Positions 1-64,000 of a stretch of DNA of 64,000 nucleotides are shown piece by piece. The notes beneath the pieces are model-generated. The model searched no databases, was not told the origin of the DNA, and saw only the letters and a program-made list of their open reading frames with translations. Numbering within the stretch: the first letter of the stretch is position 1; every line of letters begins with the position of its first letter. The stretch is from contig JALHQT010000002.1 of NCBI GenBank assembly GCA_022841825.1, forward strand, positions 186,001-250,000. Direction: 5' to 3'. The position numbers and the translations under genes were made by a program. Source of the DNA: Anaerolineae bacterium (GTDB lineage: Bacteria > Chloroflexota > Anaerolineae > Aggregatilineales > Phototrophicaceae).

Positions 1-2
1 CG

Positions 3-416
3 CCCCACTTCGCCGCGCTCCCCTGGCGTTGGAAAGGCCTGAATGCCTACCTGCTCACCGACCAGTCGTTCGCGGTGAGTGTCGCGCGTTACGAGCAGGA
101 GCCTGAGATGCCCTTTAAGCAGTGGTTTTACCTGGGCACCGCGCTGACGATGTGGGTGCCCTGGCAGATTGCGGCGGGGATTGGCGTGCTGGTCGGGCGC
201 GCGCTGCCGCCAAGCTGGGGGCTGGATTTCGCTGCGCCGCTCTCGTTTATCGCCATCTGGATTCCCGGCTTGAAGGATCGCCCGATGGTGGTCGCGGCAG
301 TCGTTGCCGGGTTGGTTGCGCTGGTGTTCGCCTTTCTGCCCTACCGCCTGGGGCTGCTGGTCGGCGCGCTGGCGGGCATCGCCGCGGGTTACCTGTTTGA
401 AAGGGCGCGGCGATGA
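3..416 (+). CDS. azlC: AzlC family amino-acid exporter subunit (5' truncated by window edge)
   Basis: The frame is open from base 3 and ends at 416, giving about 137 residues, the C-terminal part of a family usually 220-240 residues long. AzlC is the large membrane subunit that, with AzlD, exports branched-chain amino acids. Visible signs are the motif LLTDQSFAV (residues 17-25 of the fragment), typical of AzlC, followed by several hydrophobic helices (AAGIGVLVGRAL, VVAAVVAGLVALVFAFL, LGLLVGALAGIAAGYLF). The last codons overlap the start of the AzlD-like gene by 4 bases (ATGA), the usual arrangement for this pair. The true start lies outside the window; the GTG at 75 is internal. Confidence 0.85.
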   Translation, partial: PHFAALPWRWKGLNAYLLTDQSFAVSVARYEQEPEMPFKQWFYLGTALTMWVPWQIAAGIGVLVGRALPPSWGLDFAAPLSFIAIWIPGLKDRPMVVAAVVAGLVALVFAFLPYRLGLLVGALAGIAAGYLFERARR

Positions 417-727
417 ACCTGTGGTTGATCTTCATCCTGATCGGCATCGCCGCCTTCCTGATCCGCATCTCATTCATCGCGCTCATTGGTCGGCGGCAGT
501 TCCTGCAGTGGCTGCGCCGGGCGCTGCGCTTTGTGCCTGCGGCGGTCTTCGCTGCGCTTGTGGTGCCAGAGCTGTTCTATCGCAGCGGCGTCTTCACGCC
601 CGCCAGCCCACAGCTCATCGCGGGGCTGGTCGCCATCGCCATCGCGTGGCGCACGCGCAGCGTTCTGCTCACGATTATCAGCGGGGTTGGCGTCCTGTGG
701 GCGCTGAACACCGTCCTGGCAGCCTGA
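413..727 (+). CDS. azlD: AzlD domain small membrane subunit of amino-acid exporter
   Basis: A 104-residue hydrophobic protein with three to four predicted helices, the expected size for AzlD. It begins with an ATG overlapping the TGA of the AzlC gene, so the two are translationally coupled. The conserved AzlD features are the N-terminal helix followed by a basic loop (IGRRQFLQWLRRALRFVPAAVFAALVVPEL) containing the RF-x-P-AAV-AAL-V pattern, and a C-terminal helix with IAIAWRTRS. Its role is to form the AzlCD permease that exports branched-chain amino acids; the substrate is inferred from the family only. Confidence 0.85.
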   Translation: MNLWLIFILIGIAAFLIRISFIALIGRRQFLQWLRRALRFVPAAVFAALVVPELFYRSGVFTPASPQLIAGLVAIAIAWRTRSVLLTIISGVGVLWALNTVLAA

Positions 728-800
728 TTTCTTTACGTTTCTCATGTCAATTTTGTCTTAAAATGGGATGCAATCGCTGTCGCAGGTAAAGGTTTTGCGG

Positions 801-2228
801 ATGCATCAGGCAACCACACTGCAACTCTCGTGGATGGATGCAGTACGCACACCACTTGTTGTACTTGCTGATGGTGTTGTCCTGCGAACAAATCGTCACC
901 TCGAAGAAATCTGCCCCGGCTGCTTCACCATCGGGAATGCCTTCATCACACAGGTTGTGCCAGATCAGCGAGAACTCGTCGCCGAGTATATTGAGCGCAA
1001 GGATGCCCGCCCTGGCATGGTCTGTCTGTTTGAAGCAGGCACGCACACCTTGCGCGCTCGCATTTCGTCTGCCCCGCTTGACGAGATGGGTGACGCGATC
1101 CGCCTGATCACCCTGACGCCGCTGGATCTGTCAGATGCTCAGGAGTGGCAGTATGATGCGCGTGAGGGTCTGCTCAAGAGTCTCCTTCAACAGCTTCCGC
1201 TCAATGTGTTCGCCATCGACCGCAACGGCGTCATTCTCTATGAAGACTCCCATCGCACGGTAGTCCGGGGCATGTTTCGGGATCATGTCGGCAAGTCCAT
1301 CTACGAAGTTCACGCGGCAGAGCACGAGTTCCTCGACGATACACAACGGGTGCTGGCAGGCGAAACGATAGAGCGGGAACGCGATATTCAGGGTTATGTG
1401 TTCGAGACTTACTACGCGCCAATCCATGACTCATCCGGGGCGATCATCGGTGCGGTGGGGATGGGGATTGATGTGACCGAACGCCTGCGGATGCAGCAGT
1501 CGGCACTTGAGACGGATCGCCTGCGCATCACGCTGCAAAAGGAAGTCGAAGTCAGCGAGATGAAGTCAAAGATCATGCGGCGCATCGCCCATGAGTTTCG
1601 CACCCCGCTTTCGACCATCCAACTCAGCGCGCAGATGCTTGAACGCTACCATGAACGGCTGACCATCGATGAACGCGAGCGGCGCATCGAGCACATCCTG
1701 CGCGAAACGCGGCACATCACGCGGCTGTTGGATGACATTGCGCTGGTCGTGAAGTCCCAGGCGCAGATCACGCCTATCAACCTGTGTGATATGGACCTGC
1801 CCAGTCTTTTACACAAGTTGATCGAAGAGGTGCGCACCGCCAGCGCTGCCCAGCATTATTTCGCGGTTTCGGTCGCGCCAGAAGTTGAACACGTGCACGC
1901 CGATTCGCGGCTCCTGAGCATCATGTTGCAGAACCTGCTCTCCAATGCCGCCCTGTATTCAGAACCCGGCACGGTCATCAAGCTTCAGGCGTATGGCGAC
2001 GGTGAGCAGTTGATCCTGCAAGTCAGCGACCAGGGGGTCGGCATCCTGCCAGAAGAGCTGGAGCATGTCTTTGAGGTCTTCTACCGCGGCAGCAATTTTG
2101 ATGAGCGCCCCGGTCTTGGCTTAGGGTTGAGCCTCGTCCGCGATGCAGTCACGCAGCATCATGGCAGCATCGAAATCGAAAGCACGCCAGGCATCGGGAC
2201 AACCGTCACCATCCGCCTGCCCAGATAG
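801..2228 (+). CDS. Membrane-less PAS-domain sensor histidine kinase
   Basis: About 475 residues with no obvious transmembrane helix, so probably cytosolic. The N-terminal 110 residues are a divergent sensory region, residues 125-230 form a PAS/PAC domain (FAIDRNGVILY ... GAIIGAVGMGIDVTE), and the C-terminal half is a HisKA-HATPase core: H-box RIAHEFRTPLS with the phospho-acceptor His near residue 264, N-box LLSNAALYS, G1 DQGVGILPEE, F-box FEVFYRG and G2 GLGLGLSLV. I prefer the ATG at 801 because AGGTAAAGG sits 8 bases upstream; an in-frame ATG at 768 would add 11 residues. No response regulator is adjacent, so it is an orphan kinase. Confidence 0.88.
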   Translation: MHQATTLQLSWMDAVRTPLVVLADGVVLRTNRHLEEICPGCFTIGNAFITQVVPDQRELVAEYIERKDARPGMVCLFEAGTHTLRARISSAPLDEMGDAIRLITLTPLDLSDAQEWQYDAREGLLKSLLQQLPLNVFAIDRNGVILYEDSHRTVVRGMFRDHVGKSIYEVHAAEHEFLDDTQRVLAGETIERERDIQGYVFETYYAPIHDSSGAIIGAVGMGIDVTERLRMQQSALETDRLRITLQKEVEVSEMKSKIMRRIAHEFRTPLSTIQLSAQMLERYHERLTIDERERRIEHILRETRHITRLLDDIALVVKSQAQITPINLCDMDLPSLLHKLIEEVRTASAAQHYFAVSVAPEVEHVHADSRLLSIMLQNLLSNAALYSEPGTVIKLQAYGDGEQLILQVSDQGVGILPEELEHVFEVFYRGSNFDERPGLGLGLSLVRDAVTQHHGSIEIESTPGIGTTVTIRLPR

Positions 2229-2235
2229 CGACGGA

Positions 2236-2865
2236 CTACCAGTCCGCTCTCTCCGCATTGGGCGCGCTCGAAGGCGCAGTGATCCAGTATTGACCCAACC
2301 ACGCGATCAGCTTCGTCGAGACATCCGGGCTTAGACGCGCCGCCGCTTCGATTTGCCTGGGCGAAAAGGCGTAGACGTTGGCATAGTGCCGCTTCTGGCT
2401 CCAGACGAGATAATCGCTGCGCCAGCGCATCTTCCCCCAGAGAATAGTCGCCCGCTCTTTTCCCTGCCGAATCTGTTCCAGCCACTGAGCGCGGTCAAGA
2501 TCGCTGAGATTGGCGAGGTCAAAGCGCAGCGTCAGCATCGAGGACAACGTATAAGCACACGACATATAGGAAGTACCCGGATCGATCTCGAACGTGAGAT
2601 GAGCGGCACCGTCCTGGGTTGAGAGCGTGGTGAGATGGCGTGGGATGCGCCCGCCCACGCTTCGGGCGCTGAAGAGCGACATGAGCGGCTGATTGGGGTA
2701 GCGCTGCGCCAGCTCGATGTGCAAATCGCCTTCTGCGTTGAGCGCCCGGCTGATGACCCAGGGGACATCGGTCGCTTCTGCCCGCAGCGTGCTGCTTGTT
2801 CGCCCGCCCGCAGCATTTTCGCTGAGGGGGCTGGTATTCGTCTTGCGCGGATTGTTTTCGCTCAT
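2236..2865 (-). CDS. Conserved-type hypothetical protein, 209 aa
   Basis: I do not recognise the family. The start ATG is preceded by AAAGGAA at good spacing on the minus strand, and codon composition matches the neighbours, so the gene is probably real. The first 35 residues are polar and low in complexity; the remainder looks like a single soluble alpha/beta domain with the pattern DLANLSDLDRAQWLEQIRQGKERA, several Trp residues (WLEQ, ILWGKMRW, LVWSQ, LGQYW) and no signal peptide or membrane segment. It converges with the histidine kinase, 7 bases apart, and is divergent from ftsH. Confidence 0.6.
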   Translation of the reverse strand: MSENNPRKTNTSPLSENAAGGRTSSTLRAEATDVPWVISRALNAEGDLHIELAQRYPNQPLMSLFSARSVGGRIPRHLTTLSTQDGAAHLTFEIDPGTSYMSCAYTLSSMLTLRFDLANLSDLDRAQWLEQIRQGKERATILWGKMRWRSDYLVWSQKRHYANVYAFSPRQIEAAARLSPDVSTKLIAWLGQYWITAPSSAPNAERADW

Positions 2866-3051
2866 GGCGCGGATTCCTTTGGAGACTGTCCTTTATTATA
2901 GCCGTCTGCCGGGCATTGGTGCGTAAACCCGTATCATTTCCCAACCGCCGAAGCCACAATTAACGCAAATCTAACGGCAGCATCCTATCCTGTCCTCATC
3001 TTCCAGCGTTACAATGCGTCTGAATTTTCAAGCCAGTCAGGGAAATCGTCC

Positions 3052-5019
3052 ATGCAATTCCCGCCCAACAATCGACAAGATCAAAATCCCACACCCCCCA
3101 AAAAAGACGGCGATAAGCCCCCGCAGATCCAGATCCCGCGCTGGGCGTGGTTGGCAATAGGTCTGGTGCTGCTGCTGTGGTTTACGCTGCGCCTGCCGGA
3201 TATGGTCAGCAGCGTATCTGGCAGCCCGATCATCGACGTGCCCTATTCCTTCTTCCGCCAGCAGGTGGATGCGGGCAATGTCGAAGAGGTCATCCTCCAG
3301 GAACAGGAGGTTCGCGGCATCTTTCGCCAGGAAGTGCGCTACCCTCCCGATGGCGTGCAATTGCAGGGCGTAGAGCCGCAGACGGCGCGCGTCTTCACGA
3401 CCACGCTGCTGCCCGTGAATGACCCGGATCTTGTGACCGACCTGCGCGCCCAGGGCGTGATTGTCGAAGCCCGCACGACGGAGATCAGCCCGATCCTGCT
3501 GTTCCTGTTTAACTGGGGACCGCTCATCCTGCTGCTGGCGTTCTTCCTCTGGTCGAGCCGCCGCGCCCAGCGCCAGATGACGGGCGTCTTTGGCTTCGGG
3601 CGTACACAGGCGCGCGAATACAACGCCGAAAAGCCCAAGGTGACCTTCGCTGATGTCGCAGGGCAGGATGCCGCAAAGTCGGAACTGGTCGAAATCGTCG
3701 ATTTCCTCAAGGAGCCGGACAAGTACATTTCGCTCGGCGCGCGCATCCCGCGTGGGGTGCTGCTGATCGGTCCTCCGGGTACCGGCAAGACGCTGCTGGC
3801 GCGTGCGGTGGCGGGTGAGGCAAACGTTGCCTTCTTCAGCATCACCGCCTCGGAATTTGTCGAGATGTTTGTCGGCGTCGGCGCAAGCCGCGTGCGCGAC
3901 CTGTTCAATAAGGCGCGCGCCGCCGCCCCGGCCATCGTCTTCATTGACGAGATCGACGCCGTTGGGCGCCAACGCGGCGCTGGCTTGGGCGGCGGTAACG
4001 ACGAGCGCGAACAGACGCTCAACCAGATGCTGGCGGAGATGGATGGCTTTGACCGCACCGAGTCGGTGATCGTCATGGCGGCAACCAATCGTCCGGATGT
4101 GCTCGACCCGGCGCTGCTCCGTCCGGGGCGCTTTGACCGTCAGGTGACGGTGGCGCTGCCTGACCGCAAGGGACGCCTCGACATCCTCAAGGTGCATGTG
4201 CGCGGCAAACCGCTGGGCGAAGATGTCAATCTGGAGCAGCTTGCCAGGGCGACCATCGGCTTTTCCGGCGCGGATCTGGCGAATCTGGCAAATGAGGCGG
4301 CGCTGACCGCCGCGCGTAAGTCGCGCAAGCGCATTACCATGAGCGATACTCTGGAAGCGCTCGACCGCATCCTGCTTGGCACACAAAGCCCGCCGCTCTC
4401 CAATGAGCAGGAGCGCCGCGTCGTCGCCTATCACGAGGCAGGTCATGCGCTGGTCGCCGCGCTCACGCCGCGGGCTGACCCGGTGCTGAAGGTGACGATC
4501 ATCCCGCGTGGGCAGGCGCTCGGCGTCACGGCGTCGCTGCCGGATGATGACCGCCGCAACTACTCGCGCGAATACCTGACGGCGCAGCTTCATGTGCTGC
4601 TGGGCGGGCGCGCGGCGGAAGAAGTCGCCATTGGCGAGATCACGACGGGAGCCTCCAACGACTTGCAGCGCGTCACGTCCTTGGCGAAGCGCATGGTCGC
4701 TTCGTTCGGCATGAGTGAGGCGATTGGACCGCTCAACTTTGGCGAAGACGAACGTCAGCCGTTCCTGGGCTATTCGCTCTCGCAGGGGCGGACGTACAGC
4801 GAGGCAACGGCGGCGCGTATTGATGCTGAGGTGCGTCACATCGTCGAGCGTGCGCATGAGCACACCCGTGCGCTGGTCGCCGAGAACCGCGACAAGCTGG
4901 ATCTCCTGGCGCAAGAGCTGCTGACGAACGAAGTGGTGGATGGCGTGCGCGTCGCCGAGATCGCGGGGGTCGCCGCCAGCGATAGCCAGTTGGCGATCCA
5001 GGGCGCAGGAGGGGATTAG
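3052..5019 (+). CDS. ftsH: ATP-dependent zinc metalloprotease FtsH
   Basis: 655 residues, the usual length. FtsH is an inner-membrane AAA protease that degrades misfolded membrane and regulatory proteins. After a Pro/Lys-rich N-terminus there are two transmembrane helices (about 30-48 and 143-163) flanking an extracytoplasmic domain; the AAA module carries Walker A GPPGTGKT at residues 240-247, Walker [10 protein letters not shown], and the second region of homology ([18 protein letters not shown]). The M41 protease zinc site HEAGH lies at 461-465, with the third ligand Asp in [10 protein letters not shown]. It is monocistronic: antiparallel genes flank it on both sides. Confidence 0.97.
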
Positions 5020-5027
5020 GGAGCGGC

Positions 5028-5136
5028 GGGTCTGGCGTGCCAAACCCGTCCGACATTGGATAATCGGGGATTGTAGGGGCGCAGCATGCTGCGCCCCTGC
5101 TGCGCCCTTACGATGCGCCCTTGCTGTGCCCCTACA
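5028..5136. repeat. Palindromic repeat cluster downstream of ftsH (family A)
   Basis: First a 20-base inverted repeat at 5028-5047 (GGGT-C-TGGC / GCCA-A-ACCC), then at 5072-5136 a nested element whose outer ends are TGTAGGGG and CCCCTACA. Inside it 5076-5097 is a perfect 22-base palindrome (arm GGGGCGCAGCA). Degenerate copies of the right arm (TGCGCCCTTAC, GTGCCCCTAC) follow. The cluster lies in the 126-base gap between two convergent genes and could act as a bidirectional transcription stop, though there is no T-run. Confidence 0.8.
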
Positions 5137-5145
5137 TGATTTCCC

Positions 5146-6426
5146 CTACGATGCGGGCGTTGCCTCCGCCGTCGCCTCGGCGGTCGGGACAGCGGCACTC
5201 ACGCCGCAGGTGGTCAGCAGTTCCTCAAACGCCACCAGTCGATCCACATTGGGCACGGTGGCGTTCCCTTCCAGCCGATAGCCCGTTTGCAAAACGGGAA
5301 TTGCCGACTCGCAGTCGCCCGCGCCGTCGATGTAGGTGCGCGCCAGCGCCAGAAAATGCGACGGATTCTCCGTGCCTGTGTCGATCAACTGGCGATAGAT
5401 GCGCAGCGCCTCGGTGTTATTGCCGAGCTGCCGCTGCACGTTGCCCAGGTAGAAAAGGCAGGTGCGGTTCTGTGGGTCGAGCGTGACGCAGCGCTGAACG
5501 GGTTCCAGCGCCTGGTTCGCGTCGCCCAAGCCGGAGAGATAGAGGAACGAAAGCGCGAACAGGGCATCGAGGTTGTTCGGGTTCAGTTCGGTAACGGTCA
5601 GCAGCGTATCGCGCGCCGATTCGTAGTCGCCTTCGCTCATCTGAATGTAGGCGATGTTGATGCGGGCGCGCAGGTAGTTGGGCATGTATTGCAGGGTCGT
5701 CTCGTAATCACGCAGGGCAGCGCCAAAATCAAACGTCGAGAAGTAGTTGAGCTGCCCGCTGACGAAGTAGGCATCCGGGCTTTCCGAGTCTGCCTCTAAC
5801 GCACGGGCGACGGTCTGATTCGCCAGCTCGATCTGATTGTTCAGATAGTAGGCGTTTGCCAGGTATGCCAGGGCACGCGGGTTGTCCGGGTCCAGCGACA
5901 GCGCCTGCAATGCCGCCGCGATTCCTTCGCGCTGGCGGTCATTTTCGGCGAGCGCGTAAGCATGGATCGCCCAGGCGTCGGCGCTGAACGGATCGGCGTT
6001 GATGGCGGCTTCGGATGCCTCGACTGCCTCCGCGTAGCGCCCGTCCATAATCAGCCCCATTGCGACGAAATAGTGGCGCATGACATCATTGGGCACGTCG
6101 GGCAGCACCTGGCGATAGGCATTCAGCGCTTCTTCAACCGCGCCGCTCTGCCAGGCGCTGTCGGCGGCGGCGAGCGCCTGCGAGGGATCGGGGCGCGGCG
6201 TCGGCGTCGGCGCGACGGCGGTGGCGATGCCGCCTCGGATGCCCATCATTGCCCCATCCAGCGCCCGCTCAATCGGCGGAGCAAGTTCGGCGCGGCGTTC
6301 GTACAACTGCCAGCCGCCAAAGGCGACCAGCGGTGTCAGCACCCACAGCCACAACCAGCGGAAGTTGAACAGGTTGCGGCGGGGGCGGTGTCCGGCGCGG
6401 TACTTCTTTGGGGTTCGGATGTACAA
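5146..6426 (-). CDS. Membrane-anchored TPR protein, paralogue 1
   Basis: 426 residues. A basic N-terminus (MYIRTPKKYRAGHRPRR) leads into one transmembrane helix (about 25-43), then at least eight tetratricopeptide repeats, visible as A-x-x-A-Y-x-x-L-D-P-x-N-P pattern pairs (for example ALQALSLDPDNPRALAYLAN). TPRs bind partner proteins; the partner is unknown. The start is a TTG, chosen because the resulting N-terminus MYIR matches the ATG-started paralogue immediately upstream; only 3 bases separate them, so they are probably co-transcribed. It ends in an Ala/Thr-rich tail. The topology suggests the repeats lie outside the membrane. Confidence 0.8.
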   Translation of the reverse strand: MYIRTPKKYRAGHRPRRNLFNFRWLWLWVLTPLVAFGGWQLYERRAELAPPIERALDGAMMGIRGGIATAVAPTPTPRPDPSQALAAADSAWQSGAVEEALNAYRQVLPDVPNDVMRHYFVAMGLIMDGRYAEAVEASEAAINADPFSADAWAIHAYALAENDRQREGIAAALQALSLDPDNPRALAYLANAYYLNNQIELANQTVARALEADSESPDAYFVSGQLNYFSTFDFGAALRDYETTLQYMPNYLRARINIAYIQMSEGDYESARDTLLTVTELNPNNLDALFALSFLYLSGLGDANQALEPVQRCVTLDPQNRTCLFYLGNVQRQLGNNTEALRIYRQLIDTGTENPSHFLALARTYIDGAGDCESAIPVLQTGYRLEGNATVPNVDRLVAFEELLTTCGVSAAVPTAEATAEATPAS

Positions 6427-6429
6427 CGA

Positions 6430-7689
6430 CTAGCCCCCAATCGGCGTCGGCGGGATGGCGGTAGGCGGGATTGGCGTGGGCAGCGCGCGCCCCGCAAAGC
6501 CGCTGCAATTCTCGGTCACAAGGCGCAGCCCGGCGAGAGTCGGGTCCAGAACCCCTGCGCCGATCCCGCGCTGGCTGATCATGACGAGCGACTCGCTGAG
6601 GATCGTCCAGGCGTCGTCGCAGTCTTCGCCGCCCAGGTAGTAATGCGACAGACCGCGCAGATACCAGCACTCGATGCGTTCCGACCCCAGCGACACGCAC
6701 TGCTCAAAATCTTCAATGGCACCTTCGTAGTTACGGCGTGAGTAGCGCACCTGCCCGCGCTGGGCGTATGCCTCTTCCAGCGTTGGCGCGATGCCGATGG
6801 CATCATCGCAGTAGCCGAGTGCCTGGGCGTCGTCGCGTACCGTCCAGTAGGTTTGGCACAGGCGCAGGTAGGCGCGCCCAACCACGTTCTGTTCGGGAGC
6901 CATCGCCAGCACCGCTTCATAGGTGGCGATTGCCTCCTCGAAGCGCTGCGCCGCGCGGTACTGGAACGCCAGCTCGAAGTACGGCGAGGTGGCGGTGGGG
7001 TTGAGAGAGACCGCCTGCTCCAACTGCGCGATGGCGGCGTCGCGTTCGCCGACGTTGATGAGGGCGAAGGCGTAAACGCGGCGCGCCGACGGATCGCTGC
7101 CGTCGAGTTCGACCGCGCGTTCGCCCGCTTCGAGCGCTTGCTGATAGCGGTTGATACTGCCGTAGGCGCTTGAGAGCGCCGTGTAGAGCGGCGAAAAGAA
7201 CTGGTCGATCTGCAAACCCGCCTGGGCGACCGGGATGGCGTTGGCGCTGTCGCCCGCCAGATCCATCGCATAGGCACGGATGGCATAGCCGCGCGGGTCA
7301 TTCGGATTGGCGTCGATGGCGCGCTGCCCGATGGCGATTGCCTCTTCAGCGCGGTTGGCTTCGATCAGCAATCGCCCATATTCATAGAGGTAATCGACAT
7401 TAGTGGGCTGCTGCTGAAGTGCGCGTTCCAGCAGTGCGATAGCCTCGTTGACCCGCCCGCTCATGTAGGCGGTCATGCCTTCGGTCGCCAGTTCGCTGGC
7501 GAAGGGCGTGGGTTCGGGTGCCTGCCCGATGGCGCTGAGTGCCATGTTCTGAAGCTGGGCGAACTGGCTATCGACCAGCCAGAGAAACGCTGCAATGCCG
7601 ACGATGTAGAGGAGCAGCCAGCGCCAGAAACCGCGACGACGACGGCGATTGCTGAAGAAGGGCTGGGAGTAATCGCGACGTATGTACAT
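6430..7689 (-). CDS. Membrane-anchored TPR protein, paralogue 2
   Basis: 419 residues with the same plan as its downstream neighbour: MYIRRDYSQPFFSNRRRRR, one transmembrane helix (FWRWLLLYIVGIAAFLWLV), a Pro-rich linker (QAPEPTPFA) and a run of TPRs (for example AIALLERALQQQPTNVDYLYEYGRLL is one, with the next starting NRAEEAIAIG). The shared N-terminal signature, single helix and TPR array show that the two arose by tandem duplication, but they have diverged widely in the repeats. It begins at ATG 7689 and is upstream of its paralogue in a probable two-gene operon. Confidence 0.8.
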   Translation of the reverse strand: MYIRRDYSQPFFSNRRRRRGFWRWLLLYIVGIAAFLWLVDSQFAQLQNMALSAIGQAPEPTPFASELATEGMTAYMSGRVNEAIALLERALQQQPTNVDYLYEYGRLLIEANRAEEAIAIGQRAIDANPNDPRGYAIRAYAMDLAGDSANAIPVAQAGLQIDQFFSPLYTALSSAYGSINRYQQALEAGERAVELDGSDPSARRVYAFALINVGERDAAIAQLEQAVSLNPTATSPYFELAFQYRAAQRFEEAIATYEAVLAMAPEQNVVGRAYLRLCQTYWTVRDDAQALGYCDDAIGIAPTLEEAYAQRGQVRYSRRNYEGAIEDFEQCVSLGSERIECWYLRGLSHYYLGGEDCDDAWTILSESLVMISQRGIGAGVLDPTLAGLRLVTENCSGFAGRALPTPIPPTAIPPTPIGG

Positions 7690-7752
7690 AGGGTACTGCT
7701 CAAGACTCTGTTACATTCAGCCGCCTTCTCGGAACAGCGACCGTGCGCGGTA

Positions 7753-8841
7753 TTATAACACGTCACGATTCTCCAGAACGGCGTAGCCCAACACGCCCCA
7801 CATGATGAGTACGGTCAGCGTGGCGTACCACGCTCCGAAGTTGAAGCGCAGCGTGTCACTCCACAGGAGTGGAAAAGCCGTCATGGCGATCAGGATGCCG
7901 CCGACCAGCGGACGCCTGTGAAAGAGCGGGATGATGCCGATGGCGAGGAGCGCGATCTGGCTGTTGCCGCTGGAATAAGGTGCGGCGAGCAGTGACGCCG
8001 CCAGCAGGAATGCCAGTAGTTCGCGGCTGAGTTCCGTCCGTGCGCGCCAGGCGACCCACAGCGTCGCACCGACGAACAGCGCCCACGCCAACGTGATCAG
8101 CGCGGGCGCGATGACGCCGATGCGCTCCAGCGCGGGCGCGAGACTCATGTTCATGATGCTGGTGCGTTCCGGGATGCCGAACATGGTCGTCAGCCACGCA
8201 TCGCCCATCCAGAGCATCAACGGCAGCGTGATCGCCAGGACGATGCCCGCCGTCTTCAGCCAGACGCGATGATGTTGTTTCCATTCGAGCAGGGCATAGA
8301 GTCCGACGGCGAGCAGTGGCAGTGCCGCCGCCTGCGGTTTGCTGCTCAGGAGCAGGACGCCGAACGCCAGGATGAGTGGCTGCTTACGCTCGAAGCCGAG
8401 GACGGTCAGCAGCGCGCCGCCGATCACCAACGCCTCAAAATTGCCGTCCACCATGTGTCGCAGCGACGGATACGAGAAGACCAGCAGCGCGATACCCAGC
8501 CAGTAGAGGCGCTTGTTTCGGATGCGCGGCACGCTGATGACCAGCACCAGCGTCGTCAGGAATGCCAGCAGCCCCCAACTGGTCTGCAAGGTCAGCAGCC
8601 CCAGTGGGGAGACCAGCAGTGCCGCCCAGGGGGGATTCATCAGCAGTCCTGCCCCGTACTGCACCGTCCCACCCGCAATCTGGGGCCATATTTTCTTCCA
8701 GTCGATGGCAATCCCGGCGGAGTCAATCGGGATGAGCTGGAAAAAGGCGATGAAGACGCCCGCGCTGAACAGGATCGCGACTGCAAAGACAATCATGATG
8801 ACGATCCGGTCGAAGGTCAAGAATGTGGCGCGTTTGGTCAT
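7753..8841 (-). CDS. Polytopic membrane protein, GT87 (DUF2029)-like
   Basis: 362 residues from the preferred ATG at 8841, which has GAGGAAATCGGG directly upstream; a longer start at 8868 would add 9 residues. There are about ten hydrophobic helices. The pattern NPPWAALLVSPLGLL after the first long loop, the FSYPSLRHMVDGNFEALVIG segment and the later helix-rich half resemble GT87 mannosyltransferase-like proteins, GT-C enzymes that use lipid-linked sugars outside the membrane. The usual catalytic acidic residue of GT-C enzymes near the end of helix 1 would be the Asp in IPIDSAG or IDWKK, which I cannot decide. The specificity is unknown. Confidence 0.6.
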   Translation of the reverse strand: MTKRATFLTFDRIVIMIVFAVAILFSAGVFIAFFQLIPIDSAGIAIDWKKIWPQIAGGTVQYGAGLLMNPPWAALLVSPLGLLTLQTSWGLLAFLTTLVLVISVPRIRNKRLYWLGIALLVFSYPSLRHMVDGNFEALVIGGALLTVLGFERKQPLILAFGVLLLSSKPQAAALPLLAVGLYALLEWKQHHRVWLKTAGIVLAITLPLMLWMGDAWLTTMFGIPERTSIMNMSLAPALERIGVIAPALITLAWALFVGATLWVAWRARTELSRELLAFLLAASLLAAPYSSGNSQIALLAIGIIPLFHRRPLVGGILIAMTAFPLLWSDTLRFNFGAWYATLTVLIMWGVLGYAVLENRDVL

Positions 8842-8981
8842 CCCGATTTCCTCGTGAGTGCCGGACAACTTTCATTGTAGAGCAGACAACGCCTGTGCGG
8901 TCTCAAGCATCGTCCGTTCCCATCTGCGCGTGCCTGCGCTACACTTGGGCTGTCTGTCCGCCGTTCGTGAGATGACCCCCT

Positions 8982-10073
8982 ATGCATTGGACTCGACTCT
9001 TCGCCGCACTCGTGTGCGTGCTTGCCTTCGTCGGAGCGGCATCCGCTCAGGATGCCACACCCGCACCCGCCGTCGCTTCTGCTGAACTCCCGCCTGCCAC
9101 CCGCATCGAAAATATCCTCCCGGTCTGGCAGGACATCAATCGCTGCTCCGCCGCCGCCTTCACCATTCAGCTTTCGCCCTTCATTGGCGACCGCCCGTAT
9201 GACGCCATCATTCAGGCGCTCAACCCGCATCCGGAAGACGTGAGCGTGCGTCTGGAAGAAATGGTGCGGGTCGCCAACGAGACCTATGGCTTGCAGGGTG
9301 TCATCCGCTATGCGGGCACGATTGACGTGCTCAAGCGGTTGGTCGCGGCGGGCTTCCCCGTGCTGGTCGAGAACGTCTATTACGATGGCGCGGGCGGTTT
9401 CGACGACTGGTTGAGCCACAACCGCGTCATCATGGGCTACGACGATGCGCTGGGCGAACTCTACACCTTCGATCCGCTGCTCGGCATGGGCGAAGACCAG
9501 CGCGGACGCCCGATCCCTTACGCGGATTATGATGTGCGCTGGCAGGCGTTCAACTACAACTACCTCGTCCTCTACCGCCCGGAACAGGAAGCGGCATTGC
9601 AGGTGGCGCTCGGCGAAGACTGGGATGTGACGACCAATCTCGAACATGCGCTGGCGCGCGCGGAAGCCGACCGCACGAGCAATGGTCCCCTCGACAACAC
9701 CTTCGCGGAGTTCAACCTCGGCTCGACGCTGACGATGCTCGGTCGCTACGAAGAGGCGGCGGCGGCGTTCGACGCGGCGCGGGCGGTTGGGCTGCCCTGG
9801 CGCATGATGTGGTATCAGTTCGGTCCCTTTGAGGCGTACTACGAAATGGGGCGCTACCAGGACGTAATCGACCTGGCGCGCAGCGTGATCGCCAATACGC
9901 CGGGGGTAGAAGAAGTCTACTACTACGCAGGGCGGGCGTATGCCGCGCTCGGCGACACGGTGCGCGCGGAGGGCAACTACGAAGTGGCGATCCTGCGCAA
10001 CCGCTACTTCCGCGAGCCGGTCGATGCCCTGGCAGAGCTATTGGGTGTGACGCCTGCGCCCGCTGGGAGCTAA
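8982..10073 (+). CDS. Secreted C39-like cysteine peptidase domain plus TPRs
   Basis: 363 residues. A signal peptide (cleavage near ASAQ-DA, residues 22-24) is followed by a Thr/Ala/Pro linker and a papain-fold domain like Peptidase_C39_2: QDINRCSAAAF carries the oxyanion Gln (about 50) and the candidate nucleophile Cys (about 55), and SHNRVIMGYDD the catalytic His, with the Asp in TFDPLLG. The C-terminal third (from about 225) holds three to four TPR units. The role in cutting or binding other exported proteins is inferred. Genes on both sides face away or belong to a different island; a hairpin follows. Confidence 0.72.
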   Translation: MHWTRLFAALVCVLAFVGAASAQDATPAPAVASAELPPATRIENILPVWQDINRCSAAAFTIQLSPFIGDRPYDAIIQALNPHPEDVSVRLEEMVRVANETYGLQGVIRYAGTIDVLKRLVAAGFPVLVENVYYDGAGGFDDWLSHNRVIMGYDDALGELYTFDPLLGMGEDQRGRPIPYADYDVRWQAFNYNYLVLYRPEQEAALQVALGEDWDVTTNLEHALARAEADRTSNGPLDNTFAEFNLGSTLTMLGRYEEAAAAFDAARAVGLPWRMMWYQFGPFEAYYEMGRYQDVIDLARSVIANTPGVEEVYYYAGRAYAALGDTVRAEGNYEVAILRNRYFREPVDALAELLGVTPAPAGS

Positions 10074-10095
10074 CGGGGTAACGCACTAGCTTTAT

Positions 10096-10126
10096 AGCCT
10101 TCTAAGCACTGTTCTCAGAAGGCTTT
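10096..10126 (+). terminator. Hairpin after the C39-TPR gene
   Basis: An 8-bp stem AGCCTTCT / AGAAGGCT (10096-10103 with 10117-10124) with a 13-base loop, ending in TTT. The T-run is short, so this is a weak intrinsic terminator or a boundary hairpin at the edge of the lower-GC island. Confidence 0.4.
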
Positions 10127-10163
10127 CGCCGAGGCAAGCTTGAGAAAAGGACATACCGAGAAC

Positions 10164-11168
10164 ATGGCAGTCATATGGACCGAAAACGGCGTTTATACGA
10201 GCACAGGATATCAAAGTGAAGCGGATCTGGAAAATGCGATTCTCAGAGTGCAGACGGCGCTTTTCGGAGGTAATCGAGTTTATCTGGATGTCAAAAAGAA
10301 GATTGGGACAAAGGGCGGGCTGCGCAACATTCCAGATGGCTATCTGATTGACCTGAATGGGCTCAAGCCACGCTTATACGTTGTTGAGAATGAACTTGCA
10401 TCTCATGACCCTCTTCGTCATGTTGCTGTTCAGCTCCTCGAATTTTCCCTGTCCTTTAGTGCCGAACGACGAACAATCAAGACGATCATATTCAACGCGC
10501 TACAGACTAATGAAGCAGCAAAGACCCTTTGCGAGCAATATGCACGCACAAGAAACTATCGCAATTTAGACCATATGCTCGAAGAAATGGTCTTTGATGC
10601 TCCATTCGCTGCCTTAGTAATTATTGACGAAATGTCTGATGAATTGCAGACGGTCCTGGCCGAGAAGTTTCGTTTTGGGGTCGAAGTTCTGCAAGTGTCG
10701 CGGTACAAGAATGGAGCGGGCGAGGATCTATATCATTTCGAACCCTTCCTCGCGGGTATCACAGATGATCTAGCGGCTTCAGGCGAAGCTACTGGGGCGG
10801 GTCACGCACTTGATGTGTCAGAAGTTGACACAATCGTAGTGCCAGCGCAGGCAGAGGGTTTCCGAGAGACATTCCTAGGCGAGAATCGTTGGCATCAGAT
10901 ACGTATTCATGGCACCATGCGCCCTCAGATTAAGTACATCGCCGTTTACCAAGTGCGTCCGGTTTCCGCCATCACTCACGTGGCACCCGTGAGTTCTATT
11001 GAACCCTGGGGAGATAGTGGAAAGTTTGTCGTAAATTTTGCAGAACCAGCGAAAGAGATCAATCACATCAGGCTCGTACCCAACGGGAAGGTAAAAGCTC
11101 TACAGAATATTCGATATACCACGCTAGAACGTCTTGAGGCTGCAACAACACTTGATGAAGTTTGGTGA
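10164..11168 (+). CDS. PD-(D/E)XK nuclease-like protein with second uncharacterised domain
   Basis: 334 residues from ATG 10164 (upstream TTG 10140 is less likely). Residues 10-150 show the restriction-endonuclease-like arrangement: an early acidic helix (SEADLENAIL), IPDGYLIDL supplying the PD, then LYVVENELASH supplying E-x-E, followed by a helix with LRHVAVQLLEF. This suggests a divergent PD-(D/E)XK nuclease. The C-terminal 130 residues are a beta-rich domain (WHQIRIHGTMRPQIKYIAVYQVRPVSA) I cannot name. The region has lower GC and different codon use from its surroundings, and the next two genes follow on the same strand; together they look like an acquired defence-type cassette. Confidence 0.6.
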   Translation: MAVIWTENGVYTSTGYQSEADLENAILRVQTALFGGNRVYLDVKKKIGTKGGLRNIPDGYLIDLNGLKPRLYVVENELASHDPLRHVAVQLLEFSLSFSAERRTIKTIIFNALQTNEAAKTLCEQYARTRNYRNLDHMLEEMVFDAPFAALVIIDEMSDELQTVLAEKFRFGVEVLQVSRYKNGAGEDLYHFEPFLAGITDDLAASGEATGAGHALDVSEVDTIVVPAQAEGFRETFLGENRWHQIRIHGTMRPQIKYIAVYQVRPVSAITHVAPVSSIEPWGDSGKFVVNFAEPAKEINHIRLVPNGKVKALQNIRYTTLERLEAATTLDEVW

Positions 11169-11243
11169 AGTCAAAATGCCTTTTGCTCCCAGCGAAATTG
11201 GATACGCCACATCGCATAATGTTAGGGTGTGAAGGGGGGATAC

Positions 11244-11531
11244 ATGAGCAGCGTAGGTCAGCTAGAAGAAGTCCTCGCACTGGCGCTTCAACTTGCGCCA
11301 AAAGAACGCCTCCAGCTTATTGAGAAGGTTGCCGCTTCTGTCGAACGTGACATCGAAGCCGTTTCTGGTTCCCCTGACGAAACTTGGGGTCAGAAACTGG
11401 TTCGCATGATGGATGAAGGTGGACCCATTGAGATGATTCATCCAGAAATTGAGGATGCGACGGAATGGGTCAAACAGATTCGTTGGGACCAAGACGAACG
11501 GCGAGGTCTCAAGTGGGATGACAACCAATAA
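11244..11531 (+). CDS. Small antitoxin-like helical protein
   Basis: 95 residues from ATG 11244, which has AAGGGGGG four bases upstream. The N-terminal helix LEEVLALALQLAPKERLQLIEKV matches the pattern of putative addiction-module components (an ALxLPPEERxxLxExL-type helix); the acidic C-terminal half (DETWGQKLVRMMDEGG ... EDATEWVKQIRWDQ) has no recognisable family. It overlaps the start of the following nuclease gene by 14 bases, so the two are probably translated together. A regulatory or inhibitory role for the nuclease is inference only. Confidence 0.55.
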   Translation: MSSVGQLEEVLALALQLAPKERLQLIEKVAASVERDIEAVSGSPDETWGQKLVRMMDEGGPIEMIHPEIEDATEWVKQIRWDQDERRGLKWDDNQ

Positions 11532-12489
11532 CATGTACATGGTGCGGGCAGATTTTGCCCGCTATGCGTCTGCGTTTCAGGCTGGTAAATATGTTGGGAT
11601 TGGGTGGCTGGAACATACAGACCTGAGTGATATTGCTGATCGCGAGACATTGCGCACCCTATATGAGCACAGCTATCCAAATGCTGCGCCAATGAATCTA
11701 GCGCAAAACGTTGGGCAGATTTGGCGATTCTTGAACGATCTCACGTTGGGAACCTATGTCGTTACCCCAATGAAGGACAACGCACAATTGCTTGTCGGGC
11801 AAATTGTGGGTGGATATGTATACGTACCAGCGCAATCGGATTCTCCTTATCCACATCGAAAATCAGTTGAGTGGTTTCCAGAGCCAATTATACGTAGTAT
11901 GTTGTCCGTTTCTGCCCAGAATACGTTGCGCTCCTCATTAACCATTTTCCAAATCGGTCATGCAGAGGAGATTCTCAGGCACTTTAGTATCGAATTGTCA
12001 GAACGCAGCCAGAAGCTATTGATGACTGAAGAGCAAATCAAGCAAGCGATACTTGGTCAGCTACTTGAGTTACGAGCTGATGAGTTCGAAATCCTTGTTC
12101 GCGATGTTCTGGCTGCCATTGGTTTTGAGGATGCGGAGCACACTGGACGTTCGGGCGACAATGGGATTGACGTCAAGGGAAAGCTCGCGGTCTACGACTT
12201 CGCCTCGATCGATATTATGGTGCAAGTGAAGCGATATAAATCAGGGCGTATCGACCATCAGGCAATCAAGGATTTGCGAGGAAGTGTCCCAGAACGGACA
12301 CACGCAGCATTCGTAACAACTTCAGACTTTACAGAAAGGGCACGCCTGGAGGCTCACAAAGAAGGTTTCAAGAAAATTGGCTTGATCAATGGCTCACAGT
12401 TTGTCGATATATTGATTGAGCATTATGACGATCTGTCGGAAGAAGTGCGGGCAAAGCTCAATCTACGTAAAACGCTTGTTCCCCGATAA
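11518..12489 (+). CDS. Mrr-type restriction endonuclease with N-terminal PUA/EVE-like domain
   Basis: 323 residues from ATG 11518 (ATG 11533 is an alternative). The N-terminal 100 residues (YMVRADFARYASAFQAGKYVGIGWLE ... GQIVGGYVYVP) resemble the beta-barrel modified-base or RNA readers often placed before Mrr domains. The C-terminal Mrr catalytic domain has the PD-(D/E)XK set: LRADEFEILVRDVLAAIGF, then GRSGDNGIDVKGKL with the metal-binding Asp, then IMVQVKRYKSG with Q-x-K, then AAFVTTSDFTERARLEAHK. Mrr enzymes cut modified or foreign DNA. It closes the 10.1-12.5 kb island. Confidence 0.75.
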   Translation: MTTNNMYMVRADFARYASAFQAGKYVGIGWLEHTDLSDIADRETLRTLYEHSYPNAAPMNLAQNVGQIWRFLNDLTLGTYVVTPMKDNAQLLVGQIVGGYVYVPAQSDSPYPHRKSVEWFPEPIIRSMLSVSAQNTLRSSLTIFQIGHAEEILRHFSIELSERSQKLLMTEEQIKQAILGQLLELRADEFEILVRDVLAAIGFEDAEHTGRSGDNGIDVKGKLAVYDFASIDIMVQVKRYKSGRIDHQAIKDLRGSVPERTHAAFVTTSDFTERARLEAHKEGFKKIGLINGSQFVDILIEHYDDLSEEVRAKLNLRKTLVPR

Positions 12490-12505
12490 CGTGAAAGGCT
12501 TCTGA

Positions 12506-13870
12506 ATGCCCCCTCGTGCCTCCATCGCCCTCATCGCCGCCCTCGCATTTGCCGTTACTCTCCTGCTGCCGCCTGCGCTCGCCCAGGAGGATGCGCCGCT
12601 GACGGCACCTATCGCAGAGATCGTCGAAGGCGTCGGCGTCTTCGGTGAGCCTGTGCAGACGGTGCGCGGCGTGCTCCTCAACAACGACACCACCGCCTAC
12701 CGCAACATCAGTGTGACGGCGCAGGTCTTCGACGCGCAGGATACCCTGATCGGGGAGGGTCTCGGCGTGCTGGTCAATGCCTGCGGCGCGGGGCTGCTCT
12801 TTGATTTCGCGCTTCAGCCGGGCGCGACGCATCCCTTCAGTGCGCCGCTGGAGCTGTTCGAGGAAGCCGCCGCTATCGACCGCATCGCCATCAGCGCGAC
12901 GGGTGACGCCGTGCCGCCCAGCGCGGACGCCGCGCCGCTGCCAGAGGGCATCACGCAGGTCAGCAGGGAGGAGGTTGTGGCGGTCGAGTGGGAAGATACG
13001 ACCACTTTCCGCTACGCGGTGGGCTGCGAACGCGCCCTCTTCACCGAATGGGAATGGCGACGCTACGATCTGGACGAGGGCGATGATGTCGTCATCGAGC
13101 ATCCGTACGCCGACCAGGTCACCGACGAGCTGCGTGAGCGACTGCGCCTGACCGACCCGCTGATCTTCGCCAATTCGCGGCTGCGTTTCGCGCCGATGGG
13201 TGGCGAGCGGCTGGTCTATCAGGACGCCATCAACGACATCTTCACGACAGCGGCGGACGGACGCTTGCAGCGGCGTCTGCACACGCTGCTCAACCGCTAC
13301 TCGCTCCAGGGCTACATCTGGCTGCCGGAAAACCGCTTCCTCGCCTACTACTATGGTGCGTTCGGCGACCCAGTGCTCTACTTCAGCGCCGACATTGACG
13401 CGCGCATCATCAGCCGCGCACCGACGCGCGCCAAGCCGTCGGCGATTGTGCCGGGCATCGCGGCGGATGGGCGGCGGGCGATCATCGCGGGCACGTTCGA
13501 CGGCGTAACGGGATACTTCCTTGAGCGACTGGAGGATAACTTCACCGAGCTGCTCTTTGAGGCGGAGGTGCCGAGCAATAATTATCCGCCGCCCGTGCCG
13601 CTGCTGAACGAGGAAGGCGACCGCGTGACGCAGATCTACCTCGTGCGTCCGGTGGACGATGTGCCGCACTTACAATGCTTCTTCCGCCCGGAAGAGGGCG
13701 GCAGCGCATTGATCGATTATGGCGCGCTGCCGCTCAATCTGGCGATCGACGAGCGTGCGTGGTCGTTCCTCTCGCCGGATGAGCGCACCATCGCGCTGGC
13801 GGCGAACGGCGCGAACGGCGGCTTGTGGCTGATCGACCGCGACGCCCTGCCTCCGTGCGGAAGCTCCTGA
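12506..13870 (+). CDS. Exported FxLYD / beta-propeller-like protein
   Basis: 454 residues. The signal peptide ends near PALAQ-ED (residue 27). Residues 40-125 look like an FxLYD-type beta-sandwich (VRGVLLNNDTTAYRNISVTAQVFD). The rest has repeated strand patterns such as LPENRFLAYYYGAF, GIAADGRRAIIAGTFDG and FLSPDERTIALAANG, which resemble TolB/WD40-like propeller blades (the P-D-G/E-R motif). It is probably cell-surface or periplasm-equivalent. Normal high GC resumes here, 16 bases after the nuclease gene. The function is unknown. Confidence 0.65.
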   Translation: MPPRASIALIAALAFAVTLLLPPALAQEDAPLTAPIAEIVEGVGVFGEPVQTVRGVLLNNDTTAYRNISVTAQVFDAQDTLIGEGLGVLVNACGAGLLFDFALQPGATHPFSAPLELFEEAAAIDRIAISATGDAVPPSADAAPLPEGITQVSREEVVAVEWEDTTTFRYAVGCERALFTEWEWRRYDLDEGDDVVIEHPYADQVTDELRERLRLTDPLIFANSRLRFAPMGGERLVYQDAINDIFTTAADGRLQRRLHTLLNRYSLQGYIWLPENRFLAYYYGAFGDPVLYFSADIDARIISRAPTRAKPSAIVPGIAADGRRAIIAGTFDGVTGYFLERLEDNFTELLFEAEVPSNNYPPPVPLLNEEGDRVTQIYLVRPVDDVPHLQCFFRPEEGGSALIDYGALPLNLAIDERAWSFLSPDERTIALAANGANGGLWLIDRDALPPCGSS

Positions 13871-13952
13871 GGATAGAAACCGCCATGACCCCATGAGCGC
13901 CCGGTTTGAAAAGAATTCAGGCGTTCATGGCGTCGTGGCGGTTCAATTAGGC

Positions 13953-16202
13953 ATGAAACATCTCTCTCGTCTTGAACTGCTGCTTCTCCTCGCCATCCTG
14001 GTGCTGGCGGGATGGCTGCGCTTTGGCTGGATCGGCACCAACAGCTTCGCGGGCGACGAGGCGCGCATCAGCCTGGATGCGCTGCGGCTGACGCGCGGCG
14101 GCGAATTCGTCTTTATCGCCCAGCAAAGCTCGACCGGTATCCCCTTCCTGCCCGCCAGCGTCTGGATGTTCGCGCCACCTTACCTCGTCACGCCTGACCC
14201 GCTTGGCGCGACGCTCTACGTTGCGCTCCTGAGTTGGTTGACCGTGCTCGGCGTCTGGGCGCTGGCACGGCGCTGGGGGATGTGGGCGGGGTTGTGCGCG
14301 GCGCTCTTTCTGGCGGCGTCGCCCTATGCCGTCTTCTACGGGCGCAGTATCTGGCAGCCTAACCTGCTGCCCTTCCTGGGGCTGGCGTGGGCGTGGACGG
14401 CGTGGCGGGCGCTGGAAGTCGATCACACGGATTTGGTACGCCAAACCCCTATCAGAACCAGTGTAGGGGCGCAATATATTGCGCCCCTACCATCGCGTTA
14501 TTTGCCACTGATCGCGCATATCTTCCTCGCCGGGTTCATCGTCCAGGTGCATTTCGCGGGCGCGGCGCTGGCGCTCGGCACCGCGATCCTGTTCGTCTAT
14601 GGGCGCTGGTGGCGGCGCTGGCAAGCCCTGCTGATCGGCGGCGCGTTGGCGGCGTTGTGTGCGCTGCCTTACGCCTGGTATCTCATCACGCAAGCGCCGC
14701 AGGTGCTCGCGCAGTTGGGGCAGATCGGCGGCGGGGAGGCGGCGGTTGACCTGAGCGGTGCGCGCAACCTGCTGCATATGGCGCTCGGCTACGACTGGGG
14801 CTATCTGGCGCTTGGCGAATACGACACGTTCAGCCGCGAGATGGTGACGGTGGTCGTCGCGGGGGCGCTGTTGGGAATGGGTGCGTGGTGCGTAGTGCGT
14901 AGTGCGTGGTGCGCTGTGCGTGGTGCGAAAGAACGTAATGAAGAATCGGTAGGGACGAGGCATGCCTCGTCCTCAGTTGCTGCACAAGTCATGCCCACGC
15001 ACTACGCACCCCGCACCACGCACTCGGACGAGGCGCGCCTCGTCCCTACAGTACTGCTGCTTGTCTGGCTGCTGGCGTCGCCGCTGTTCTTCCTGCGCCA
15101 CACGACGCCCGTGCTGCCGCATTACCAGCTTGTCGCGCTGCCCGCGCTGGCGCTGCTCGTCGGCGCGGCGACCACGCTGGTCAATCGGCAGCTCTGGCGC
15201 TGGGGCGTGAGCGCGGCGGTGCTGGCGCTGGCAGTCGCCTGGACGACTCAGATCGCCCTCTCGCTTGAACGCGCCTCGCTTGAACGCCCGCCGCAGAGCG
15301 CCCTCAGCAGCATCCTGCGCGAATCGCGCGACGCCGCTTTCGCCATCCCACGCGACCGCGCGGCGATCTTTTACACGCATGGCGACGACCCGGCGATCAG
15401 CGGCGAGGTCGCCGTCTTCCGCGTGCTGCTGTGGGATCACCCACACGCGCGCATCGTCGATGGCACGACGACGTTGATCCTGCCGAGCGAACCCGCCGCG
15501 TTGATGTCCACGCTCGCGCCCTTCCAGGCGTGGGAGGAGCTGGTCGATCTCGAATTGGCGGGCGATGTGCGTGAGTTCCCGCGCCGCCCACCCGGCGAGG
15601 CGTTCGTGATGACGATGGTGGACGACCCCTCCCTAAATCCCTCCCTCGGCACTTGCACTCGGTCGCCACTCCGCACGCTTCGTGGAGAGGGACTTCAATC
15701 CCAGGCATCTGGCTCCCCTCTCCACGTTAGTGGGGAGGGGATGGGGGAGGGGTTCAGGGCGTTTGACATCCCCTACGGTAATGGTACGACGCTCGAGGGC
15801 ATCCGCGCGCGGCGGGTGGGCGACAGGCTGCGCATCTCGTCGTTGTGGGCGGCGGGCGATCTGACGGGTACGCCTGCGCAGGCGTTTCATCATCTATATC
15901 GCATCGGCGAGGTGGGTGACGCACTGCCGCAGGTCGATGACTTAATCCCGGCTGACCAACTCAGCACGCCTGACTACGGCTCCGACGTTGCGATGGGGAT
16001 GCGCAACTGGCGGGCGAACGATCAGGTCGTCGTGATGGCGGACTTCTTCGATGTCCCGCCGGGCATCTACCGCCTCGTCCTGGGGCAGTACACGCTGCCC
16101 GATGGCGAACGGGTGCCGCTGGCACAGGGCGGCGACTCGGTGTCGTGGGTGTTCCGGTGCTGTGAGCCGACGGACATAAACAGTGCCCAGGAGAGCCAAT
16201 GA
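13953..16202 (+). CDS. GT39-like polytopic glycosyltransferase carrying in-frame palindromic inserts
   Basis: About 749 residues from ATG 13953; an ATG at 13893 would add 20 residues rich in repeat-derived sequence. The N-terminal half has the GT-C/ArnT-PMT plan: helix 1, then NSFAGDEARIS (catalytic-type acidic pair), then many helices including ASPYAVFYGRSIWQPN. The C-terminal half is a soluble outer domain. Three hydrophilic stretches at residues 160-179, 308-367 and 558-600 are encoded by palindromic repeats and have no place in the family. The stop overlaps the FemAB-like start (ATGA), so the two are coupled, suggesting envelope-glycan work. The sugar donor is unknown. Confidence 0.72.
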   Translation: MKHLSRLELLLLLAILVLAGWLRFGWIGTNSFAGDEARISLDALRLTRGGEFVFIAQQSSTGIPFLPASVWMFAPPYLVTPDPLGATLYVALLSWLTVLGVWALARRWGMWAGLCAALFLAASPYAVFYGRSIWQPNLLPFLGLAWAWTAWRALEVDHTDLVRQTPIRTSVGAQYIAPLPSRYLPLIAHIFLAGFIVQVHFAGAALALGTAILFVYGRWWRRWQALLIGGALAALCALPYAWYLITQAPQVLAQLGQIGGGEAAVDLSGARNLLHMALGYDWGYLALGEYDTFSREMVTVVVAGALLGMGAWCVVRSAWCAVRGAKERNEESVGTRHASSSVAAQVMPTHYAPRTTHSDEARLVPTVLLLVWLLASPLFFLRHTTPVLPHYQLVALPALALLVGAATTLVNRQLWRWGVSAAVLALAVAWTTQIALSLERASLERPPQSALSSILRESRDAAFAIPRDRAAIFYTHGDDPAISGEVAVFRVLLWDHPHARIVDGTTTLILPSEPAALMSTLAPFQAWEELVDLELAGDVREFPRRPPGEAFVMTMVDDPSLNPSLGTCTRSPLRTLRGEGLQSQASGSPLHVSGEGMGEGFRAFDIPYGNGTTLEGIRARRVGDRLRISSLWAAGDLTGTPAQAFHHLYRIGEVGDALPQVDDLIPADQLSTPDYGSDVAMGMRNWRANDQVVVMADFFDVPPGIYRLVLGQYTLPDGERVPLAQGGDSVSWVFRCCEPTDINSAQESQ
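14431..14490. repeat. Family A palindrome inside the GT39-like gene (insert 1)
   Basis: Two pieces: TTTGGTACGCCAAA at 14432-14445 followed by CCCCTA, and a perfect 28-base palindrome at 14463-14490 (arm GTAGGGGCGCAATA). The reading frame runs straight through and encodes a polar loop between predicted helices. Confidence 0.9.
14879..15050. repeat. Nested family A and B palindromes inside the GT39-like gene (insert 2)
   Basis: Outer family B tracts built from GTGCGTGGTGCG and variants at 14881-14928, answered by complementary CGCACCACGCAC-type sequence at 14995-15024. Between them lies a family A palindrome, 14953-14972 (arm GGACGAGGCA), and after them another, 15026-15045 (arm GGACGAGGCG), followed by CTACAG. 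The composite adds roughly 58 polar residues in frame between two hydrophobic helices. Confidence 0.9.
15625..15753. repeat. Family C hairpin element inside the GT39-like gene (insert 3)
   Basis: Ends are the 9-base inverted repeat ACCCCTCCC (15625-15633) and GGGAGGGGT (15745-15753). Length is 129 bases, exactly 43 codons. An inner hairpin, CCCCTCTCCAC / GTGGGGAGGGG, sits near its right side (15715-15740). It is translated as a Ser/Gly/Arg-rich loop in the C-terminal soluble part of the protein. Confidence 0.88.
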
Positions 16203-17221
16203 CCCTAAACCCCTTCACACCCACCTCCGCCGAATGGGATGCGTTCGTCGTCGCCCAGCCGCGCGGGCATGTCTTGCAGCTCGCCGATTGGGGTGCGCTC
16301 AAGGGCGCGTTCGGTTGGGCGCATGAGCGCGTCGCGCTGCGCGAAGGCGATCAAATCGTGGCGGGTGCGCAGCTCCTGTTTCGCCCGCTGCCGCTGCGCC
16401 TCGGCACGATGGCGTATCTGGCGATGGGACCGTATGGTGAGGATAGATTGTGGCGTGCCATCCACGCCTGCGCGCGTCAGCATCGCGCGGTGTTCCTAAA
16501 GTGGGAGCCGGGCATTTACACGCCGGGCGAGACGCAGCCCGACCCCGCCGCGCTCGGCTTCCGGCTCGCGCCGCAGACGATCCAGCCGCCGCGCACGATC
16601 CTGATCGACATTGCTGGCGACGACGACGCCATCCTGGGGCGTATGAACCAGGGAACACGCCGCAAGATTCGCCAGAGCCTGAAGAACAGCGTGACGTACC
16701 GCGAGGCGACGCGCAATGAAGTTTCACGCTTCACACAGATGATGACGACGACGGGCGCGCGGAATGCCTTCGGCGTCCACAGCGCAGCCTACTACGAGCG
16801 CGCCTATGACCTGTTCGTGCCGCATCACGCCGCGCTGATCCTGGCGGAACATGAGGGCGAGGCGCTGGCAGGCGTGATGGTGTTCGCGGTCGGGCGGCAG
16901 GCATGGTATCTCTACGGCGCGTCGTCGGACAGCAAGCGCAACCTGATGGCGAGCTACGGCGCGCAGTGGACGGCGATCCAGTGGGCGAAGGCGCGCGGCT
17001 GTACGACTTACGACTTGTGGGGCATCCCCGACGAGGACGAGGCGGCGCTCGAAGCGGGGTTCGAGACGCGCAGCGACGGCTTATGGGGCGTCTATGGCTT
17101 CAAGCGCGGTTGGGGCGGGGATGTGGTGCGCGCATTGGGGGCATGGGACTACGTGTACAACCCGGCGCTGTATGCGGCATACAAGTTCGCGCTGCGGCTG
17201 CGGCGTGGAGCGGCGGAGTGA
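16199..17221 (+). CDS. FemAB-like aminoacyltransferase (peptidoglycan bridge family)
   Basis: 340 residues, in the normal range for the FemA/FemB/FemX family. These enzymes carry two GNAT-like folds and transfer amino acids from tRNA to cell-wall precursors or modify other surface molecules. Diagnostic segments are GHVLQLADWGALKGAFGW at the N-terminus, TILIDI...MNQGTRRKIRQSLKN (typical x-x-x-K-T-R-x-x-I pattern), an internal helix with ARNAFGVHSAAYYE, and WYLYGASSDSKRNLMASYGAQW followed by YDLWGIPD. It overlaps the GT39-like gene by 4 bases, so both are likely part of one envelope-assembly unit. Confidence 0.85.
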   Translation: MTLNPFTPTSAEWDAFVVAQPRGHVLQLADWGALKGAFGWAHERVALREGDQIVAGAQLLFRPLPLRLGTMAYLAMGPYGEDRLWRAIHACARQHRAVFLKWEPGIYTPGETQPDPAALGFRLAPQTIQPPRTILIDIAGDDDAILGRMNQGTRRKIRQSLKNSVTYREATRNEVSRFTQMMTTTGARNAFGVHSAAYYERAYDLFVPHHAALILAEHEGEALAGVMVFAVGRQAWYLYGASSDSKRNLMASYGAQWTAIQWAKARGCTTYDLWGIPDEDEAALEAGFETRSDGLWGVYGFKRGWGGDVVRALGAWDYVYNPALYAAYKFALRLRRGAAE

Positions 17222-17252
17222 AGTCGGCCGGGTACTCATGCAGCGTCGCACA

Positions 17253-18020
17253 TCAGAAGCCGGGCAGCCGCCGGATCGCATTCGTCAGTTCCGGCGGCAT
17301 GGGATGCCGGGCGAGCGTGTTAAGCCACAGCACGGCTGCATCCGCCTGACGCAGGGCGACGCCGCTGAGCTGGCGATACTGCCTGTGAAATTCGGCGGCA
17401 GTCTTATAACCGTGACGCACGAAGAACGCCTCGTCCTTTGCCTGCGCCCGCTGGAGCAGCGCCATCAGCGCTCCATTCAGCTCCGCTTCGGTGATGTTCC
17501 GTTCGACGACCAGCCACAGGAGATTGATGGTGCTGGGCGGCATCTGCCCGATCTTGTCGCCCAGCACGGCCGTCAGCTTGATCGCTCGCGCATCGGCGTC
17601 ATCGTCCAGATCGACGCCCCGCAGGCGGCGCACTTCGACGCTAAAAGGTGTATGCGTCTTAAAGGTGACGGTAAAGTCGGGTCCCCGCTGTTTGAGGGCT
17701 GCGTACCTTTCGTATTCGAGGCTGAAGCGTTCCTCGCCCAGCAGCAGGAAAGCGGCTGCCAACTCCGCGCGCAGGTCATGCAGCCCGCCCTCGTCGCGCA
17801 CATTGCGCAGCTTGCTGTGGATTTTGCCCCGGTAGGCGGTGGCAAACGCTTTGAAGCGGCGCGATGCGCGCAGCCAGCCCTCGAACTCGTCGTAGAGGGC
17901 TGGCTTCCTGCCATCAAAAAGATAGTCGAGCAAATCCTCCAGCGGCGGCACCTGTGACGATCCCCTCGCGTACCATGCGAACACGGATCGCCATTCTATA
18001 GCTGATCGTCCAACAGGCAC
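17253..18020 (-). CDS. PD-(D/E)XK nuclease-like hypothetical protein
   Basis: 255 residues with a GTG start. I do not recognise a named family, but the middle has the spacing of a restriction-endonuclease-like fold: a helix with a conserved-type Glu (LHDLRAELAAAFLLLGE), then RGPDFTVTF giving PD, then FSVEVRRLRG giving E-x-R/K. The first 60 residues and the C-terminal 90 residues are helical. No membrane segment or signal peptide. It lies between the FemAB gene (convergent, 31-base gap) and the fhs remnant, next to the low-GC AlbA_2 gene. Confidence 0.5.
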   Translation of the reverse strand: MPVGRSAIEWRSVFAWYARGSSQVPPLEDLLDYLFDGRKPALYDEFEGWLRASRRFKAFATAYRGKIHSKLRNVRDEGGLHDLRAELAAAFLLLGEERFSLEYERYAALKQRGPDFTVTFKTHTPFSVEVRRLRGVDLDDDADARAIKLTAVLGDKIGQMPPSTINLLWLVVERNITEAELNGALMALLQRAQAKDEAFFVRHGYKTAAEFHRQYRQLSGVALRQADAAVLWLNTLARHPMPPELTNAIRRLPGF

Positions 18021-18051
18021 AACCGCACGGCGCGACTATTCGTGTCCCGGA

Positions 18052-18162
18052 TTAGAACAGCCCCACAATCCGCCCTTCGCTATCCACGTCCACGCCTTCG
18101 GCGGCGGGGTGTTCGGGCAAGCCGGGCATCGTCCGCATGTCGCCACACAGCGGCGTGACGAA
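18052..18162 (-). pseudogene. Remnant of the fhs 3' end (36 codons)
   Basis: On the minus strand this stretch reads as the last 36 residues of formate-tetrahydrofolate ligase ([19 protein letters not shown] ... VGLF, stop TAA). It aligns with the end of intact fhs at 19522-19632 with an offset of 1470 bases. Upstream of the Phe codon the similarity ends abruptly. It differs near the C-terminus (DSEGRIV here, DEQGQVV in fhs) and in the stop codon, so it is not a very recent copy. Confidence 0.85.
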
Positions 18163-18203
18163 GCGGGTGAATCGCACAGCAAACGGGCGCGTTTCGAGCA
18201 GCA

Positions 18204-19421
18204 CTAACGCTTTGAGTCAAGTGTCCAATTTCCAGCCGCATCATAATTTGGAGAAGCAAGAATTCCACATGCATTCCAGACCATATCGAGAATTGGTCTC
18301 ATCACCTTAAACAAGTCCGCATCGTGGTTGTCAACCAAGATTTCAGGGAACACAAGTTCACTTCTATCAATTGGTGTTAGTTCATGATTATGCCTTGCCA
18401 TGAAGGCAAAGTTTCTGTTGCCGCCGGGTGTGACAATATAGTCGCGAACATTTAAGAGACTCAGCATAACTGCTACGGGAGGCAAAAAGCCAAGTTGCTC
18501 CTGGAAGGCTAGAAACGCGTTCAAAACATGATTAGTCTGATTTTCCACCAGCGTCCCCGTAATTAATCTGGCATTATCGCTAGTGTTTTCTGAGATTGCA
18601 TCTACAAATTCGATTATCCCATTGCGGAATAACTGAACATAGCTGCGATCCAGAATTTGCCCGGATCTGTTCATCCCATAAAACAGCAGCCCATCAAGGT
18701 TCGGACGGTGTACGTTTACAACTGCATGATCTTTCAAAGCGTACATCAAAGGATCAGCCGCTTGCTGAAGAGAAGCTGCGCCAAGCTGCTTTGTCGGGTA
18801 GAGTGAAGCGAGCGGAATCACATGCAATACATATAAGGCATCCGTTGAGACCTTAACTGGCGTATTTTCCGATACGAGTTTCGCAATGCGATCAAGTCGA
18901 AACGCACGAGCAAGATCGACAGCAGTAGAGGACATTGTAAATGCTGCGCGCAACTCGTTAACGTCTAGCGGATATTTGCCCGCTGAATTACGAGCATAGA
19001 ACTTCGAAGAACCTCCAAAAGTCACCATATGAGGTGATGACCAGCTTCTTGGAATTCGAACAACTAGAACTGTTCCCGCAGTTACTGTCACTGCTTGTAT
19101 TGCAATACCTGGAATGCGCGGCGCTATGCCATCTCGCATCAAATTCTCAAGACGAAGTATCTCTGAATCGACATTTACATTTTGCAGAGCTGCAATTCTA
19201 ATCGGTACTCCTTCTGCCTCTTCAATGCCATAGATGAGATCGCCACCAATCGAGTTTGCAAATGAGGAAACATCGGCTAGAAACTCTTTTTTATCACTTT
19301 CACTGGTGCCAGGGAGCGCAATCTTGTATTCATATTCCTTTCCCTCCATCACCTTATCATCTATCAATAGCTGGAGGTCGCTTTGATTTATCGAGGATAA
19401 TGCTTTATTGCGCAGTGACAC
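18204..19421 (-). CDS. AlbA_2 (Schlafen-type) domain protein
   Basis: 405 residues from a GTG at 19421, chosen because GGAGGA lies 5 bases upstream; a TTG at 19457 would add 12 residues. The AlbA_2 domain spans about residues 20-150: [32 protein letters not shown] (typical A-x-x-N-x-x-G-G-x-L-x-x-G), then a strand with [16 protein letters not shown] and [18 protein letters not shown]. AlbA_2 proteins bind nucleic acid and recur in defence and regulatory contexts. The C-terminal 200 residues are uncharacterised. GC content is visibly lower than both neighbours, and the gene sits between the fhs remnant and intact fhs, so it looks acquired. Confidence 0.75.
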
Positions 19422-19521
19422 AGCTATTCCTCCGTCTGTGCAAATAAAAGAGTTCAACCAATTTTCAGGGTCTCTTGACCGAGGTTAGTATATGCTACGC
19501 CTCGGTCATTCGCCTCCCACT

Positions 19522-21216
19522 CTAGAACAGCCCCACAACCTGCCCCTGCTCGTCCACATCCACGCCTTCGGCGGCGGGGTGTTCCGGCAAGCCGGGCATC
19601 GTCCGCATGTCGCCACACAGCGGCGTGACGAAGCCCGCGCCCGCGCTCAACCGCACCTCGCGGATCGGCAGCGTGAAGCCGCTCGGCGCGCCCTTCAGTG
19701 CCGGGTCGTGGCTGATGCTCAGATGCGACTTCGCCATGCAGATCGGCAGGTTCCCGTAGCCCTGCGACTCGTAACGCGCGATCTGCTTGTCGGCGTCCGT
19801 CGTGTACTCGACATCCGCCGCACCATACACCTCGGTCGCAATCGCATGGATCTTTGCCTTGAGTGGTTGATCGAGATCGTAGAGCGGAGAGAAGTTGCCG
19901 TTCGGCGCACTCACCACCAGCTCCGCCAGTTCCTCCGCGCCGCGCCCGCCATCGGTGAAGTGCCGCGACTGCGCCGTGCCATACGCCCCCGCCTCACGCG
20001 CGATGCGCTCGATTGCCGCCAGCTCTTCAGGATGATCGGTATCGAAGACGTTGACGGCGACGATGGGCTGGACGCCGTGCCGCCGCACGATCTCGATGTG
20101 TTTGCGCAGGTTCGCCGCGCCCGCCTCGACATCGCCCACATTCGATTCCAGCAGCGCAGGCGGCAGCGCCTTGCCCGCCACGATCTTGTAGCGCCCGCTG
20201 TGCGCCTTGAGCGCGCGCACGGTCGCCACCAGCACCGCGACATCCGGCTTCAACCCGCTGACGCGGCATTTGATGTTGAAGAACTTCTCCGCGCCCATGT
20301 CCGATGCGAAGCCTGCCTCGGTGATCAGGTACTCGCCGCATTTGATGCCGATCATGTCGCCCAGCACGCTGCTGTTGCCATGCGCGATGTTGCCAAAGGG
20401 ACCCGCGTGCATGATCGACGGGTTATTTTCCAGCGTCTGCACCAGGTTAGGACGGATAGCATCGAGCAGCAGCGCCACCAGCGCGCCGACCGCGCCGATC
20501 TGCTCGGCTTTGACCGGCTGCTTGTCGAGCGTCTGCCCGACGACGATGCGCGCCAGCCGCGCCCGCAGGTCTTCGACCGAAGTCGAAAGCGCCAGGATCG
20601 CCATGATCTCGCTGGCGGCGGTGATGTCGAAGCCCGTTTGCCGCATGACGCCGCCCTCGGCGCGCCCGCCCAAGCCGATGATGATGTCGCGCAGCGCCCG
20701 GTCATTCACATCCAGCACGCGCTTCCAGGTGATCAAATCGCTGTCGAGGTTGAGCGGGTTGCCGCGCAGCAGGCGGTTGTCGATCATGGCGGCGAGCAGG
20801 TTGTTGGCGGCGGTCACGGCGTGGAAGTCGCCGGTCAGATGCAGGTTGATGCTCTCCATCGGCGCGACCTGGGCAAAGCCGCCGCCCGCCGCGCCGCCCT
20901 TGATGCCGAACGTCGGACCGAGCGACGGCTGGCGCAGGCTGAGGATGGCGCGCTTGCCCCGCCGCTTCAGCCCGTCCGCCAGCCCGACGGCGGTCGTCGT
21001 CTTGCCCTCGCCGAGCGGCGTTGGCGTGATGGCGGTGACGAGCACATAGCGCGCGTTCGGGCGGTTTTGCAGCCTATCGATCACATCCAGCCGCAGCTTG
21101 GCGATGTAGGGACTGCCATAATTGTCAAAATCATCCTGCGATAAACCCATTTGTTCGGCAAGCGCCGCCGTTGGAACCAACGATGCACGGCGGGCAATTT
21201 CGATATCGGGAAGCAT
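19522..21216 (-). CDS. fhs: Formate-tetrahydrofolate ligase
   Basis: 564 residues, normal for the family. The enzyme makes 10-formyl-tetrahydrofolate from formate, THF and ATP in one-carbon metabolism. Motifs include TPLGEGKTTTAVGLADGLKRRG (its P-loop region, split here by position 67-88), LSLRQPSLGPTFGIKGGAAGGG and the conserved C-terminus [15 protein letters not shown]. The ATG at 21216 is preceded by AAGGAG; the frame is open further upstream only because it runs into repeat DNA. The last 36 codons are duplicated 1.47 kb downstream. Confidence 0.96.
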   Translation of the reverse strand: MLPDIEIARRASLVPTAALAEQMGLSQDDFDNYGSPYIAKLRLDVIDRLQNRPNARYVLVTAITPTPLGEGKTTTAVGLADGLKRRGKRAILSLRQPSLGPTFGIKGGAAGGGFAQVAPMESINLHLTGDFHAVTAANNLLAAMIDNRLLRGNPLNLDSDLITWKRVLDVNDRALRDIIIGLGGRAEGGVMRQTGFDITAASEIMAILALSTSVEDLRARLARIVVGQTLDKQPVKAEQIGAVGALVALLLDAIRPNLVQTLENNPSIMHAGPFGNIAHGNSSVLGDMIGIKCGEYLITEAGFASDMGAEKFFNIKCRVSGLKPDVAVLVATVRALKAHSGRYKIVAGKALPPALLESNVGDVEAGAANLRKHIEIVRRHGVQPIVAVNVFDTDHPEELAAIERIAREAGAYGTAQSRHFTDGGRGAEELAELVVSAPNGNFSPLYDLDQPLKAKIHAIATEVYGAADVEYTTDADKQIARYESQGYGNLPICMAKSHLSISHDPALKGAPSGFTLPIREVRLSAGAGFVTPLCGDMRTMPGLPEHPAAEGVDVDEQGQVVGLF

Positions 21217-21639
21217 GAACTCATTCTCCTTAAGAACAGAACCTGTAGGGGGCGACCCACGTGTCGTCATGGTGCGTGGTGCGGTGTGCGTGGTGCGAAA
21301 AGGCGATCGCGGTTGTAGGGACGCCATTCATGGCGTCCGTTCATGTGACAATACGACGCAAGTCATGGGTCTTTTCGCACGGCGCACGGCGCACCACGCA
21401 CTCTCGTCCAGTATCCGCCTGTTCGCCCGCGCGCGATAGTTGCGGGGATCATGCGCGCAGGGTGAGGAGTGTCCCGGTCTGCGCGAACGCCTGTCAGTAA
21501 AAACCTGACACAAGTCGGGGGATTATCGGATACAGATGGCGGGGTTTGCCCGCTACACGCCCTGCACGAATAGGCATACGATGAGGTCGTCACTTGAGAA
21601 AACCTACACAGCCCAGGTCGGGCATACAGGAGCAACCCC
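21217..21639. repeat. Intergenic region upstream of fhs with nested A and B palindromes
   Basis: A 423-base gap between divergent genes. A family B inverted repeat has arms of about 31 bases (21272-21302 with 21371-21401, both based on GTGCGTGGTGCG and ending GAAAAG). Inside its loop lies a family A palindrome (21319-21338, arm GGACGCCAT), and a partial one (GTAGGGGGCGACCCACGTG) precedes it at 21245. Further right, 21492-21510 is a small inverted repeat TGTCAG-7-CTGACA that could be an operator. AGGAG before 21640 is the ribosome site of the next gene. I see no RNA gene. Confidence 0.8.
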
Positions 21640-22269
21640 ATGAAATTCCTAAACCATCGTCTCTCGGCAGCCATGTGGGCAAGAGTGCTGTTACTCTGGG
21701 TCACGCTCGCGGTTGGAGCGCTCGTGATCGGGGGCATCGCCATCGGGTTGGGACAGTTCGTCCAGGATAACATCCAGAATGAACTGGCGGCGCAGCAAAT
21801 CTCTTTTGCGCCAGAAGAGCGGCTTTCCGATGAGGAACGACAGATCCCTGGGATGGTCGAGAATGCCGGGCAGGCACTCACGACGGGCAATCAGGCGCGC
21901 GTCTACTCAGATTTGATTGCGCTCCACACGCAGCAGTCCACCGAACAAGCCGGCTATCCCGGTGCCACGTACGCCACCCTGGGCGGAATCCAGCGCGAAC
22001 TGCGCGCAGCCGTCACCGCCGCCACCGAAGCAGGCAATGCGGAAGCCCTTGAACAGGCACAGACAGACCTGACCGCCGTCACGAACCTCCGCAACACGCT
22101 GTTGACCGCCAGCAACCTGAGGGGAAACCTCTTCTCCGCCTACGGCTGGGGCAATGTCGCCACCGGCGTGACCGCAGCGGGCGCATTCATGCTGGCGCTG
22201 GCGGTTGGGTTCTTCGTCCTGTTCATCTACGAATGGCGCCGAGGACACCTGGCACCCACCGAAGCCTAA
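21640..22269 (+). CDS. Two-helix membrane protein of unknown function
   Basis: 209 residues starting at ATG 21640 with AGGAG at 8-9 bases. One transmembrane helix near residues 15-38 (LLLWVTLAVGALVIGGIAIG) and a second near 175-198 (AAGAFMLALAVGFFVLFIYEW) bracket a roughly 130-residue mainly helical extracytoplasmic domain with Ala/Thr/Glu-rich segments (LRAAVTAATEAGNAEALEQ). No known family recognised. It is followed by two hairpins, the second a good terminator, so it is probably transcribed alone. Confidence 0.65.
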   Translation: MKFLNHRLSAAMWARVLLLWVTLAVGALVIGGIAIGLGQFVQDNIQNELAAQQISFAPEERLSDEERQIPGMVENAGQALTTGNQARVYSDLIALHTQQSTEQAGYPGATYATLGGIQRELRAAVTAATEAGNAEALEQAQTDLTAVTNLRNTLLTASNLRGNLFSAYGWGNVATGVTAAGAFMLALAVGFFVLFIYEWRRGHLAPTEA

Positions 22270-22280
22270 CGTCCGAGTCG

Positions 22281-22314
22281 CACCTGCACCCTGCTTTCTC
22301 TGAGGGTGCAGGTG
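22281..22314 (+). terminator. Strong hairpin without T-run
   Basis: 12-bp perfect stem CACCTGCACCCT / AGGGTGCAGGTG with a 10-base loop, 12 bases after the stop of the membrane protein. It lacks a T-run, so it may be a 3' end stabiliser or a repeat-derived hairpin rather than a terminator on its own. Confidence 0.5.
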
Positions 22315-22330
22315 AGGCGGTCGCTGACCG

Positions 22331-22368
22331 ATACCTCTGTCTCCCGGAAGGGACAGAGGTATTTTTTG
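22331..22368 (+). terminator. Intrinsic terminator before the aldo/keto reductase
   Basis: 11-bp stem ATACCTCTGTC / GACAGAGGTAT (22331-22341 with 22352-22362), 10-base loop, followed by a run of six T. A canonical Rho-independent terminator separating the membrane protein from the next gene. Confidence 0.8.
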
Positions 22369-22423
22369 TTTGTGGGTACAATTGGACACACTGCCGACCC
22401 GCACGCATCAAGAGGCTAATCTC

Positions 22424-23341
22424 ATGAAATTTGTCCCGCTTACCCATTGCGACCTCCAGGCATCGGAAATCTCGCTCGGTTGTATGCGCATCGCCGAATT
22501 GACCGATGAGGAAATCTCCCGCCTGATCCACACCGCGCTCGACGAAGGCATCAACTTCTTCGACCACGCGGATATTTATGGCGGCGGGCGCTCCGAGTCG
22601 CGCTTTGCCGAAGCGCTCGGCATGAACGCCAGCCTGCGCGAAAAAATGATTCTTCAGAGCAAATGTGGGATTCGTCAGGGATTTTTTGACTTCTCGAAAG
22701 AGCACATTCTGAGCGCGGTGGATGGCAGCCTGCGGCGCCTGCAAACCGAATATCTCGACGTGCTGCTGCTGCACCGCCCTGACGCGCTTGTGGAGCCGGA
22801 AGAAGTCGCCGAAGCCTTCACCGTGCTGGAAGAAAGTGGCAAGGTGCGCTATTTTGGCGTGAGCAATCAGAACCCGATGCAGATCGAGCTGCTGACCCGC
22901 TATGTCAAGCAGCCGATCATCTTCAATCAGCTCCAGTTGAGCATCACCAACACGGGCATGATCGACGCGGGCTTGAACGTCAACATGGAGATCGATCTGT
23001 CCATCGACCGCGACGGCAGCATCCTGGATTACTGTCGCCTCAAGGACATCACCATCCAGCCCTGGTCGCCCTTCCAGTACGGATTCTTTGAGGGCGTCTT
23101 CCTGGACAACGACAAATTCCCGGAGCTGAATGAGTGCATCGACCGGATCGCGGAAGACCGGGGCGTCGCCAATACTGCCATCGCGATTGCCTGGTTGCTG
23201 CGCCACCCCGCGCGGATGCAACCCATCGTCGGCACGACCAACCCCGACCGCGTGAAGGACCTCTGCAAAGCGTCGGACATCACGCTGGCACGGCAGGAGT
23301 GGTACGAAATCTACCGCGCGGCGGGCAACGTGCTGCCGTAA
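22424..23341 (+). CDS. Aldo/keto reductase (YdhF-like oxidoreductase)
   Basis: 305 residues from ATG 22424. NADPH-dependent carbonyl reductase with a TIM-barrel fold. The catalytic tetrad is present: Asp47 and Tyr52 in FFDHADIYGGG, Lys in LQSKCGI (about 81) and His in LLLHRPD (about 116). The C-terminal cofactor-binding part reads PIVGTTNPDRVKDL. Similarity to the YdhF subgroup rests on length and on the LGCMRI and QPWSPFQ patterns. The substrate is unknown. It converges with the serine hydrolase gene, 12 bases apart. Confidence 0.88.
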   Translation: MKFVPLTHCDLQASEISLGCMRIAELTDEEISRLIHTALDEGINFFDHADIYGGGRSESRFAEALGMNASLREKMILQSKCGIRQGFFDFSKEHILSAVDGSLRRLQTEYLDVLLLHRPDALVEPEEVAEAFTVLEESGKVRYFGVSNQNPMQIELLTRYVKQPIIFNQLQLSITNTGMIDAGLNVNMEIDLSIDRDGSILDYCRLKDITIQPWSPFQYGFFEGVFLDNDKFPELNECIDRIAEDRGVANTAIAIAWLLRHPARMQPIVGTTNPDRVKDLCKASDITLARQEWYEIYRAAGNVLP

Positions 23342-23353
23342 GACGTATCCCGT

Positions 23354-24334
23354 TCAGCCCCCGGCGCGCCATTTGCCGTCCGCCCGCCATTCGTGAGCAG
23401 GGAGCAGCCACTCAAAGGCGGGCAGATCGGACGTGCGCGCCCAGGTTGCGACGATCTTTCGGCAGAGCAGCAAGCCATCCGTATGGTCGGTGAAGATTAC
23501 GACACCACGTTGTTCCTGTGGGATGCCCACCGCAAAGCACATCGCGCGCGGGATGCCGCGCGCGCCCCAATGCCAGAAGCTCAAGCCGGGCGTCCCTGTC
23601 TGCAATCCCCAGCCGAGTCCCCAATGGAGATTCGGCACATTCGCCACCTCGACCTGCGGGCGCAGCATTTCGTCGCGCCATCGGCTGTCCAACGGCGCTG
23701 ATTCACGCAGCATCACTTGCAGGAAGCGTGCGTAATCGGCGACGGAGGTTCGCAGGCTCAACGCGCCATTTGCCAGCAGCGAGCCGGAGAGGAAGTGAAG
23801 ATAGGGAGGAAGACTCTCGCGCGTTTCCGGCACAAGCTGGGTATCGACCATGCCGAGCGGCGTGAAGACGCGCGCCTGGAGATAGTCGTCAATCGGCAGC
23901 CCCGTCAGATGTTCGACGACGACCTGAAGAAACATCATGCCCTCGGACGAGTAGCTGAATTTCGTCCCCGGCGCATACGCGGCGTGCAGTCCTTGCGCAT
24001 CCCGCCAATTGGGCAGCCCGGTTGTGTGGCTCATCGCATGGCGCGCCGTCATCTGCGCCAGGAACGGCTCGTCGTCCAGGGATGGACGCAGCAGATAGTC
24101 TTGCAGCGGACGGTCGAGATCGAGCGCCCCTTGCTGGGCGAGCAGCAGTGCGCCATAGACCAGGACGGGCTTGGTCAGCGACGCCACTTTCCAGCGCGTG
24201 TTCGCGCCGATGTCCTCGCCACCGAGCGCGCCGAAAAAGTGCATGTCTGTGTTCCCATCGTCGGCGACAAAAGCAGTCGCCAGCGCTGTGACATCCGAAG
24301 CGCGCAGAAGCGCGGCGAGTTGGTCATGCGTCAC
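23354..24334 (-). CDS. Serine hydrolase, beta-lactamase class C family
   Basis: 326 residues; GTG start with AAGGGG upstream. The active-site S-x-x-K is SLTK in KVASLTKPVLVYGALLL, the second motif is YSS in GTKFSYSSEGMMF (Tyr as general base; the usual Asn replaced by Ser), and HWGARG takes the place of the K-T-G/H-x-G box. No signal peptide, so it is probably a cytosolic esterase or D-aminopeptidase-like enzyme rather than a resistance beta-lactamase. Substrate unknown. Confidence 0.82.
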   Translation of the reverse strand: MTHDQLAALLRASDVTALATAFVADDGNTDMHFFGALGGEDIGANTRWKVASLTKPVLVYGALLLAQQGALDLDRPLQDYLLRPSLDDEPFLAQMTARHAMSHTTGLPNWRDAQGLHAAYAPGTKFSYSSEGMMFLQVVVEHLTGLPIDDYLQARVFTPLGMVDTQLVPETRESLPPYLHFLSGSLLANGALSLRTSVADYARFLQVMLRESAPLDSRWRDEMLRPQVEVANVPNLHWGLGWGLQTGTPGLSFWHWGARGIPRAMCFAVGIPQEQRGVVIFTDHTDGLLLCRKIVATWARTSDLPAFEWLLPAHEWRADGKWRAGG

Positions 24335-24455
24335 GATTCGCCCCTTGCAAGATCAGCCAATGCTATAATCGCAAGTATCCTACCATCACCGCTCACCGGA
24401 GGCGGATCGCATCATTGCCGACTTGCCGGAGACAAATCGCCTGAACTTCCGTAGC

Positions 24456-24483
24456 TTGCGTCGCCCCCAGCTTCCCCTATAAT
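24456..24483 (+). promoter_or_regulatory. Probable sigma70-type promoter for dnaE
   Basis: TTGCGT, 16 bases, then a perfect TATAAT at 24478-24483, about 41 bases upstream of the dnaE ATG. The -35 is imperfect. The preceding part of the 190-base gap holds another TATAAT (24364-24369) without a convincing -35. Confidence 0.5.
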
Positions 24484-24524
24484 CGGACATGTACGTCGCC
24501 CGCATGTTCTAGCCGCGAGATACC

Positions 24525-27500
24525 ATGACCGACCAGCAGTTCGTCCACCTTCACGTCCATACCGAGTATTCGCTGCTGGATGGCTTGAGCAAGATCAAGA
24601 AGCTGGTCACCCGCGCGGCGGAACACGGCATGAGCGCGCTCGCCATCACCGATCACGGCACGATGTTCGGCGTCATCGACTTCTACCGTGCCTGCAAGAA
24701 CGCGGGCATCAAGCCGATTCTGGGCGTCGAAGGCTATATGGCGCGCCGCACCATGCGCGACCGCGATCCCAAGCTCGATAACAAGCCCTATCACCTGCTG
24801 TTGCTGGCGCAGAACGCGGCGGGCTATAAAAACCTGCTGCGCATCGCCAGCACCGCCCAGCTCGAAGGCTACTACTACAAGCCGCGCATCGACAAAGACT
24901 ACCTGGTCGACAACTACGACGGCATCATCACGACGACGGGCTGCCTCGCCGCGCATATCCCCAGCATGATCATGGAGGGGCAGGACGAGCGGGCGCGCCA
25001 GCAGATCCACGAATATGTGGACATCTTCGGGCGCGATCACTTCTATCTCGAATTGCAGCAGCACGACATCCCCGAACTCAAGCCGGTCAACGACTGGCTG
25101 ATCGAGACGGCGCAGCGCGATAACCTGAACCTCGTCGCCACCAACGACGTGCATTACGTGGATGAAGACGACTTCGAGTCGCATGACACGCTGCTGTGCA
25201 TCCAGACCGGCGCGCTCAAGCACGAAACCAACCGCATGAAGATGACCGATAACAGCTACTTCCTCGCCGATCAGGCGCGGATGTGGGCGCACTTCGGGCA
25301 TATCATGGATGGCGCGCCGCTGCGCAACAGCCTCAAGATCGCCGAGATGTCCGATGTCAACCTCGACGACAAGACTTACCACCTGCCGATCTTCCCGGTG
25401 CCCGAAGGCTACGAGGCGGATACCTATCTGCGCTATCTGGCGCAAAAGGGCTTGCGCTGGCGCTTTGGCGATCGCGCCGACGAGGCGATCTATCAGGAAC
25501 GCCTGGATCGCGAACTCGGCATCATCATCAGGATGGGCTTCCCGACTTACTTCCTGATCGTGTGGGATCTGCTCCAGTTCGCGCGTCACGCCGACATCTG
25601 GTGGAATGTGCGCGGTTCCGGCGCGGGATCGCTGGTCGCTTACTCGCTGGGCATCACCAACATCGACCCGATTCTGAACAACCTGCTTTTCGAGCGCTTC
25701 CTCAATCCGGGGCGCGTCTCGATGCCCGATATCGACATCGACTTCCCCGACGACCGCCGCATGGAGATGATCTCCTACTGCTCGCGCAAGTATGGCGAGG
25801 ACAAGGTGGCGGCGATCATCACCTTCGGGACGATGGGCGCGAAAGCCGCCGTGCGCGATGTCGGGCGCGCGCTGGATGTGCCGCTCGATCTCGTCAACCA
25901 GGCGGCAAAGCTCATCCCGACCGAGCCGAAGCCGAAGAAGGTCATGGAGTACGTCGAGGACAACCCCGAACTCAAGAAGATGTACGACACGCTGCCGGAC
26001 ATCAAACGCATCGTCGATACGGCGGAGAAGCTGCAAGGCGTCAGCCGCCACGCCAGCACCCACGCGGCGGGCATCATCGTCGCCGATAAGCCGCTGGTCG
26101 AGTACCTGCCCCTCCACCGCCTGACCAACGAGAGCAAGGGCGACGTGGAAAGCGCCATCAAGCAGGTGACGCAGTTCCCGATGGAGACCTGTGAGAGCAT
26201 CGGGCTGCTCAAGATCGACTTCCTCGGCTTATCGACGCTCTCGCAGCTCCGCCTGTCCTGTGAGCTGATCGCGCGCTATCACGGAATCCGCTACACGATG
26301 GAGAACATCCCCTACCGCCCGCCGGGCGACCCAGACGGCAATCGCCGCCTGGAGCAGGCGTTCCAGATGATCAGCCGGGGCGAAACGATTGGCGTCTTCC
26401 AGATCGAAAGCACGGGGATGCAGGAGATGCTGCGCGGGATGCGCCCGACGAAGTTCGAGCACATCGTGGCGGCGGTGTCGCTCTATCGTCCGGGTCCGAT
26501 GGAGTTCATTCCGGAGTACAACGACCGGATGCATGGGCGCAAAGAGATCGTCTACCATCACGAAAAGCTGCGCCCGATCCTGGAAGAAACCTACGCGATC
26601 ATCACCTACCAGGAACAGCTCATGCAGATCGCCAGCGAATTGTTCGGCTATTCGCTGGGCGATGCCGACCTGATGCGGCGCGCGGTGTCGAAAAAGAAGA
26701 AGGAAGACCTGCTCAAGCACAAAGAGATCTTCCTCAAGAATGGTCCCGCCAATGGGGTGGATGAGGCAACAGCGGCAAAGATCTTCGACGAGATCGAGTT
26801 CTTCGCCAATTACGGCTTCAACAAAAGCCATGCGGCCGATTATGCCGTCATCACCGTTCAGTCCGCCTACCTGAAGTGCCATTACCCCGAAGAGTATATG
26901 GCGTCGCTGCTCACGATCTATTTCGACGACAGCGACAAGGTGACGACCTTCCTCGCCGAGAGCAAGCGCCTCGGCATCCCCATCCTGCCGCCGGATGTCA
27001 ACGCCAGCGAGCTGAACTTCGCCATCGAAAAGCGCGCCGATGGCAAGCGCGGCATTCGCTTTGGGCTTGCCGCCGTCAAGAACGCGGGCGTCGGCGCGCT
27101 CACGCACATCATCGAGGCGCGCCAGATGGGCGGCGTCTTCCGCGACCTGCGCGATTTCTGCGAGCGCGTCGATCTGCGGCAGGTCGGCAAGCGCACGGTC
27201 GAAAGCCTGATCAAGGTTGGCGCGTTCAGCGCGTTCGGCGTACGCCCCGACCTGCTGCCCGCGCTCGACCGCATCATGGCATACAGCACCGAACGCTGGA
27301 AGGCGCACGAGGTCGGGCAGATGAGCATGTTCGGCGGCGCGGACGCGGGCGGCGGCGATGACGAGCTGCTCGCCAACATCCACAAAGAGGGCGACGACAT
27401 CAGCCAGCGCGAACAGCTCAACTGGGAAAAGGAGCTGCTCGGCTTTTACGTCAGCAGCCACCCCATCGACCCGGTACTCAGCATCATCCAGGGCAGCAAC

Positions 27501-28427
27501 TTCGATACGACCAAAGACCTTAAGACATCGGAAGCCGATAAGAACGGCAAGCCCGTCAAGATCGTCGGTCTGGTCGCCGCCCTACGTAAGATGCCGACCA
27601 AGAACAAAGAAATGATGGCGATCATCACGCTCGAAGATCACTTCAGCACCATCGACGTCGTCTTCTTCCCACGCATCTGGCGCAAGCTGGAAGCCATGAT
27701 CCACGAGGGCGAGGTCTTGCAGTTCATGGGCAAGCTCGACCTTTCGCGCAGCGACCCGCAGGTGATCGGCGAGAATGTGTCGAGCGAGTTCGAGGCGGTC
27801 ACGTCGGACGCGGACTACATCCCGCTCGCCAAGGACACGGGCAAGCTGGCGTGGATGGGCGATGACGAGGCGCTGCCACCGTTCGAGTCGATGAGCGGCG
27901 ACAGCGAGGCGGATGAGGCATTCTTCGCGCCGCTGCCGGATGAGGCGATGCCTGCCGCGCCAGCTTCTGCACACAGCACCACCGTTTCATCCGCAGGGGG
28001 ATGGGGGGACGGTGGGGACCAGGGCGGGGCGGAGATGGCGCAGAATGAGGGGTTCGCACGCCAAGCCCCTACGGAACCGGTTGATCCTGATGCGCTGCCC
28101 TGGATCAATGGCGATGACGCGGAAGTTAATGGCGAAAGTGCGCCGCCAGACGCCCCGCCGGAAGAAGCGCAAGCGAGCGGGCGGCTGCTGGTCGTGCTGT
28201 TCCAACGCTCGGCGGATGGCGACCGCGACCTGCGGCGCTTCAACAAGCTCTTCCAGACGATCACGTCGTACCCTGGCGAAGACCGCTTCATGATCCAGAT
28301 CGACGCGCACATCGTCGAGTATCCGCACATCGGCATCGGCATTGCCGAACCGCTGCTGCGCACGCTGCACAAGCTGGTCGGCGCGGACAACGTGGCGGTG
28401 CGGGTGATGGGCGAGGTCGAGAGATGA
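24525..28427 (+). CDS. dnaE: DNA polymerase III subunit alpha
   Basis: 1300 residues. The catalytic subunit of the replicative polymerase. The N-terminal PHP domain begins FVHLHVHTEYSLLDGLSK; palm catalytic aspartates are in MPDIDIDFPDDRR (Asp near 402 and 404); fingers and beta-binding regions follow, then tandem HhH sequence and an OB fold near 1005-1060 (VKIVGLVAALRKMP). The stretch from about 1120 to 1215 is an unusual Gly/Ala/Pro/Glu-rich linker partly encoded by a palindromic repeat (residues 1175-1183) before a final C-terminal domain (LLVVLFQRSADGDRDLRRFN). No second dnaE is in the window. Confidence 0.97.
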   Translation: MTDQQFVHLHVHTEYSLLDGLSKIKKLVTRAAEHGMSALAITDHGTMFGVIDFYRACKNAGIKPILGVEGYMARRTMRDRDPKLDNKPYHLLLLAQNAAGYKNLLRIASTAQLEGYYYKPRIDKDYLVDNYDGIITTTGCLAAHIPSMIMEGQDERARQQIHEYVDIFGRDHFYLELQQHDIPELKPVNDWLIETAQRDNLNLVATNDVHYVDEDDFESHDTLLCIQTGALKHETNRMKMTDNSYFLADQARMWAHFGHIMDGAPLRNSLKIAEMSDVNLDDKTYHLPIFPVPEGYEADTYLRYLAQKGLRWRFGDRADEAIYQERLDRELGIIIRMGFPTYFLIVWDLLQFARHADIWWNVRGSGAGSLVAYSLGITNIDPILNNLLFERFLNPGRVSMPDIDIDFPDDRRMEMISYCSRKYGEDKVAAIITFGTMGAKAAVRDVGRALDVPLDLVNQAAKLIPTEPKPKKVMEYVEDNPELKKMYDTLPDIKRIVDTAEKLQGVSRHASTHAAGIIVADKPLVEYLPLHRLTNESKGDVESAIKQVTQFPMETCESIGLLKIDFLGLSTLSQLRLSCELIARYHGIRYTMENIPYRPPGDPDGNRRLEQAFQMISRGETIGVFQIESTGMQEMLRGMRPTKFEHIVAAVSLYRPGPMEFIPEYNDRMHGRKEIVYHHEKLRPILEETYAIITYQEQLMQIASELFGYSLGDADLMRRAVSKKKKEDLLKHKEIFLKNGPANGVDEATAAKIFDEIEFFANYGFNKSHAADYAVITVQSAYLKCHYPEEYMASLLTIYFDDSDKVTTFLAESKRLGIPILPPDVNASELNFAIEKRADGKRGIRFGLAAVKNAGVGALTHIIEARQMGGVFRDLRDFCERVDLRQVGKRTVESLIKVGAFSAFGVRPDLLPALDRIMAYSTERWKAHEVGQMSMFGGADAGGGDDELLANIHKEGDDISQREQLNWEKELLGFYVSSHPIDPVLSIIQGSNFDTTKDLKTSEADKNGKPVKIVGLVAALRKMPTKNKEMMAIITLEDHFSTIDVVFFPRIWRKLEAMIHEGEVLQFMGKLDLSRSDPQVIGENVSSEFEAVTSDADYIPLAKDTGKLAWMGDDEALPPFESMSGDSEADEAFFAPLPDEAMPAAPASAHSTTVSSAGGWGDGGDQGGAEMAQNEGFARQAPTEPVDPDALPWINGDDAEVNGESAPPDAPPEEAQASGRLLVVLFQRSADGDRDLRRFNKLFQTITSYPGEDRFMIQIDAHIVEYPHIGIGIAEPLLRTLHKLVGADNVAVRVMGEVER
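28049..28072. repeat. Palindromic element inside the dnaE linker
   Basis: GGGGTT-CGCACG-CCAAGCCCC followed by TAC. It matches the imperfect GGGTTTGGCGTGCCAAACCC-type repeat at 5028-5047 and the copy at 14432-14450. The reading frame of dnaE continues through it. The preceding 40 bases are also unusually G-rich. Confidence 0.7.
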
Positions 28428-28501
28428 TGCGCACCTACGACCGCCGCGACTTCGGCATGATGCGCCCGCGCCATATCGAGAGCTTCGTGCTGCTGCCGTG
28501 A
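28424..28501 (+). pseudogene. Left part of a split small ORF after dnaE
   Basis: A 25-codon frame overlapping the dnaE stop (ATGATG), reading MMRTYDRRDFGMMRPRHIES and then FVLLP before TGA. Its GC-rich codon use matches the host, and it stops where the AT-richer upstream region of the NYN gene begins. I interpret it as the 5' piece of a small gene whose 3' piece lies at 29343-29438. Confidence 0.45.
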
Positions 28502-28573
28502 CTTATCTTTAACGCTGCATCCATCTTCTACGCCTATAATTAAATTATGATCATCTTGGCTAAGGACAGAGTT

Positions 28574-29344
28574 ATGGCGTCAAAACGTCGGCTCGCGTTG
28601 TTGATCGATGCGGACAATGCGCAGGCATCACTGCTGCCCCAGATCGTCGATGCCGTCAGTCAACATGGTGTGATGACGACCCGCCGCATCTACGGCAATT
28701 GGTCACTGCCGCATCTCAGCCCTTGGCAGGACATCCTCAATACCTATGCGCTGAAGTCGCAACACCAGGTGAGCTGTACCCCAGGGAAAAACGTGACCGA
28801 TATTGCCCTCGTCATCGACGCAATGGACATCCTCTATACGACAAAAGATGTCGATGGATTCTGTATCGTTTCCAGCGACAGCGACTTCACACCCCTGGTC
28901 ATGCGGATTCGAGAGACGAGCCGCTTTGCGATCGGGATCGGACGCAGCAGCACGCCGACTACATTTGTCGAGGCGTGTGATGTCTTTATCTTCACTGAGA
29001 CCTTGAATGCAGCCTCCGCAAACGGTCAGAACCATGCAGTAGTGCCCGCGCCCCCAACGGTGCCCGCGCCCACCGCCGCGACTACGATTGCTCCCCCGCT
29101 CGAAAAGATGCTGCGCACGGCGTTTGCAGCAGCGGTTCAGGACGATGGATGGGCGCACTTGAGTGCGATGGGCACCTCACTGCGGCAGTCCGGTATCAAC
29201 TATGAACTGTATGGACATTCAAAACTCTCGCAACTGGTGGAGGCACACCGTCATCTCATCGAAACGCAAATGCGAAAAATTCCGGGTGGCGGTGAGATCA
29301 TGTACATACGCCTGAAGAAAAAGAAACCCAAGAAGGTTGACTGA
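28574..29344 (+). CDS. NYN domain protein with C-terminal OST-HTH/LOTUS-like domain
   Basis: 256 residues from ATG 28574, with AAGGA at 8-9 bases; ATG 28547 would add 9. The NYN (PIN-like) nuclease domain spans about 5-150: LALLIDADNAQ with the first acidic pair, KNVTDIALVIDAMDIL with the second, and FCIVSSDSDFTPLVMRIRE with the third, plus RIYGNW. After an Ala/Pro/Thr linker (NHAVVPAPPTVPAPTAATT), residues 185-245 look like a LOTUS/OST-HTH fold. This pairing is known from LabA/DUF88-type RNases acting on RNA. TATAAT at 28535-28540 may be its -10. Confidence 0.83.
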   Translation: MASKRRLALLIDADNAQASLLPQIVDAVSQHGVMTTRRIYGNWSLPHLSPWQDILNTYALKSQHQVSCTPGKNVTDIALVIDAMDILYTTKDVDGFCIVSSDSDFTPLVMRIRETSRFAIGIGRSSTPTTFVEACDVFIFTETLNAASANGQNHAVVPAPPTVPAPTAATTIAPPLEKMLRTAFAAAVQDDGWAHLSAMGTSLRQSGINYELYGHSKLSQLVEAHRHLIETQMRKIPGGGEIMYIRLKKKKPKKVD

Positions 29345-29438
29345 GCGCCTCGTCACCCACCTGGGCGACGATCAGGAGTGGAAGCGTCCGTGCTGGCATG
29401 TCGTGAGCGGCGGGCGGCTGCCCGAAGTTCCGCGCTAA
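29343..29438 (+). pseudogene. Right part of a split small ORF
   Basis: Open frame starting just after the NYN stop and reading ERLVTHLGDDQEWKRPCWHV and then VSGGRLPEVPR, stop TAA. It has no start codon or ribosome site of its own, but shows host-like codon use and protein-like composition (Trp, Cys, His). Joined to 28424-28501 it would give a continuous protein of about 57 residues. Its end overlaps the stop of the GNAT gene on the other strand. Confidence 0.45.
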
Positions 29439-29848
29439 TCACATGCCTGACGGTCGTAATGGCGCATGATCATCCCGCTGTACGGCGTCATGCCCAGGCG
29501 AGCATAGAACGGCTGCACGTCAGGGTCGCAAATCAGATCGACCATGTAGAGCGGGCGCAGCGCTGCCAGCATCCGCTGCACCAACGCCGTGCCGATCCCC
29601 TGCCCACGATAAGCGGTCAGCACTTCGAGATGCGGAATATACGCCGCGCTGACTCCATCGCTGATCGCCGTGATAAAGCCGACGACATCCCCGCTGACAT
29701 CCTCGACCGCCAGCACGACGGCGTAGCTGCCCTGGAGGATGCGAAGATGTGCTTCCGGGCTGGGCGGGTGGGGCCAGCCTGCGAAGAACCCCCCGCGCAG
29801 CCGGTCGGCGGTGATGCCCGCAAGTGAGTCTGTATATCGAATATTCAT
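29435..29848 (-). CDS. GNAT family N-acetyltransferase
   Basis: 137 residues from ATG 29848. Single GNAT domain: AVVLAVEDVSGDVVGFITAI (beta4), HLEVLTAYRGQGIGTALVQRMLAAL containing the acetyl-CoA binding R/Q-x-x-G-x-G/A, and VDLICDPDVQPFYARLGM at the C-terminus (the YxxxGF-like end). Acceptor unknown; the sequence is like small-molecule acetyltransferases. It lies 6 bases downstream of ppk2 on the same strand, so the two may share a transcript. Confidence 0.85.
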   Translation of the reverse strand: MNIRYTDSLAGITADRLRGGFFAGWPHPPSPEAHLRILQGSYAVVLAVEDVSGDVVGFITAISDGVSAAYIPHLEVLTAYRGQGIGTALVQRMLAALRPLYMVDLICDPDVQPFYARLGMTPYSGMIMRHYDRQACD

Positions 29849-29857
29849 CAACTATCG

Positions 29858-30790
29858 CTATCCGCGCTTGCCGTTCTTTTTGTCCGCTTTCTCGCCTTTC
29901 ACGTCCGAGTAGAAGTCCGTCACAATGGCGTGCGCCTCGCGCGGCGGGCGATGGTAGTTGGCGTCGGCGGGCGGGCGCTTCTTCAGCTTGACGGGCGCAG
30001 GCATCGACTTGACGTAATCCGGGAACAGGTTCAGCAAATGGCGGATGCAGTTCAGGTGCGCCCGCCGCTTGTCGTCGGCATCGACCTGGTACCAGTGCGC
30101 TTCGGCGATGTCGGTATACTCCAGCATCGTGTCTTTCGCCTTCGAGTACTCGACCCAGCGCTCGCGCGAAATCAGATCCATCGGACTGAGCTTCCATGCC
30201 TTCGCCGGATTGCCCGCGCGATCCTGGAAGCGCCGCTCCTGCTCGTCGTCGCTGACCGAGAGCCAGTACTTGAGCAGGTGAATGCCGCTGCGCGCCAGCA
30301 TCCGCTCGAACTCCGGGCAGGAATGCAGAAATTCCCAGTACTCGTCATCCGTGCAAAAGCCCATGACGCGCTCGACGCCCGCGCGGTTGTACCAACTGCG
30401 GTCGAAGATGACGACCTCGCCCGCCGCTGGCAGATGTGCCGTGTAGCGCTGGAAATACCACTGCGTGCGCTCGGTGTCGCTCGGCTTGCTGAGGGCGACC
30501 AGTCGCACGCCGCGCGGATTGAGCGGCTCGGTGATGCGTTTGATCGTGCCGCCTTTGCCCGCCGCGTCGCGCCCCTCGAACAGGATCAGCACGCGCTGCC
30601 CCGTCTCTTTGACCCAGTACTGCCAGCGCACCAGCTCGAATTGCAGCCGCGCCAGCTCCTCCTCGTAAAAGCCGCGCGGCAGGCGTGGGCGTTTGTCGCC
30701 AGTGATTTCGCTGGCGACATGGCGCACGATGTCCTGCTCCGGTTTGAACGGTTGGACTTCGTCCTTGTGATTCTTGCTTTTCTTGCTCAT
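29858..30790 (-). CDS. ppk2: Polyphosphate kinase 2 family protein
   Basis: 310 residues from ATG 30790, with GAGGGAG at 8 bases; the longer frame is repeat-derived. PPK2 uses polyphosphate to phosphorylate nucleoside mono- or diphosphates. The single-domain form shows Walker A GRDAAGKGGTIKR, the lid/Arg region RGVRLVALSKPSDTERTQWYFQRY, Walker B VIFDRSWYNRAGVERVMGF and KLSPMDLISRERW. Length and the single domain fit class I PPK2 (NDP or ADP/GDP phosphorylation). The Lys-rich C-terminus is typical. Confidence 0.93.
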   Translation of the reverse strand: MSKKSKNHKDEVQPFKPEQDIVRHVASEITGDKRPRLPRGFYEEELARLQFELVRWQYWVKETGQRVLILFEGRDAAGKGGTIKRITEPLNPRGVRLVALSKPSDTERTQWYFQRYTAHLPAAGEVVIFDRSWYNRAGVERVMGFCTDDEYWEFLHSCPEFERMLARSGIHLLKYWLSVSDDEQERRFQDRAGNPAKAWKLSPMDLISRERWVEYSKAKDTMLEYTDIAEAHWYQVDADDKRRAHLNCIRHLLNLFPDYVKSMPAPVKLKKRPPADANYHRPPREAHAIVTDFYSDVKGEKADKKNGKRG

Positions 30791-30838
30791 GGTCGATGCT
30801 CCCTCAAAGCTACACGTGTCCTGGATACACAGGCTGAG

Positions 30839-30986
30839 AGTGCGTGGTGCGTGGTGCGAAGTGCGAAAATACATTCAGAATGCGCCGAGGTACCTCGGAA
30901 GAGGCAGTGCAAAGTCTCTCTGTGGGATGCCTCGTCTCTACAACCGGCGAATTTGTGTGTTCGCACCACGCACCACGCACTTCGCA
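30839..30986. repeat. Family B inverted repeat between ppk2 and trpB2
   Basis: Arms of 21 bases built from GTGCGTGGTGCGTGGTGCGAA (one base over 20 when counted fully) at 30840-30860 and the exact reverse complement at 30960-30980, enclosing about 100 bases. The right end abuts the TAG stop of trpB2 (30987-30989), so the element forms the 3' untranslated region. The loop contains a weak GGATGCCTCGTCTCTACA, a relic of family A. Confidence 0.85.
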
Positions 30987-32351
30987 CTATACGACGGGTA
31001 ATGCCGCCATCGCCTTCTCGACCGCTTCCGCCGGATACTCGAAGTCTTCCAGCCTGCCGCTCAGGTAAGCGTCGTACGCCGCCATGTCAAAGTGCCCATG
31101 CCCGCACAGGTTGAAGAGGATCGTCTTCTTCTCACCCGACTCTTTACACTTGAGCGCTTCCTGGATCACCGTCGCAATCGCGTGCGTCGGTTCCGGCGCG
31201 GGCACGATGCCCTCGGCACGGGCGAACTGCACCCCCGCCTTGAACGTCTCCAACTGCGAGACCGCGCGCGCATCGATCAAGCCCTGGTCGTACAGCTCGC
31301 AGACGATGCTCGCCATGCCGTGATAGCGCAGCCCGCCCGCATGGAAGGGCGGTGGCACGTAGTCCTTGCCGAGCGTGTACATCTTGACCATCGGTGCCAG
31401 CCCGGCGGTATCGCCGAAGTCGTAGGCATACACGCCTTTCGTCAGGCTGGGGCAGGCGGCAGGTTCGACGGCGATGATGTGCGTGCGTTTGCCCTGGCGC
31501 AGGTTGTTGGCGACGAACGGCAGCGCGATGCCCGCGAAGTTGCTGCCGCCGCCCGTGCAGCCGACGATGATGTCCGGGAATTCGCCCGCCATCTCCATCT
31601 GCTCAATCGCCTCCAAGCCGATGACCGTCTGATGCATCAGCACATGATTAAGCACCGAGCCAAGCGCGTACTTGTACTTGCCGCCGCTGGTCGCCGCCGC
31701 CTCGACCGCCTCGCTGATGGCGATGCCGAGCGAGCCGCTGCTATCGGGATTCTTCGCCAGGATCGCGCGCCCGGAATTGGTACGGTCGCTGGGGCTGGCG
31801 TAGACGTTCGCGCCGAACGTCTGCATGATCGAGCGGCGGTAGGGCTTCTGCTGGTATGAGACTTTGACCATGTAGACTTCGCACGCCAGCCCGAACATAT
31901 CGCAGGCAATCGAGAGCGCCGTGCCCCATTGCCCCGCGCCGGTCTCGGTCGTCAAGCCGTAGACGCCTTCCTGCTGGTTGTAATATGCCTGCGGGGTGGC
32001 GGTGTTCAGCTTGTGGCTGCCGCTCGGCGAGACGCCTTCGTATTTGTAGTAGATGTGCGCGGGAGTATCGAGCACCTGCTCCAGACGGCGCGCGCGGATG
32101 AGCGGAGTCGGACGCCAGAGCTTGTAGATCTCGCGCACTTCTTCCGGGATTTCGATGTACTGCTCCTGGCTGACTTCCTGCATGATGAGCGCCATCGGGA
32201 AGAGCGGGGCGAGGTCGTCGGGACCGATGGGCTGATGTGTGCCGGGGTGCAGCACGGGTGGCAGCGGGCGCGGCAGATCATGCTGGATGTTGTACCACGC
32301 GCGCGGAAGATGGGATTGCGGCAGATCGTAACGTTTGTCCTGGTCGGTCAT
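30987..32351 (-). CDS. TrpB-like pyridoxal-phosphate enzyme (TrpB2 type)
   Basis: 454 residues from ATG 32351 with AAAGGAAG upstream; ATG 32396 is unlikely. This PLP enzyme belongs to the tryptophan synthase beta-like group TrpB2, which is longer than TrpB1 at its N-terminus. Visible signs: [16 protein letters not shown] Lys in [13 protein letters not shown], the Gly loop [14 protein letters not shown] and the C-terminal [11 protein letters not shown]. No trpA is next to it, which fits the view that TrpB2 works alone, converting indole or phosphoserine with little dependence on an alpha subunit. Confidence 0.9.
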
Positions 32352-32408
32352 ACAGAAGTCTTCCTTTACGTCTAGGTATTGAAAAGAACAAGCCATGTTT
32401 AAGCGGCA

Positions 32409-32425
32409 GTGCGTGGTGCGAAGTG
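32409..32425. repeat. Solo family B fragment
   Basis: GTGCGTGGTGCGAAGTG, a single arm without a partner, 58 bases upstream of the trpB2 ATG in the divergent trpB2-pfkA gap. Confidence 0.7.
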
Positions 32426-32517
32426 TAGCCCAAATCGATCCTCGCCTCTAGCGAATCAGTCGAGGGGGATTACAATACTGGCGGCGCAATCATAAAACCC
32501 AGACAGGTGTAACTTCC

Positions 32518-33486
32518 ATGAAGCGCATAGCAGTGATGACCAGCGGCGGTGATGCGCCTGGCATGAACGCCGCCATCCGTGCCGTCGTGCGTACTGGTCT
32601 TGAACATGGGCTTGATGTCTTTGGCATTCGTCAGGCATATACAGGCTTACTCAACGGCGATTTTGAACAGCTCACCAGCGTTGAGGTCAGCGGCATCCTC
32701 CAGCGCGGCGGCACGATTTTGCAGACCGCCCGCAACGAAGAGTTCAAGACCGAAGCCGGGCAGATGAAGGGACTTCGCCGTCTCAACGAACACAAGATCG
32801 ACGCGCTGATCGTCATCGGTGGCAATGGCAGCCTGACGGGTGCGCTGGAGCTGGAAAGGAAAGGCATCCCCGTCGTCGGCATCCCTGGCAGCATCGACAA
32901 CGACATCGACAAGACCGATATGAGCATCGGCGTGGACAGCGCACTTAATATCATTCTCGACGGTCTCGACCGCCTGCGCGACACGGCGACCTCTCACCAG
33001 CGCGCGTTCCTCGTCGAGACAATGGGGCGCAACTGCGGGTATCTGGCGCTCATGGGCGGCATCCTCGGCGGCGCGGAAATCGTCGTCACGCCGGAGCGCC
33101 CGGCGACCGAAGAACAGATCGCCAAAGCGCTGGAAGACGCCTACGTGCGCGGCAAATCGCACGCCGTCGCCGTCATCGCCGAAGGCGCGCCGACCAAGGT
33201 GACGAAGCTGATGGACTACCTCTCCAGCCACAAGAGCGTCGGCTTTGAAGTCCGCCTGACCATCCTGGGGCACATCCAGCGCGGCGGCAGCCCCACCGCG
33301 TTTGACCGCCTGCTGGCGACACGCATGGGCGTCAACGCGGTCAAGTTCCTGATGGAGGGCAAGCGCGGCGTCATGACGGCGATGCAGGGGCGCAAAATCG
33401 AGGCGGTTCCGATTGAGGACGCCATCCGGGAAATCCGCCCCATCAGCGAGTCGTATTTCGAGATGCAGCGCTTCCTGTCGCGCTAA
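32518..33486 (+). CDS. pfkA: ATP-dependent 6-phosphofructokinase
   Basis: 322 residues, the normal bacterial length. Glycolytic enzyme that phosphorylates fructose 6-phosphate. Motifs: TSGGDAPGMNAAIRAVV, GGNGSLTGA (Gly at the position that separates ATP-dependent from PPi-dependent enzymes), PGSIDNDIDKTDMSIGVDSALN with the catalytic Asp, and ETMGRNCGYLAL. The C-terminal effector half has LGHIQRGGSPTAFDR. The start is preceded by AGGTG. A weak TACAAT at 32471-32476 may be its -10. Confidence 0.96.
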   Translation: MKRIAVMTSGGDAPGMNAAIRAVVRTGLEHGLDVFGIRQAYTGLLNGDFEQLTSVEVSGILQRGGTILQTARNEEFKTEAGQMKGLRRLNEHKIDALIVIGGNGSLTGALELERKGIPVVGIPGSIDNDIDKTDMSIGVDSALNIILDGLDRLRDTATSHQRAFLVETMGRNCGYLALMGGILGGAEIVVTPERPATEEQIAKALEDAYVRGKSHAVAVIAEGAPTKVTKLMDYLSSHKSVGFEVRLTILGHIQRGGSPTAFDRLLATRMGVNAVKFLMEGKRGVMTAMQGRKIEAVPIEDAIREIRPISESYFEMQRFLSR

Positions 33487-33560
33487 AGTGCGAGGTGCAG
33501 GGTGCGCCGTGCGAAAAAGTACCTATCCGCATCCCGCACTGCGCATCGTGCACACGACAA
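33487..33560. repeat. Family B element abutting the pfkA stop
   Basis: Starts at the base after the TAA: AGTGCGAGGTGCAGGGTGCG, continuing to GTGCGAAAAAG, with a degenerate complementary right half, CGCACTGCGCATCGTGCAC, at 33535-33553. It forms a long imperfect hairpin in the 97-base gap before the lipocalin-like gene. Confidence 0.75.
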
Positions 33561-33583
33561 GACATCTGTGAGGTTTTCCACGA

Positions 33584-34000
33584 ATGCCCCCACCTTTCGC
33601 CGGTACCTGGCTGCTGGTTTCGCAGCATACGATCCACCCTGACGGGCGCGTCGTCGTCACACGCGGCGAACACCCACGCGGCGTGATCATGTATGACGAC
33701 CTCGGCAATATGTCCGTCCACCTCATGCGCACGGATGGTGATGCCGAACGCTACACCGACCTGAACGACTTCGAGACGGCGATGGAGGGCTATCACGCCT
33801 ACTTCGGCACGTATGAGGTCAGCGAAGCGGAGCAGATCGTCCGCCATTTTGTCGTCGGCGCGGCATACCCGCCCTATCGCGGCAGCGTGCAGGAGCGTCA
33901 TTATGCCTTTGACGGCGACCATCTGACGCTGACCGTCCACGCCAAAGACGGCACGCAGCGCGTGATTGTCTGGGTACGCGCGCGCGGCAGGATGCCATGA
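33584..34000 (+). CDS. Lipocalin-like domain protein
   Basis: 138 residues with no signal peptide. The pattern FAGTWLLVSQ at the start, then GVIMYDDLGNMSVHLMR and YFGTYEVSEAEQIVRHFV, matches the Lipocalin_5 type of small beta-barrel proteins (G-x-W near the first strand, YD-x-x-G-x-MS-x-x). Ligand unknown. Its stop overlaps the start of the dehydratase gene (ATGA), so these two are coupled. Confidence 0.78.
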   Translation: MPPPFAGTWLLVSQHTIHPDGRVVVTRGEHPRGVIMYDDLGNMSVHLMRTDGDAERYTDLNDFETAMEGYHAYFGTYEVSEAEQIVRHFVVGAAYPPYRGSVQERHYAFDGDHLTLTVHAKDGTQRVIVWVRARGRMP

Positions 34001-34941
34001 GCGTGGCGACCGTGGCGTTGGCGGATGTCTTCCATGCGCGTAATCGGCTGGCGCCCTACCTGATCCCCACGCCCCTCGAAGCCGCGCCAGAGCTTGGCTC
34101 GAACACCTGGCTTAAGCTGGAAAACACCAACAAGACGCACTCGTTCAAGATTCGCGGTGCGCTCAATGCCCTGCTGGCGCTCGATGACGCTGCGCGCGAG
34201 CGCGGCATCATCGCCGCGTCGTCGGGCAATCATGCCCAGGGCATCGCCTGCGCCGCCCATCTGCTCGGCGTGAACGCGCGCATCGTCATGTCCAAGCACG
34301 CTGCCAAACGTAAGATCGCCGGGGTGAAGCGTTGGGGTGGCGAAGTCATCCTGCATGGCGAAGGCTACACCGAAGCCGAGGCGGAAGCGCTGCGCCTGCG
34401 CGATTGCGATGGCTTGACGTTCGTCTCGCCCTACAACGACCCGCAGGTGATCGCCGGGCAGGGGACGATCGGGTTGGAGATTTGCGAGTCGCTGCCGAAG
34501 ATCGCGCGGGTGATCGTGCCCGTCGGCGGCGGCGGTTTGATCAGCGGGATCGCGCTGGCGATCAAGAGCCTGTGCCCCTCCGTCGAGGTGATCGGCGTCA
34601 ACCCGCTGCGCGCACCCACCATGTACAACGCCTTCTATGCCGAGCATCTGCCCGACCCGGAGGAGAGCATCGCCGATGCCCTGCCCGGCGCGATTGAAGC
34701 GGAGTCGATCACCCTCGCGCTGACACGGCAGTATGTGGATCGGATCGTGCTGGTCGAGGAGCGGGCGATCAAACAAGCGATGCGCTGGCTGCTGGCGGAA
34801 CAGGGCTGGCTGGTCGAAGGCGGCGGCGCGGTCGGGGTGGCGGCGCTGCAATGGGGGCTGATCGCGGACAGCAGCGCACCGACCTGTGTGATCATCAGCG
34901 GCGGGAATGTTGATGCGGAAGTCGTGAAGCGCGTCTTGTGA
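33997..34941 (+). CDS. Threonine/serine dehydratase or racemase (PLP fold type II)
   Basis: 314 residues. PLP Lys lies in KTHSFKIRGALNAL, followed by SSGNHAQGIACAAHLLG, KHAAKRKIAGVKRWGGEV and the Gly loop PVGGGGLISGIALAI; the Ser/Cys of the C-terminal strand is in CVIISGGNVD. No ACT regulatory domain, so it resembles catabolic TdcB or serine racemase rather than biosynthetic IlvA. It would deaminate threonine or serine to a keto acid. Translationally coupled to the lipocalin-like gene. Confidence 0.87.
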   Translation: MSVATVALADVFHARNRLAPYLIPTPLEAAPELGSNTWLKLENTNKTHSFKIRGALNALLALDDAARERGIIAASSGNHAQGIACAAHLLGVNARIVMSKHAAKRKIAGVKRWGGEVILHGEGYTEAEAEALRLRDCDGLTFVSPYNDPQVIAGQGTIGLEICESLPKIARVIVPVGGGGLISGIALAIKSLCPSVEVIGVNPLRAPTMYNAFYAEHLPDPEESIADALPGAIEAESITLALTRQYVDRIVLVEERAIKQAMRWLLAEQGWLVEGGGAVGVAALQWGLIADSSAPTCVIISGGNVDAEVVKRVL

Positions 34942-34999
34942 CGAGTGTTTGCGAATTCTTGGGGTAACCCGATCCCCTGAGACGAGTTATGCTATCCGG

Positions 35000-35812
35000 A
35001 TGTTTAACAGACCCACCCCAACCCCAACTCCCCAACCTGGCGCACCGCTTCCCATCATCGAGGCACGCAGCGTCACGGTCGCCTATGGCGAGACGAAGGC
35101 GCTGCAGCAGGTCAGCTTTAGCATCGCGCGCGGCGACAGCGTCGCCATCATTGGACCTAACGGCGCGGGCAAATCGACCCTCGTCAAGGTCATCCTGGGC
35201 ATGATCGCGCCTGACGAAGGCGAGGTCATTGTGGCAGGGCAGAGCAAGCTGCCGCTCGGCTATGTGCCCCAGCATGAAGTGGTCAATCTCGAATTCCCGG
35301 TCACAGTCCGTGACGTGGTCATGATGGGGCGGCTGCGGCAGATCGGCTGGCTGAAGCTGCCGCGCAAGCGCGACTGGAATGCCGCCGACGAGGCGCTCGA
35401 CCGCGTTGGGCTGGCTGCGCTCGGCAGCCGCCAGATCGGGGAATTGAGTGGTGGGCAGCGGCGGCGCGCCTTCATCGCCCGCGCGCTGGCGCAGGAGGCG
35501 GATATTCTGCTGCTCGACGAGCCGATGAGCGGTGTGGACGTGAACGGGCAGGCAGACATCATGAACGTGTTGGACGACCTGAACACCCAGGGCATGACCA
35601 TTGTCATGACGACGCACGATCTCGACCTGGCATTCCACCGCTTCCCGCATGTCATGGCACTCAAGGGGCGGATGGTCGCCTTTGGCACCCCCGCCGAGGT
35701 CAATCAGCCAGGCGTGCTGGCACAGGTTTACGAACGCACGCTGACGACCTGGGCGGATGGCGCGCAGGTGACGATGCTGATCGACGAACACGGCTGCCCG
35801 GACTGCGGATAG
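35000..35812 (+). CDS. ABC transporter ATP-binding protein, metal-type (ZnuC/MntB-like)
   Basis: 270 residues from ATG 35000; 34949 would add 17 residues. Complete nucleotide-binding domain: Walker A GPNGAGKST, Q-loop YVPQHEV, signature LSGGQRRRAFIARAL, Walker B ILLLDEPMSGVD and H-loop TTHD. The FPVTVRDVVMMGR segment after the Q-loop is typical of zinc/manganese/iron uptake ATPases. The gene ends with a possible metal-binding tail (HGCPDCG). No permease or binding protein is adjacent: the next gene is on the other strand, so its partners lie elsewhere. Confidence 0.88.
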   Translation: MFNRPTPTPTPQPGAPLPIIEARSVTVAYGETKALQQVSFSIARGDSVAIIGPNGAGKSTLVKVILGMIAPDEGEVIVAGQSKLPLGYVPQHEVVNLEFPVTVRDVVMMGRLRQIGWLKLPRKRDWNAADEALDRVGLAALGSRQIGELSGGQRRRAFIARALAQEADILLLDEPMSGVDVNGQADIMNVLDDLNTQGMTIVMTTHDLDLAFHRFPHVMALKGRMVAFGTPAEVNQPGVLAQVYERTLTTWADGAQVTMLIDEHGCPDCG

Positions 35813-35855
35813 AGAGGTTGAGGGCGTCGTCCGGTACTCGCTGGAATTTCCCTCA

Positions 35856-36965
35856 TCACCTCCCCTCGCAGCAGTACGCTCCCCCCTCCGCCGGGCAGCA
35901 CCAGTGTGGCACGGGAACCCGGAGCGCGTCACGCAGCGGCAGCGCGACCGGGAAGCGCCCCAACCACTGCGCATCGTCGTCTTCGCGCGCGCGCCGCAGC
36001 AGTGCATGGTACTCCGCCAGGATTTCGCGTGGGGCATACGCGCGGTCGCAGCGCGGGCAGCCCTGGCTCATCGCCCCATCGCGCAGCTTGAGTTCGCCCA
36101 TACGCAGCGCACTGCCCTCCAGCGTGACACGGTAGTTCGCCAGCGCCGCCGCCACATGCGCGTCGTAGAGCAGCGCCTCGGCGTTGGAGGTGGGCGCGGA
36201 GACGTGCAGCCCGCAGTCGGCGCGCAGCAGCGTATCCACCGCGTGAACGACCGAGCGATAGCCGCAGCGCGGGCAGGGGCATTCGTAGAGCATGACTTCG
36301 GCGGACTGGGTCTCAGTCGCGGTCGCTTCTGTGCAGTAGCGGATGTTGCCCGCTAGCAGCCGCCGCACAAACGCGCTGAGTGCATACTGCTGCCCGTTGA
36401 GTTCGACCGAGAAGTGATTGTCGGCACTGGCGATCAGATGAAAGAGCGGCAGATCCTGGCGCGCCTTCAGCGCGGGACCCCCGCGCACCCGTGTATCGCG
36501 CAGCAGCGCGGGCGGCGGCTTGCGGAAGAACCAGCAGCCGCGCACGCCGTCCTGGGCATAGCGCGTCTGCCGGAATTCGCACTCGTCCAGGCGCAGAAAG
36601 CTCCACTGCACTTCAAAAGCGATGCGGGTTTTGCCACGCCACGCCAGCACATCCGCCCGCCAGCCTTCGCCGGGGATTTCGGTCGAAGCGGCGTAGGCGC
36701 TGGCGCGGCACGCACGGACGATCTCGTCTTTCGCGCCCAGGTGCTGCACCGTCTCGCCTTCCATCTCGCAGGAGCTTGCGCCGGGCTTATGCGCGAAGTG
36801 CTGCGTGCCCAGGTGATTGCGCCGCAAAAAGCCCTCCGCACCACAGCAAGGCAGGGTGACGGTCAGCCCTTCCGCTGCCACCCGTTCGCGCAGCGCTTCC
36901 CACTCTGTTTCGCTCAGAGCCGAGGCGAGGATTTCGACTCCATCGACGAATGATCTTAACGGCAT
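35856..36965 (-). CDS. Competence protein CoiA-like nuclease family protein
   Basis: 369 residues. The N-terminal half has the CoiA hallmarks: a Cys-containing lead (LPCCGAEGFLRRN), HLGTQHFAHKPGASSCEMEGETVQHLGAKDEIVRA, then GWRADVLAWRGKTRIAFEVQWSF giving D, E and Q of a PD-(D/E)XK core. The C-terminal half adds a zinc-ribbon-like C-x-C-x-x-C (CPCPRCGYRS) and a second Cys pair (CPRCDRAY), which are not part of short CoiA proteins. CoiA acts in DNA uptake and recombination in naturally competent bacteria; here the role is inferred. The gene converges with the ABC ATPase gene. Confidence 0.7.
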   Translation of the reverse strand: MPLRSFVDGVEILASALSETEWEALRERVAAEGLTVTLPCCGAEGFLRRNHLGTQHFAHKPGASSCEMEGETVQHLGAKDEIVRACRASAYAASTEIPGEGWRADVLAWRGKTRIAFEVQWSFLRLDECEFRQTRYAQDGVRGCWFFRKPPPALLRDTRVRGGPALKARQDLPLFHLIASADNHFSVELNGQQYALSAFVRRLLAGNIRYCTEATATETQSAEVMLYECPCPRCGYRSVVHAVDTLLRADCGLHVSAPTSNAEALLYDAHVAAALANYRVTLEGSALRMGELKLRDGAMSQGCPRCDRAYAPREILAEYHALLRRAREDDDAQWLGRFPVALPLRDALRVPVPHWCCPAEGGAYCCEGR

Positions 36966-37039
36966 GGTTTCACCGGGAGCGATAGCATAATTTTACGGCG
37001 ACATCACGATCAGTAGCATGGAAAATGTGGGGACGACGG

Positions 37040-38512
37040 TCACGGTGACGCTGCCGAAAGCAGCGCCTCAATATCCGACCCCACCACCACCATGACATCC
37101 GCCGTCGTCGCGCCGTCTGCGCCTGGCTGTACACGCTCCGGGGGCAAGCCCAGCAGCGCCGCCAGATAGCGCGCCGTCCAGATGCGCCCCGTGTAATCGC
37201 GGATCAGCGTGGGCGAGTTACCCGGCTGCGCGACATTCCCCACGTTGGCAACACTCACCCCGCGGCTGGTCAACCAGTCGCGCGTCTGCCCCGCCAAGCC
37301 CTGCGTATCCGTATTGTTGAAGACGACAATCTCGGCGTTTTCGCCTTCGGCACGCGCGCGTAGTTCGCCCAGGTCGAGGTCGCCCTGCGGATTGAAGATC
37401 TGCTGGAGCAGGAAGTTGATCCCCGCCTGACGCGGGATCAGCACATCATCGCCCGTGTTGGTCTTCGCCAAATCGACATACAGATTATCCAGGACTCCGA
37501 ACTGAATGTTGGCGCGCGAGATGTCCTGCGCGAGCTGTGCCAGCGAGAGGATTTCGTCATAGGTCAGGTCGGTGCGCACATTGGTGGACACCTCCGCCCA
37601 CAACTGCGGCAGACGCGGCGCCACACTCAGCAAGCCGCCGACGTTGAGGATTTCCGCGCGGAACGAATCCAGGACTTCCTGCTGGCGGCGCGCACGGTCA
37701 AAATCGCTGTTGCCGTGCCGGGTACGCGCATATTGCAGCAGACGTTCCGCATCCAGGCGCTGACAGCCTGCATCGAAGCGCACGGTGATGATGCCGTAAG
37801 AGCCGTCCGGGTAGCCCTCGTCGAGGATCGGTCCCTGTGGACAGACTTCCAAGCCGTCCGGCGCGAGGGTCGTGACGACCTGTGTGAAGACCTCGAAATT
37901 GACCATCACGTAGTAGTTGATCGGGATGCCGAGGTTGAGTTCGACCGTCTCGACCGCCAGCGCGGGACCGCCGCCGGGGTAGCCCGCCGCTTCGCCCAGA
38001 CGATTGGCGGTGTTGATGCGGTTGCTCTGGAAGCCGGGGATGGTCACCCACAGGTCGCGCGGGATCGACAGCACGCCCGCTGCCTTGCGCACCGGATCGA
38101 CACTGACTAGGATCATCGTGTCGGTGTTGAAGGGACCCGTCTCGCCCTGCCGCTGATCGACACCCATGACGAGGATGGTGACGCGGCGCGGGTCGCTCCA
38201 GGCTGCTGCCGCCAAGCCAACCGAGGTCGGATTCGGCTCAATCGCCGTCGGGTTTGGCTCGATGGCAGTTGGGTTGGGGTCAATCGCGGTCGGCTGCGCC
38301 ACGCTCGCCGTGACGACGGGGGCGCGCGTCGGGATCGGGGTCATCGTCGGCAGCGCCGCAGCCGAGAGGTTGGGCACGGCGGCGCGGATTCCCGTCCCCG
38401 CCAGGCGCACCGAGAAATCCCGCGCCGTCGTAAAGCCGACGAACGAACAGACCGCGGTTGCCGCCGCCAGCATGACCGCCACGATGATGAAACGAACTGG
38501 TGATACCCGCAT
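37040..38512 (-). CDS. LytR-CpsA-Psr (LCP) family protein with LytR_C domain
   Basis: 490 residues from ATG 38512 (GTG 38527 possible). A single N-terminal transmembrane helix (RFIIVAVMLAAATAVCSFVGF), a low-complexity linker with three copies of xNPTAI, and the LCP domain with ILVMGVDQR, DTMILVSVDPVRKAAGVLSIPRDLWVTI, NRINTAN and TRHGNSDFDRARRQQEVL (Asp and Arg that bind the pyrophosphate). The C-terminal LytR_C domain reads IVVFNNTDTQGLAGQTRDWL. LCP proteins attach polymers from lipid carriers to the cell wall or other acceptors. Confidence 0.92.
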   Translation of the reverse strand: MRVSPVRFIIVAVMLAAATAVCSFVGFTTARDFSVRLAGTGIRAAVPNLSAAALPTMTPIPTRAPVVTASVAQPTAIDPNPTAIEPNPTAIEPNPTSVGLAAAAWSDPRRVTILVMGVDQRQGETGPFNTDTMILVSVDPVRKAAGVLSIPRDLWVTIPGFQSNRINTANRLGEAAGYPGGGPALAVETVELNLGIPINYYVMVNFEVFTQVVTTLAPDGLEVCPQGPILDEGYPDGSYGIITVRFDAGCQRLDAERLLQYARTRHGNSDFDRARRQQEVLDSFRAEILNVGGLLSVAPRLPQLWAEVSTNVRTDLTYDEILSLAQLAQDISRANIQFGVLDNLYVDLAKTNTGDDVLIPRQAGINFLLQQIFNPQGDLDLGELRARAEGENAEIVVFNNTDTQGLAGQTRDWLTSRGVSVANVGNVAQPGNSPTLIRDYTGRIWTARYLAALLGLPPERVQPGADGATTADVMVVVGSDIEALLSAASP

Positions 38513-38553
38513 CCTGCATCCACTCACACGCGGCAGCTTGCCGCACCTGCTAT

Positions 38554-38576
38554 ACTCGACGGCATTATAGTCGAGT
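38554..38576. promoter_or_regulatory. Inverted repeat in the LCP-VOC divergent region
   Basis: Perfect 7-base arms ACTCGAC / GTCGAGT separated by 9 bases that contain TATAAT on the minus strand (ATTATA in +). On the minus strand a TTGACT lies at 38574-38579 and TATAGC 19 bases on, so the repeat overlaps the likely LCP promoter and could be an operator. Confidence 0.4.
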
Positions 38577-38674
38577 CAACGTTTCTGTGAACCCTTCGCT
38601 TCTCCGACGAAGCACGCAGCCAGAGATTTGCCTCTGTTTCCTTCGTGCCTTCGTGTTGAAAAAGGACTCTCCGT

Positions 38675-39535
38675 ATGCTTCCGCCTGATACCCAAATCGC
38701 CCATGTACGGCTGGTCGTGCGCGATATGACGCGCGCGCTGGCGTTTTATCGGGATGCCCTGGGGCTGCGGCTGCTGGCTGCCAACAGCGAGAGCGCGAGG
38801 CTCGCCGCCGACCAGGGCAGCGCGATGCTGATCGAGCTGATCGCACTGCCGGGCGCGGTCGAAAAGCCGCGGCGCAGCGCGGGCTTGTACCACGTCGCCA
38901 TCCGCCTGCCCGATCGCCCATCGCTGGCGCGGCTGATCTATCGACTGGTCGCTTTGGGCGTGCGCTTCCAGGGCGCGTCCGACCACCTCGTCAGCGAGGC
39001 ACTGTATCTGGCAGACCCGGACGGCAATGGCATTGAACTCTACCGCGACCGCCCACGCTCGGAATGGCGCATGGACAGCGATGGCGTGGCGATGGCGACC
39101 GAGCCGCTGGATACCGAGGCGCTGCTGCGCGAGGGCGCGCATGACTACGGCACATGGACGGGGATCGAACCGGCGACCGACATTGGGCATGTCCACCTGC
39201 ACGTCTCCAACCTGGCGCGCGCCGAAGCCTTCTACTGTGCTGCGCTCGGCTTCGACGTGATGCAGCGCTCGTACCCCGGCGCGCTGTTCGTCGCGGCAGG
39301 GGGCTATCACCATCATCTCGGCTTGAATGTCTGGGCGGGCGAGGGCGTGCCGCCGCCGCCGGCGAATGCGGTGGGTCTGCGCGCGTTCGCGGTGCGCATC
39401 CCCGACGCGGATGCGTGGTCGGCGGCGCTGGAGCGGCTGCGCGCGGCGGGCGTCGCGGTCGAAGTTCAGCAGGGCGGACGCAGCGCACAGGTCATGAGCA
39501 ATGACGGGATGATGGTGGAATTGGTGCATCCGTAG
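38675..39535 (+). CDS. Two-domain VOC family protein (CatE/glyoxalase-like)
   Basis: 286 residues with two vicinal-oxygen-chelate modules. Module 1 starts IAHVRLVVRDMTRALAFYRD and carries LYHVAIRLPDRPSL and DPDGNGIELYRDRP; module 2 starts GHVHLHVSNLARAEAFYCA and carries YHHHLGLNVWAG and MVELVHP. The metal ligands (His at each module start, His in YHVAI/YHHHL and Glu in IELY/MVEL) are present, so it is probably an active metalloenzyme like catechol 2,3-dioxygenase CatE. The TAG stop is supplied by the repeat that follows (GTAGGGGCG). Confidence 0.85.
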   Translation: MLPPDTQIAHVRLVVRDMTRALAFYRDALGLRLLAANSESARLAADQGSAMLIELIALPGAVEKPRRSAGLYHVAIRLPDRPSLARLIYRLVALGVRFQGASDHLVSEALYLADPDGNGIELYRDRPRSEWRMDSDGVAMATEPLDTEALLREGAHDYGTWTGIEPATDIGHVHLHVSNLARAEAFYCAALGFDVMQRSYPGALFVAAGGYHHHLGLNVWAGEGVPPPPANAVGLRAFAVRIPDADAWSAALERLRAAGVAVEVQQGGRSAQVMSNDGMMVELVHP

Positions 39536-39614
39536 GGGCGCACCTATGTGTGTGCCCGTGTCCGCCATGCCGTCGTAGGGGCGCACACATGGGTGCGCCC
39601 GTGTGCGCCCCTAC
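39532..39614. repeat. Family A double element joining two convergent stop codons
   Basis: Two units: 39532-39571 (starts GTAGGGGCGCACC) and 39575-39614 with perfect 14-base arms GTAGGGGCGCACAC / GTGTGCGCCCCTAC around a 12-base loop. The terminal GTAG and CTAC provide the TAG stops of the VOC gene (39533-39535) and, on the other strand, of pncC (39611-39613). Confidence 0.9.
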
Positions 39615-40090
39615 GACGATACCGCGTCAAACACCATCCGCAGCGCTTGATCGGCGCTCTGCATCTTGACCGCCAGTCGGTCACCCGCCCAGACGTGCTG
39701 CTCGACGCGCGAAGTACCCGCCCGCGTGGCAATGCCAATGTAGGTGAGACCGACCGGCTTTTCCGGCGTGCCGCCGCCGGGTCCCGCGATCCCGGTGATG
39801 CTGACGGCGACATCCGCGCCCAGTCGTGCCAGGACGCCGCGCGCCATTTCGCCCGCCGTCTCCGCGCTGACCGCGCCATAAGTCGCCATCGTCTCCGGGA
39901 GGACGCCGAGCAGCCCTGATTTGACACGGTTGTCATATGCCACGACACCCCCCAACACATAGGCGGAACTGCCAGGGATGTTGGTCAGTCGATTGAGTAT
40001 CAAGCCGCCCGTGCACGACTCTGCCACTGCCACCCACCACCCGCGCGCGCGCAGCGCCTCGCCAACCTGTACTGCCAGAGCATCCTGCAT
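39611..40090 (-). CDS. pncC: Nicotinamide-nucleotide amidohydrolase (CinA C-terminal domain)
   Basis: 159 residues, the usual size for a stand-alone CinA C-terminal domain. The enzyme converts NMN to nicotinate mononucleotide in pyridine-nucleotide recycling. Motifs: AVAESCTGGLILNRLTNIPGSS, VVAYDNRVKSGLLGV, AVSAETAGEMARG and AVSITGIAGPGGGTPEKPVGLTYIG. The full-length CinA N-terminal domain is absent. The stop codon lies at the end of a palindromic repeat shared with the VOC gene. Confidence 0.93.
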   Translation of the reverse strand: MQDALAVQVGEALRARGWWVAVAESCTGGLILNRLTNIPGSSAYVLGGVVAYDNRVKSGLLGVLPETMATYGAVSAETAGEMARGVLARLGADVAVSITGIAGPGGGTPEKPVGLTYIGIATRAGTSRVEQHVWAGDRLAVKMQSADQALRMVFDAVSS

Positions 40091-40270
40091 GGTTGTCCGT
40101 CCTCAATCTGTTCGCCAGCGCAAATTGAACCGCAAAAGCCCTCAACTGCAAAGACGCGCATCCACCAAAAGTCCCGCCGATGTTGGCAAAACTCGCTGTG
40201 TCATTTTCACCCTTTAGTCTATAATGTGGGATAACCGCGCGGCATATGGGAAAATGAGGGATAAACCAAG

Positions 40271-41086
40271 GTGGCAGGACGGTGGGGCTGGCGACCGCTG
40301 ATGATGTCGCTGTTTTTCAGCGTCTTCGTCGTCGCCTGTAACATCATCCAAAGCCTGCCCACACCGGGCACCTCGACTCAGGCGGTGTCCATCACCCTCA
40401 CCCTCAGGCATCCGCGTGGTCCAACCGATCTGCCGCTTTCCGCAACCCCGACCGCCGCTCTGCCCGCCAGCACGACCGATAGCGCGGGCGAGCCGCCTGT
40501 CGTCGCGTTCGAGGGGCTGCGCTGCTATGCGATGCCGGGCGCACAAAGCATGTGCCTGGGCAGCGTAAAAAACCTGCTCGATACCGCGCTGGAACAGGTC
40601 GCCATCTCCGTCCAAGTGCAGGCGGACGATGACCAGGAGACGGTCTTGCGCTCGCAAACCATCCGGCTTGACCAGGCAGTGCTCCCGCCCCACGCGAGTG
40701 CGCCTTACCGCGTGCTGTGGAACGTCGCGATTGCGGCGGATGAGCGCGTGAACGTGCGCCTTGAGCGCGCGCTACCCGTCGCTGATCCTGCGCGGTTCGC
40801 GCGTGTGCGGGTCGTTTCGGCGGAAGGTCGAATGCGAGAGGGGCGCTACGCCCTGTCCGCCGTGATCATGAACGACGACGTGGTCGATGCGGTGGACGTA
40901 CGCGCGGTGCTGATGCTGCGCGCGTCCGATGGCGCGGTGGCGGGGTATCGTGTCGCGCAGGTCAGCGAGCGTCTGCCGCCTGGCGCACAGGCGAGCGTCG
41001 AAATCGAGATGATCCCCCATCAGATGCGCGGCGACCTGCGCCCATCGCTGCATGTCGAAGCGCTGCGTGCGCCCGTCGGGCAATAA
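40271..41086 (+). CDS. Probable lipoprotein with FxLYD-like domain
   Basis: 271 residues from GTG 40271 (GAGGGA about 10 bases upstream); an ATG at 40301 is also possible. The N-terminus ends in a lipobox, VVAC, so it is probably lipidated at Cys23. After a Thr/Pro/Ser linker, residues 80-165 (FEGLRCYAMPGAQSMCLGSVKNLLDTALEQVAISVQVQ) look like an FxLYD beta-sandwich and residues 170-265 like a second one. The function is unknown. A possible -10 TATAAT is at 40220-40225, with no clear -35. Confidence 0.65.
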   Translation: MAGRWGWRPLMMSLFFSVFVVACNIIQSLPTPGTSTQAVSITLTLRHPRGPTDLPLSATPTAALPASTTDSAGEPPVVAFEGLRCYAMPGAQSMCLGSVKNLLDTALEQVAISVQVQADDDQETVLRSQTIRLDQAVLPPHASAPYRVLWNVAIAADERVNVRLERALPVADPARFARVRVVSAEGRMREGRYALSAVIMNDDVVDAVDVRAVLMLRASDGAVAGYRVAQVSERLPPGAQASVEIEMIPHQMRGDLRPSLHVEALRAPVGQ

Positions 41087-41090
41087 CTGA

Positions 41091-41118
41091 TTGTCGTCAC
41101 GGGATGCACAGGTATAAT
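41091..41118 (+). promoter_or_regulatory. Probable promoter for the RPxxW-repeat protein
   Basis: TTGTCG (41091-41096), 16-base spacer, perfect TATAAT (41113-41118). It lies just after the stop of the lipoprotein gene and 118 bases before the preferred ATG at 41236; a family B repeat lies between, so the repeat would be in the 5' untranslated region. Confidence 0.55.
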
Positions 41119-41149
41119 GGGTAGAGAACAACCGCTAGCGGGTGCAAAA

Positions 41150-41217
41150 TGCGTGGTGCGCCGTGCGAACCAACCGATTGCGGGTTGTTCGTACAACGCG
41201 CAACGCACTTCGCACTG
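41150..41217. repeat. Family B repeat in the 5' leader of the RPxxW gene
   Basis: TGCGTGGTGCGCCGTGCGAA at 41151-41170 with a partly complementary right arm, GCGCAACGCACTTCGCAC, at 41198-41215. It forms an imperfect hairpin of about 65 bases ending 19 bases before the start codon, where it might affect translation. Confidence 0.75.
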
Positions 41218-41235
41218 ACAATGGAAGGGCATCCG

Positions 41236-42993
41236 ATGATGCAATGGCGACGTTTCGCCCCACTCACCGCACTCCTGTGCCTGCTGCTCCTGCTGGGCGG
41301 GTTTGCCCTGGGCGCACATGCGCAGACCACGACGCTGTTCCAACAGTTCATCTTCGATACGCGCGCAGACCTCGAAGTGCTCGCCAACGAAGCGTATGGC
41401 GGCGCAGTTCGCCCGGACGGTTGGCTCGGCAACAGCGATCTGGCATCGCCGACTGTTGTGACCGATCTCTGGTTTGACAACGAAGTCCTCGCCAATACGA
41501 TCTTTGGCGAAGGCGTACGCCCGGAGAGCTGGATCGGCGTGACGGCGACCGTGGCAGAAGTCCTGTCGCGCAACGTGCGCCACGACCTGGAACTGAGCGC
41601 GGATGAAGTCCTTGGGCTGAACCAGCGCCCGCCGGAATGGCGCGGCGGTGACCCGCTCATCCGCTGCGAGCGCAGTCTGCAAAACGTTATCGCCGCGCTG
41701 GATCGCTTCTACAGCCTGGAGACCGAGGTCGCCAGCTCGACCTTCAACTACTGCCAGGCACTCGCCGCCGATTTGGAAGACGAGCTGACCAATATCTACT
41801 TTGGCACGCAGATCGACGACGAGCCTTTGAGCGACCCGCTCGACCTGATCCTGGCAGTGCGTGGTGACCTGGAACGGCTGGCGGATGAAAAGCTCGGATT
41901 GAACAACCGCCCGACCCTCTGGATCGGCAACCGCGACCGCAGCTCGACCACGCTGATCGGCGATACCTTCCTGGACATACAGCGGCTGGCGGATGAGCTG
42001 CTGGGTCAGAATGTGCGCCCGGAGGGCTGGATCGGCGCGGTCTCCGTGTCCGTCTCATCCTCGTATTTCTCGCTGCGGCATGACCTCGAACTGCTGACCG
42101 ACGAGACGCTGGCGTTCGAAACGCGCCCCAACGGCTGGCAAGGGGCGCTGCCGCTGGCGCGCTGTACGCCGCTGGAACAGCAGCTCGTCTTCATCGCCCG
42201 CGTGCAGTACGCCTACACGACCGAGACGATTGACCCGCTGGCTGGGGATTTCTGCGCGCAGGCGAGCGCGGGTGCAAACCTGCTGGTCGAAACGCCGCCT
42301 GCCCGCGATGTGGTCGAGGGTGAAGACGAAAGCCCGCAGATTTCGAACTCGCAGATCGCCTTCACCTATCTCGATGTAGCGGCGACCCAGTACATGGGCA
42401 TGATGCCGCTGGATACCCAGTTCCGCGCGCTCTATCGCAACTTCAGCGAATCGACGATGATGTTCGTCGTCGGCGAAGACTTCGCCGTCTACATCGACCA
42501 GCGCTGGACGAACCTGCCGGACACGGTCTTCCGAGGGCTGCCGACGCTGGAAGGCGTGCGCCCGATTGCCTTCTGCGATGCCGAGTGGTGCCAGGGTCCC
42601 GGTCCCACGCCGACGCCAACAGGTGGCGGTCCGCTCATCGCGCTGATCCTGGAGACAACGCCCGTCGCCGCGCCGGATGCCGCCCAGATCAGCATCACCA
42701 AGACGCAGGTTTCGTGGACGAATGTGCGCGTGACGTACCTGGCGGATAACGCGGCGACGCGCAGCGCGCAGGTGACGCTGGAAGTCTGCGCCCAGCCTGC
42801 CGAAGTGGCGACCGCCTGCGAGCCGGTGACGCGCCTGTTCGATAATTCGACGGGCACTGAACGCCCGGTCATCGGGCAGTCGAGCAACCTGAACATCTAC
42901 GAGCTGCGTTACGGCTACACGACCAATCTGCTGCTCGAAGGCGAAACGCGCTTTGCGACCGATGTCTGGATCAGCGATCCGACGATACGATAG
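41236..42993 (+). CDS. Secreted RPxxW-repeat protein with internal 166-residue duplication
   Basis: 585 residues from ATG 41236 (GGAAGG 6 bases upstream). The signal peptide ends near AHAQ (30). I recognise no family. The first 340 residues are two copies of a 166-residue unit. Each unit has three RPxxW motifs exactly 36 residues apart (59, 95, 131 and 225, 261, 297), in a context like DLExLADExLGxNxRPxxWxG, followed by a Cys pair about 30 apart (C144/C173 and C310/C340). The C-terminal half has a beta-rich domain, a Pro/Thr linker (GPTPTPTGGG) and a final strand-rich domain. It is probably a surface protein; M23 peptidase follows on the same strand. Confidence 0.75.
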   Translation: MMQWRRFAPLTALLCLLLLLGGFALGAHAQTTTLFQQFIFDTRADLEVLANEAYGGAVRPDGWLGNSDLASPTVVTDLWFDNEVLANTIFGEGVRPESWIGVTATVAEVLSRNVRHDLELSADEVLGLNQRPPEWRGGDPLIRCERSLQNVIAALDRFYSLETEVASSTFNYCQALAADLEDELTNIYFGTQIDDEPLSDPLDLILAVRGDLERLADEKLGLNNRPTLWIGNRDRSSTTLIGDTFLDIQRLADELLGQNVRPEGWIGAVSVSVSSSYFSLRHDLELLTDETLAFETRPNGWQGALPLARCTPLEQQLVFIARVQYAYTTETIDPLAGDFCAQASAGANLLVETPPARDVVEGEDESPQISNSQIAFTYLDVAATQYMGMMPLDTQFRALYRNFSESTMMFVVGEDFAVYIDQRWTNLPDTVFRGLPTLEGVRPIAFCDAEWCQGPGPTPTPTGGGPLIALILETTPVAAPDAAQISITKTQVSWTNVRVTYLADNAATRSAQVTLEVCAQPAEVATACEPVTRLFDNSTGTERPVIGQSSNLNIYELRYGYTTNLLLEGETRFATDVWISDPTIR

Positions 42994-43006
42994 CTCACAC
43001 AACAAT

Positions 43007-43060
43007 CCTCATCCCCGACTCCCTTCGCCTGCATGGCGAGGGGGTGGGGTGAGGGCTTGA
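43007..43060. repeat. Family C hairpin before the M23 peptidase
   Basis: CCTCATCCCC at the left and GGGGTGAGGG at the right, with inner arms CCCTTCGCC / GGCGAGGGG around TGCAT. It lies between the stop of the RPxxW gene and the M23 start. Confidence 0.75.
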
Positions 43061-43077
43061 ATGGACTTTGCCCCCTC

Positions 43078-44061
43078 ATGCACAAACGCCATCTCACATT
43101 GCTCATCATCCTCGCCCTGTGCGTCTTCGGCTTTTCGCTGGCACACGGGCAGGACACGCCGCCCCCTGAAGACCCGATCGGTCTGGATGCCGTCGTCGGC
43201 ACGCCGCAGCCGCTGCCGACCATGGGCGAACGTCCTGCGCCCTCGCTGGTCGTGCCCGGCGCGCGTTCGACCCTCACACTCTACTTCTCCACTCTGGCGC
43301 AGGGAACAGTCGGCTTAATCGAGGTCTCCGGCGCTGCTGTGACGACGGCATCGGCAACCTGGCTGGACCGCTTCATCGATTTCTTTCCGGTCGAGGAGAT
43401 GGGCTGGTACGGGCTGCTGTCCGTGGGGATGGAGCAGAACCCCCGCCGCGACTATCCGCTGTCGGTATCCGTCGCGTACAGCGATGGCACGCGCGAAACG
43501 CTGACTGCCGCCATCGAGATTGTGCTGGGAGGCTTCATCCGCCAGGAGGTGACGCTGGCACCCGATAAGGGCTTCCTGCTCGACAGCGAAACCGAGCGCG
43601 CAGAGCTGGCGCGCATGGAGAGCATCTTCACTGCATCGACGCCCGAACGCGCCTGGGATGAAGCCGGTTTCACGCTGCCCATCCCGGCAGCGCTGACCTC
43701 GCCCTTTGGCGCGTTCCGCGTCTTCAACGCGACGCTGTCCACGCGCCACACCGGGTGGGACATCCGCTGTACGACCGGGACGCCGGTCTTTGCCTCGGCG
43801 GCGGGACGTGTCATCTACGCAGGCGAGATGCCCATCCGGGGCAACCATGTCATCATCGATCACGGCTACGGCGTCTACTCCGGTTATTCGCATCTGTCGA
43901 TCACCTATGTCACGCGGGGGCAGGAAGTCACGCGCGAACAGGTCGTCGGCATGACGGGCAGCACGGGGCGCACGAGTGGTCCCCATTTTCACTGGGAGAT
44001 GGCGGTCAATGGCGAGTGGATCGACAGCGTACAGTTTTTGCGGATGTGGCTGCCGGGGTGA
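43078..44061 (+). CDS. M23 family metallopeptidase (LytM-like)
   Basis: 327 residues from ATG 43078. Signal peptide LTLLIILALCVFGFSLAHGQ, then a 180-residue beta-rich lead domain, then the M23 domain from about 205. Zinc ligands are His and Asp in RHTGWDIR (H-x-G-x-D) and the HFHW box (H-x-H), with SHLS in between. M23 enzymes cut peptidoglycan cross-links or bind it. All ligands are present, so it may be active. No clear Shine-Dalgarno; a family C repeat lies immediately upstream. Confidence 0.9.
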   Translation: MHKRHLTLLIILALCVFGFSLAHGQDTPPPEDPIGLDAVVGTPQPLPTMGERPAPSLVVPGARSTLTLYFSTLAQGTVGLIEVSGAAVTTASATWLDRFIDFFPVEEMGWYGLLSVGMEQNPRRDYPLSVSVAYSDGTRETLTAAIEIVLGGFIRQEVTLAPDKGFLLDSETERAELARMESIFTASTPERAWDEAGFTLPIPAALTSPFGAFRVFNATLSTRHTGWDIRCTTGTPVFASAAGRVIYAGEMPIRGNHVIIDHGYGVYSGYSHLSITYVTRGQEVTREQVVGMTGSTGRTSGPHFHWEMAVNGEWIDSVQFLRMWLPG

Positions 44062-44985
44062 TCAGGCGGTCGGTAACCAGACGCGGAATGTGCTGCCCTG
44101 TCCCGGCGTGCTTTCAACTTCGATATGTCCGCCATGCACATCCAGGATGTCCTTGACGATGGCGAGACCCAACCCGCTGCCGTCGATACCCGCTTCCGAC
44201 GCCAGCTTACCCCGGTGGAAACGGTTGAAGAGCTGCGGGAGGTCTTCGGGAGCGATGCCAATCCCGGTATCGCGCACCGCGACGCAGACCTGGCTGCGCA
44301 GCGCGTCATGCTGGAGGACGATGTCGATGGTGCCCCGCAGCGTGTACTTGATGGCGTTGCCCAGCACATTCTCCAGAACCCGCTCGAGCTGATCTCTTTC
44401 GCCGCGAACCTTTGGCACGTAGGGCAAAGGCAGATAGTTGACGGTCAGGTCTTTCTGGCGGGCGAGGATGCCCTTGCGCTCGACGGTTTCGCCGATCAGC
44501 GCGTGCAGATCCACCTCGACGAAACGTTCGGCGGGGTTGGTCATGTAGATGCGCGTCATGTCGAGGATGTTCTCGATCATCTGCCCCAGGCGGCGCACCT
44601 GCACACGCACATCTTCGACGTAGCGCGCCTGGTTTTCCGGCTTGCCCCGTTCGATCAGGTCGAGTTTGAGCATCATCCCGGTCAGCGGGGTGCGCAGTTC
44701 GTGAGCCACGTCGCCCAGCAGCCGTGTCTTCAGCTCGCCGATCTCTTCCAGGCGATGATTCGCTTCTTCCAGCGCACGGGCGCGCTTCAGGAGTTCCTCG
44801 TGAGCAGACATCATCTCTGTCGTGAAGAATGTCAGCACCTGCTGCATTTCTTCCGTCTGCGTCACGTCGATCCTGGCTGGCTTTGCCGCTGTCGCTCTTG
44901 ACTGACGCTGAATCTTGACAGTCGTCATCCGCTTCAAGTCCTGCGTGGTGAGTCCGATTGACGATGTCCGGGTTCCGTCTGCCAT
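44062..44985 (-). CDS. Histidine kinase lacking a sensor domain
   Basis: 307 residues. The first 90 residues are a helical lead with a coiled-coil-like region (MMSAHEELLKRARALEEANHRLEEIGELK), and the rest is a full kinase core: H-box DVAHELRTPLTG, N-box NVLGNAIKYT, G1 DTGIGIAPEDL, F-box LFNRFHRGK and G2 GSGLGLAIVKDI. No membrane helix, PAS or HAMP is seen, so it must be stimulated by a partner. It converges with the M23 gene (adjacent stops). The response regulator 7 kb away is not obviously linked. Confidence 0.87.
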   Translation of the reverse strand: MADGTRTSSIGLTTQDLKRMTTVKIQRQSRATAAKPARIDVTQTEEMQQVLTFFTTEMMSAHEELLKRARALEEANHRLEEIGELKTRLLGDVAHELRTPLTGMMLKLDLIERGKPENQARYVEDVRVQVRRLGQMIENILDMTRIYMTNPAERFVEVDLHALIGETVERKGILARQKDLTVNYLPLPYVPKVRGERDQLERVLENVLGNAIKYTLRGTIDIVLQHDALRSQVCVAVRDTGIGIAPEDLPQLFNRFHRGKLASEAGIDGSGLGLAIVKDILDVHGGHIEVESTPGQGSTFRVWLPTA

Positions 44986-45143
44986 TCTGAAAGCAACCTT
45001 GTAAGCTCAGGGCGACCGCATGTTACAAATCTGTACACGATGCACTCATCCTAAAGGGACTTTTGTCCTACGCGCAAAAAGATCCTCAGATCTTGCAGAA
45101 CCCTAACCTAACGTACGCACAATTAACGATGTAACGAAAGAGA

Positions 45144-45170
45144 GGGGCGGACACAGGGGTCCGCCCCTAC
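45144..45170. repeat. Family A palindrome downstream of the EF-G-like gene
   Basis: Arms GGGGCGGAC / GTCCGCCCC (45144-45152 with 45159-45167) around ACAGGG, then TAC. It ends 8 bases from the stop codon of the EF-G-like gene and could be its 3' hairpin. Confidence 0.85.
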
Positions 45171-45177
45171 GACGACT

Positions 45178-47256
45178 CTACCCCGAATGTTGATGCGCTG
45201 CTTTGTGCGCGGCGATGATCGGCTGCGCGACATGCGTCGGCACCACATCGTAATGGCTGAACGACATCGTATAGATGCCGCGCCCGCCGCTCAGAGAGCG
45301 CAGTTCATTGCCGTAGCGCATCATCTCCGCCAGCGGTGCCTGTGCCGTGATGACGCTGCGCGGACCTTCGGTCTCCATCCCCTGGACGCGCGCGCGGCGC
45401 GTGTTGAGATCGCCAAGGACATCGCCCATCATCGCTTCCGGCACCGTGATCTGCACATTCATGATCGGTTCCATCAAGACCGGGCTGGCGGCTTCAAACG
45501 CCTCTTTGAACGCCTCGCGCCCCGCGATCTGGAAGGCGATGTCCTTCGAGTCGACCGGGTGCATCTTGCCGTCGAAGACAACCGCCTTGACATCCGAGAC
45601 CGGGAAGCCTGCGATCACGCCTTCGTCCAGCACGGAATGGATGCCCTTTTCAATCGAAGGGAAGAACGAGCCTGCGATGGCACCGCCGACCACTTCGCTC
45701 TTGAATTCGTAGCCGTTGCCCGCGTTGGGGTCGAGGCGCATCGCCACTTCGCCGAACTGCCCCGCGCCGCCCGTCTGCTTTTTGTGGCGGTAGGTGGCAC
45801 TGCCGCTCTTAGTGATCGTCTCCTTGTAAGGCACACGCGGCACCTCGACATCCATCGCCGCGCCCAGCTTTGCCGCGCGGCTGATGGCGACCATGACATG
45901 CGTCTCGCCCATCCCTTCCAGGACGGTCTGCTTGATCGCCGGGTCCTGTCGCCAGCGCAGGGTCGGGTCGGCTTCGGACAGGCTGGTCAGGATGGGACCC
46001 ATCTTGGCGCTGTCGGTTTGTGTCTTGGGATTGAGCGCGACGGTGAAGAGCGGGTCGGGGAAGTCTGGCTTGACGATGGTGAAGGAGTTGTCCTTCGGGC
46101 TGAAGGTGTCGCCCGTGCGGGTATGCGTGAGCTTGGCGGCGACGCCGATGTCGCCGCAGTGCAGCGCCTGGGCGGCAATCTGCTCTTTGCCACGCAGGAT
46201 GAGCAGAGAGTTGAGTTTTTCTTCGCTCCCGCGTGAGGCATTCCAGAGCTGCTGACCGGCGCTGACTTTGCCAGAGAAGATGCGGAAGTAATTGAGTGTG
46301 CCGACAAAGCGGTCGGTGCTGGTCTTGAAGACATACGCGCCCAACACGCCGTCATCGCTTTGTGGGGCGTACATGAAGTCCTGCTCGCCATCCGGCTTGT
46401 TGACGCGGAAACGGCGCTCGCTGGGCGGCGCGACATAGACCGCCATCGCTTCCAGCACGGGATAGGTACCGACGTTCTTGGCGCCAGACGTGACGAAGAC
46501 CGGCACCGTCTTGAGGTAGGCGTCTTTGGCGGCTTTGCGCATCCCGTCGCGGATTTCTTCGGCGGTCAGGTCGTTGGTCTCAAAGTATTTCTCGATCAGC
46601 GCGGTATCGGCTTCGGCGGCGGCTTCGACCAGCACCGTGTGTGCCGCCTTCGCCTCGTCCACGATGTCGGCGGGCAGGTCGCTGCGTTCCTTGCCTTCGT
46701 TATAGTACGCCTTCATCGTCAGCAGGTTGACGACGCCCTTAAAGTGGGCTTCTGCACCAATCGGGATCATGACAGGAATGAACTTGTATTCGGGGAAGCT
46801 CGCCCTCAGGCTTTCGAGCGTGCGCTCAAAGTTGGCATTTTCGCGATCCATCTTGCTGACGGTGACGATGATCGGCTGTTGGTAAACCTCGGCGTACTGC
46901 CACGCCAGTTCAGTCCCCACCTCGACACCGGAGACCGCATCGACGACCACGACGACCGAGTCGGCGACGCGGATGGCATTTTTCATCTCGCCCTGGAAGT
47001 CGGTATACCCCGGCGCGTCCAGCACATTGATCTTCACATCGTTGAATTCAATCGGAACAAGCGAGGTCGAAAGCGACAGTCCGCGTTCTTTTTCCTCGTC
47101 ATCCCAGTCGGAGACCGTATTCTTGTCCTCGACTCTGCCCATGCGCGTCACGCCGCCGGTATTGAAGAGCAGCGCTTCGACAAGGGTGGTCTTGCCGCTG
47201 CCCTGATGCCCGACGAAAGCGACGTTACGTAGCTTATCGGTGGTGTATTCCTTCAT
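45178..47256 (-). CDS. Elongation factor G-like GTPase (EF-G2 type)
   Basis: 692 residues from ATG 47256. The fold matches EF-G: G1 GHQGSGKTTLVE, G3 DAPGYTDF, G4 VSKMD (with Ser where the canonical NKxD has Asn), then domains II to V (VPYKETITKSGSATY; IEKGIHSVLDEGVIAGFPVSDVKA; MSFSHYDVVP). The altered G4 and KEYTTDKLRNVAFVG N-terminus are typical of the non-canonical EF-G2 paralogues, which translocate poorly or have roles in ribosome recycling. It is not next to the rpsL-rpsG-fusA-tuf cluster, which supports a paralogue. Confidence 0.85.
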   Translation of the reverse strand: MKEYTTDKLRNVAFVGHQGSGKTTLVEALLFNTGGVTRMGRVEDKNTVSDWDDEEKERGLSLSTSLVPIEFNDVKINVLDAPGYTDFQGEMKNAIRVADSVVVVVDAVSGVEVGTELAWQYAEVYQQPIIVTVSKMDRENANFERTLESLRASFPEYKFIPVMIPIGAEAHFKGVVNLLTMKAYYNEGKERSDLPADIVDEAKAAHTVLVEAAAEADTALIEKYFETNDLTAEEIRDGMRKAAKDAYLKTVPVFVTSGAKNVGTYPVLEAMAVYVAPPSERRFRVNKPDGEQDFMYAPQSDDGVLGAYVFKTSTDRFVGTLNYFRIFSGKVSAGQQLWNASRGSEEKLNSLLILRGKEQIAAQALHCGDIGVAAKLTHTRTGDTFSPKDNSFTIVKPDFPDPLFTVALNPKTQTDSAKMGPILTSLSEADPTLRWRQDPAIKQTVLEGMGETHVMVAISRAAKLGAAMDVEVPRVPYKETITKSGSATYRHKKQTGGAGQFGEVAMRLDPNAGNGYEFKSEVVGGAIAGSFFPSIEKGIHSVLDEGVIAGFPVSDVKAVVFDGKMHPVDSKDIAFQIAGREAFKEAFEAASPVLMEPIMNVQITVPEAMMGDVLGDLNTRRARVQGMETEGPRSVITAQAPLAEMMRYGNELRSLSGGRGIYTMSFSHYDVVPTHVAQPIIAAHKAAHQHSG

Positions 47257-47438
47257 GGTGATGGCTCCAACATTAAACAAAGCTTATTTCTGATCACATG
47301 GATTTTAAGGTTGTGCTCATCAGAAGTCAAAAATGCATGACATAGATCCTGATTTGCAGAAGGCTTGCTTAAGAAACGAAATTTTGTGAATTTTCCATGA
47401 AAAATAGTGAATTTCTTAATTCATCAACAATTCGTAAT

Positions 47439-47467
47439 TGACACCGACGACAAGACTGTGCTATCTT
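47439..47467 (+). promoter_or_regulatory. Strong sigma70-type promoter for the Flp pilin gene
   Basis: TTGACA (47439-47444), 17-base spacer, TATCTT (47462-47467). The 50 bases upstream are unusually AT-rich for this genome (an UP-element-like tract). Transcription should start near 47474, giving a leader of about 28 bases. Confidence 0.8.
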
Positions 47468-47501
47468 AAATGTGTTGGCAGTTGAATGAAGGAGCATTAC
47501 A

Positions 47502-47648
47502 ATGATTTACCAGCCTCGTGAAGAAGGTCAGGGTCTCGTCGAGTACGCCCTCATCCTCGTGTTGGTCGCAGTCGTCGTCATCGTCATCCTGGCGCTGATC
47601 GGTCCGGCAGTCGGCAACATCTTCTCGAACATCGTAGTGAACATCTAG
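47502..47648 (+). CDS. Flp/Fap family type IVb pilin
   Basis: A 48-residue protein with AAGGAG seven bases before the ATG. It begins MIYQPREEGQGLVEYALILV: a short charged leader, the prepilin-type Gly-Q-G-L-V-E-Y motif (Glu5 and Tyr6 of mature Flp), then a hydrophobic helix (VLVAVVVIVILALIGPAVG) and a short polar tail. Flp pilins are cut by a TadV-type peptidase after the Gly and assembled by the Tad machine. No tad gene is nearby. It has its own strong promoter and hairpin terminator, so it can be expressed highly and separately. Confidence 0.9.
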   Translation: MIYQPREEGQGLVEYALILVLVAVVVIVILALIGPAVGNIFSNIVVNI

Positions 47649-47678
47649 TCATCGTTCATCAGTCTGCAGGTCATTTTT

Positions 47679-47708
47679 GAAAGCCCCCGCCATTGCGCGG
47701 GGGCTTTC
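47679..47708. terminator. Terminator-like hairpin after the Flp pilin gene
   Basis: A perfect 12-bp stem GAAAGCCCCCGC / GCGGGGGCTTTC with a 6-base loop, 30 bases after the stop. The downstream side continues AATTT; the upstream side carries TTTTTGA, so on either strand there is only a moderate U-tract. Confidence 0.75.
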
Positions 47709-47729
47709 AATTTCCCCCACGAATGACCG

Positions 47730-47758
47730 TTGACACCCTTCTTAACAATTCTTATAAT
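47730..47758 (+). promoter_or_regulatory. Consensus sigma70-type promoter for rpsA
   Basis: A perfect TTGACA at 47730-47735, 17-base spacer, perfect TATAAT at 47753-47758. Predicted start about 47765, giving a leader of nearly 195 bases before rpsA. Confidence 0.88.
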
Positions 47759-47764
47759 CCTCCC

Positions 47765-47958
47765 ATCTTACGAAAGGGGCTGCCTCGACAGCCGCGTGCT
47801 GTTGACGCCAACCAAAAACACTGTGACGCTGCCACAAACAGCGACATAACGAAAGCTCGCACTCTACGCGAATTCAGGGACGCGCAGGAGACGGGCTTTT
47901 TTATTTGCCCCAATCGCATCGGCATTAGGAACACCCGTTTCAGGGGGAAGCAAGGACA
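47765..47958 (+). promoter_or_regulatory. Long 5' leader of rpsA
   Basis: About 194 bases without a gene. It has a T-rich patch (GGGCTTTTTTATTTGCCC near 47893-47912) and several short inverted segments. AGGGGGAAGCAAGGACA just before the ATG is the ribosome site. A leader this long on a ribosomal-protein gene suggests feedback control by S1 binding or an attenuator. I do not recognise a known leader motif. Confidence 0.5.
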
Positions 47959-49200
47959 ATGGAACTTACACCTATCTCCACCATAGGGGCTGGCGATTTT
48001 GATTTCGCTGCCCTCCTCGAAGAGTCGTTCGCTCAGGAGCAGCCTGAGCGTGGCGATATCGTCACTGGCATCGTCCTGGCGGTCGATGGTCAGGGTTTGA
48101 TCGTCGGCATCGACGGGCTGAAGCGTGATGGAGTCGTGCAGCGCCGCGACCTCGAACGCATGGGAGTCGAAAAAGAGCACTTCCATATCGGCGACGAAAT
48201 CGACGTGATGATCGTCCGCATGGAAGACGAAGACGGCAACCTCGTCCTCTCGGTTTCGCAGGCACAGCAGACCGAAGACTGGAAGAAGGCAGAAGAACTG
48301 CTGGAGAACGAAGGCGTCTGGGAAGGTGTCGTCACCGATGCCAACAAGGGCGGCTTGATCGTGCCATTCGGCAATCTGCGCGGCTTCGTCCCCGCCTCCC
48401 ACGTCCTGGACCTGCCGCGTGGGCTGAACGAAGATGACCGCAAGCTGCGCATGGTGCGTCTGGTCGGTCAGAAGATCAATCTGAAGGTGATCGAGGTCAA
48501 CCGCAAGCGCCGCCGCCTGGTCTTTAGCCAGCGCGATGCCCAGCGCGGCAACCGCGAGGCACGCAAGGAAGTCCTGCTCGACCAGCTCCACGAAGGCGAA
48601 ATCCGCAAGGGCGTCGTCAGTGGGCTGCGTGACTTCGGCGCGTTCGTCGATCTCGGCGGTGCTGATGGTCTGATCCACATTTCGGAACTGGCATGGCATC
48701 GCGTCAACCACCCGCGCGAAGTGCTCAAGGTGGGCGACGAGGTCGAAGTGTACATCCTGCGCCTGGATGCGGAAGGCAAGCGCATCGGCTTGAGCCTGAA
48801 GCGTCTGCAAGAGAACCCCTGGTCGCAGGTGGAGAATCTCTATCATGTCGGGCAGTTGGTCGAAGGCACCGTGTCGCGCGTGGCACAGTTCGGCGCATTC
48901 GTCTCGCTCGATCCGGGCATTGAAGCGCTGCTGCACACCAGCCAGATGGCGGAACCGCCGCCTGCCGACCCGTCGTTGGTCGTCCACGAAGGACAGCGCC
49001 TGCTCATGCGCTGCATCAGCATCGAGGCGGATAAGCAGCGCCTCGGCTTGAGCCTGAAGGATGTGACCGAAGACGAAAAGGCACGCTGGCGTGAGGAGCA
49101 CCCGGTGGCAGTGCCCGCAGCGGCTCCTGACGAAGAAACCGAAGCAGTAGCCGAAGCGGTAACCGACCATAGCGTCGAAGCCGTCGATCCTGTACAATAA
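47959..49200 (+). CDS. rpsA: Ribosomal protein S1-like protein, four S1 domains
   Basis: 413 residues. Four OB-fold S1 motifs follow one another: about 30-100 ([20 protein letters not shown]), 117-187 ([19 protein letters not shown]), 207-280 ([20 protein letters not shown] with [10 protein letters not shown]) and 297-368 ([20 protein letters not shown] with ALLHTSQMA). The acidic N- and C-terminal tails match bacterial S1. Four domains rather than the six of E. coli is common outside Proteobacteria. S1 helps mRNA bind the 30S subunit. Followed by rpsU and infA on the same strand. Confidence 0.9.
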
Positions 49201-49282
49201 TTCGGCTCAATAGGCAGCGGTGCCCACTGGCAGAGTGGGCACCGTGAAAAATCTCTGCGGAAGAGGAGGTGAAGGCGGACGA

Positions 49283-49483
49283 ATGGCGCATGTGACGTTG
49301 AAACCGAATGAAACCCAAGAATCATTGCTGAGGCGTTTTCGTAAGAAGGTGACCAACAGCGGTGTTTTGAGCACTGTGCGACGCAAGCGGTGGCACATTT
49401 CGAAAAGCGAACTGCGACGTATTGAAAAGAAAAAGGCAATCCGTCGTTCGCGTCGCCGCCAGCGCAAGACAATGCTTCGCTAA
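49283..49483 (+). CDS. rpsU: 30S ribosomal protein S21
   Basis: 66 residues from ATG 49283, with a perfect AGGAGGTGA 10 bases upstream; the longer frame from 49220 is untranslated leader. S21-type sequence: LKPNETQESLLRRFRKKVTNSG, then KRWHISKSELRRIEKKKAIRR and a basic C-terminal RRRQRKTMLR. S21 sits near the anti-Shine-Dalgarno end of 16S rRNA and supports initiation. It is 82 bases after rpsA, on the same strand. Confidence 0.93.
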   Translation: MAHVTLKPNETQESLLRRFRKKVTNSGVLSTVRRKRWHISKSELRRIEKKKAIRRSRRRQRKTMLR

Positions 49484-49522
49484 GGCGAACGCACGCGCTG
49501 AGTGGATTTGCATAGTCAAACC

Positions 49523-49560
49523 CAAACCGCTGTCAGCAAAGGCAGCGGGTTTTGTGTTTT
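49523..49560 (+). terminator. Intrinsic terminator after rpsU
   Basis: Stem AAACCGCTG / CAGCGGGTTT (with one G-U pair) around TCAGCAAAGG, then TTGTGTTTT. It ends the rpsA-rpsU transcript. Confidence 0.75.
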
Positions 49561-49580
49561 AGGATGAATATCGATCCGGA

Positions 49581-49614
49581 AACCTCGCCCCTCAGTTCCC
49601 CTCTCCGTAGACGG
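49581..49614. repeat. Family C half-element before infA
   Basis: AACCTCGCCCCTCAGTTCCC followed by CTCTCCGTAGACGG, the left half of the family C hairpin seen complete at 61677-61754 (AACCTCACCCC then CCCCTCTCCGT). No right half is visible. It lies in the infA leader region. Confidence 0.6.
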
Positions 49615-49715
49615 CGACACGGAAGCAAGCGCCCCACAGAAACTTCCGATGGTCGCAGCGAGCACGGGATGAGGTCGGGTTTTCGGAGAGATCCAAAGCA
49701 AAAGGACAGAAACCT

Positions 49716-49973
49716 GTGGCAAAGAGTGAAGACAAACTGGAAGTCGATGGCATCGTCATTGAGGCGCTGCCGAATACTCAGTTCCTGGTGGAGCTGGAAA
49801 ACAAGCATCGCATCCTCGCCTATCTCTCCGGCAAGATGCGCAAGTTCTATATCCGAATCCTCCTGGGCGATAAAGTCCGCGTGGAGATGAGCATGTATGA
49901 CCCCTCGCGCGGGCGCATTGTCTATCGCTACCGCGATGGCAAGTCCGGCAGCGACGAACAGCCTCCCGAATAG
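49716..49973 (+). CDS. infA: Translation initiation factor IF-1
   Basis: 85 residues from a GTG start with AAAGGACAG upstream. Typical IF-1 OB-fold: [44 protein letters not shown] and [13 protein letters not shown]. The C-terminal tail ([12 protein letters not shown]) is a few residues longer than usual. IF-1 binds the A site of the 30S subunit during initiation. Its place after rpsA-rpsU (and not in the usual secY-map-infA-rpmJ string) is uncommon. Confidence 0.95.
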
Positions 49974-50006
49974 CGCGCTTTCCTTCGCACATTAAGGATC
50001 ATGCCC

Positions 50007-51737
50007 ATGATAAAAGCTCGCCTACCCTCAGCGGGCTTTTTCTTTACTGCACTCTTCTTTCTCCTCCTTTTCTTTGCTTCACGCCTGATCGCGCTCGAAG
50101 CGCTGCCGCTGCACAATGATGAAGGGCTGCATCTGACGCGCGCTGTCGAAGTCTGGAATGGCAACCCCTTCTGGGAAATCCGCGACGGAAAGATCATCAA
50201 CCACTGGCTGATCGCCCTCTTCTATCCGCAGAATGCCCCGGTCTTCATCGGGCGCATCGCCACGATTTTCACCTCACTGCTCGGTTTCGCGGCATGTCTC
50301 GCGCTGACGCGCCGCATGGGCATGCCTGCTGTGGCGCTCGGCGCGCTGCTGTGGCTCTGCTCACCGTTCATGTTTTTTTACGACCGGATGGCGTTCAGCG
50401 ATGCCCAGGCGGGTGCGCTTGGTCTGCTGGCGTTGTGGGCGGCGTGTTTGACCTCACCCGCCGTAAAGGGGGGCAACCACAACAATACCGGACGCCATGA
50501 ATGGCGTCCCTACAGGATCGCGTTTGTAGGGACGACCCATGGGTCGTCCCCTAGACGCATCCCCGCATTCCATGCCGCGCGGGTTGCCGTCCTGCTCGCC
50601 CTCGCGCTGCTCTTCAAATTCACTGCCGCGCCCTACGTCCTGGGTGTCGCGCTGCTGGTGATGACGCGACGCGAATCGCTGCGCAGCCGTGTGCGCACGC
50701 TGGCGATCATCGCGGCGGTGGTCGCGGCGGCATTCGTGGTACCGGTCGCCGTGCTGCTTTCGCGCGGCAGCAGCCTGTTCGACATCGCGCTCGATTGGGT
50801 GGGCGCGGGCGGGACGGACGGGATCGGCGGGTTGACGCTGGTCGAAAACCTTTGGCGGCTGGCGTCGCTGCTGGGGTGGGGCAATCCACTTCATGCGGTG
50901 ATGCTGGTCGTGGGCTGGGCGGGGGCGCTGGGTTGGATGTTGGCACCAGATGGCGCAGGGCGGACGAGGCATGCTTCTTCCCTACAACGATTCGCGTTTG
51001 TCGTGTCGTGCCTCATCCCGATGGCGGTGGTCGTCGCTCTGGGGCGCGATGCGCAGTCGCGGCACTTCGCCGCTGCCATACCGCCGCTGGTTGCGATTGC
51101 AGCGATCGGGTGGGGGTGGGGCATTCAACGGCTGTTTCTCGCCTCGCCGCCCGACGGCAAAACGCGCCCGCTGAAGCGGACGAGACAGGCGTTGGAAGCG
51201 TCACAACGCCCCGTTCAAGGGGCGCAGATTGCCGGGGCATTGATGCCCTGGCACGTCGCACAGATTCTCATTCTTGCTGCACTGCTCCTCGTCCCCTTCG
51301 TCCCGTTCGCGTTCACCGCCTATCGCAACCCCGCCGCGACGAACATGCCGCCGCTGATGGCGTGGCAGTACGTCGAGGGCTACGCCAGCGGCTACGGTCT
51401 GCGCGAGGCGGTCGAAGCGTTCCCGCAAACGTTGGAGGACACATCACTGCAAATTGTCGCCAGCATGTATGGCGATAGCTGCCGACGTGCCAACTTCTAC
51501 GCCCGCGATGCGCGGCGGATGCTGTGTGGCGACGCGCCGATGCGCAGTGCAATCGAAGCGGCGCTTGCGCGTGATGGGGCGGTCTACGTGCTGGTCGAAC
51601 GCGGCGGTGAGATCGGCATTGACGTGACGACGCTGGATGTGCAGGCAGCAGTGCTGGGTGTCTATCCGCGCCCCAACGAGACAGGCGAGACTGCCCGTGT
51701 GCGGTTGTTGCATATGGCTATTTCTGGCAGAGACTGA
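50007..51737 (+). CDS. GT39-like membrane glycosyltransferase with palindromic inserts, second copy
   Basis: 576 residues from ATG 50007 (AAGGA 8 bases upstream). GT-C plan: N-terminal helix, then LPLHNDEGLHLTRA with the acidic pair of the catalytic loop, FMFFYDRMAFSDAQAG, and many helices before a C-terminal soluble part. Only the plan is shared with the 13953-16202 protein; the two differ in length and sequence. Polar stretches at about 162-181, 318-327 and 395-416 are encoded by palindromic repeats. It runs 20 bases into the response regulator gene on the other strand. Confidence 0.7.
   Translation: MIKARLPSAGFFFTALFFLLLFFASRLIALEALPLHNDEGLHLTRAVEVWNGNPFWEIRDGKIINHWLIALFYPQNAPVFIGRIATIFTSLLGFAACLALTRRMGMPAVALGALLWLCSPFMFFYDRMAFSDAQAGALGLLALWAACLTSPAVKGGNHNNTGRHEWRPYRIAFVGTTHGSSPRRIPAFHAARVAVLLALALLFKFTAAPYVLGVALLVMTRRESLRSRVRTLAIIAAVVAAAFVVPVAVLLSRGSSLFDIALDWVGAGGTDGIGGLTLVENLWRLASLLGWGNPLHAVMLVVGWAGALGWMLAPDGAGRTRHASSLQRFAFVVSCLIPMAVVVALGRDAQSRHFAAAIPPLVAIAAIGWGWGIQRLFLASPPDGKTRPLKRTRQALEASQRPVQGAQIAGALMPWHVAQILILAALLLVPFVPFAFTAYRNPAATNMPPLMAWQYVEGYASGYGLREAVEAFPQTLEDTSLQIVASMYGDSCRRANFYARDARRMLCGDAPMRSAIEAALARDGAVYVLVERGGEIGIDVTTLDVQAAVLGVYPRPNETGETARVRLLHMAISGRD
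50490..50549. repeat. Two family A palindromes inside the second GT39-like gene
   Basis: 50490-50509 (arm GGACGCCAT) followed by CTACA, and 50530-50549 (perfect, arm GGACGACCCA) preceded by TGTAG. The two units are head to head, so GTCCCTACA and TGTAGGGAC can also pair across the middle. Translated in frame as a polar loop. Confidence 0.9.
50960..50985. repeat. Decayed family A palindrome in the second GT39-like gene
   Basis: GGACGAGGCATGC followed by TTCTTCC and CTACAA: the left arm matches the palindrome at 14953, the right arm has changed. In frame. Confidence 0.65.
51188..51252. repeat. Family D hairpins in the second GT39-like gene
   Basis: Three short inverted repeats in a row: GGCGTT / AACGCC (51188-51210), CGCCCC-GTTCAA-GGGGCG (51207-51224) and GCCGGGGCAT / ATGCCCTGGC (51231-51252). 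The last matches, in reverse orientation, the hairpin at 63512-63534. Frame maintained. Confidence 0.8.
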
Positions 51738-52089
51738 GCATCTCGAAGACCATATCCGGAAGCGTCCAGGGTTTGCGAAAGTAGTGAATCCCCAATGCCT
51801 GCTGAACGGCGGACGGCGGTGCGTCAAAAGCAGATGTGATCGCAATGACCGACTCGCAGCCGATCTGCCGAATGTAATCCGCGATTTCCAGTCCGTTCTT
51901 CTGCCCAGGGACGCGGACGTCGAGGATGAAAAGATCGACATCGCCACAGGACGTGTCAATGTAGGAGACCAGGCTGTTGGATTCCGCGAACTGGACGAGG
52001 TTCACATGCGGTGCCTCAACCTCGATGACCAGCGCCAAACCCTCGCGCAGATCACGTTCATCTTCCAGGTGTACGACCTTGAGCGTCAT
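51718..52089 (-). CDS. Stand-alone response regulator receiver domain
   Basis: 123 residues from ATG 52089; an in-frame ATG at 52125 would add 12. CheY-like: acidic pocket VVHLEDERDLREG, phospho-acceptor Asp in LFILDVRVPGQKNG, Thr/Ser in VIAITSAF and Lys in YFRKPW. No output domain. It might be the target of one of the two orphan kinases in the window, though neither is adjacent. The gene ends 20 bases inside the end of the GT39-like gene. Confidence 0.85.
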   Translation of the reverse strand: MTLKVVHLEDERDLREGLALVIEVEAPHVNLVQFAESNSLVSYIDTSCGDVDLFILDVRVPGQKNGLEIADYIRQIGCESVIAITSAFDAPPSAVQQALGIHYFRKPWTLPDMVFEMLSLCQK

Positions 52090-52125
52090 TTGCACTACTT
52101 CACTCAACACAACGGTGTTGACCAT

Positions 52126-52382
52126 GCCTCGGCGTTTTGCTGGAGGCTATGAAATGATCGTAGAGGGGATTGTGACATTCTGAACGTGAGCAACTATGAA
52201 AAAAGAATTAAAAATTGATGCATATTCGAGAATAGTTGTCAATTTAATTATCCTGTGGACTTACGCAGGTGAACCGAAGTTCGAGCTTGAACAAGGGGAT
52301 TAAGCCCCTCGCCCTGAGGGAGAGGGATTGGGGTGAGGGTTTGAGCGCGCTAAGGCAGTCCAAGACAATTCATGACCACCGC
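52126..52382. other. Intergenic region with AT-rich promoter-like tract and family C hairpin
   Basis: 257 bases between two genes on the minus strand. The first half is unusually AT-rich; on the minus strand it has TTGACA (52237-52242) about 150 bases from the response regulator start, so it is the probable promoter zone. The second half (52303-52340) carries a family C repeat (CCCCTCGCCCTGAGGGAGAG, then GGATTGGGGTGAGGG). No ORF is convincing. Confidence 0.55.
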
Positions 52383-52841
52383 CTATTTGACCACCTGCCA
52401 GGTGGTCACGTCGGCATCAAGATAGAGGTGACCGAGGATGCGCGCGACCGAAACGCGATGATGCCCATCGATGACGTAATAGTCGCCCATCACATCGACC
52501 ACTTCGATGGGTGGGACGCTGGTCGGGTCGTCGATCATCAGCTCGGCGATGCTGATCCAGCGGTCGCGGCTGCGGCGGTCAATCGGGTAGAAGTCCTGGT
52601 CGAACCCCATCCCCGCGTCGCTGCCAAGAATCCGCTCCACGCGGACAGGGCGGCGCACCTTTTCAAGCGTGGTAATGGTGCTGAAGCGCCCGCGCACATC
52701 CCGCAGGAGCGGCAGATGCGTCGGTTTGCCGGTCAGCCGCGCCCAGGCGCGCCGCGTCCGCCCGCGCCACCATGCCCGCTCGTAGAGCTGGTGTGCCATA
52801 TCGACCAGTTCGCGGCGGCGGTTGTAGTGCTGGACATACAT
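52383..52841 (-). CDS. ParB-like nuclease domain protein
   Basis: 152 residues from ATG 52841, directly after the stop of the methyltransferase gene. The N-terminal half is basic and helical (ERAWWRGRTRRAWARLTG); the C-terminal half has ISIAELMIDDPTSVPPIEVVDVMGDYYVIDGHHRVSVARILG, the signature of ParB/Srx-like domains (DGHHR box). Such domains bind CTP or ATP and cover DNA-partition proteins, nucleases and kinases. The role here is open. It is probably coupled to the methyltransferase. Confidence 0.8.
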   Translation of the reverse strand: MYVQHYNRRRELVDMAHQLYERAWWRGRTRRAWARLTGKPTHLPLLRDVRGRFSTITTLEKVRRPVRVERILGSDAGMGFDQDFYPIDRRSRDRWISIAELMIDDPTSVPPIEVVDVMGDYYVIDGHHRVSVARILGHLYLDADVTTWQVVK

Positions 52842-52843
52842 GG

Positions 52844-53620
52844 TCAAGGCTTCACCCCTGCAATGATGACATAGACATGCTCGAAGCTGGCATCCGCGCA
52901 CCCCGCGCAGTGCGGCTGTAGGTGCTGGGCAACGGCGGCGGGTGCCTGGATGAGCATGATCTGGAGATGTTCGATCACTTCTGGCGTACAGTGCTGTACG
53001 CTCGCCCAGTCGAGCAGCGATGCCCGTTTGCGCGCTGTTTCGAGCGCAGTCACCGTCAAGCCAGCGTTGAGGAACATGCCCTCCCACTCGTATGCGGCGT
53101 AGGCGCGGTGATGGCTGGGGTCGCGCAGGCGCTCGAAGGCTTCGACATAACGGGCGGCGCGCTTATCATCCGGCAGCGCCTGATCCTGCACGATCAGTCT
53201 GCCGCCGGGTCTGAGCGCGCGTGCGCATTCCTCGACAAAGCGGTCGCAGTTGGGGAAGTGATGCGGCGCGATACGGCAGGTGATCAGGTCGAAGGTAGCA
53301 GCGGCAAACGGCAGCGCGCCCGCCTCGGCATTGACGTAGACGACATTGTCCACCTGCGCGCTGACCGACGCGCGCGCTGCCGCCAGCATCGGCGTGGCGA
53401 GGTCGAGCGCGATCATCTGGCGGACATGCGGCGCGAGCCGGAGCGCGGTATGCCCGCCGCCCGTCGCCACATCCAGCGCCAGCCAACCCGCCTGCGGTTC
53501 TGCGAGCGCCAGGATGCGGTCGAGGTCGTCACCTTGCGCATGGGTGGCGCTGTCCACATACGCCTGGGCGAAGCGGCTGAAACGCTCGGTCGATTGCGCA
53601 CGGGGGTCGTAGGGGGTCAT
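52844..53620 (-). CDS. Class I SAM-dependent methyltransferase (UbiE-like)
   Basis: 258 residues from ATG 53620, with GAGG at 7-8 bases. Rossmann-type motif I ALDVATGGGHTAL, motif II-like MIALDLATPMLAAAR, post-motif DNVVYVNAEAGALPFAAATFDLITCRIAPHHFPN and RPGGRLIVQDQ. This matches Methyltransf_11 / UbiE-type enzymes for small molecules. It lies 2 bases upstream of the ParB-like gene, one operon. Confidence 0.88.
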   Translation of the reverse strand: MTPYDPRAQSTERFSRFAQAYVDSATHAQGDDLDRILALAEPQAGWLALDVATGGGHTALRLAPHVRQMIALDLATPMLAAARASVSAQVDNVVYVNAEAGALPFAAATFDLITCRIAPHHFPNCDRFVEECARALRPGGRLIVQDQALPDDKRAARYVEAFERLRDPSHHRAYAAYEWEGMFLNAGLTVTALETARKRASLLDWASVQHCTPEVIEHLQIMLIQAPAAVAQHLQPHCAGCADASFEHVYVIIAGVKP

Positions 53621-53686
53621 GAATACCTCACTCGCCGAAGTACACCACCATGATAGCACTCTCGGTGTGCTGGCTGTACCTTGATC

Positions 53687-56600
53687 TCACGAATCATCCG
53701 CACGCCGCATCCCCGCGAAGAACTCGTCGATGATCGCCTGGTCGGCGTTAGTGAACCAGACGATGATCCAGGTTGTGTCGCTCTCCAGAGCATAGACAAT
53801 ATCGCGTTGGACGACACTCCCGAAACTGCCCGGAAAGCTGTTGTCGCTGCTCGTAATCATCAAGCGGGAAAAGGCGATATCCGGTGCAAGTATGCCCTCG
53901 CTCACCTCCGGCAGCTCGTAGCGCCTGAATCGAAGGACGTTCGTCGCCGCCCCTGACACTTGATCTCCACCATAGCTCCGGATCATCTCCCAATACTGGA
54001 GACTGGCGGCGCGGGCGTACTCAGTCATCGCTGCGATCAACGCTGCGCCGTCCTGGACAGGCGCGTTGGCTGCCAGGGTCGCAATCCGAATCTGATACGT
54101 GCGTTCGCCGATCTGGTAATACGCGCTGTGACTGGTCGCCAGATGATCGGTAAAGACTTGCAGGAGGGGCAGCGGGCTGGTCCGCACCGCGAGCAGCGCC
54201 GCTGCTGTGGCGCGTGCCGCCGGATCGTCCGTTTGCGCAAGTACCGCCGCCGCCTGCGTCGCCTCTCGATCCTGCTGCATGAGCGCTGCTGCCAGGTTGA
54301 TCACAACACTCGAAGGCGGCGCGCTTTGTTCGCTGGGGACTGTGAATATCAAGCCGCCCACCGGGTGTTCACGTTCAGCCGGCAGCCGGAACCGCTCGTC
54401 GATCAGCAGCGACTCGACCAACCCTTCGATTTGTCGGCTGTGCCATTGAATATCTTCCGCGCGCCCCTCGACCTGAAGAATAAAGTCCGCTCCGACGCTT
54501 TGAATCGTGAACAGCCACTCGTGAGTTGATGCGCGCGTGTCCTGGGTTGTCATCTGCAAGTCATAACGAAAGCGTGTGATCTCGACATTGGGCTGTGGCG
54601 GCGGCAGGGTCTCGCGCAGCAGGTTAACGACTTCCCGGTCTGGTTCGGGCGGCGGCAGCGCCCCACGCACCAGTGCAAATGAACCGGACGGAGACATGAA
54701 CGACGACGTGGCGAATCGTTCCTGGAGTTCCGCCCTCTGCAATTCTGCGTAATACCCCCAGTATCGCTGTTCAATCAGCGGCGTGTAATCCCGCTCGATC
54801 AGGAATGCAACCGCCGCCGCCGGGTCTGTACTGGGGATCGACACGTCGCTCGGCGAATAAAAAATCAAGAGGCTGGGATTCGTAATCGCATAATTGGATG
54901 GCAGAGGCGAAGGCGCGAATCGCAGCACCCGCACATTGACTGCGTTCTGCCCGGAAAGCCCCGCGACGGCGCTGCCTGCCCAGACGACGCTCCCCAGATC
55001 GTCGAGATGATCGGGGGTTTCGGTCGATTCCTGGAGTTGGAAATAGGCGGGGGGATTGATCGTCAGCCGCTCGTCCACCGCCGTTGGGCTGGACCCCGTC
55101 AAGCCCAGTTCAAACGATGCCAGTTCCAGCAGCCCCGCCGCTTCAACCTGCGGCAGATAAACCGCCGCCCATACGCCCAGCAGGATCGTGAGGGCATTGA
55201 CTGCCCAGATGCGTGCGGCACCCCCAGGGTTGAGTGATGCCCGCACAGGATACAGCCGGGTGGGCAGCCAGGGCACGGCGCGGAGCTGCTGACGGACGGG
55301 GGCGATGCCGGGCAGCAGCAGGAATGCGGAAACCACGCCAACTGCCAGCATCAGAGCGCCGATTTGCGGCGTCGCCCACGCGATGACGATGCCCAGGAGG
55401 AGCAGGCAGGCGGCGAAGACGAGGATCGTGATGCGCCGCTGCACCCACCGTTCGACCAGCGCGAGCTGCCCCAATCCCGCCGGAATCGACAGCCATGCCA
55501 GTGCGCTGCCAGCGGGCAAGCCCGCTGCCGCCGCCAGCCCAAACACAGCGCCGACGACCATCGCCGTCGCGCCAGCGAGCCGCAGTAGCAGTGCCATCCA
55601 CTGCACCGGCACCGGCAGCACAAGCCGTCCCATCGCTTCGGGGACATTATTGAGCATCCGTACCGCTAGGCGCTCGGACTGATTGTTGAAGAATGCCATC
55701 AACCCCAGAAGCTGAACGTCGGAATGGGTGCGATAGTCAATCCATTGAATGCGTTTCAGATATTCAAGCTGGGGCGGCAGCGCAATTGAACCGGCGACAA
55801 TGGCGATGAAACCGGGATAGGCGTCGATGGTCGCCTCCAGCCAATCCACATCGGTGTTGTTCGTGATGACGATTAGATGATAGGAATCCTCGGAGTCATG
55901 AGGGCGGTATCCCGCGCTGTGCAGCACAGTTCGAATGTGGACTGCAACAGCCAGGTCGTTGGGATGCGCATGAACTGCGAAGGGGCGCAGGGCAGCAGGC
56001 GCAGGGCGGGGCGAAAGACGCACTGGGTCGATCTCCGGATAAAACCGTCGTCGCAAGTCTGGCGGAGCTTCGCCCGTCGGCAGCCAGCGCAGAATGGCAG
56101 CGGAGGTGCGCAGCGTCCATAACGTGTACACCGTGAGCAGAAAGACGATCCCCGTCAGGAGCGACATGCCGAAGGTATCCGACGATGCGCGCAGCGCGGC
56201 GGGATAAAGCCACTGCGTATAGCTCACAATGCCCAGACCATTGAACAACAGCATACCGTTGAACAGCGTATTGAAGGCAGAACGCCGCCGAATGAAGCGC
56301 CAGGCTTGCACCAGCATGAAGATCCCCAGGCTGCAGAAGACGACTTGCAGCAGTACGCGCGACATGCTCCCCGCCCATGCCACGCCGAATGCCCCGACGA
56401 AGTGGTAAAGAGCGCTGACGAGCAGCGTCAGACACACCAGCGCCACATCGTTATGCAGCCCGCGCAGCCTGTCCAACAGCGAAGACTGGCAGCGCTTGAC
56501 TGGCGGCGGGGTAGCAGTATCAGTGGGCGATAGCAGCCGCGCCAGCGTCTGGGGCGAAGCCGATACGGGCAGGACCGCCTGTGCCTGTTGGCAAAGGTGG

Positions 56601-56884
56601 TCGGGAAGGCGCACACCATCCGCCATGACGACGAAAATCGGTACAGCACGCTCCAGCGCAACCTGCAGTTCCTGTTGGACATACGGGGAGTCGAGCGCCG
56701 CCCGCGACGCGATCAGGATGAAGCCGCTGCATGTGTCGAGACCGCGCTGCAAATCTGACTGCCAGTCGCCGCCGACTTCCAATTCCTGGACATCAAACCA
56801 GACTGTGATCCCATGCCGTTCCAGGTCGTGAACGAGATACTCCGCAAGATAGAACTCTTGTCGAGAATAGCTGACAAAGTACAT
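53687..56884 (-). CDS. TIR domain fused to multi-pass membrane and large C-terminal domain
   Basis: 1065 residues from ATG 56884 (GAGGGGGAG upstream); ATG 56989 would add 35 residues. TIR domain at 1-125: FVSYSR (3-8), TVWFD (28-31), and Glu72 in SPYVQQEL, the place of the NADase glutamate. Helices lie at about 148-170, 175-195, 205-228 and 238-258. Residues 300-370 look like a second, degenerate TIR (FAVHAHPNDLAVAVHIRTVL ... HLIVITNN). Further helices at 425-455, 485-505, 508-527 and 560-577, then a 480-residue domain likely outside the membrane. I know no family with this layout. Confidence 0.78.
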   Translation of the reverse strand: MYFVSYSRQEFYLAEYLVHDLERHGITVWFDVQELEVGGDWQSDLQRGLDTCSGFILIASRAALDSPYVQQELQVALERAVPIFVVMADGVRLPDHLCQQAQAVLPVSASPQTLARLLSPTDTATPPPVKRCQSSLLDRLRGLHNDVALVCLTLLVSALYHFVGAFGVAWAGSMSRVLLQVVFCSLGIFMLVQAWRFIRRRSAFNTLFNGMLLFNGLGIVSYTQWLYPAALRASSDTFGMSLLTGIVFLLTVYTLWTLRTSAAILRWLPTGEAPPDLRRRFYPEIDPVRLSPRPAPAALRPFAVHAHPNDLAVAVHIRTVLHSAGYRPHDSEDSYHLIVITNNTDVDWLEATIDAYPGFIAIVAGSIALPPQLEYLKRIQWIDYRTHSDVQLLGLMAFFNNQSERLAVRMLNNVPEAMGRLVLPVPVQWMALLLRLAGATAMVVGAVFGLAAAAGLPAGSALAWLSIPAGLGQLALVERWVQRRITILVFAACLLLLGIVIAWATPQIGALMLAVGVVSAFLLLPGIAPVRQQLRAVPWLPTRLYPVRASLNPGGAARIWAVNALTILLGVWAAVYLPQVEAAGLLELASFELGLTGSSPTAVDERLTINPPAYFQLQESTETPDHLDDLGSVVWAGSAVAGLSGQNAVNVRVLRFAPSPLPSNYAITNPSLLIFYSPSDVSIPSTDPAAAVAFLIERDYTPLIEQRYWGYYAELQRAELQERFATSSFMSPSGSFALVRGALPPPEPDREVVNLLRETLPPPQPNVEITRFRYDLQMTTQDTRASTHEWLFTIQSVGADFILQVEGRAEDIQWHSRQIEGLVESLLIDERFRLPAEREHPVGGLIFTVPSEQSAPPSSVVINLAAALMQQDREATQAAAVLAQTDDPAARATAAALLAVRTSPLPLLQVFTDHLATSHSAYYQIGERTYQIRIATLAANAPVQDGAALIAAMTEYARAASLQYWEMIRSYGGDQVSGAATNVLRFRRYELPEVSEGILAPDIAFSRLMITSSDNSFPGSFGSVVQRDIVYALESDTTWIIVWFTNADQAIIDEFFAGMRRADDS

Positions 56885-57018
56885 GACTTGCTCCCCCTCA
56901 AGCTGCGCCCATGTGCCTTGCGCGCCGCTGCACGCGTATGATTGCGCACACTGTGCTGCACCGCTATGATGCGTGGTCGTGGCACACAATTGTGTCTGCC
57001 GACAGGAGAATGTCTTCC

Positions 57019-57837
57019 ATGGAGAATGTTACCATCCAGGCGTTTGCCGCGCCCGAACATCAGCCGTTTGATCTGCCGGGGGAGCGAGGGGCGGCGCTGC
57101 TGGTGCATGGCTTTGGCGGCACGCCCGCCGAAATGCGCCCTTTGGGCGAGCGGCTCAACGCGCAGGGATGGGCGGTGCGCGGGATGCTGCTGCCTGGCTT
57201 TGGCACCGACTTCGCCAACCTGGGCAGCGCGACGCATCGCCAGTGGATCGAGGCGGTGCGAAAGTCGCTGGATGACTTGCAGCGCCGCCATGCACACGTC
57301 ACGCTGATCGGCTTCTCGATGGGTGGCGCAATTGGGGTGAATGTCGCGCTGGAGACGCCGCCGGGGGCGCTGGTGCTGATCAACCCATTCACCAAAATCG
57401 ACAACATCGTCTGGCAGATGCTGCCGATCCTGCGCTACGCCGTCCGGCAGTTCAAGCCGTTCCAACTCGTCAAGCTGGATTTCGAGAGCGAGGAGGCGCG
57501 CCGCAACATCGGGCAGTTCATGCCGGATGCCGACCTGAGCGATCCGAAAGTTCAGGTAGCCGTCCTGAGCTTTTCGCTGCCTACCCGTGCGTTAAACGAG
57601 CTGCGCGCCGTCGGCGAGCGGGCATACGCGCGCGCGCCGAAAGTGCGAACGCCGACGCTCGTCCTCCAGGCGACGCGCGACACGACCGCCTCGCCCGCTT
57701 ACAGCCGCAAGCTGGCGGCGCGCATCCCCGGCGCGCGGCTGGTCGAAATCGACGGCGAGCACAACTTCATCCAGCATGACCCTGGTAAGCTAAACGAAGC
57801 GGCGCTGGAGATACAGGCATTTCTGGCGGAGAGATAA
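57019..57837 (+). CDS. Alpha/beta hydrolase, monoacylglycerol lipase/carboxylesterase type
   Basis: 272 residues from ATG 57019 (AGGAG about 10 bases upstream). ALLVHGFGGTPAEMRPLGERL is the oxyanion segment (HGFGGTP pattern of thermostable carboxylesterases), GFSMGGAIG the nucleophile elbow, LQATRDTTASP the acid strand with Asp and DGEHNFI the His. These enzymes cut acyl esters and monoacylglycerols in the cytosol. It is divergent from the TIR gene. Confidence 0.87.
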   Translation: MENVTIQAFAAPEHQPFDLPGERGAALLVHGFGGTPAEMRPLGERLNAQGWAVRGMLLPGFGTDFANLGSATHRQWIEAVRKSLDDLQRRHAHVTLIGFSMGGAIGVNVALETPPGALVLINPFTKIDNIVWQMLPILRYAVRQFKPFQLVKLDFESEEARRNIGQFMPDADLSDPKVQVAVLSFSLPTRALNELRAVGERAYARAPKVRTPTLVLQATRDTTASPAYSRKLAARIPGARLVEIDGEHNFIQHDPGKLNEAALEIQAFLAER

Positions 57838-57918
57838 GGCTCGCTTCTACACGAATTTCACATCAATTTCGGACTATAATTAAACCAATATTCAATTAAA
57901 TAGATTGGGTGGGTAAGT

Positions 57919-59814
57919 ATGCGCTGGTTACGCGCCTTCCTCGTCCTCGCCATCCTGGTCATCTGCGGCATTGCCCTCTACGTTGTCTTCCAGAATTCCA
58001 ACGTCAGCGGGTGGGACAGTACGACTACGATTGCGGCACTGGTTTTTTTCCTCATCGCATCACTGACGTTCATCGCCGTTGTTTTCCTCCTTCTATTCAT
58101 CCCAGCACGCATCATCGACCTGGTATTTTCGCAACCTACGCTGTTTGGTCATGATACGCGGGCGCGCCTGGCGAGCCTGAGTATCGCCACAATCCTGTTT
58201 CCGACGGGCATCGCCATCCTGATCGTGCGGGTTGTGAACGCCTTTCTCACACTCGTTAACACCGCATTTGGCGGATTGCAAAGCGCACAGGCGAATCTGA
58301 GCAGTTGTGTCACTTCCGGGCTGATTGGCGACTGCGTCAGCTATGTTGGCTTCGGCTTCATCGATGCGTGGATTCGCGCGCTGACGACGGCGCTTGAACG
58401 TATCAACTTCAATACCCTGCCCTATGGTGCGATTTTCCTCTGGCTGATCGTCTGGCTGGCGACCGCCGCTGCCCTCAGCAGCCTGAGCCAAAATCTGCCG
58501 CAGGCGCAATCCGCCCAATCGCGCCTCAGCAGGTGGTTTGCGCAGCCGCACGCGGTCAAGAATCTCATTTTCCTGGTGCTCCTGCTCTTGAGCGGTTATC
58601 TCAGCCTGGTGTCGATCATCGCCATCCCGGACTTACAACGACCGGTCAACATTGGCACCGATATCACACCGGAGACCTTAGAGTCGCGTCTTACGGCGAT
58701 AAACACCGAGATGACCCTGACCGCTTTCGCGTCGCTGGGCGACAATCCGCTGCAAAACCTGAACGATGATCTGGCAGAAAATCCGGATCAGCAGGCTGCT
58801 TACGGGTGGATGGTGACCCGGCTTGCCAACGAGTACTCGAATGCAGAGGCGATGGTCACGCGGCTTTCGGAACGCGCCGTTCGGGAACGACAGCAGAGCA
58901 TCGGCGAAGCAGTTGGCATCTTCGAGGGCGATGGCAGTGAACGGAAGGGCGTGCGCGAGACCACCGAACACTATCAGGATTTGATCGCCTGGTATCGGGA
59001 TCGGCTTGACGGCATCGATAGGCAGTTGTCGGATTGTACGAACAGGCTCGAAAACCTACATACGGATCTCATCAGCTACGCCGAAAACGCCGTTCGCAGC
59101 CTGAGTGACACAAACGCAGCCGATCCGCGCACCGCGGCTGATGTTATCTCAAACGGCTTTACTCAATTTGATGCCGAGATTTCAGATCTTGACGCGCGAT
59201 GCCGAGATTTTCCCTCGTTGGCGGATGCCCCCGCTCGCCCTGACCTGGGGAGTTTCCTCGGCGTATTCGGGCTGGTGGCGGGTTGGCTGCTGGAATCTGA
59301 ATCGCTGGCGATGGGCTTGATCGTCGGATTGGTCGGGTTCGGTTTGCTGGGGGCAACCGCCTCCACGTTGGTGCGAGAACGTGTCGAACGCCGTTCCGAA
59401 TCCGACTCGCCCGCACCGCGCCCCTACGTTGACGATCTGGTCGGCGTGATCGTGCGTGGTGTCTCGTCGGCGATGGTGGTTTTCCTGGCGGCACAGGGTG
59501 GGCTGGCGCTGCTCTCGACTGAGGAAGTCGCCCCCAATCCGTATGTACTGCTGTTGCTCTGCCTGGTCTCGGCGGTCTTCAGCGAGGCGGTCTGGAATGG
59601 CGCGCAGCACTGGCTGCTCCAGCGCATGGAAAACTTCGCTCCCGGATCTTCTGAAGCTGTGCTGCCGATGGATCCGCTGGATAGCGAGCCTGGCGAGACA
59701 GGCGATGGTGCGAACGACCAGACCGAGCAGACGGAGGACACAGCAATCGAGCAGGTGGAACAGTCTGGCGATCAGACGTCCGACCCGAATGGGCAGACGA
59801 ACGACATGACCTAA
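57919..59814 (+). CDS. Large membrane protein with central coiled-coil-like region
   Basis: 631 residues, family unknown. The N-terminal 230 residues have five to six helices (for example AFLVLAILVICGIALYVVF and TTIAALVFFLIASLTFIAVVF). Residues 235-425 are a polar, mainly helical region outside the membrane (ITPETLESRLTAINTEMTLT ... RERQQSIGEAVGIF), then two to four more helices (430-480, 515-560) and an acidic tail with QTEQTED / QVEQSGDQ repeats. TATAAT at 57875-57880 suggests a promoter but lacks a good -35. It could be a mechanosensitive-like or stress protein; I would not name one. Confidence 0.6.
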   Translation: MRWLRAFLVLAILVICGIALYVVFQNSNVSGWDSTTTIAALVFFLIASLTFIAVVFLLLFIPARIIDLVFSQPTLFGHDTRARLASLSIATILFPTGIAILIVRVVNAFLTLVNTAFGGLQSAQANLSSCVTSGLIGDCVSYVGFGFIDAWIRALTTALERINFNTLPYGAIFLWLIVWLATAAALSSLSQNLPQAQSAQSRLSRWFAQPHAVKNLIFLVLLLLSGYLSLVSIIAIPDLQRPVNIGTDITPETLESRLTAINTEMTLTAFASLGDNPLQNLNDDLAENPDQQAAYGWMVTRLANEYSNAEAMVTRLSERAVRERQQSIGEAVGIFEGDGSERKGVRETTEHYQDLIAWYRDRLDGIDRQLSDCTNRLENLHTDLISYAENAVRSLSDTNAADPRTAADVISNGFTQFDAEISDLDARCRDFPSLADAPARPDLGSFLGVFGLVAGWLLESESLAMGLIVGLVGFGLLGATASTLVRERVERRSESDSPAPRPYVDDLVGVIVRGVSSAMVVFLAAQGGLALLSTEEVAPNPYVLLLLCLVSAVFSEAVWNGAQHWLLQRMENFAPGSSEAVLPMDPLDSEPGETGDGANDQTEQTEDTAIEQVEQSGDQTSDPNGQTNDMT

Positions 59815-59844
59815 GAACAGACTCCGGACTGCCACACCATAACG

Positions 59845-59875
59845 CGCAAGCAGAGGGGTTGGGGTGAGGGGGGTG
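59845..59875. repeat. Half of a family C repeat
   Basis: GCAGAGGGGTTGGGGTGAGG then GGGGTGCC. This is a right-half fragment of family C without a left partner, 30 bases after the membrane protein stop. Confidence 0.5.
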
Positions 59876-59913
59876 CCCATAAAGATGAAACGCGCTCGCC
59901 ATACGCGCGTCTC

Positions 59914-59960
59914 TTGACAAAAATTCCGCATCCCCTTATCATACCAACAAAACTGTTGGT
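59914..59960 (+). promoter_or_regulatory. Promoter and overlapping operator of the TetR-type gene
   Basis: TTGACA (59914-59919), 17 bases, TATCAT (59937-59942), then immediately an inverted repeat ACCAACA-AAAC-TGTTGGT (59943-59960) that covers the start point. The layout is that of a self-repressing TetR regulator. The ATG follows 8 bases later, so the leader is very short. A related CCAACA...TGTTTGTTG sequence lies at 60577-60594. Confidence 0.8.
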
Positions 59961-59968
59961 TGAGACCC

Positions 59969-60547
59969 ATGACCCATTCGGAAGCGCGCGAGCGCGTACT
60001 CCAGGCGGCGGAGCGCTTGTTCGCGGAGCGCGGCTACACCGCCGTGACGATCAAGGATATTGCGGCGGCGGCGGGCATACACCATGCCTCGCTGTATCAT
60101 CATGCCCCGCAGGGCAAAGAGGGCTTGTTTGTCGAAATCATGGAGCGCATCCTCAGCCGACATCAACAGGGAATCAGCGACGCGGTGCGCGCGGGCGGCG
60201 ATGACCTGCGCGCGCAGTTGCGCGGCATCGCCGCGTGGATGGTCGCTCAGGCACCGATGGACATGGTGCGTCTGACGCACTCAGACATGCCCGCCATCGA
60301 CCCGGCGTCCGCCAGGATGCTCGGTGACCTGGCGTTCGAGACGATGATCGTGCCCATCGTCCGGGTGCTCTTTGCGGCGCGAGCGCGGGGAGAAATCGTA
60401 CCCGGCGACCTGGGCAACCTCGCGGGGGGGATCTTCTCGATGCTGCAGGGGCTGCACACGCTGCCCGACGCCTATCTGGAACGGTCACGCCTGGACATGG
60501 CGAATGAGTTGATTGATGTGATGCTGGCGGGCATGAAGGCGCGCTGA
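59969..60547 (+). CDS. TetR/AcrR family transcriptional regulator
   Basis: 192 residues from ATG 59969. The N-terminal helix-turn-helix is classical: REAVLQAAERLF-type start (ARERVLQAAERLFAERGYTAVTIKDIAAAAGIHHASLYHHAPQGK spans 5-50 as two overlapping pieces), recognition helix near ASLYHHA. The C-terminal ligand domain has the usual helices (LRGIAAWMVAQAPMDMVRLTH ...). It has its own promoter with an overlapping operator and a terminator overlapping its stop; the SDR gene downstream may be its target, since a second operator-like site lies between them. Confidence 0.88.
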   Translation: MTHSEARERVLQAAERLFAERGYTAVTIKDIAAAAGIHHASLYHHAPQGKEGLFVEIMERILSRHQQGISDAVRAGGDDLRAQLRGIAAWMVAQAPMDMVRLTHSDMPAIDPASARMLGDLAFETMIVPIVRVLFAARARGEIVPGDLGNLAGGIFSMLQGLHTLPDAYLERSRLDMANELIDVMLAGMKAR

Positions 60548-60567
60548 ATGAGCGCGCTCTTTTTTTG
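60539..60567 (+). terminator. Intrinsic terminator overlapping the TetR stop codon
   Basis: Stem GCGCGCT / AGCGCGC (60539-60545 with 60551-60557), loop GAATG, then TCTTTTTTT. The TGA stop (60545-60547) is inside the hairpin. Confidence 0.85.
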
Positions 60568-60773
60568 CCCGATTTCCCAACAGACATGTTTGTTGTGCTG
60601 CAGCGCTGGACGGCATCTTCTTCAACAATCTTGAGCGGTCGCCGCTGGTCGCAACCCTGTGCGTCTTCGCTGCCGCGACCGTCATCGTGGTCGCCTTGTG
60701 GCGTATGGGGCGTGGGCGAACCCAGATGGGCGGACGCGCGGCATCCGCCGCCGCTTGAGGGACGAAAATCACC
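60568..60773 (+). other. TetR-SDR intergenic region with operator-like site and protein-like stretch
   Basis: CCAACAGACATGTTTGTTG at 60577-60595 resembles the TetR operator (ACCAACA / TGTTGGT) with a wider spacer. From 60599 to 60759 a frame without start codon reads LDGIFFNNLERSPLVATLCV, a helix, then RMGRGRTQMGG, ending TGA. It looks like a small single-helix membrane protein or its remnant, but no ATG/GTG with a ribosome site supports it. Confidence 0.4.
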
Positions 60774-61655
60774 GTGACAAACGACGCGCAGATCGCCCTA
60801 ATCACAGGGGCAACATCGGGATTGGGCAAAGCGACGGCGCTGGCGCTGACGACGTCGGGCTATACAGTCATCCTCGTCGCGCGTAACCGCGAGCGGGGCG
60901 AAGCCGTGCGGCAGGAGCTGGTCGCCGCCAGCGGAAACCCGCACGTCAAGCTTCTGCTGGCGGATCTGGCTTCCCAGGGGTCGATCCGCCAACTGGCAGC
61001 AGACTTCCATGCACAGCATCGGCGTCTCGACCTGCTCATCAACAACGCGGGCAACTCCTTCACGACCCGCCAGGTCAGCCCCGACGGCATCGAGCTGTCG
61101 CTGGCGGTCAATCACCTCGCGCCCTTCCTGCTCACCCATCTGCTGCTGCCGACACTGCGCGCCAGCGCCCGCGCGCGCATCGTCAACGTGGGCACGCGGC
61201 TGAACACAGCGATGCACCTGGACGACCTGCAATGGGAGAAACGCCGCTATCAGGGTCTCTCCGCCTATGCCCAAAGCAAGCTGGGCAACCTGCACTTCAC
61301 ACTGGAGCTGGCAGAGCGGCTGGCGGGGAGCGGCGTGACAGTCAACTGTGTGCATCCGGGTGTCTTCCGCTCGAACCTGGGCAGCAGCGGCGGTCCGCAG
61401 CCTGCCTGGATAACGCTGATGACGACGCTGGCGCAGCCCTTCCTGACCCCGCCGGAAAAGGCAGCGGAGCGCGTCCTGCATGTGGCGACCGCGCCCGAAC
61501 TGGCAGGCGTGAGCGGGCGCTACTACGGCGACCGCGTCGAACTCGCCCCTCCGCCGCAGGTGCTCGATGCGGCGGCGCGGCGGCGCATCTGGGACCTCAG
61601 CGCGGCGCTGGTGAAGCTTTCTCTATCTGGGGTGCCTTTGGCGAGTGCTGAATAA
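60774..61655 (+). CDS. Short-chain dehydrogenase/reductase (retinol-dehydrogenase-like)
   Basis: 293 residues from a GTG start; GAGGGA lies 13 bases upstream. Classical SDR: TGATSGLGKATALAL (cofactor), LINNAGNSF (NNAG), and YAQSKLGNL (catalytic Tyr-x-x-x-Lys) with upstream Ser replaced by the NVGTR segment. The C-terminal SGRYYGDRVELAPPP and length resemble the RDH/WWOX-type SDRs. Cofactor is probably NADP(H) because Arg follows the second strand (LVARNRER). Substrate unknown; possibly regulated by the TetR protein upstream. Confidence 0.85.
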   Translation: MTNDAQIALITGATSGLGKATALALTTSGYTVILVARNRERGEAVRQELVAASGNPHVKLLLADLASQGSIRQLAADFHAQHRRLDLLINNAGNSFTTRQVSPDGIELSLAVNHLAPFLLTHLLLPTLRASARARIVNVGTRLNTAMHLDDLQWEKRRYQGLSAYAQSKLGNLHFTLELAERLAGSGVTVNCVHPGVFRSNLGSSGGPQPAWITLMTTLAQPFLTPPEKAAERVLHVATAPELAGVSGRYYGDRVELAPPPQVLDAAARRRIWDLSAALVKLSLSGVPLASAE

Positions 61656-61676
61656 CGAGGAGATTCTTCGATCCAG

Positions 61677-61754
61677 AACCTCACCCCCGTCCCCTCTCCG
61701 TGTACGGAGAGGGGGGCGACTCTCGCGGTTGTCGAGTCTATGCGGGGTGAGGTT
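61677..61754. repeat. Complete family C element
   Basis: Outer arms AACCTCACCCC (61677-61687) and GGGGTGAGGTT (61744-61754); inner perfect hairpin with arm CCCCTCTCCGT and its complement ACGGAGAGGGG (61691-61714). 78 bases, the clearest full copy of this family in the window, between the SDR and cupin genes. The rest of that 202-base gap has no gene. Confidence 0.88.
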
Positions 61755-61857
61755 CCTATCCGCGAAATCAGTGCTCCCACGACATCGGCACGCTTTCGTG
61801 CAGTCCAGCGGCGGGGTAGAATTGCCGCAGCAGATTCAGATGACGAGGTCATAAGCC

Positions 61858-62226
61858 GTGGGCATTATTCACAAGCAGACCGCGCCGGGTCCCGTTTTTG
61901 CCTGGGACGGCGTCGGCGTGTACACCTACAACAGCAATGAGGCGACCAAGCAGGTCGTCATCGGGCGCGAAGACGGCGCGAACAACTTCGAGGTGCGCGT
62001 CTTCACCATCCCGGTCGGCGGGGCGAGCAGCCTGGACGAGCACGCGCATGATCACGGCGTGGTCGTCATGCATGGGCGGGCGCGCGTCATGCTGGGCGAG
62101 GCGTTCGACGAGGTGCAGGCGGGCGATGTCGTCTACATCCCGTCGTGGGAGCGGCATCAGTTCACGACGCTGGGCGACGAGCCGTTCTCGTTCCTGTGCA
62201 TCATCCCGCCGAAGCCAGTGAAATAG
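61858..62226 (+). CDS. Single-domain cupin protein
   Basis: 122 residues from GTG 61858 with GAGG upstream. Cupin motif 1, EHAHDHGVVVMHGRARVMLGE, has two of the expected His; motif 2, GDVVYIPSWERHQFTTLGDEP, has P-x-x-x-x-H. FEVRVFTIPVGGASSL is the strand before motif 1. This is a small metal-binding beta-barrel; substrate unknown. It ends at the edge of the octamer array. Confidence 0.88.
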   Translation: MGIIHKQTAPGPVFAWDGVGVYTYNSNEATKQVVIGREDGANNFEVRVFTIPVGGASSLDEHAHDHGVVVMHGRARVMLGEAFDEVQAGDVVYIPSWERHQFTTLGDEPFSFLCIIPPKPVK

Positions 62227-62230
62227 CGTG

Positions 62231-62556
62231 ATAGCGAATTAGCGAAGAAGCAAATTAGCTTGATAGCTTGATAGCAAGTTAGCTCGATAGCTTGAGAGCG
62301 AATTAGCAAAGAAGCAAATTAGCTCGATAGCAAGTTAGCTCGATAGCTTGAGAGCGAATTAGCGAAGAAGCAAATTAGCTCGATAGCTTGAGAGCGAATT
62401 AGCAAAGAAGCAAATTAGCTTGATGGCGAATTAGCAAGTCGGCTCGATAGCTTGATAGGAAGCTTTGGCAATAGCGAGCAACCGTGATAAAAAAGCTATC
62501 AGGCTATCGAGCTATCAAGCTAATTCGCTTCTTTGCTAATCCGCTAATTTGCTCTC
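62231..62556. repeat. Octamer tandem array forming a large inverted repeat
   Basis: From 62231 to 62459 the sequence is about 28 copies of an 8-base unit with consensus (A/T)TAGCNNR (TTAGCTCG, ATAGCTTG, AGAGCGAA, TTAGCAAA, GAAGCAAA). These five units recur as a 40-base higher-order repeat at least three times. From 62493 to 62556 about eight units appear in reverse complement (AAGCTATC, AGGCTATC, GAGCTATC, AAGCTAAT, TCGCTTCT), so the region can fold back on itself. It fills the whole 353-base gap between the cupin and SDR genes. No unique spacers, so not CRISPR. Confidence 0.92.
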
Positions 62557-62579
62557 TCCCAACGAATCGATGGAACCCT

Positions 62580-63395
62580 ATGAAGTTACAACACAAAGTC
62601 GCCATCATCACGGGCGCGGGGCAGGGGATCGGGCTGGCGATGGGCGAACGCTTCTCCGCTGAGGGCGCGCACGTCGTCGTCGCCGAGATCGACCGCGATC
62701 TCGTCCACAGCGCCGCCGAACGCATCTCCGCCGCCGGGACGGAGGCGCTCGCCTACCCCATCGACGTGACGGACAGCGACGCCGTCCAGCGCATGATCGC
62801 CGAGGTGGTCGCGCGCTATGACAAGCTCGACATCCTGGTCAACAATGCCGGGCACAGCGAGCGGGTATCGTTCCTGGAGATGACGCCCACGCAGTGGGAC
62901 TTCTTGCAGAAGGTCAACCAGCGCGCCGTCTTCTTCGCCATGCAGGCGGCGGCGAAGCAAATGATCGCCCAGATGCCGGACGAGGTGCGCGCGGCGGGGC
63001 GCGCCGAGCGGAGCTATGGCAAGATCATCAACCTGTCGTCCATCGCCGGGCGGCGCGGGCGGGCGGATGCGCTGCATTACTCGGTGTCGAAGGCGGCGGT
63101 CATCACGATGACGCAGGGCGCGGCGATGGCGCTCGCGCCGTACAACATCAACGTAAATGCCATCTGCCCCAGCGTGGTGCCGACGGCGATGTGGGACAAG
63201 CTGGATCGCGAGTGGGGTCCGCAGTTGGGCTACCCGCCGGGCGGCTTCTATAAGGCGCGGGTGGAGAAGGTGCCGCTCAAGCGCGCGGGCACCGTCCACG
63301 AGATCGCGGCGATGGCGACCTTCCTCTGTTCGGACGACGGCGATTACATCACCGGGCAAACCTACAACGTGGATGGCGGGAGCGAGCTGAATTAA
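62580..63395 (+). CDS. Short-chain dehydrogenase/reductase (sorbitol/polyol-dehydrogenase-like)
   Basis: 271 residues from ATG 62580; upstream frame is only array DNA. SDR motifs: TGAGQGIGLAMGERF (cofactor), VVAEIDRD (acidic Asp after strand 2, so NAD(H) is likely), LVNNAGH, INLSSIAGRRG (Ser) and YSVSKAAV (Tyr and Lys), then the C-terminal ITGQTYNVDGGSELN. The CPSVVPTAMWDKLDREWG segment resembles sorbitol/L-iditol and galactitol dehydrogenases. Substrate not certain. Its promoter would have to lie in or before the octamer array. Confidence 0.87.
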   Translation: MKLQHKVAIITGAGQGIGLAMGERFSAEGAHVVVAEIDRDLVHSAAERISAAGTEALAYPIDVTDSDAVQRMIAEVVARYDKLDILVNNAGHSERVSFLEMTPTQWDFLQKVNQRAVFFAMQAAAKQMIAQMPDEVRAAGRAERSYGKIINLSSIAGRRGRADALHYSVSKAAVITMTQGAAMALAPYNINVNAICPSVVPTAMWDKLDREWGPQLGYPPGGFYKARVEKVPLKRAGTVHEIAAMATFLCSDDGDYITGQTYNVDGGSELN

Positions 63396-63697
63396 GGGGA
63401 AAGGTGATGAAGGGATGAGGCAAGAGGTGATGAGGTAGGGGCGCACCCATGGGTTCGCCCGCACGCTGCATCAGTCGTAGGGGCTTGACGCGCCAGACAC
63501 GCAAAGACACCGCCAGGGCATGAAATGCCCCGGCTACAGCGACACCGCCCCCTTCGGGGGCTGGCGCTGCGGTATCCGAGCAAAGAGGAGTCAGCCTGCG
63601 CAGCAGGCGTCGTCGCCATAGCCGGACGTTTCCAACGTCTGGCGGCGCTGCCCTGCTCCCCCCACTCCGCAATCGCCGTGACGACGCCCCTCGCGGG
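63396..63697. repeat. Repeat-filled intergenic region (families A and D)
   Basis: 302 bases between convergent genes. A family A palindrome lies at 63435-63461 (GTAGGGGCG then ACCCATGGGT then CGCCC). Family D hairpins follow: 63512-63534 (GCCAGGGCAT / ATGCCCCGGC), 63546-63566 (CGCCCCC / GGGGGCTGGCG), 63592-63608 (AGCCTGCGCAGCAGGC) and 63621-63643 (GCCGGACGTT / AACGTCTGGC). Nothing suggests a gene. The hairpins look like one long composite element. Confidence 0.82.
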
Positions 63698-64000
63698 CTA
63701 CTTGCCGCCTAGCTGCTGAAGAATGGCTGCGATCTGCTCTTCCGTCGCGCCTGCCTGCGCCAGCGCCGCGCGCACCGCCTCGCCGCCGCCCTGCTGGTAG
63801 AGCGCCATAACCTGGCGCATGAACTCTGCCTGGGGATCTTCTTGCGGTTCTTCTTCCCCATCCCGTTTGCGCTTCAGCCATTCGAGGACGCGGCGGTCGC
63901 TTTCCAAATCGGGATGTTCGATCTGCTCGTCCAGGGCAACGCAGCGCTCAAGGTATTCGACGGCGTGATCCAGGTCGCCAAGGCTCTCGTAGATCGTGCC
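63698..64000 (-). CDS. C-terminal part of a TPR protein (runs off the window)
   Basis: 100 codons visible, 5' part outside. It starts with a TPR-like helix pair (GTIYESLGDLDHAVEYLERCVALDEQ) and continues into a charged helical tail (VLEWLKRKRDGEEEPQEDPQAE) ending QQLGGK and TAG at 63698. Probably a cytosolic scaffold with several TPRs; nothing more can be said from this piece. Confidence 0.7.
   Translation of the reverse strand, partial: GTIYESLGDLDHAVEYLERCVALDEQIEHPDLESDRRVLEWLKRKRDGEEEPQEDPQAEFMRQVMALYQQGGGEAVRAALAQAGATEEQIAAILQQLGGK

Follow-up and report, generated by a model that had tools for sequence, protein, structure and literature searches.

In-frame palindromic repeats in a membrane-protein gene of an Anaerolineae bacterium and elsewhere in its genome

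Palindromic repeats within bacterial reading frames have been described in several systems. The parts of Di Nocera 2013 (PMC3733652) used here present GTAG REPs as stem-loops of 20-40 bp with GTAG ends, present in many copies, mostly intergenic and also arranged as tail-tail dimers, and name Chloroflexi among the phyla with GTAG repeats. The same parts describe GTAG and CGTC REPs within the ORFs of known proteins, including genes with several copies and clusters coding for 43-82 amino acids, argue that intragenic insertions are possibly neutral in flexible parts of proteins, and treat a RAYT gene flanked by REPs as usual, not universal (PMC3733652). For Rickettsia palindromic elements (RPE) and their Wolbachia counterparts (WPE), the sections of PMC3767692 and PMC10969869 drawn on here report several palindromic families lying in frame in genes of many kinds, with inserted segments described as solvent-exposed and with different elements near one site. 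Bacterial MITEs, in the portion used of the review PMC10969869, are non-coding inverted-repeat elements with occasional in-frame fusions. Because in-frame palindromes have been described both in Rickettsia and Wolbachia and as intragenic GTAG and CGTC REPs, the kind is already known, and what we report is a new and striking case of a known phenomenon. The lineage is rich in repeats and far from Rickettsia; in it, selfish palindromes are apparently translated into protein, in hosts that include a tRNA synthetase. Among the matches listed in a literature search on Chloroflexi, there was no paper on in-frame palindromes in Chloroflexota besides PMC3733652, and a search by sequence words yielded nothing on bacterial repeats among the matches listed. 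The extent of the phenomenon in this Chloroflexota family, its leaning towards membrane proteins and the use of a single frame were not found in print among those matches.

The window, by which we mean the whole stretch of 64,000 nucleotides analysed, holds on its plus strand an ORF at 13953-16202 for a multi-span membrane protein of 749 amino acids (ORF list). Its frame is open throughout, from the ATG at 13953 to the stop at 16200-16202, and also from an ATG at 13893; the three palindromic stretches that the initial annotation had seen in this open frame are indeed there. Judged from its sequence relatives, the protein is probably of the PMT_2 glycosyltransferase kind. Within the ortholog set of 10 proteins, 4 matched PMT_2 (PF13231), at best with 6.6e-11, but the window protein itself matched no Pfam family up to an E value of 1, so that the earlier designation as GT39-like is weak for this protein; among PDB sequences it likewise had no match up to an E value of 1. 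Matches to the protein, some of which are not orthologs, occur in 51 of the 61 genomes searched, its own included. A FemAB-family gene (16199-17221, plus strand, ORF list) overlaps the end of the host gene by ATGA, and the preservation of this coupled start had been taken to speak for an intact gene. The overlap is present, but no FemAB match at 1e-8 was found in any of the 12 ortholog loci (with flanks of unequal length), and it therefore carries little information on constraint. The 454-codon gene upstream of the host gene is present in 9 of these 12 loci. Between the two genes lies a 66-bp hairpin (AACCGCCATGACC...GGCGGTT, 13878-13943), which a AACCGCCAGGACGCC hairpin in another locus (L097) resembles.

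Insert 1 (14431-14490, plus strand) consists of a palindrome and about 32 nt beside it, which may be a decayed partner unit, and gives a net gain of 20 to 21 amino acids in a codon alignment with five orthologs. It is mainly its bases 31-60 that recur elsewhere in the genome. The palindrome itself (GTAGGGGCG...CGCCCCTAC, 14463-14490), recovered by hairpin search, repeat search and folding, is perfect over 28 bp, has GTAG and CTAC ends and is read as VGAQYIAPL. Insert 2 (14879-15050) is a GTGCG-armed hairpin that holds two GTAG-type units, at 14949-14972 and 15026-15049; its 29-nt arms (14881-14909 and 14995-15023) are 93% complementary, and hairpin search and codon alignment give it a net gain of 28 amino acids against the relative G002. 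Insert 3 (15625-15753), defined by the same two methods, is a hairpin of the CCCTCTCC type with a net gain of 35 amino acids against G002. Its 21-nt arms (15625-15645 and 15733-15753) are 81% complementary and their outer 9 bases pair exactly, in agreement with the earlier description of 129 bases with 9-base terminal inverted repeats. All three inserts fold into RNA more stable than shuffled sequence, with z scores of -6.6 for the palindrome of insert 1, -7.7 for insert 2 and -4.3 for insert 3. Two other points of the initial annotation hold in part. Inserts 1 and 2 lie in loops between hydrophobic spans, but insert 3 is C-terminal, past the last span, by a simple hydropathy scan. The stretches amount to about 120 codons, yet the net gain against G002, the nearest relative, is 21 + 28 + 35 = 84 residues and not the more than 100 claimed, because inserts 2 and 3 occupy sites at which relatives have shorter loops.

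Comparison with relatives supports the view, so far inferred, that the stretches are insertions. Fourteen loci were tried for a protein alignment and 11 relatives entered it, three loci giving no ORF since reading was confined to one strand. None of the 11 relatives has stretch 1 or stretch 3. Stretch 2 is absent or replaced by a shorter loop, the exception being G035, another genus of the family, whose relative of the host gene has its own AQYIAPLQ-type peptide in that loop. In the codon alignment with five orthologs, each stretch stands opposite a gap or a shorter loop. The LeuRS gene of the same genome also carries the 28-bp palindrome in frame, within a 48-nt insertion that adds 16 residues and is absent from 9 of 9 aligned relatives of the genus. 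A 15-base near-duplication around this insertion was noticed by eye only and was dropped. Together with the dispersal of the repeats in the genome, these absences are best explained by insertion of the three stretches after the lineage split from its genus relatives, as part of an account that we consider likely as a whole. The genome assembly comprises 21 contigs and is 95.7% complete, and one might suppose that the host gene is decaying or that the stretches are assembly artefacts. This is very improbable in view of a 749-codon open frame that keeps residues invariant in the other nine aligned proteins (D35 E36, for example) and of a palindrome that recurs with different flanks (50 listed). 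Since the inserts are absent from genus relatives, one could test directly how loops encoded by the elements affect membrane and soluble enzymes.

All three stretches are dispersed repeats in the genome, in keeping with the earlier count of at least three families. The palindrome pattern GTAGGGRCG-N(6-22)-CGYCCCTAC occurs at 64 places and the tail-tail dimer CGYCCCTAC-N(0-28)-GTAGGGRCG at 63, with none of either in reversed controls. These 64 palindromes and 63 dimers have the feature of GTAG-tagged REPs, a short stem-loop with the tetranucleotide GTAG at one of its ends, and the likeness extends to the tail-tail dimers and to the mostly intergenic position with some intragenic copies, as far as the portion of PMC3733652 used describes them. 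The 28-bp unit differs from GTAG REPs in being a full palindrome, with GTAG fully paired to CTAC; in the dimer units, by reading of the sequences, the GTAG end lies outside the stem. Insert 2 has at least 68 BLAST-type matches in the genome (40 of 219 candidates scored) and insert 3 at least 30 (40 of 49 scored), lower bounds that include the query itself and both strands of the palindromic arms. Against reversed-pattern controls, the GTGCG family gave 11 clusters versus 1 and the CCCTCTCC pattern 18 versus 10. The latter is so near its control that the third family rests on the BLAST-type matches, and it is the weakest of the three. Hairpins in general are abundant: in 864 kb of the genome there are 57 with a score of at least 14 and 70 with a score of 13, compared with 0 and 5, respectively, in one first-order Markov resample.

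The repeats extend well beyond this genome. The exact 28-mer of insert 1 was found in 22 stretches of named genomes, all of them Anaerolineae, Anaerolineales, Anaerolineaceae or Chloroflexi MAGs, and its CAAT..ATTG inner variant in 2 of 61 genomes, its own (G000) and G035. The general form GTAGGGGC-N(8-20)-GCCCCTAC has 239 copies in G034, 118 in G035 and 64 in G000; in all, it is present in 38 of the 61 genomes and absent from the other 23, and controls gave at most 2 per genome. Among the matches listed, the preferred inner sequence of the palindrome differs from genome to genome, and the inner pairing is kept: in 43 distinct 28-mers of the fetched loci, positions 9-12 form 39, 42, 39 and 42 Watson-Crick pairs, against 26, 18, 14 and 13 in a shuffled control, and 22 picked palindrome sequences agree. 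T. roseum is a Chloroflexota. Its GTAG REPs are, in the part of PMC3733652 used, clustered in blocks at few loci.

We examined the context of the GTAG-type repeats in a sample of about 1.26 Mb (the window, 40 stretches of 20 kb, 8 stretches of 20 kb chosen for their elements, and the surroundings of listed palindromes and dimers). Of 178 clusters, we excluded 3 lying at stretch ends and 25 lacking a hairpin, and 150 remained. Twenty-two of these are in frame and flanked on either side by coding sequence, and they are spread over 14 ORFs; another 103 have a side that is non-coding, 12 are placed between opposite frames and 13 have same-strand coding sequence on both sides and are out of frame. 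In 9 of these 13 the stop of the gene precedes the element, and the other 4 resemble, by eye, natural gene ends or antisense frames. Among clusters with coding sequence on both sides there is thus no proven frame-breaking insertion; old gene-killing insertions could be hidden among the 103 with a non-coding side. In-frame copies are in excess: with a chance of 1/3 for each, P is 3e-11 for 22 of 22 and 1e-7 for 22 of 26, values that assume independence among copies that are not independent, with six clusters sharing one ORF, three another and two the host gene in the window. Because many loci had been chosen for holding elements, a fairer sample was used, made up of the window and 40 evenly spaced stretches of contigs C1, C2 and C3; of its 41 clusters, 7 were in frame, and 3 of these come from the window. 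Pattern searches for the other two families in this sample gave 2 of 11 (GTGCG) and 3 of 18 (CCCTCTCC) clusters in frame, and 3 doubtful clusters all proved on inspection to lie between genes. An asparagine synthase ORF, some glycosyltransferases and a dimer at C8:194776 are in frame at looser thresholds and stand outside the strict 22. Five further host ORFs (h1, h5, h10, h13 and h15) were set aside by eye as likely antisense frames, also outside the 22. The distribution over the genome is uneven, with 1 GTAG-type hairpin cluster in 20 stretches (400 kb, L064-L083) of contig C1 against 40 in the other 464 kb. The GC content of this contig is 57.4%, compared with 61-62% on C2 and C3, and the elements return near its end (1.29-1.35 Mb); it may be a core arm free of repeats or else a chimeric contig.

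The 22 in-frame clusters, with no proven frame-breaker among those flanked by coding sequence on both sides, indirectly argue that the insert peptides are translated and that the inserts are not RNA hairpins only. The hairpins are very stable, and ribosome bypassing at hairpins is known elsewhere, so that one could imagine the segments being cut out after transcription or bypassed by the ribosome, leaving a protein without them. An open frame divisible by three would not be needed in that case, yet 22 intragenic clusters keep it and none is proven to break it, and Rfam gave no match at the gathering threshold in 13500-17300; we regard removal or bypassing as extremely unlikely. The reading that we favour, with good confidence, is that REP- or MITE-like selfish palindromes insert irrespective of frame, and that selection preserves translatable copies in tolerant loops. 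Small dispersed palindromes, namely REP-like units with a GTAG tag and two longer hairpins of MITE-like character, would land in a gene encoding a multi-span membrane protein, in a step that is probably frame-blind. Copies that shift the frame or add a stop would disappear with their bearers, and the survivors would be those that have a length divisible by three, are open in the frame they meet and fall within a loop or between domains. These would be translated as additional residues that are presumably nearly neutral to the host. The 28-bp palindrome is open in two of three phases, the third reading the TAG of GTAG, and hence a fair share of its insertions should be able to pass.

The host genes lean towards multi-span membrane proteins, which sets them apart from the GTAG REPs described, as does the presence of two other hairpin families in the same genes; the words "membrane" and "transmembrane" are absent from the main text of PMC3733652. 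Of the 14 hosts, 8 have five or more hydrophobic spans; outside contig C1, multi-span proteins take up 15.1% of the coding bases, so that they are in excess among the hosts (P 3e-4). Pfam names among the strict 14 ORFs are LeuRS, aldehyde dehydrogenase, NAD-dependent epimerase, HypF, Fmt (methionyl-tRNA formyltransferase), Lgt, an SHMT-GCV_T fusion, a YfhO-plus-flippase (polysaccharide flippase) ORF and two PMT_2 proteins, the others having no hit. In two other genera, for which codon models were trained on each genome's own loci, 2 of 28 classified palindromes (G034) and 4 of 33 (G035) are in frame, and 52 of the 61 adjoin non-coding sequence. Every one of the six in-frame copies lies in an ORF with 7-11 hydrophobic spans, multi-span ORFs making up 17.6% of the fetched coding bases. 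The longest ORFs of 38 relatives' loci held 3 hairpins with a score of at least 12, none of them GTAG-type, in a search that missed the imperfect palindrome of locus L236. A second membrane-protein ORF in the window (49974-51734, plus strand), with 587 codons from stop to stop, approximately 10 hydrophobic spans and no Pfam hit, contains a 60-bp GTAG tail-tail dimer in frame at 50490-50549, read as GRHEWRPYRIAFVGTTHGSSP. Six of the 22 in-frame clusters lie in the YfhO-flippase ORF of 1,540 codons, several of them at loops that are shorter in five aligned relatives, some of which are cut by the end of the locus. Its relative in G004 has a GTAGGGG palindrome, read as VGARHAAPL, in the last of the cluster-bearing loops. 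At another locus (L173 325-3099, near 218690 on contig C7 of G000), SHMT and GCV_T share one 925-codon frame with the 28-bp palindrome between them, and the palindrome may have joined the two genes.

This membrane leaning raises the question of whether element-coded loops were recruited and not merely tolerated, that is, kept for a benefit as hydrophilic spacers between spans or domains, or as mRNA hairpins that slow ribosomes, and so have a function. The excess of multi-span hosts would fit recruitment, as would the occurrence of different elements in one loop in different species (the window gene and G035; the last YfhO-flippase loop in G000 and G004) and the strength of the hairpins, whose pairing is kept while the inner sequence varies. 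Genus relatives nevertheless manage without the loops, 103 of 150 clusters have a non-coding side, and fewer than five hydrophobic spans are found in 6 of the 14 hosts; tolerance in loops accounts for the membrane bias equally well, and the kept pairing may serve mobility. We therefore judge recruitment to be improbable, and favour selection among frame-blind insertions. One observation is not predicted by frame-blind insertion: all 12 in-frame 28-bp palindromes (5 in G000, 2 in G034, 4 in G035 and 1 noticed in G004) are read in the single frame VGA...PL. The second open frame, RG...APT by reading of the sequence, is used in none of the 12. It is conceivable, though rather doubtful, that in this Chloroflexota family the palindromes have come to supply multi-span membrane proteins steadily with new, translatable loops, and that the element has been shaped to be harmless or useful when translated. 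The membrane leaning and the single frame of the palindrome are both testable patterns.

As to mobility, 44 of the 50 palindromes of fetched loci examined for a target-site duplication had none, 5 had one of 2 bases and 1 had one of 4; flanks shuffled among the copies gave 46.3, 2.6 and 0.3, respectively. Among 5 PF01797 matches in the genome, as candidates for a RAYT transposase gene bordered by GTAG repeats, none was immediately adjoined by a GTAGGG hairpin. Four of these five genes have other inverted repeats nearby, and on contig C5 repeat copies lie about 0.8 and 1.3 kb away. A search for a parent insertion sequence of the repeats found none. With no target-site duplication and no transposase gene bordered by the repeats, mobility is something that we infer. 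Terminal inverted repeats, a feature of MITEs, are present in insert 2 (29-nt arms) and insert 3 (21-nt arms) and are thus common to both, whereas the palindrome here, unlike MITEs, comes without a target-site duplication. The likeness to RPEs lies in the in-frame palindromic insertion into ORFs, here as 22 clusters in 14 ORFs; the differences are the phylum and the size, RPEs being 100-150 bp in the parts of the sources used and the main unit here 28 bp, or about 60 bp as a dimer. By analogy, the repeats may be said to work like RPEs, and we do not file them as members of that group.

The window holds further repeats of these types. Stretches of the GTGCG family occur at 21244-21402 and at 30838-30989, the latter between two minus-strand genes, just past the stop at 30987 of a 469-codon ORF and reading into the start of the next ORF. 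A three-unit GTAG cluster lies at 39532-39614, and a 153-bp hairpin of the AGCGAATTAGC type at 62393-62545 has look-alikes in two other loci (L099 and L101).
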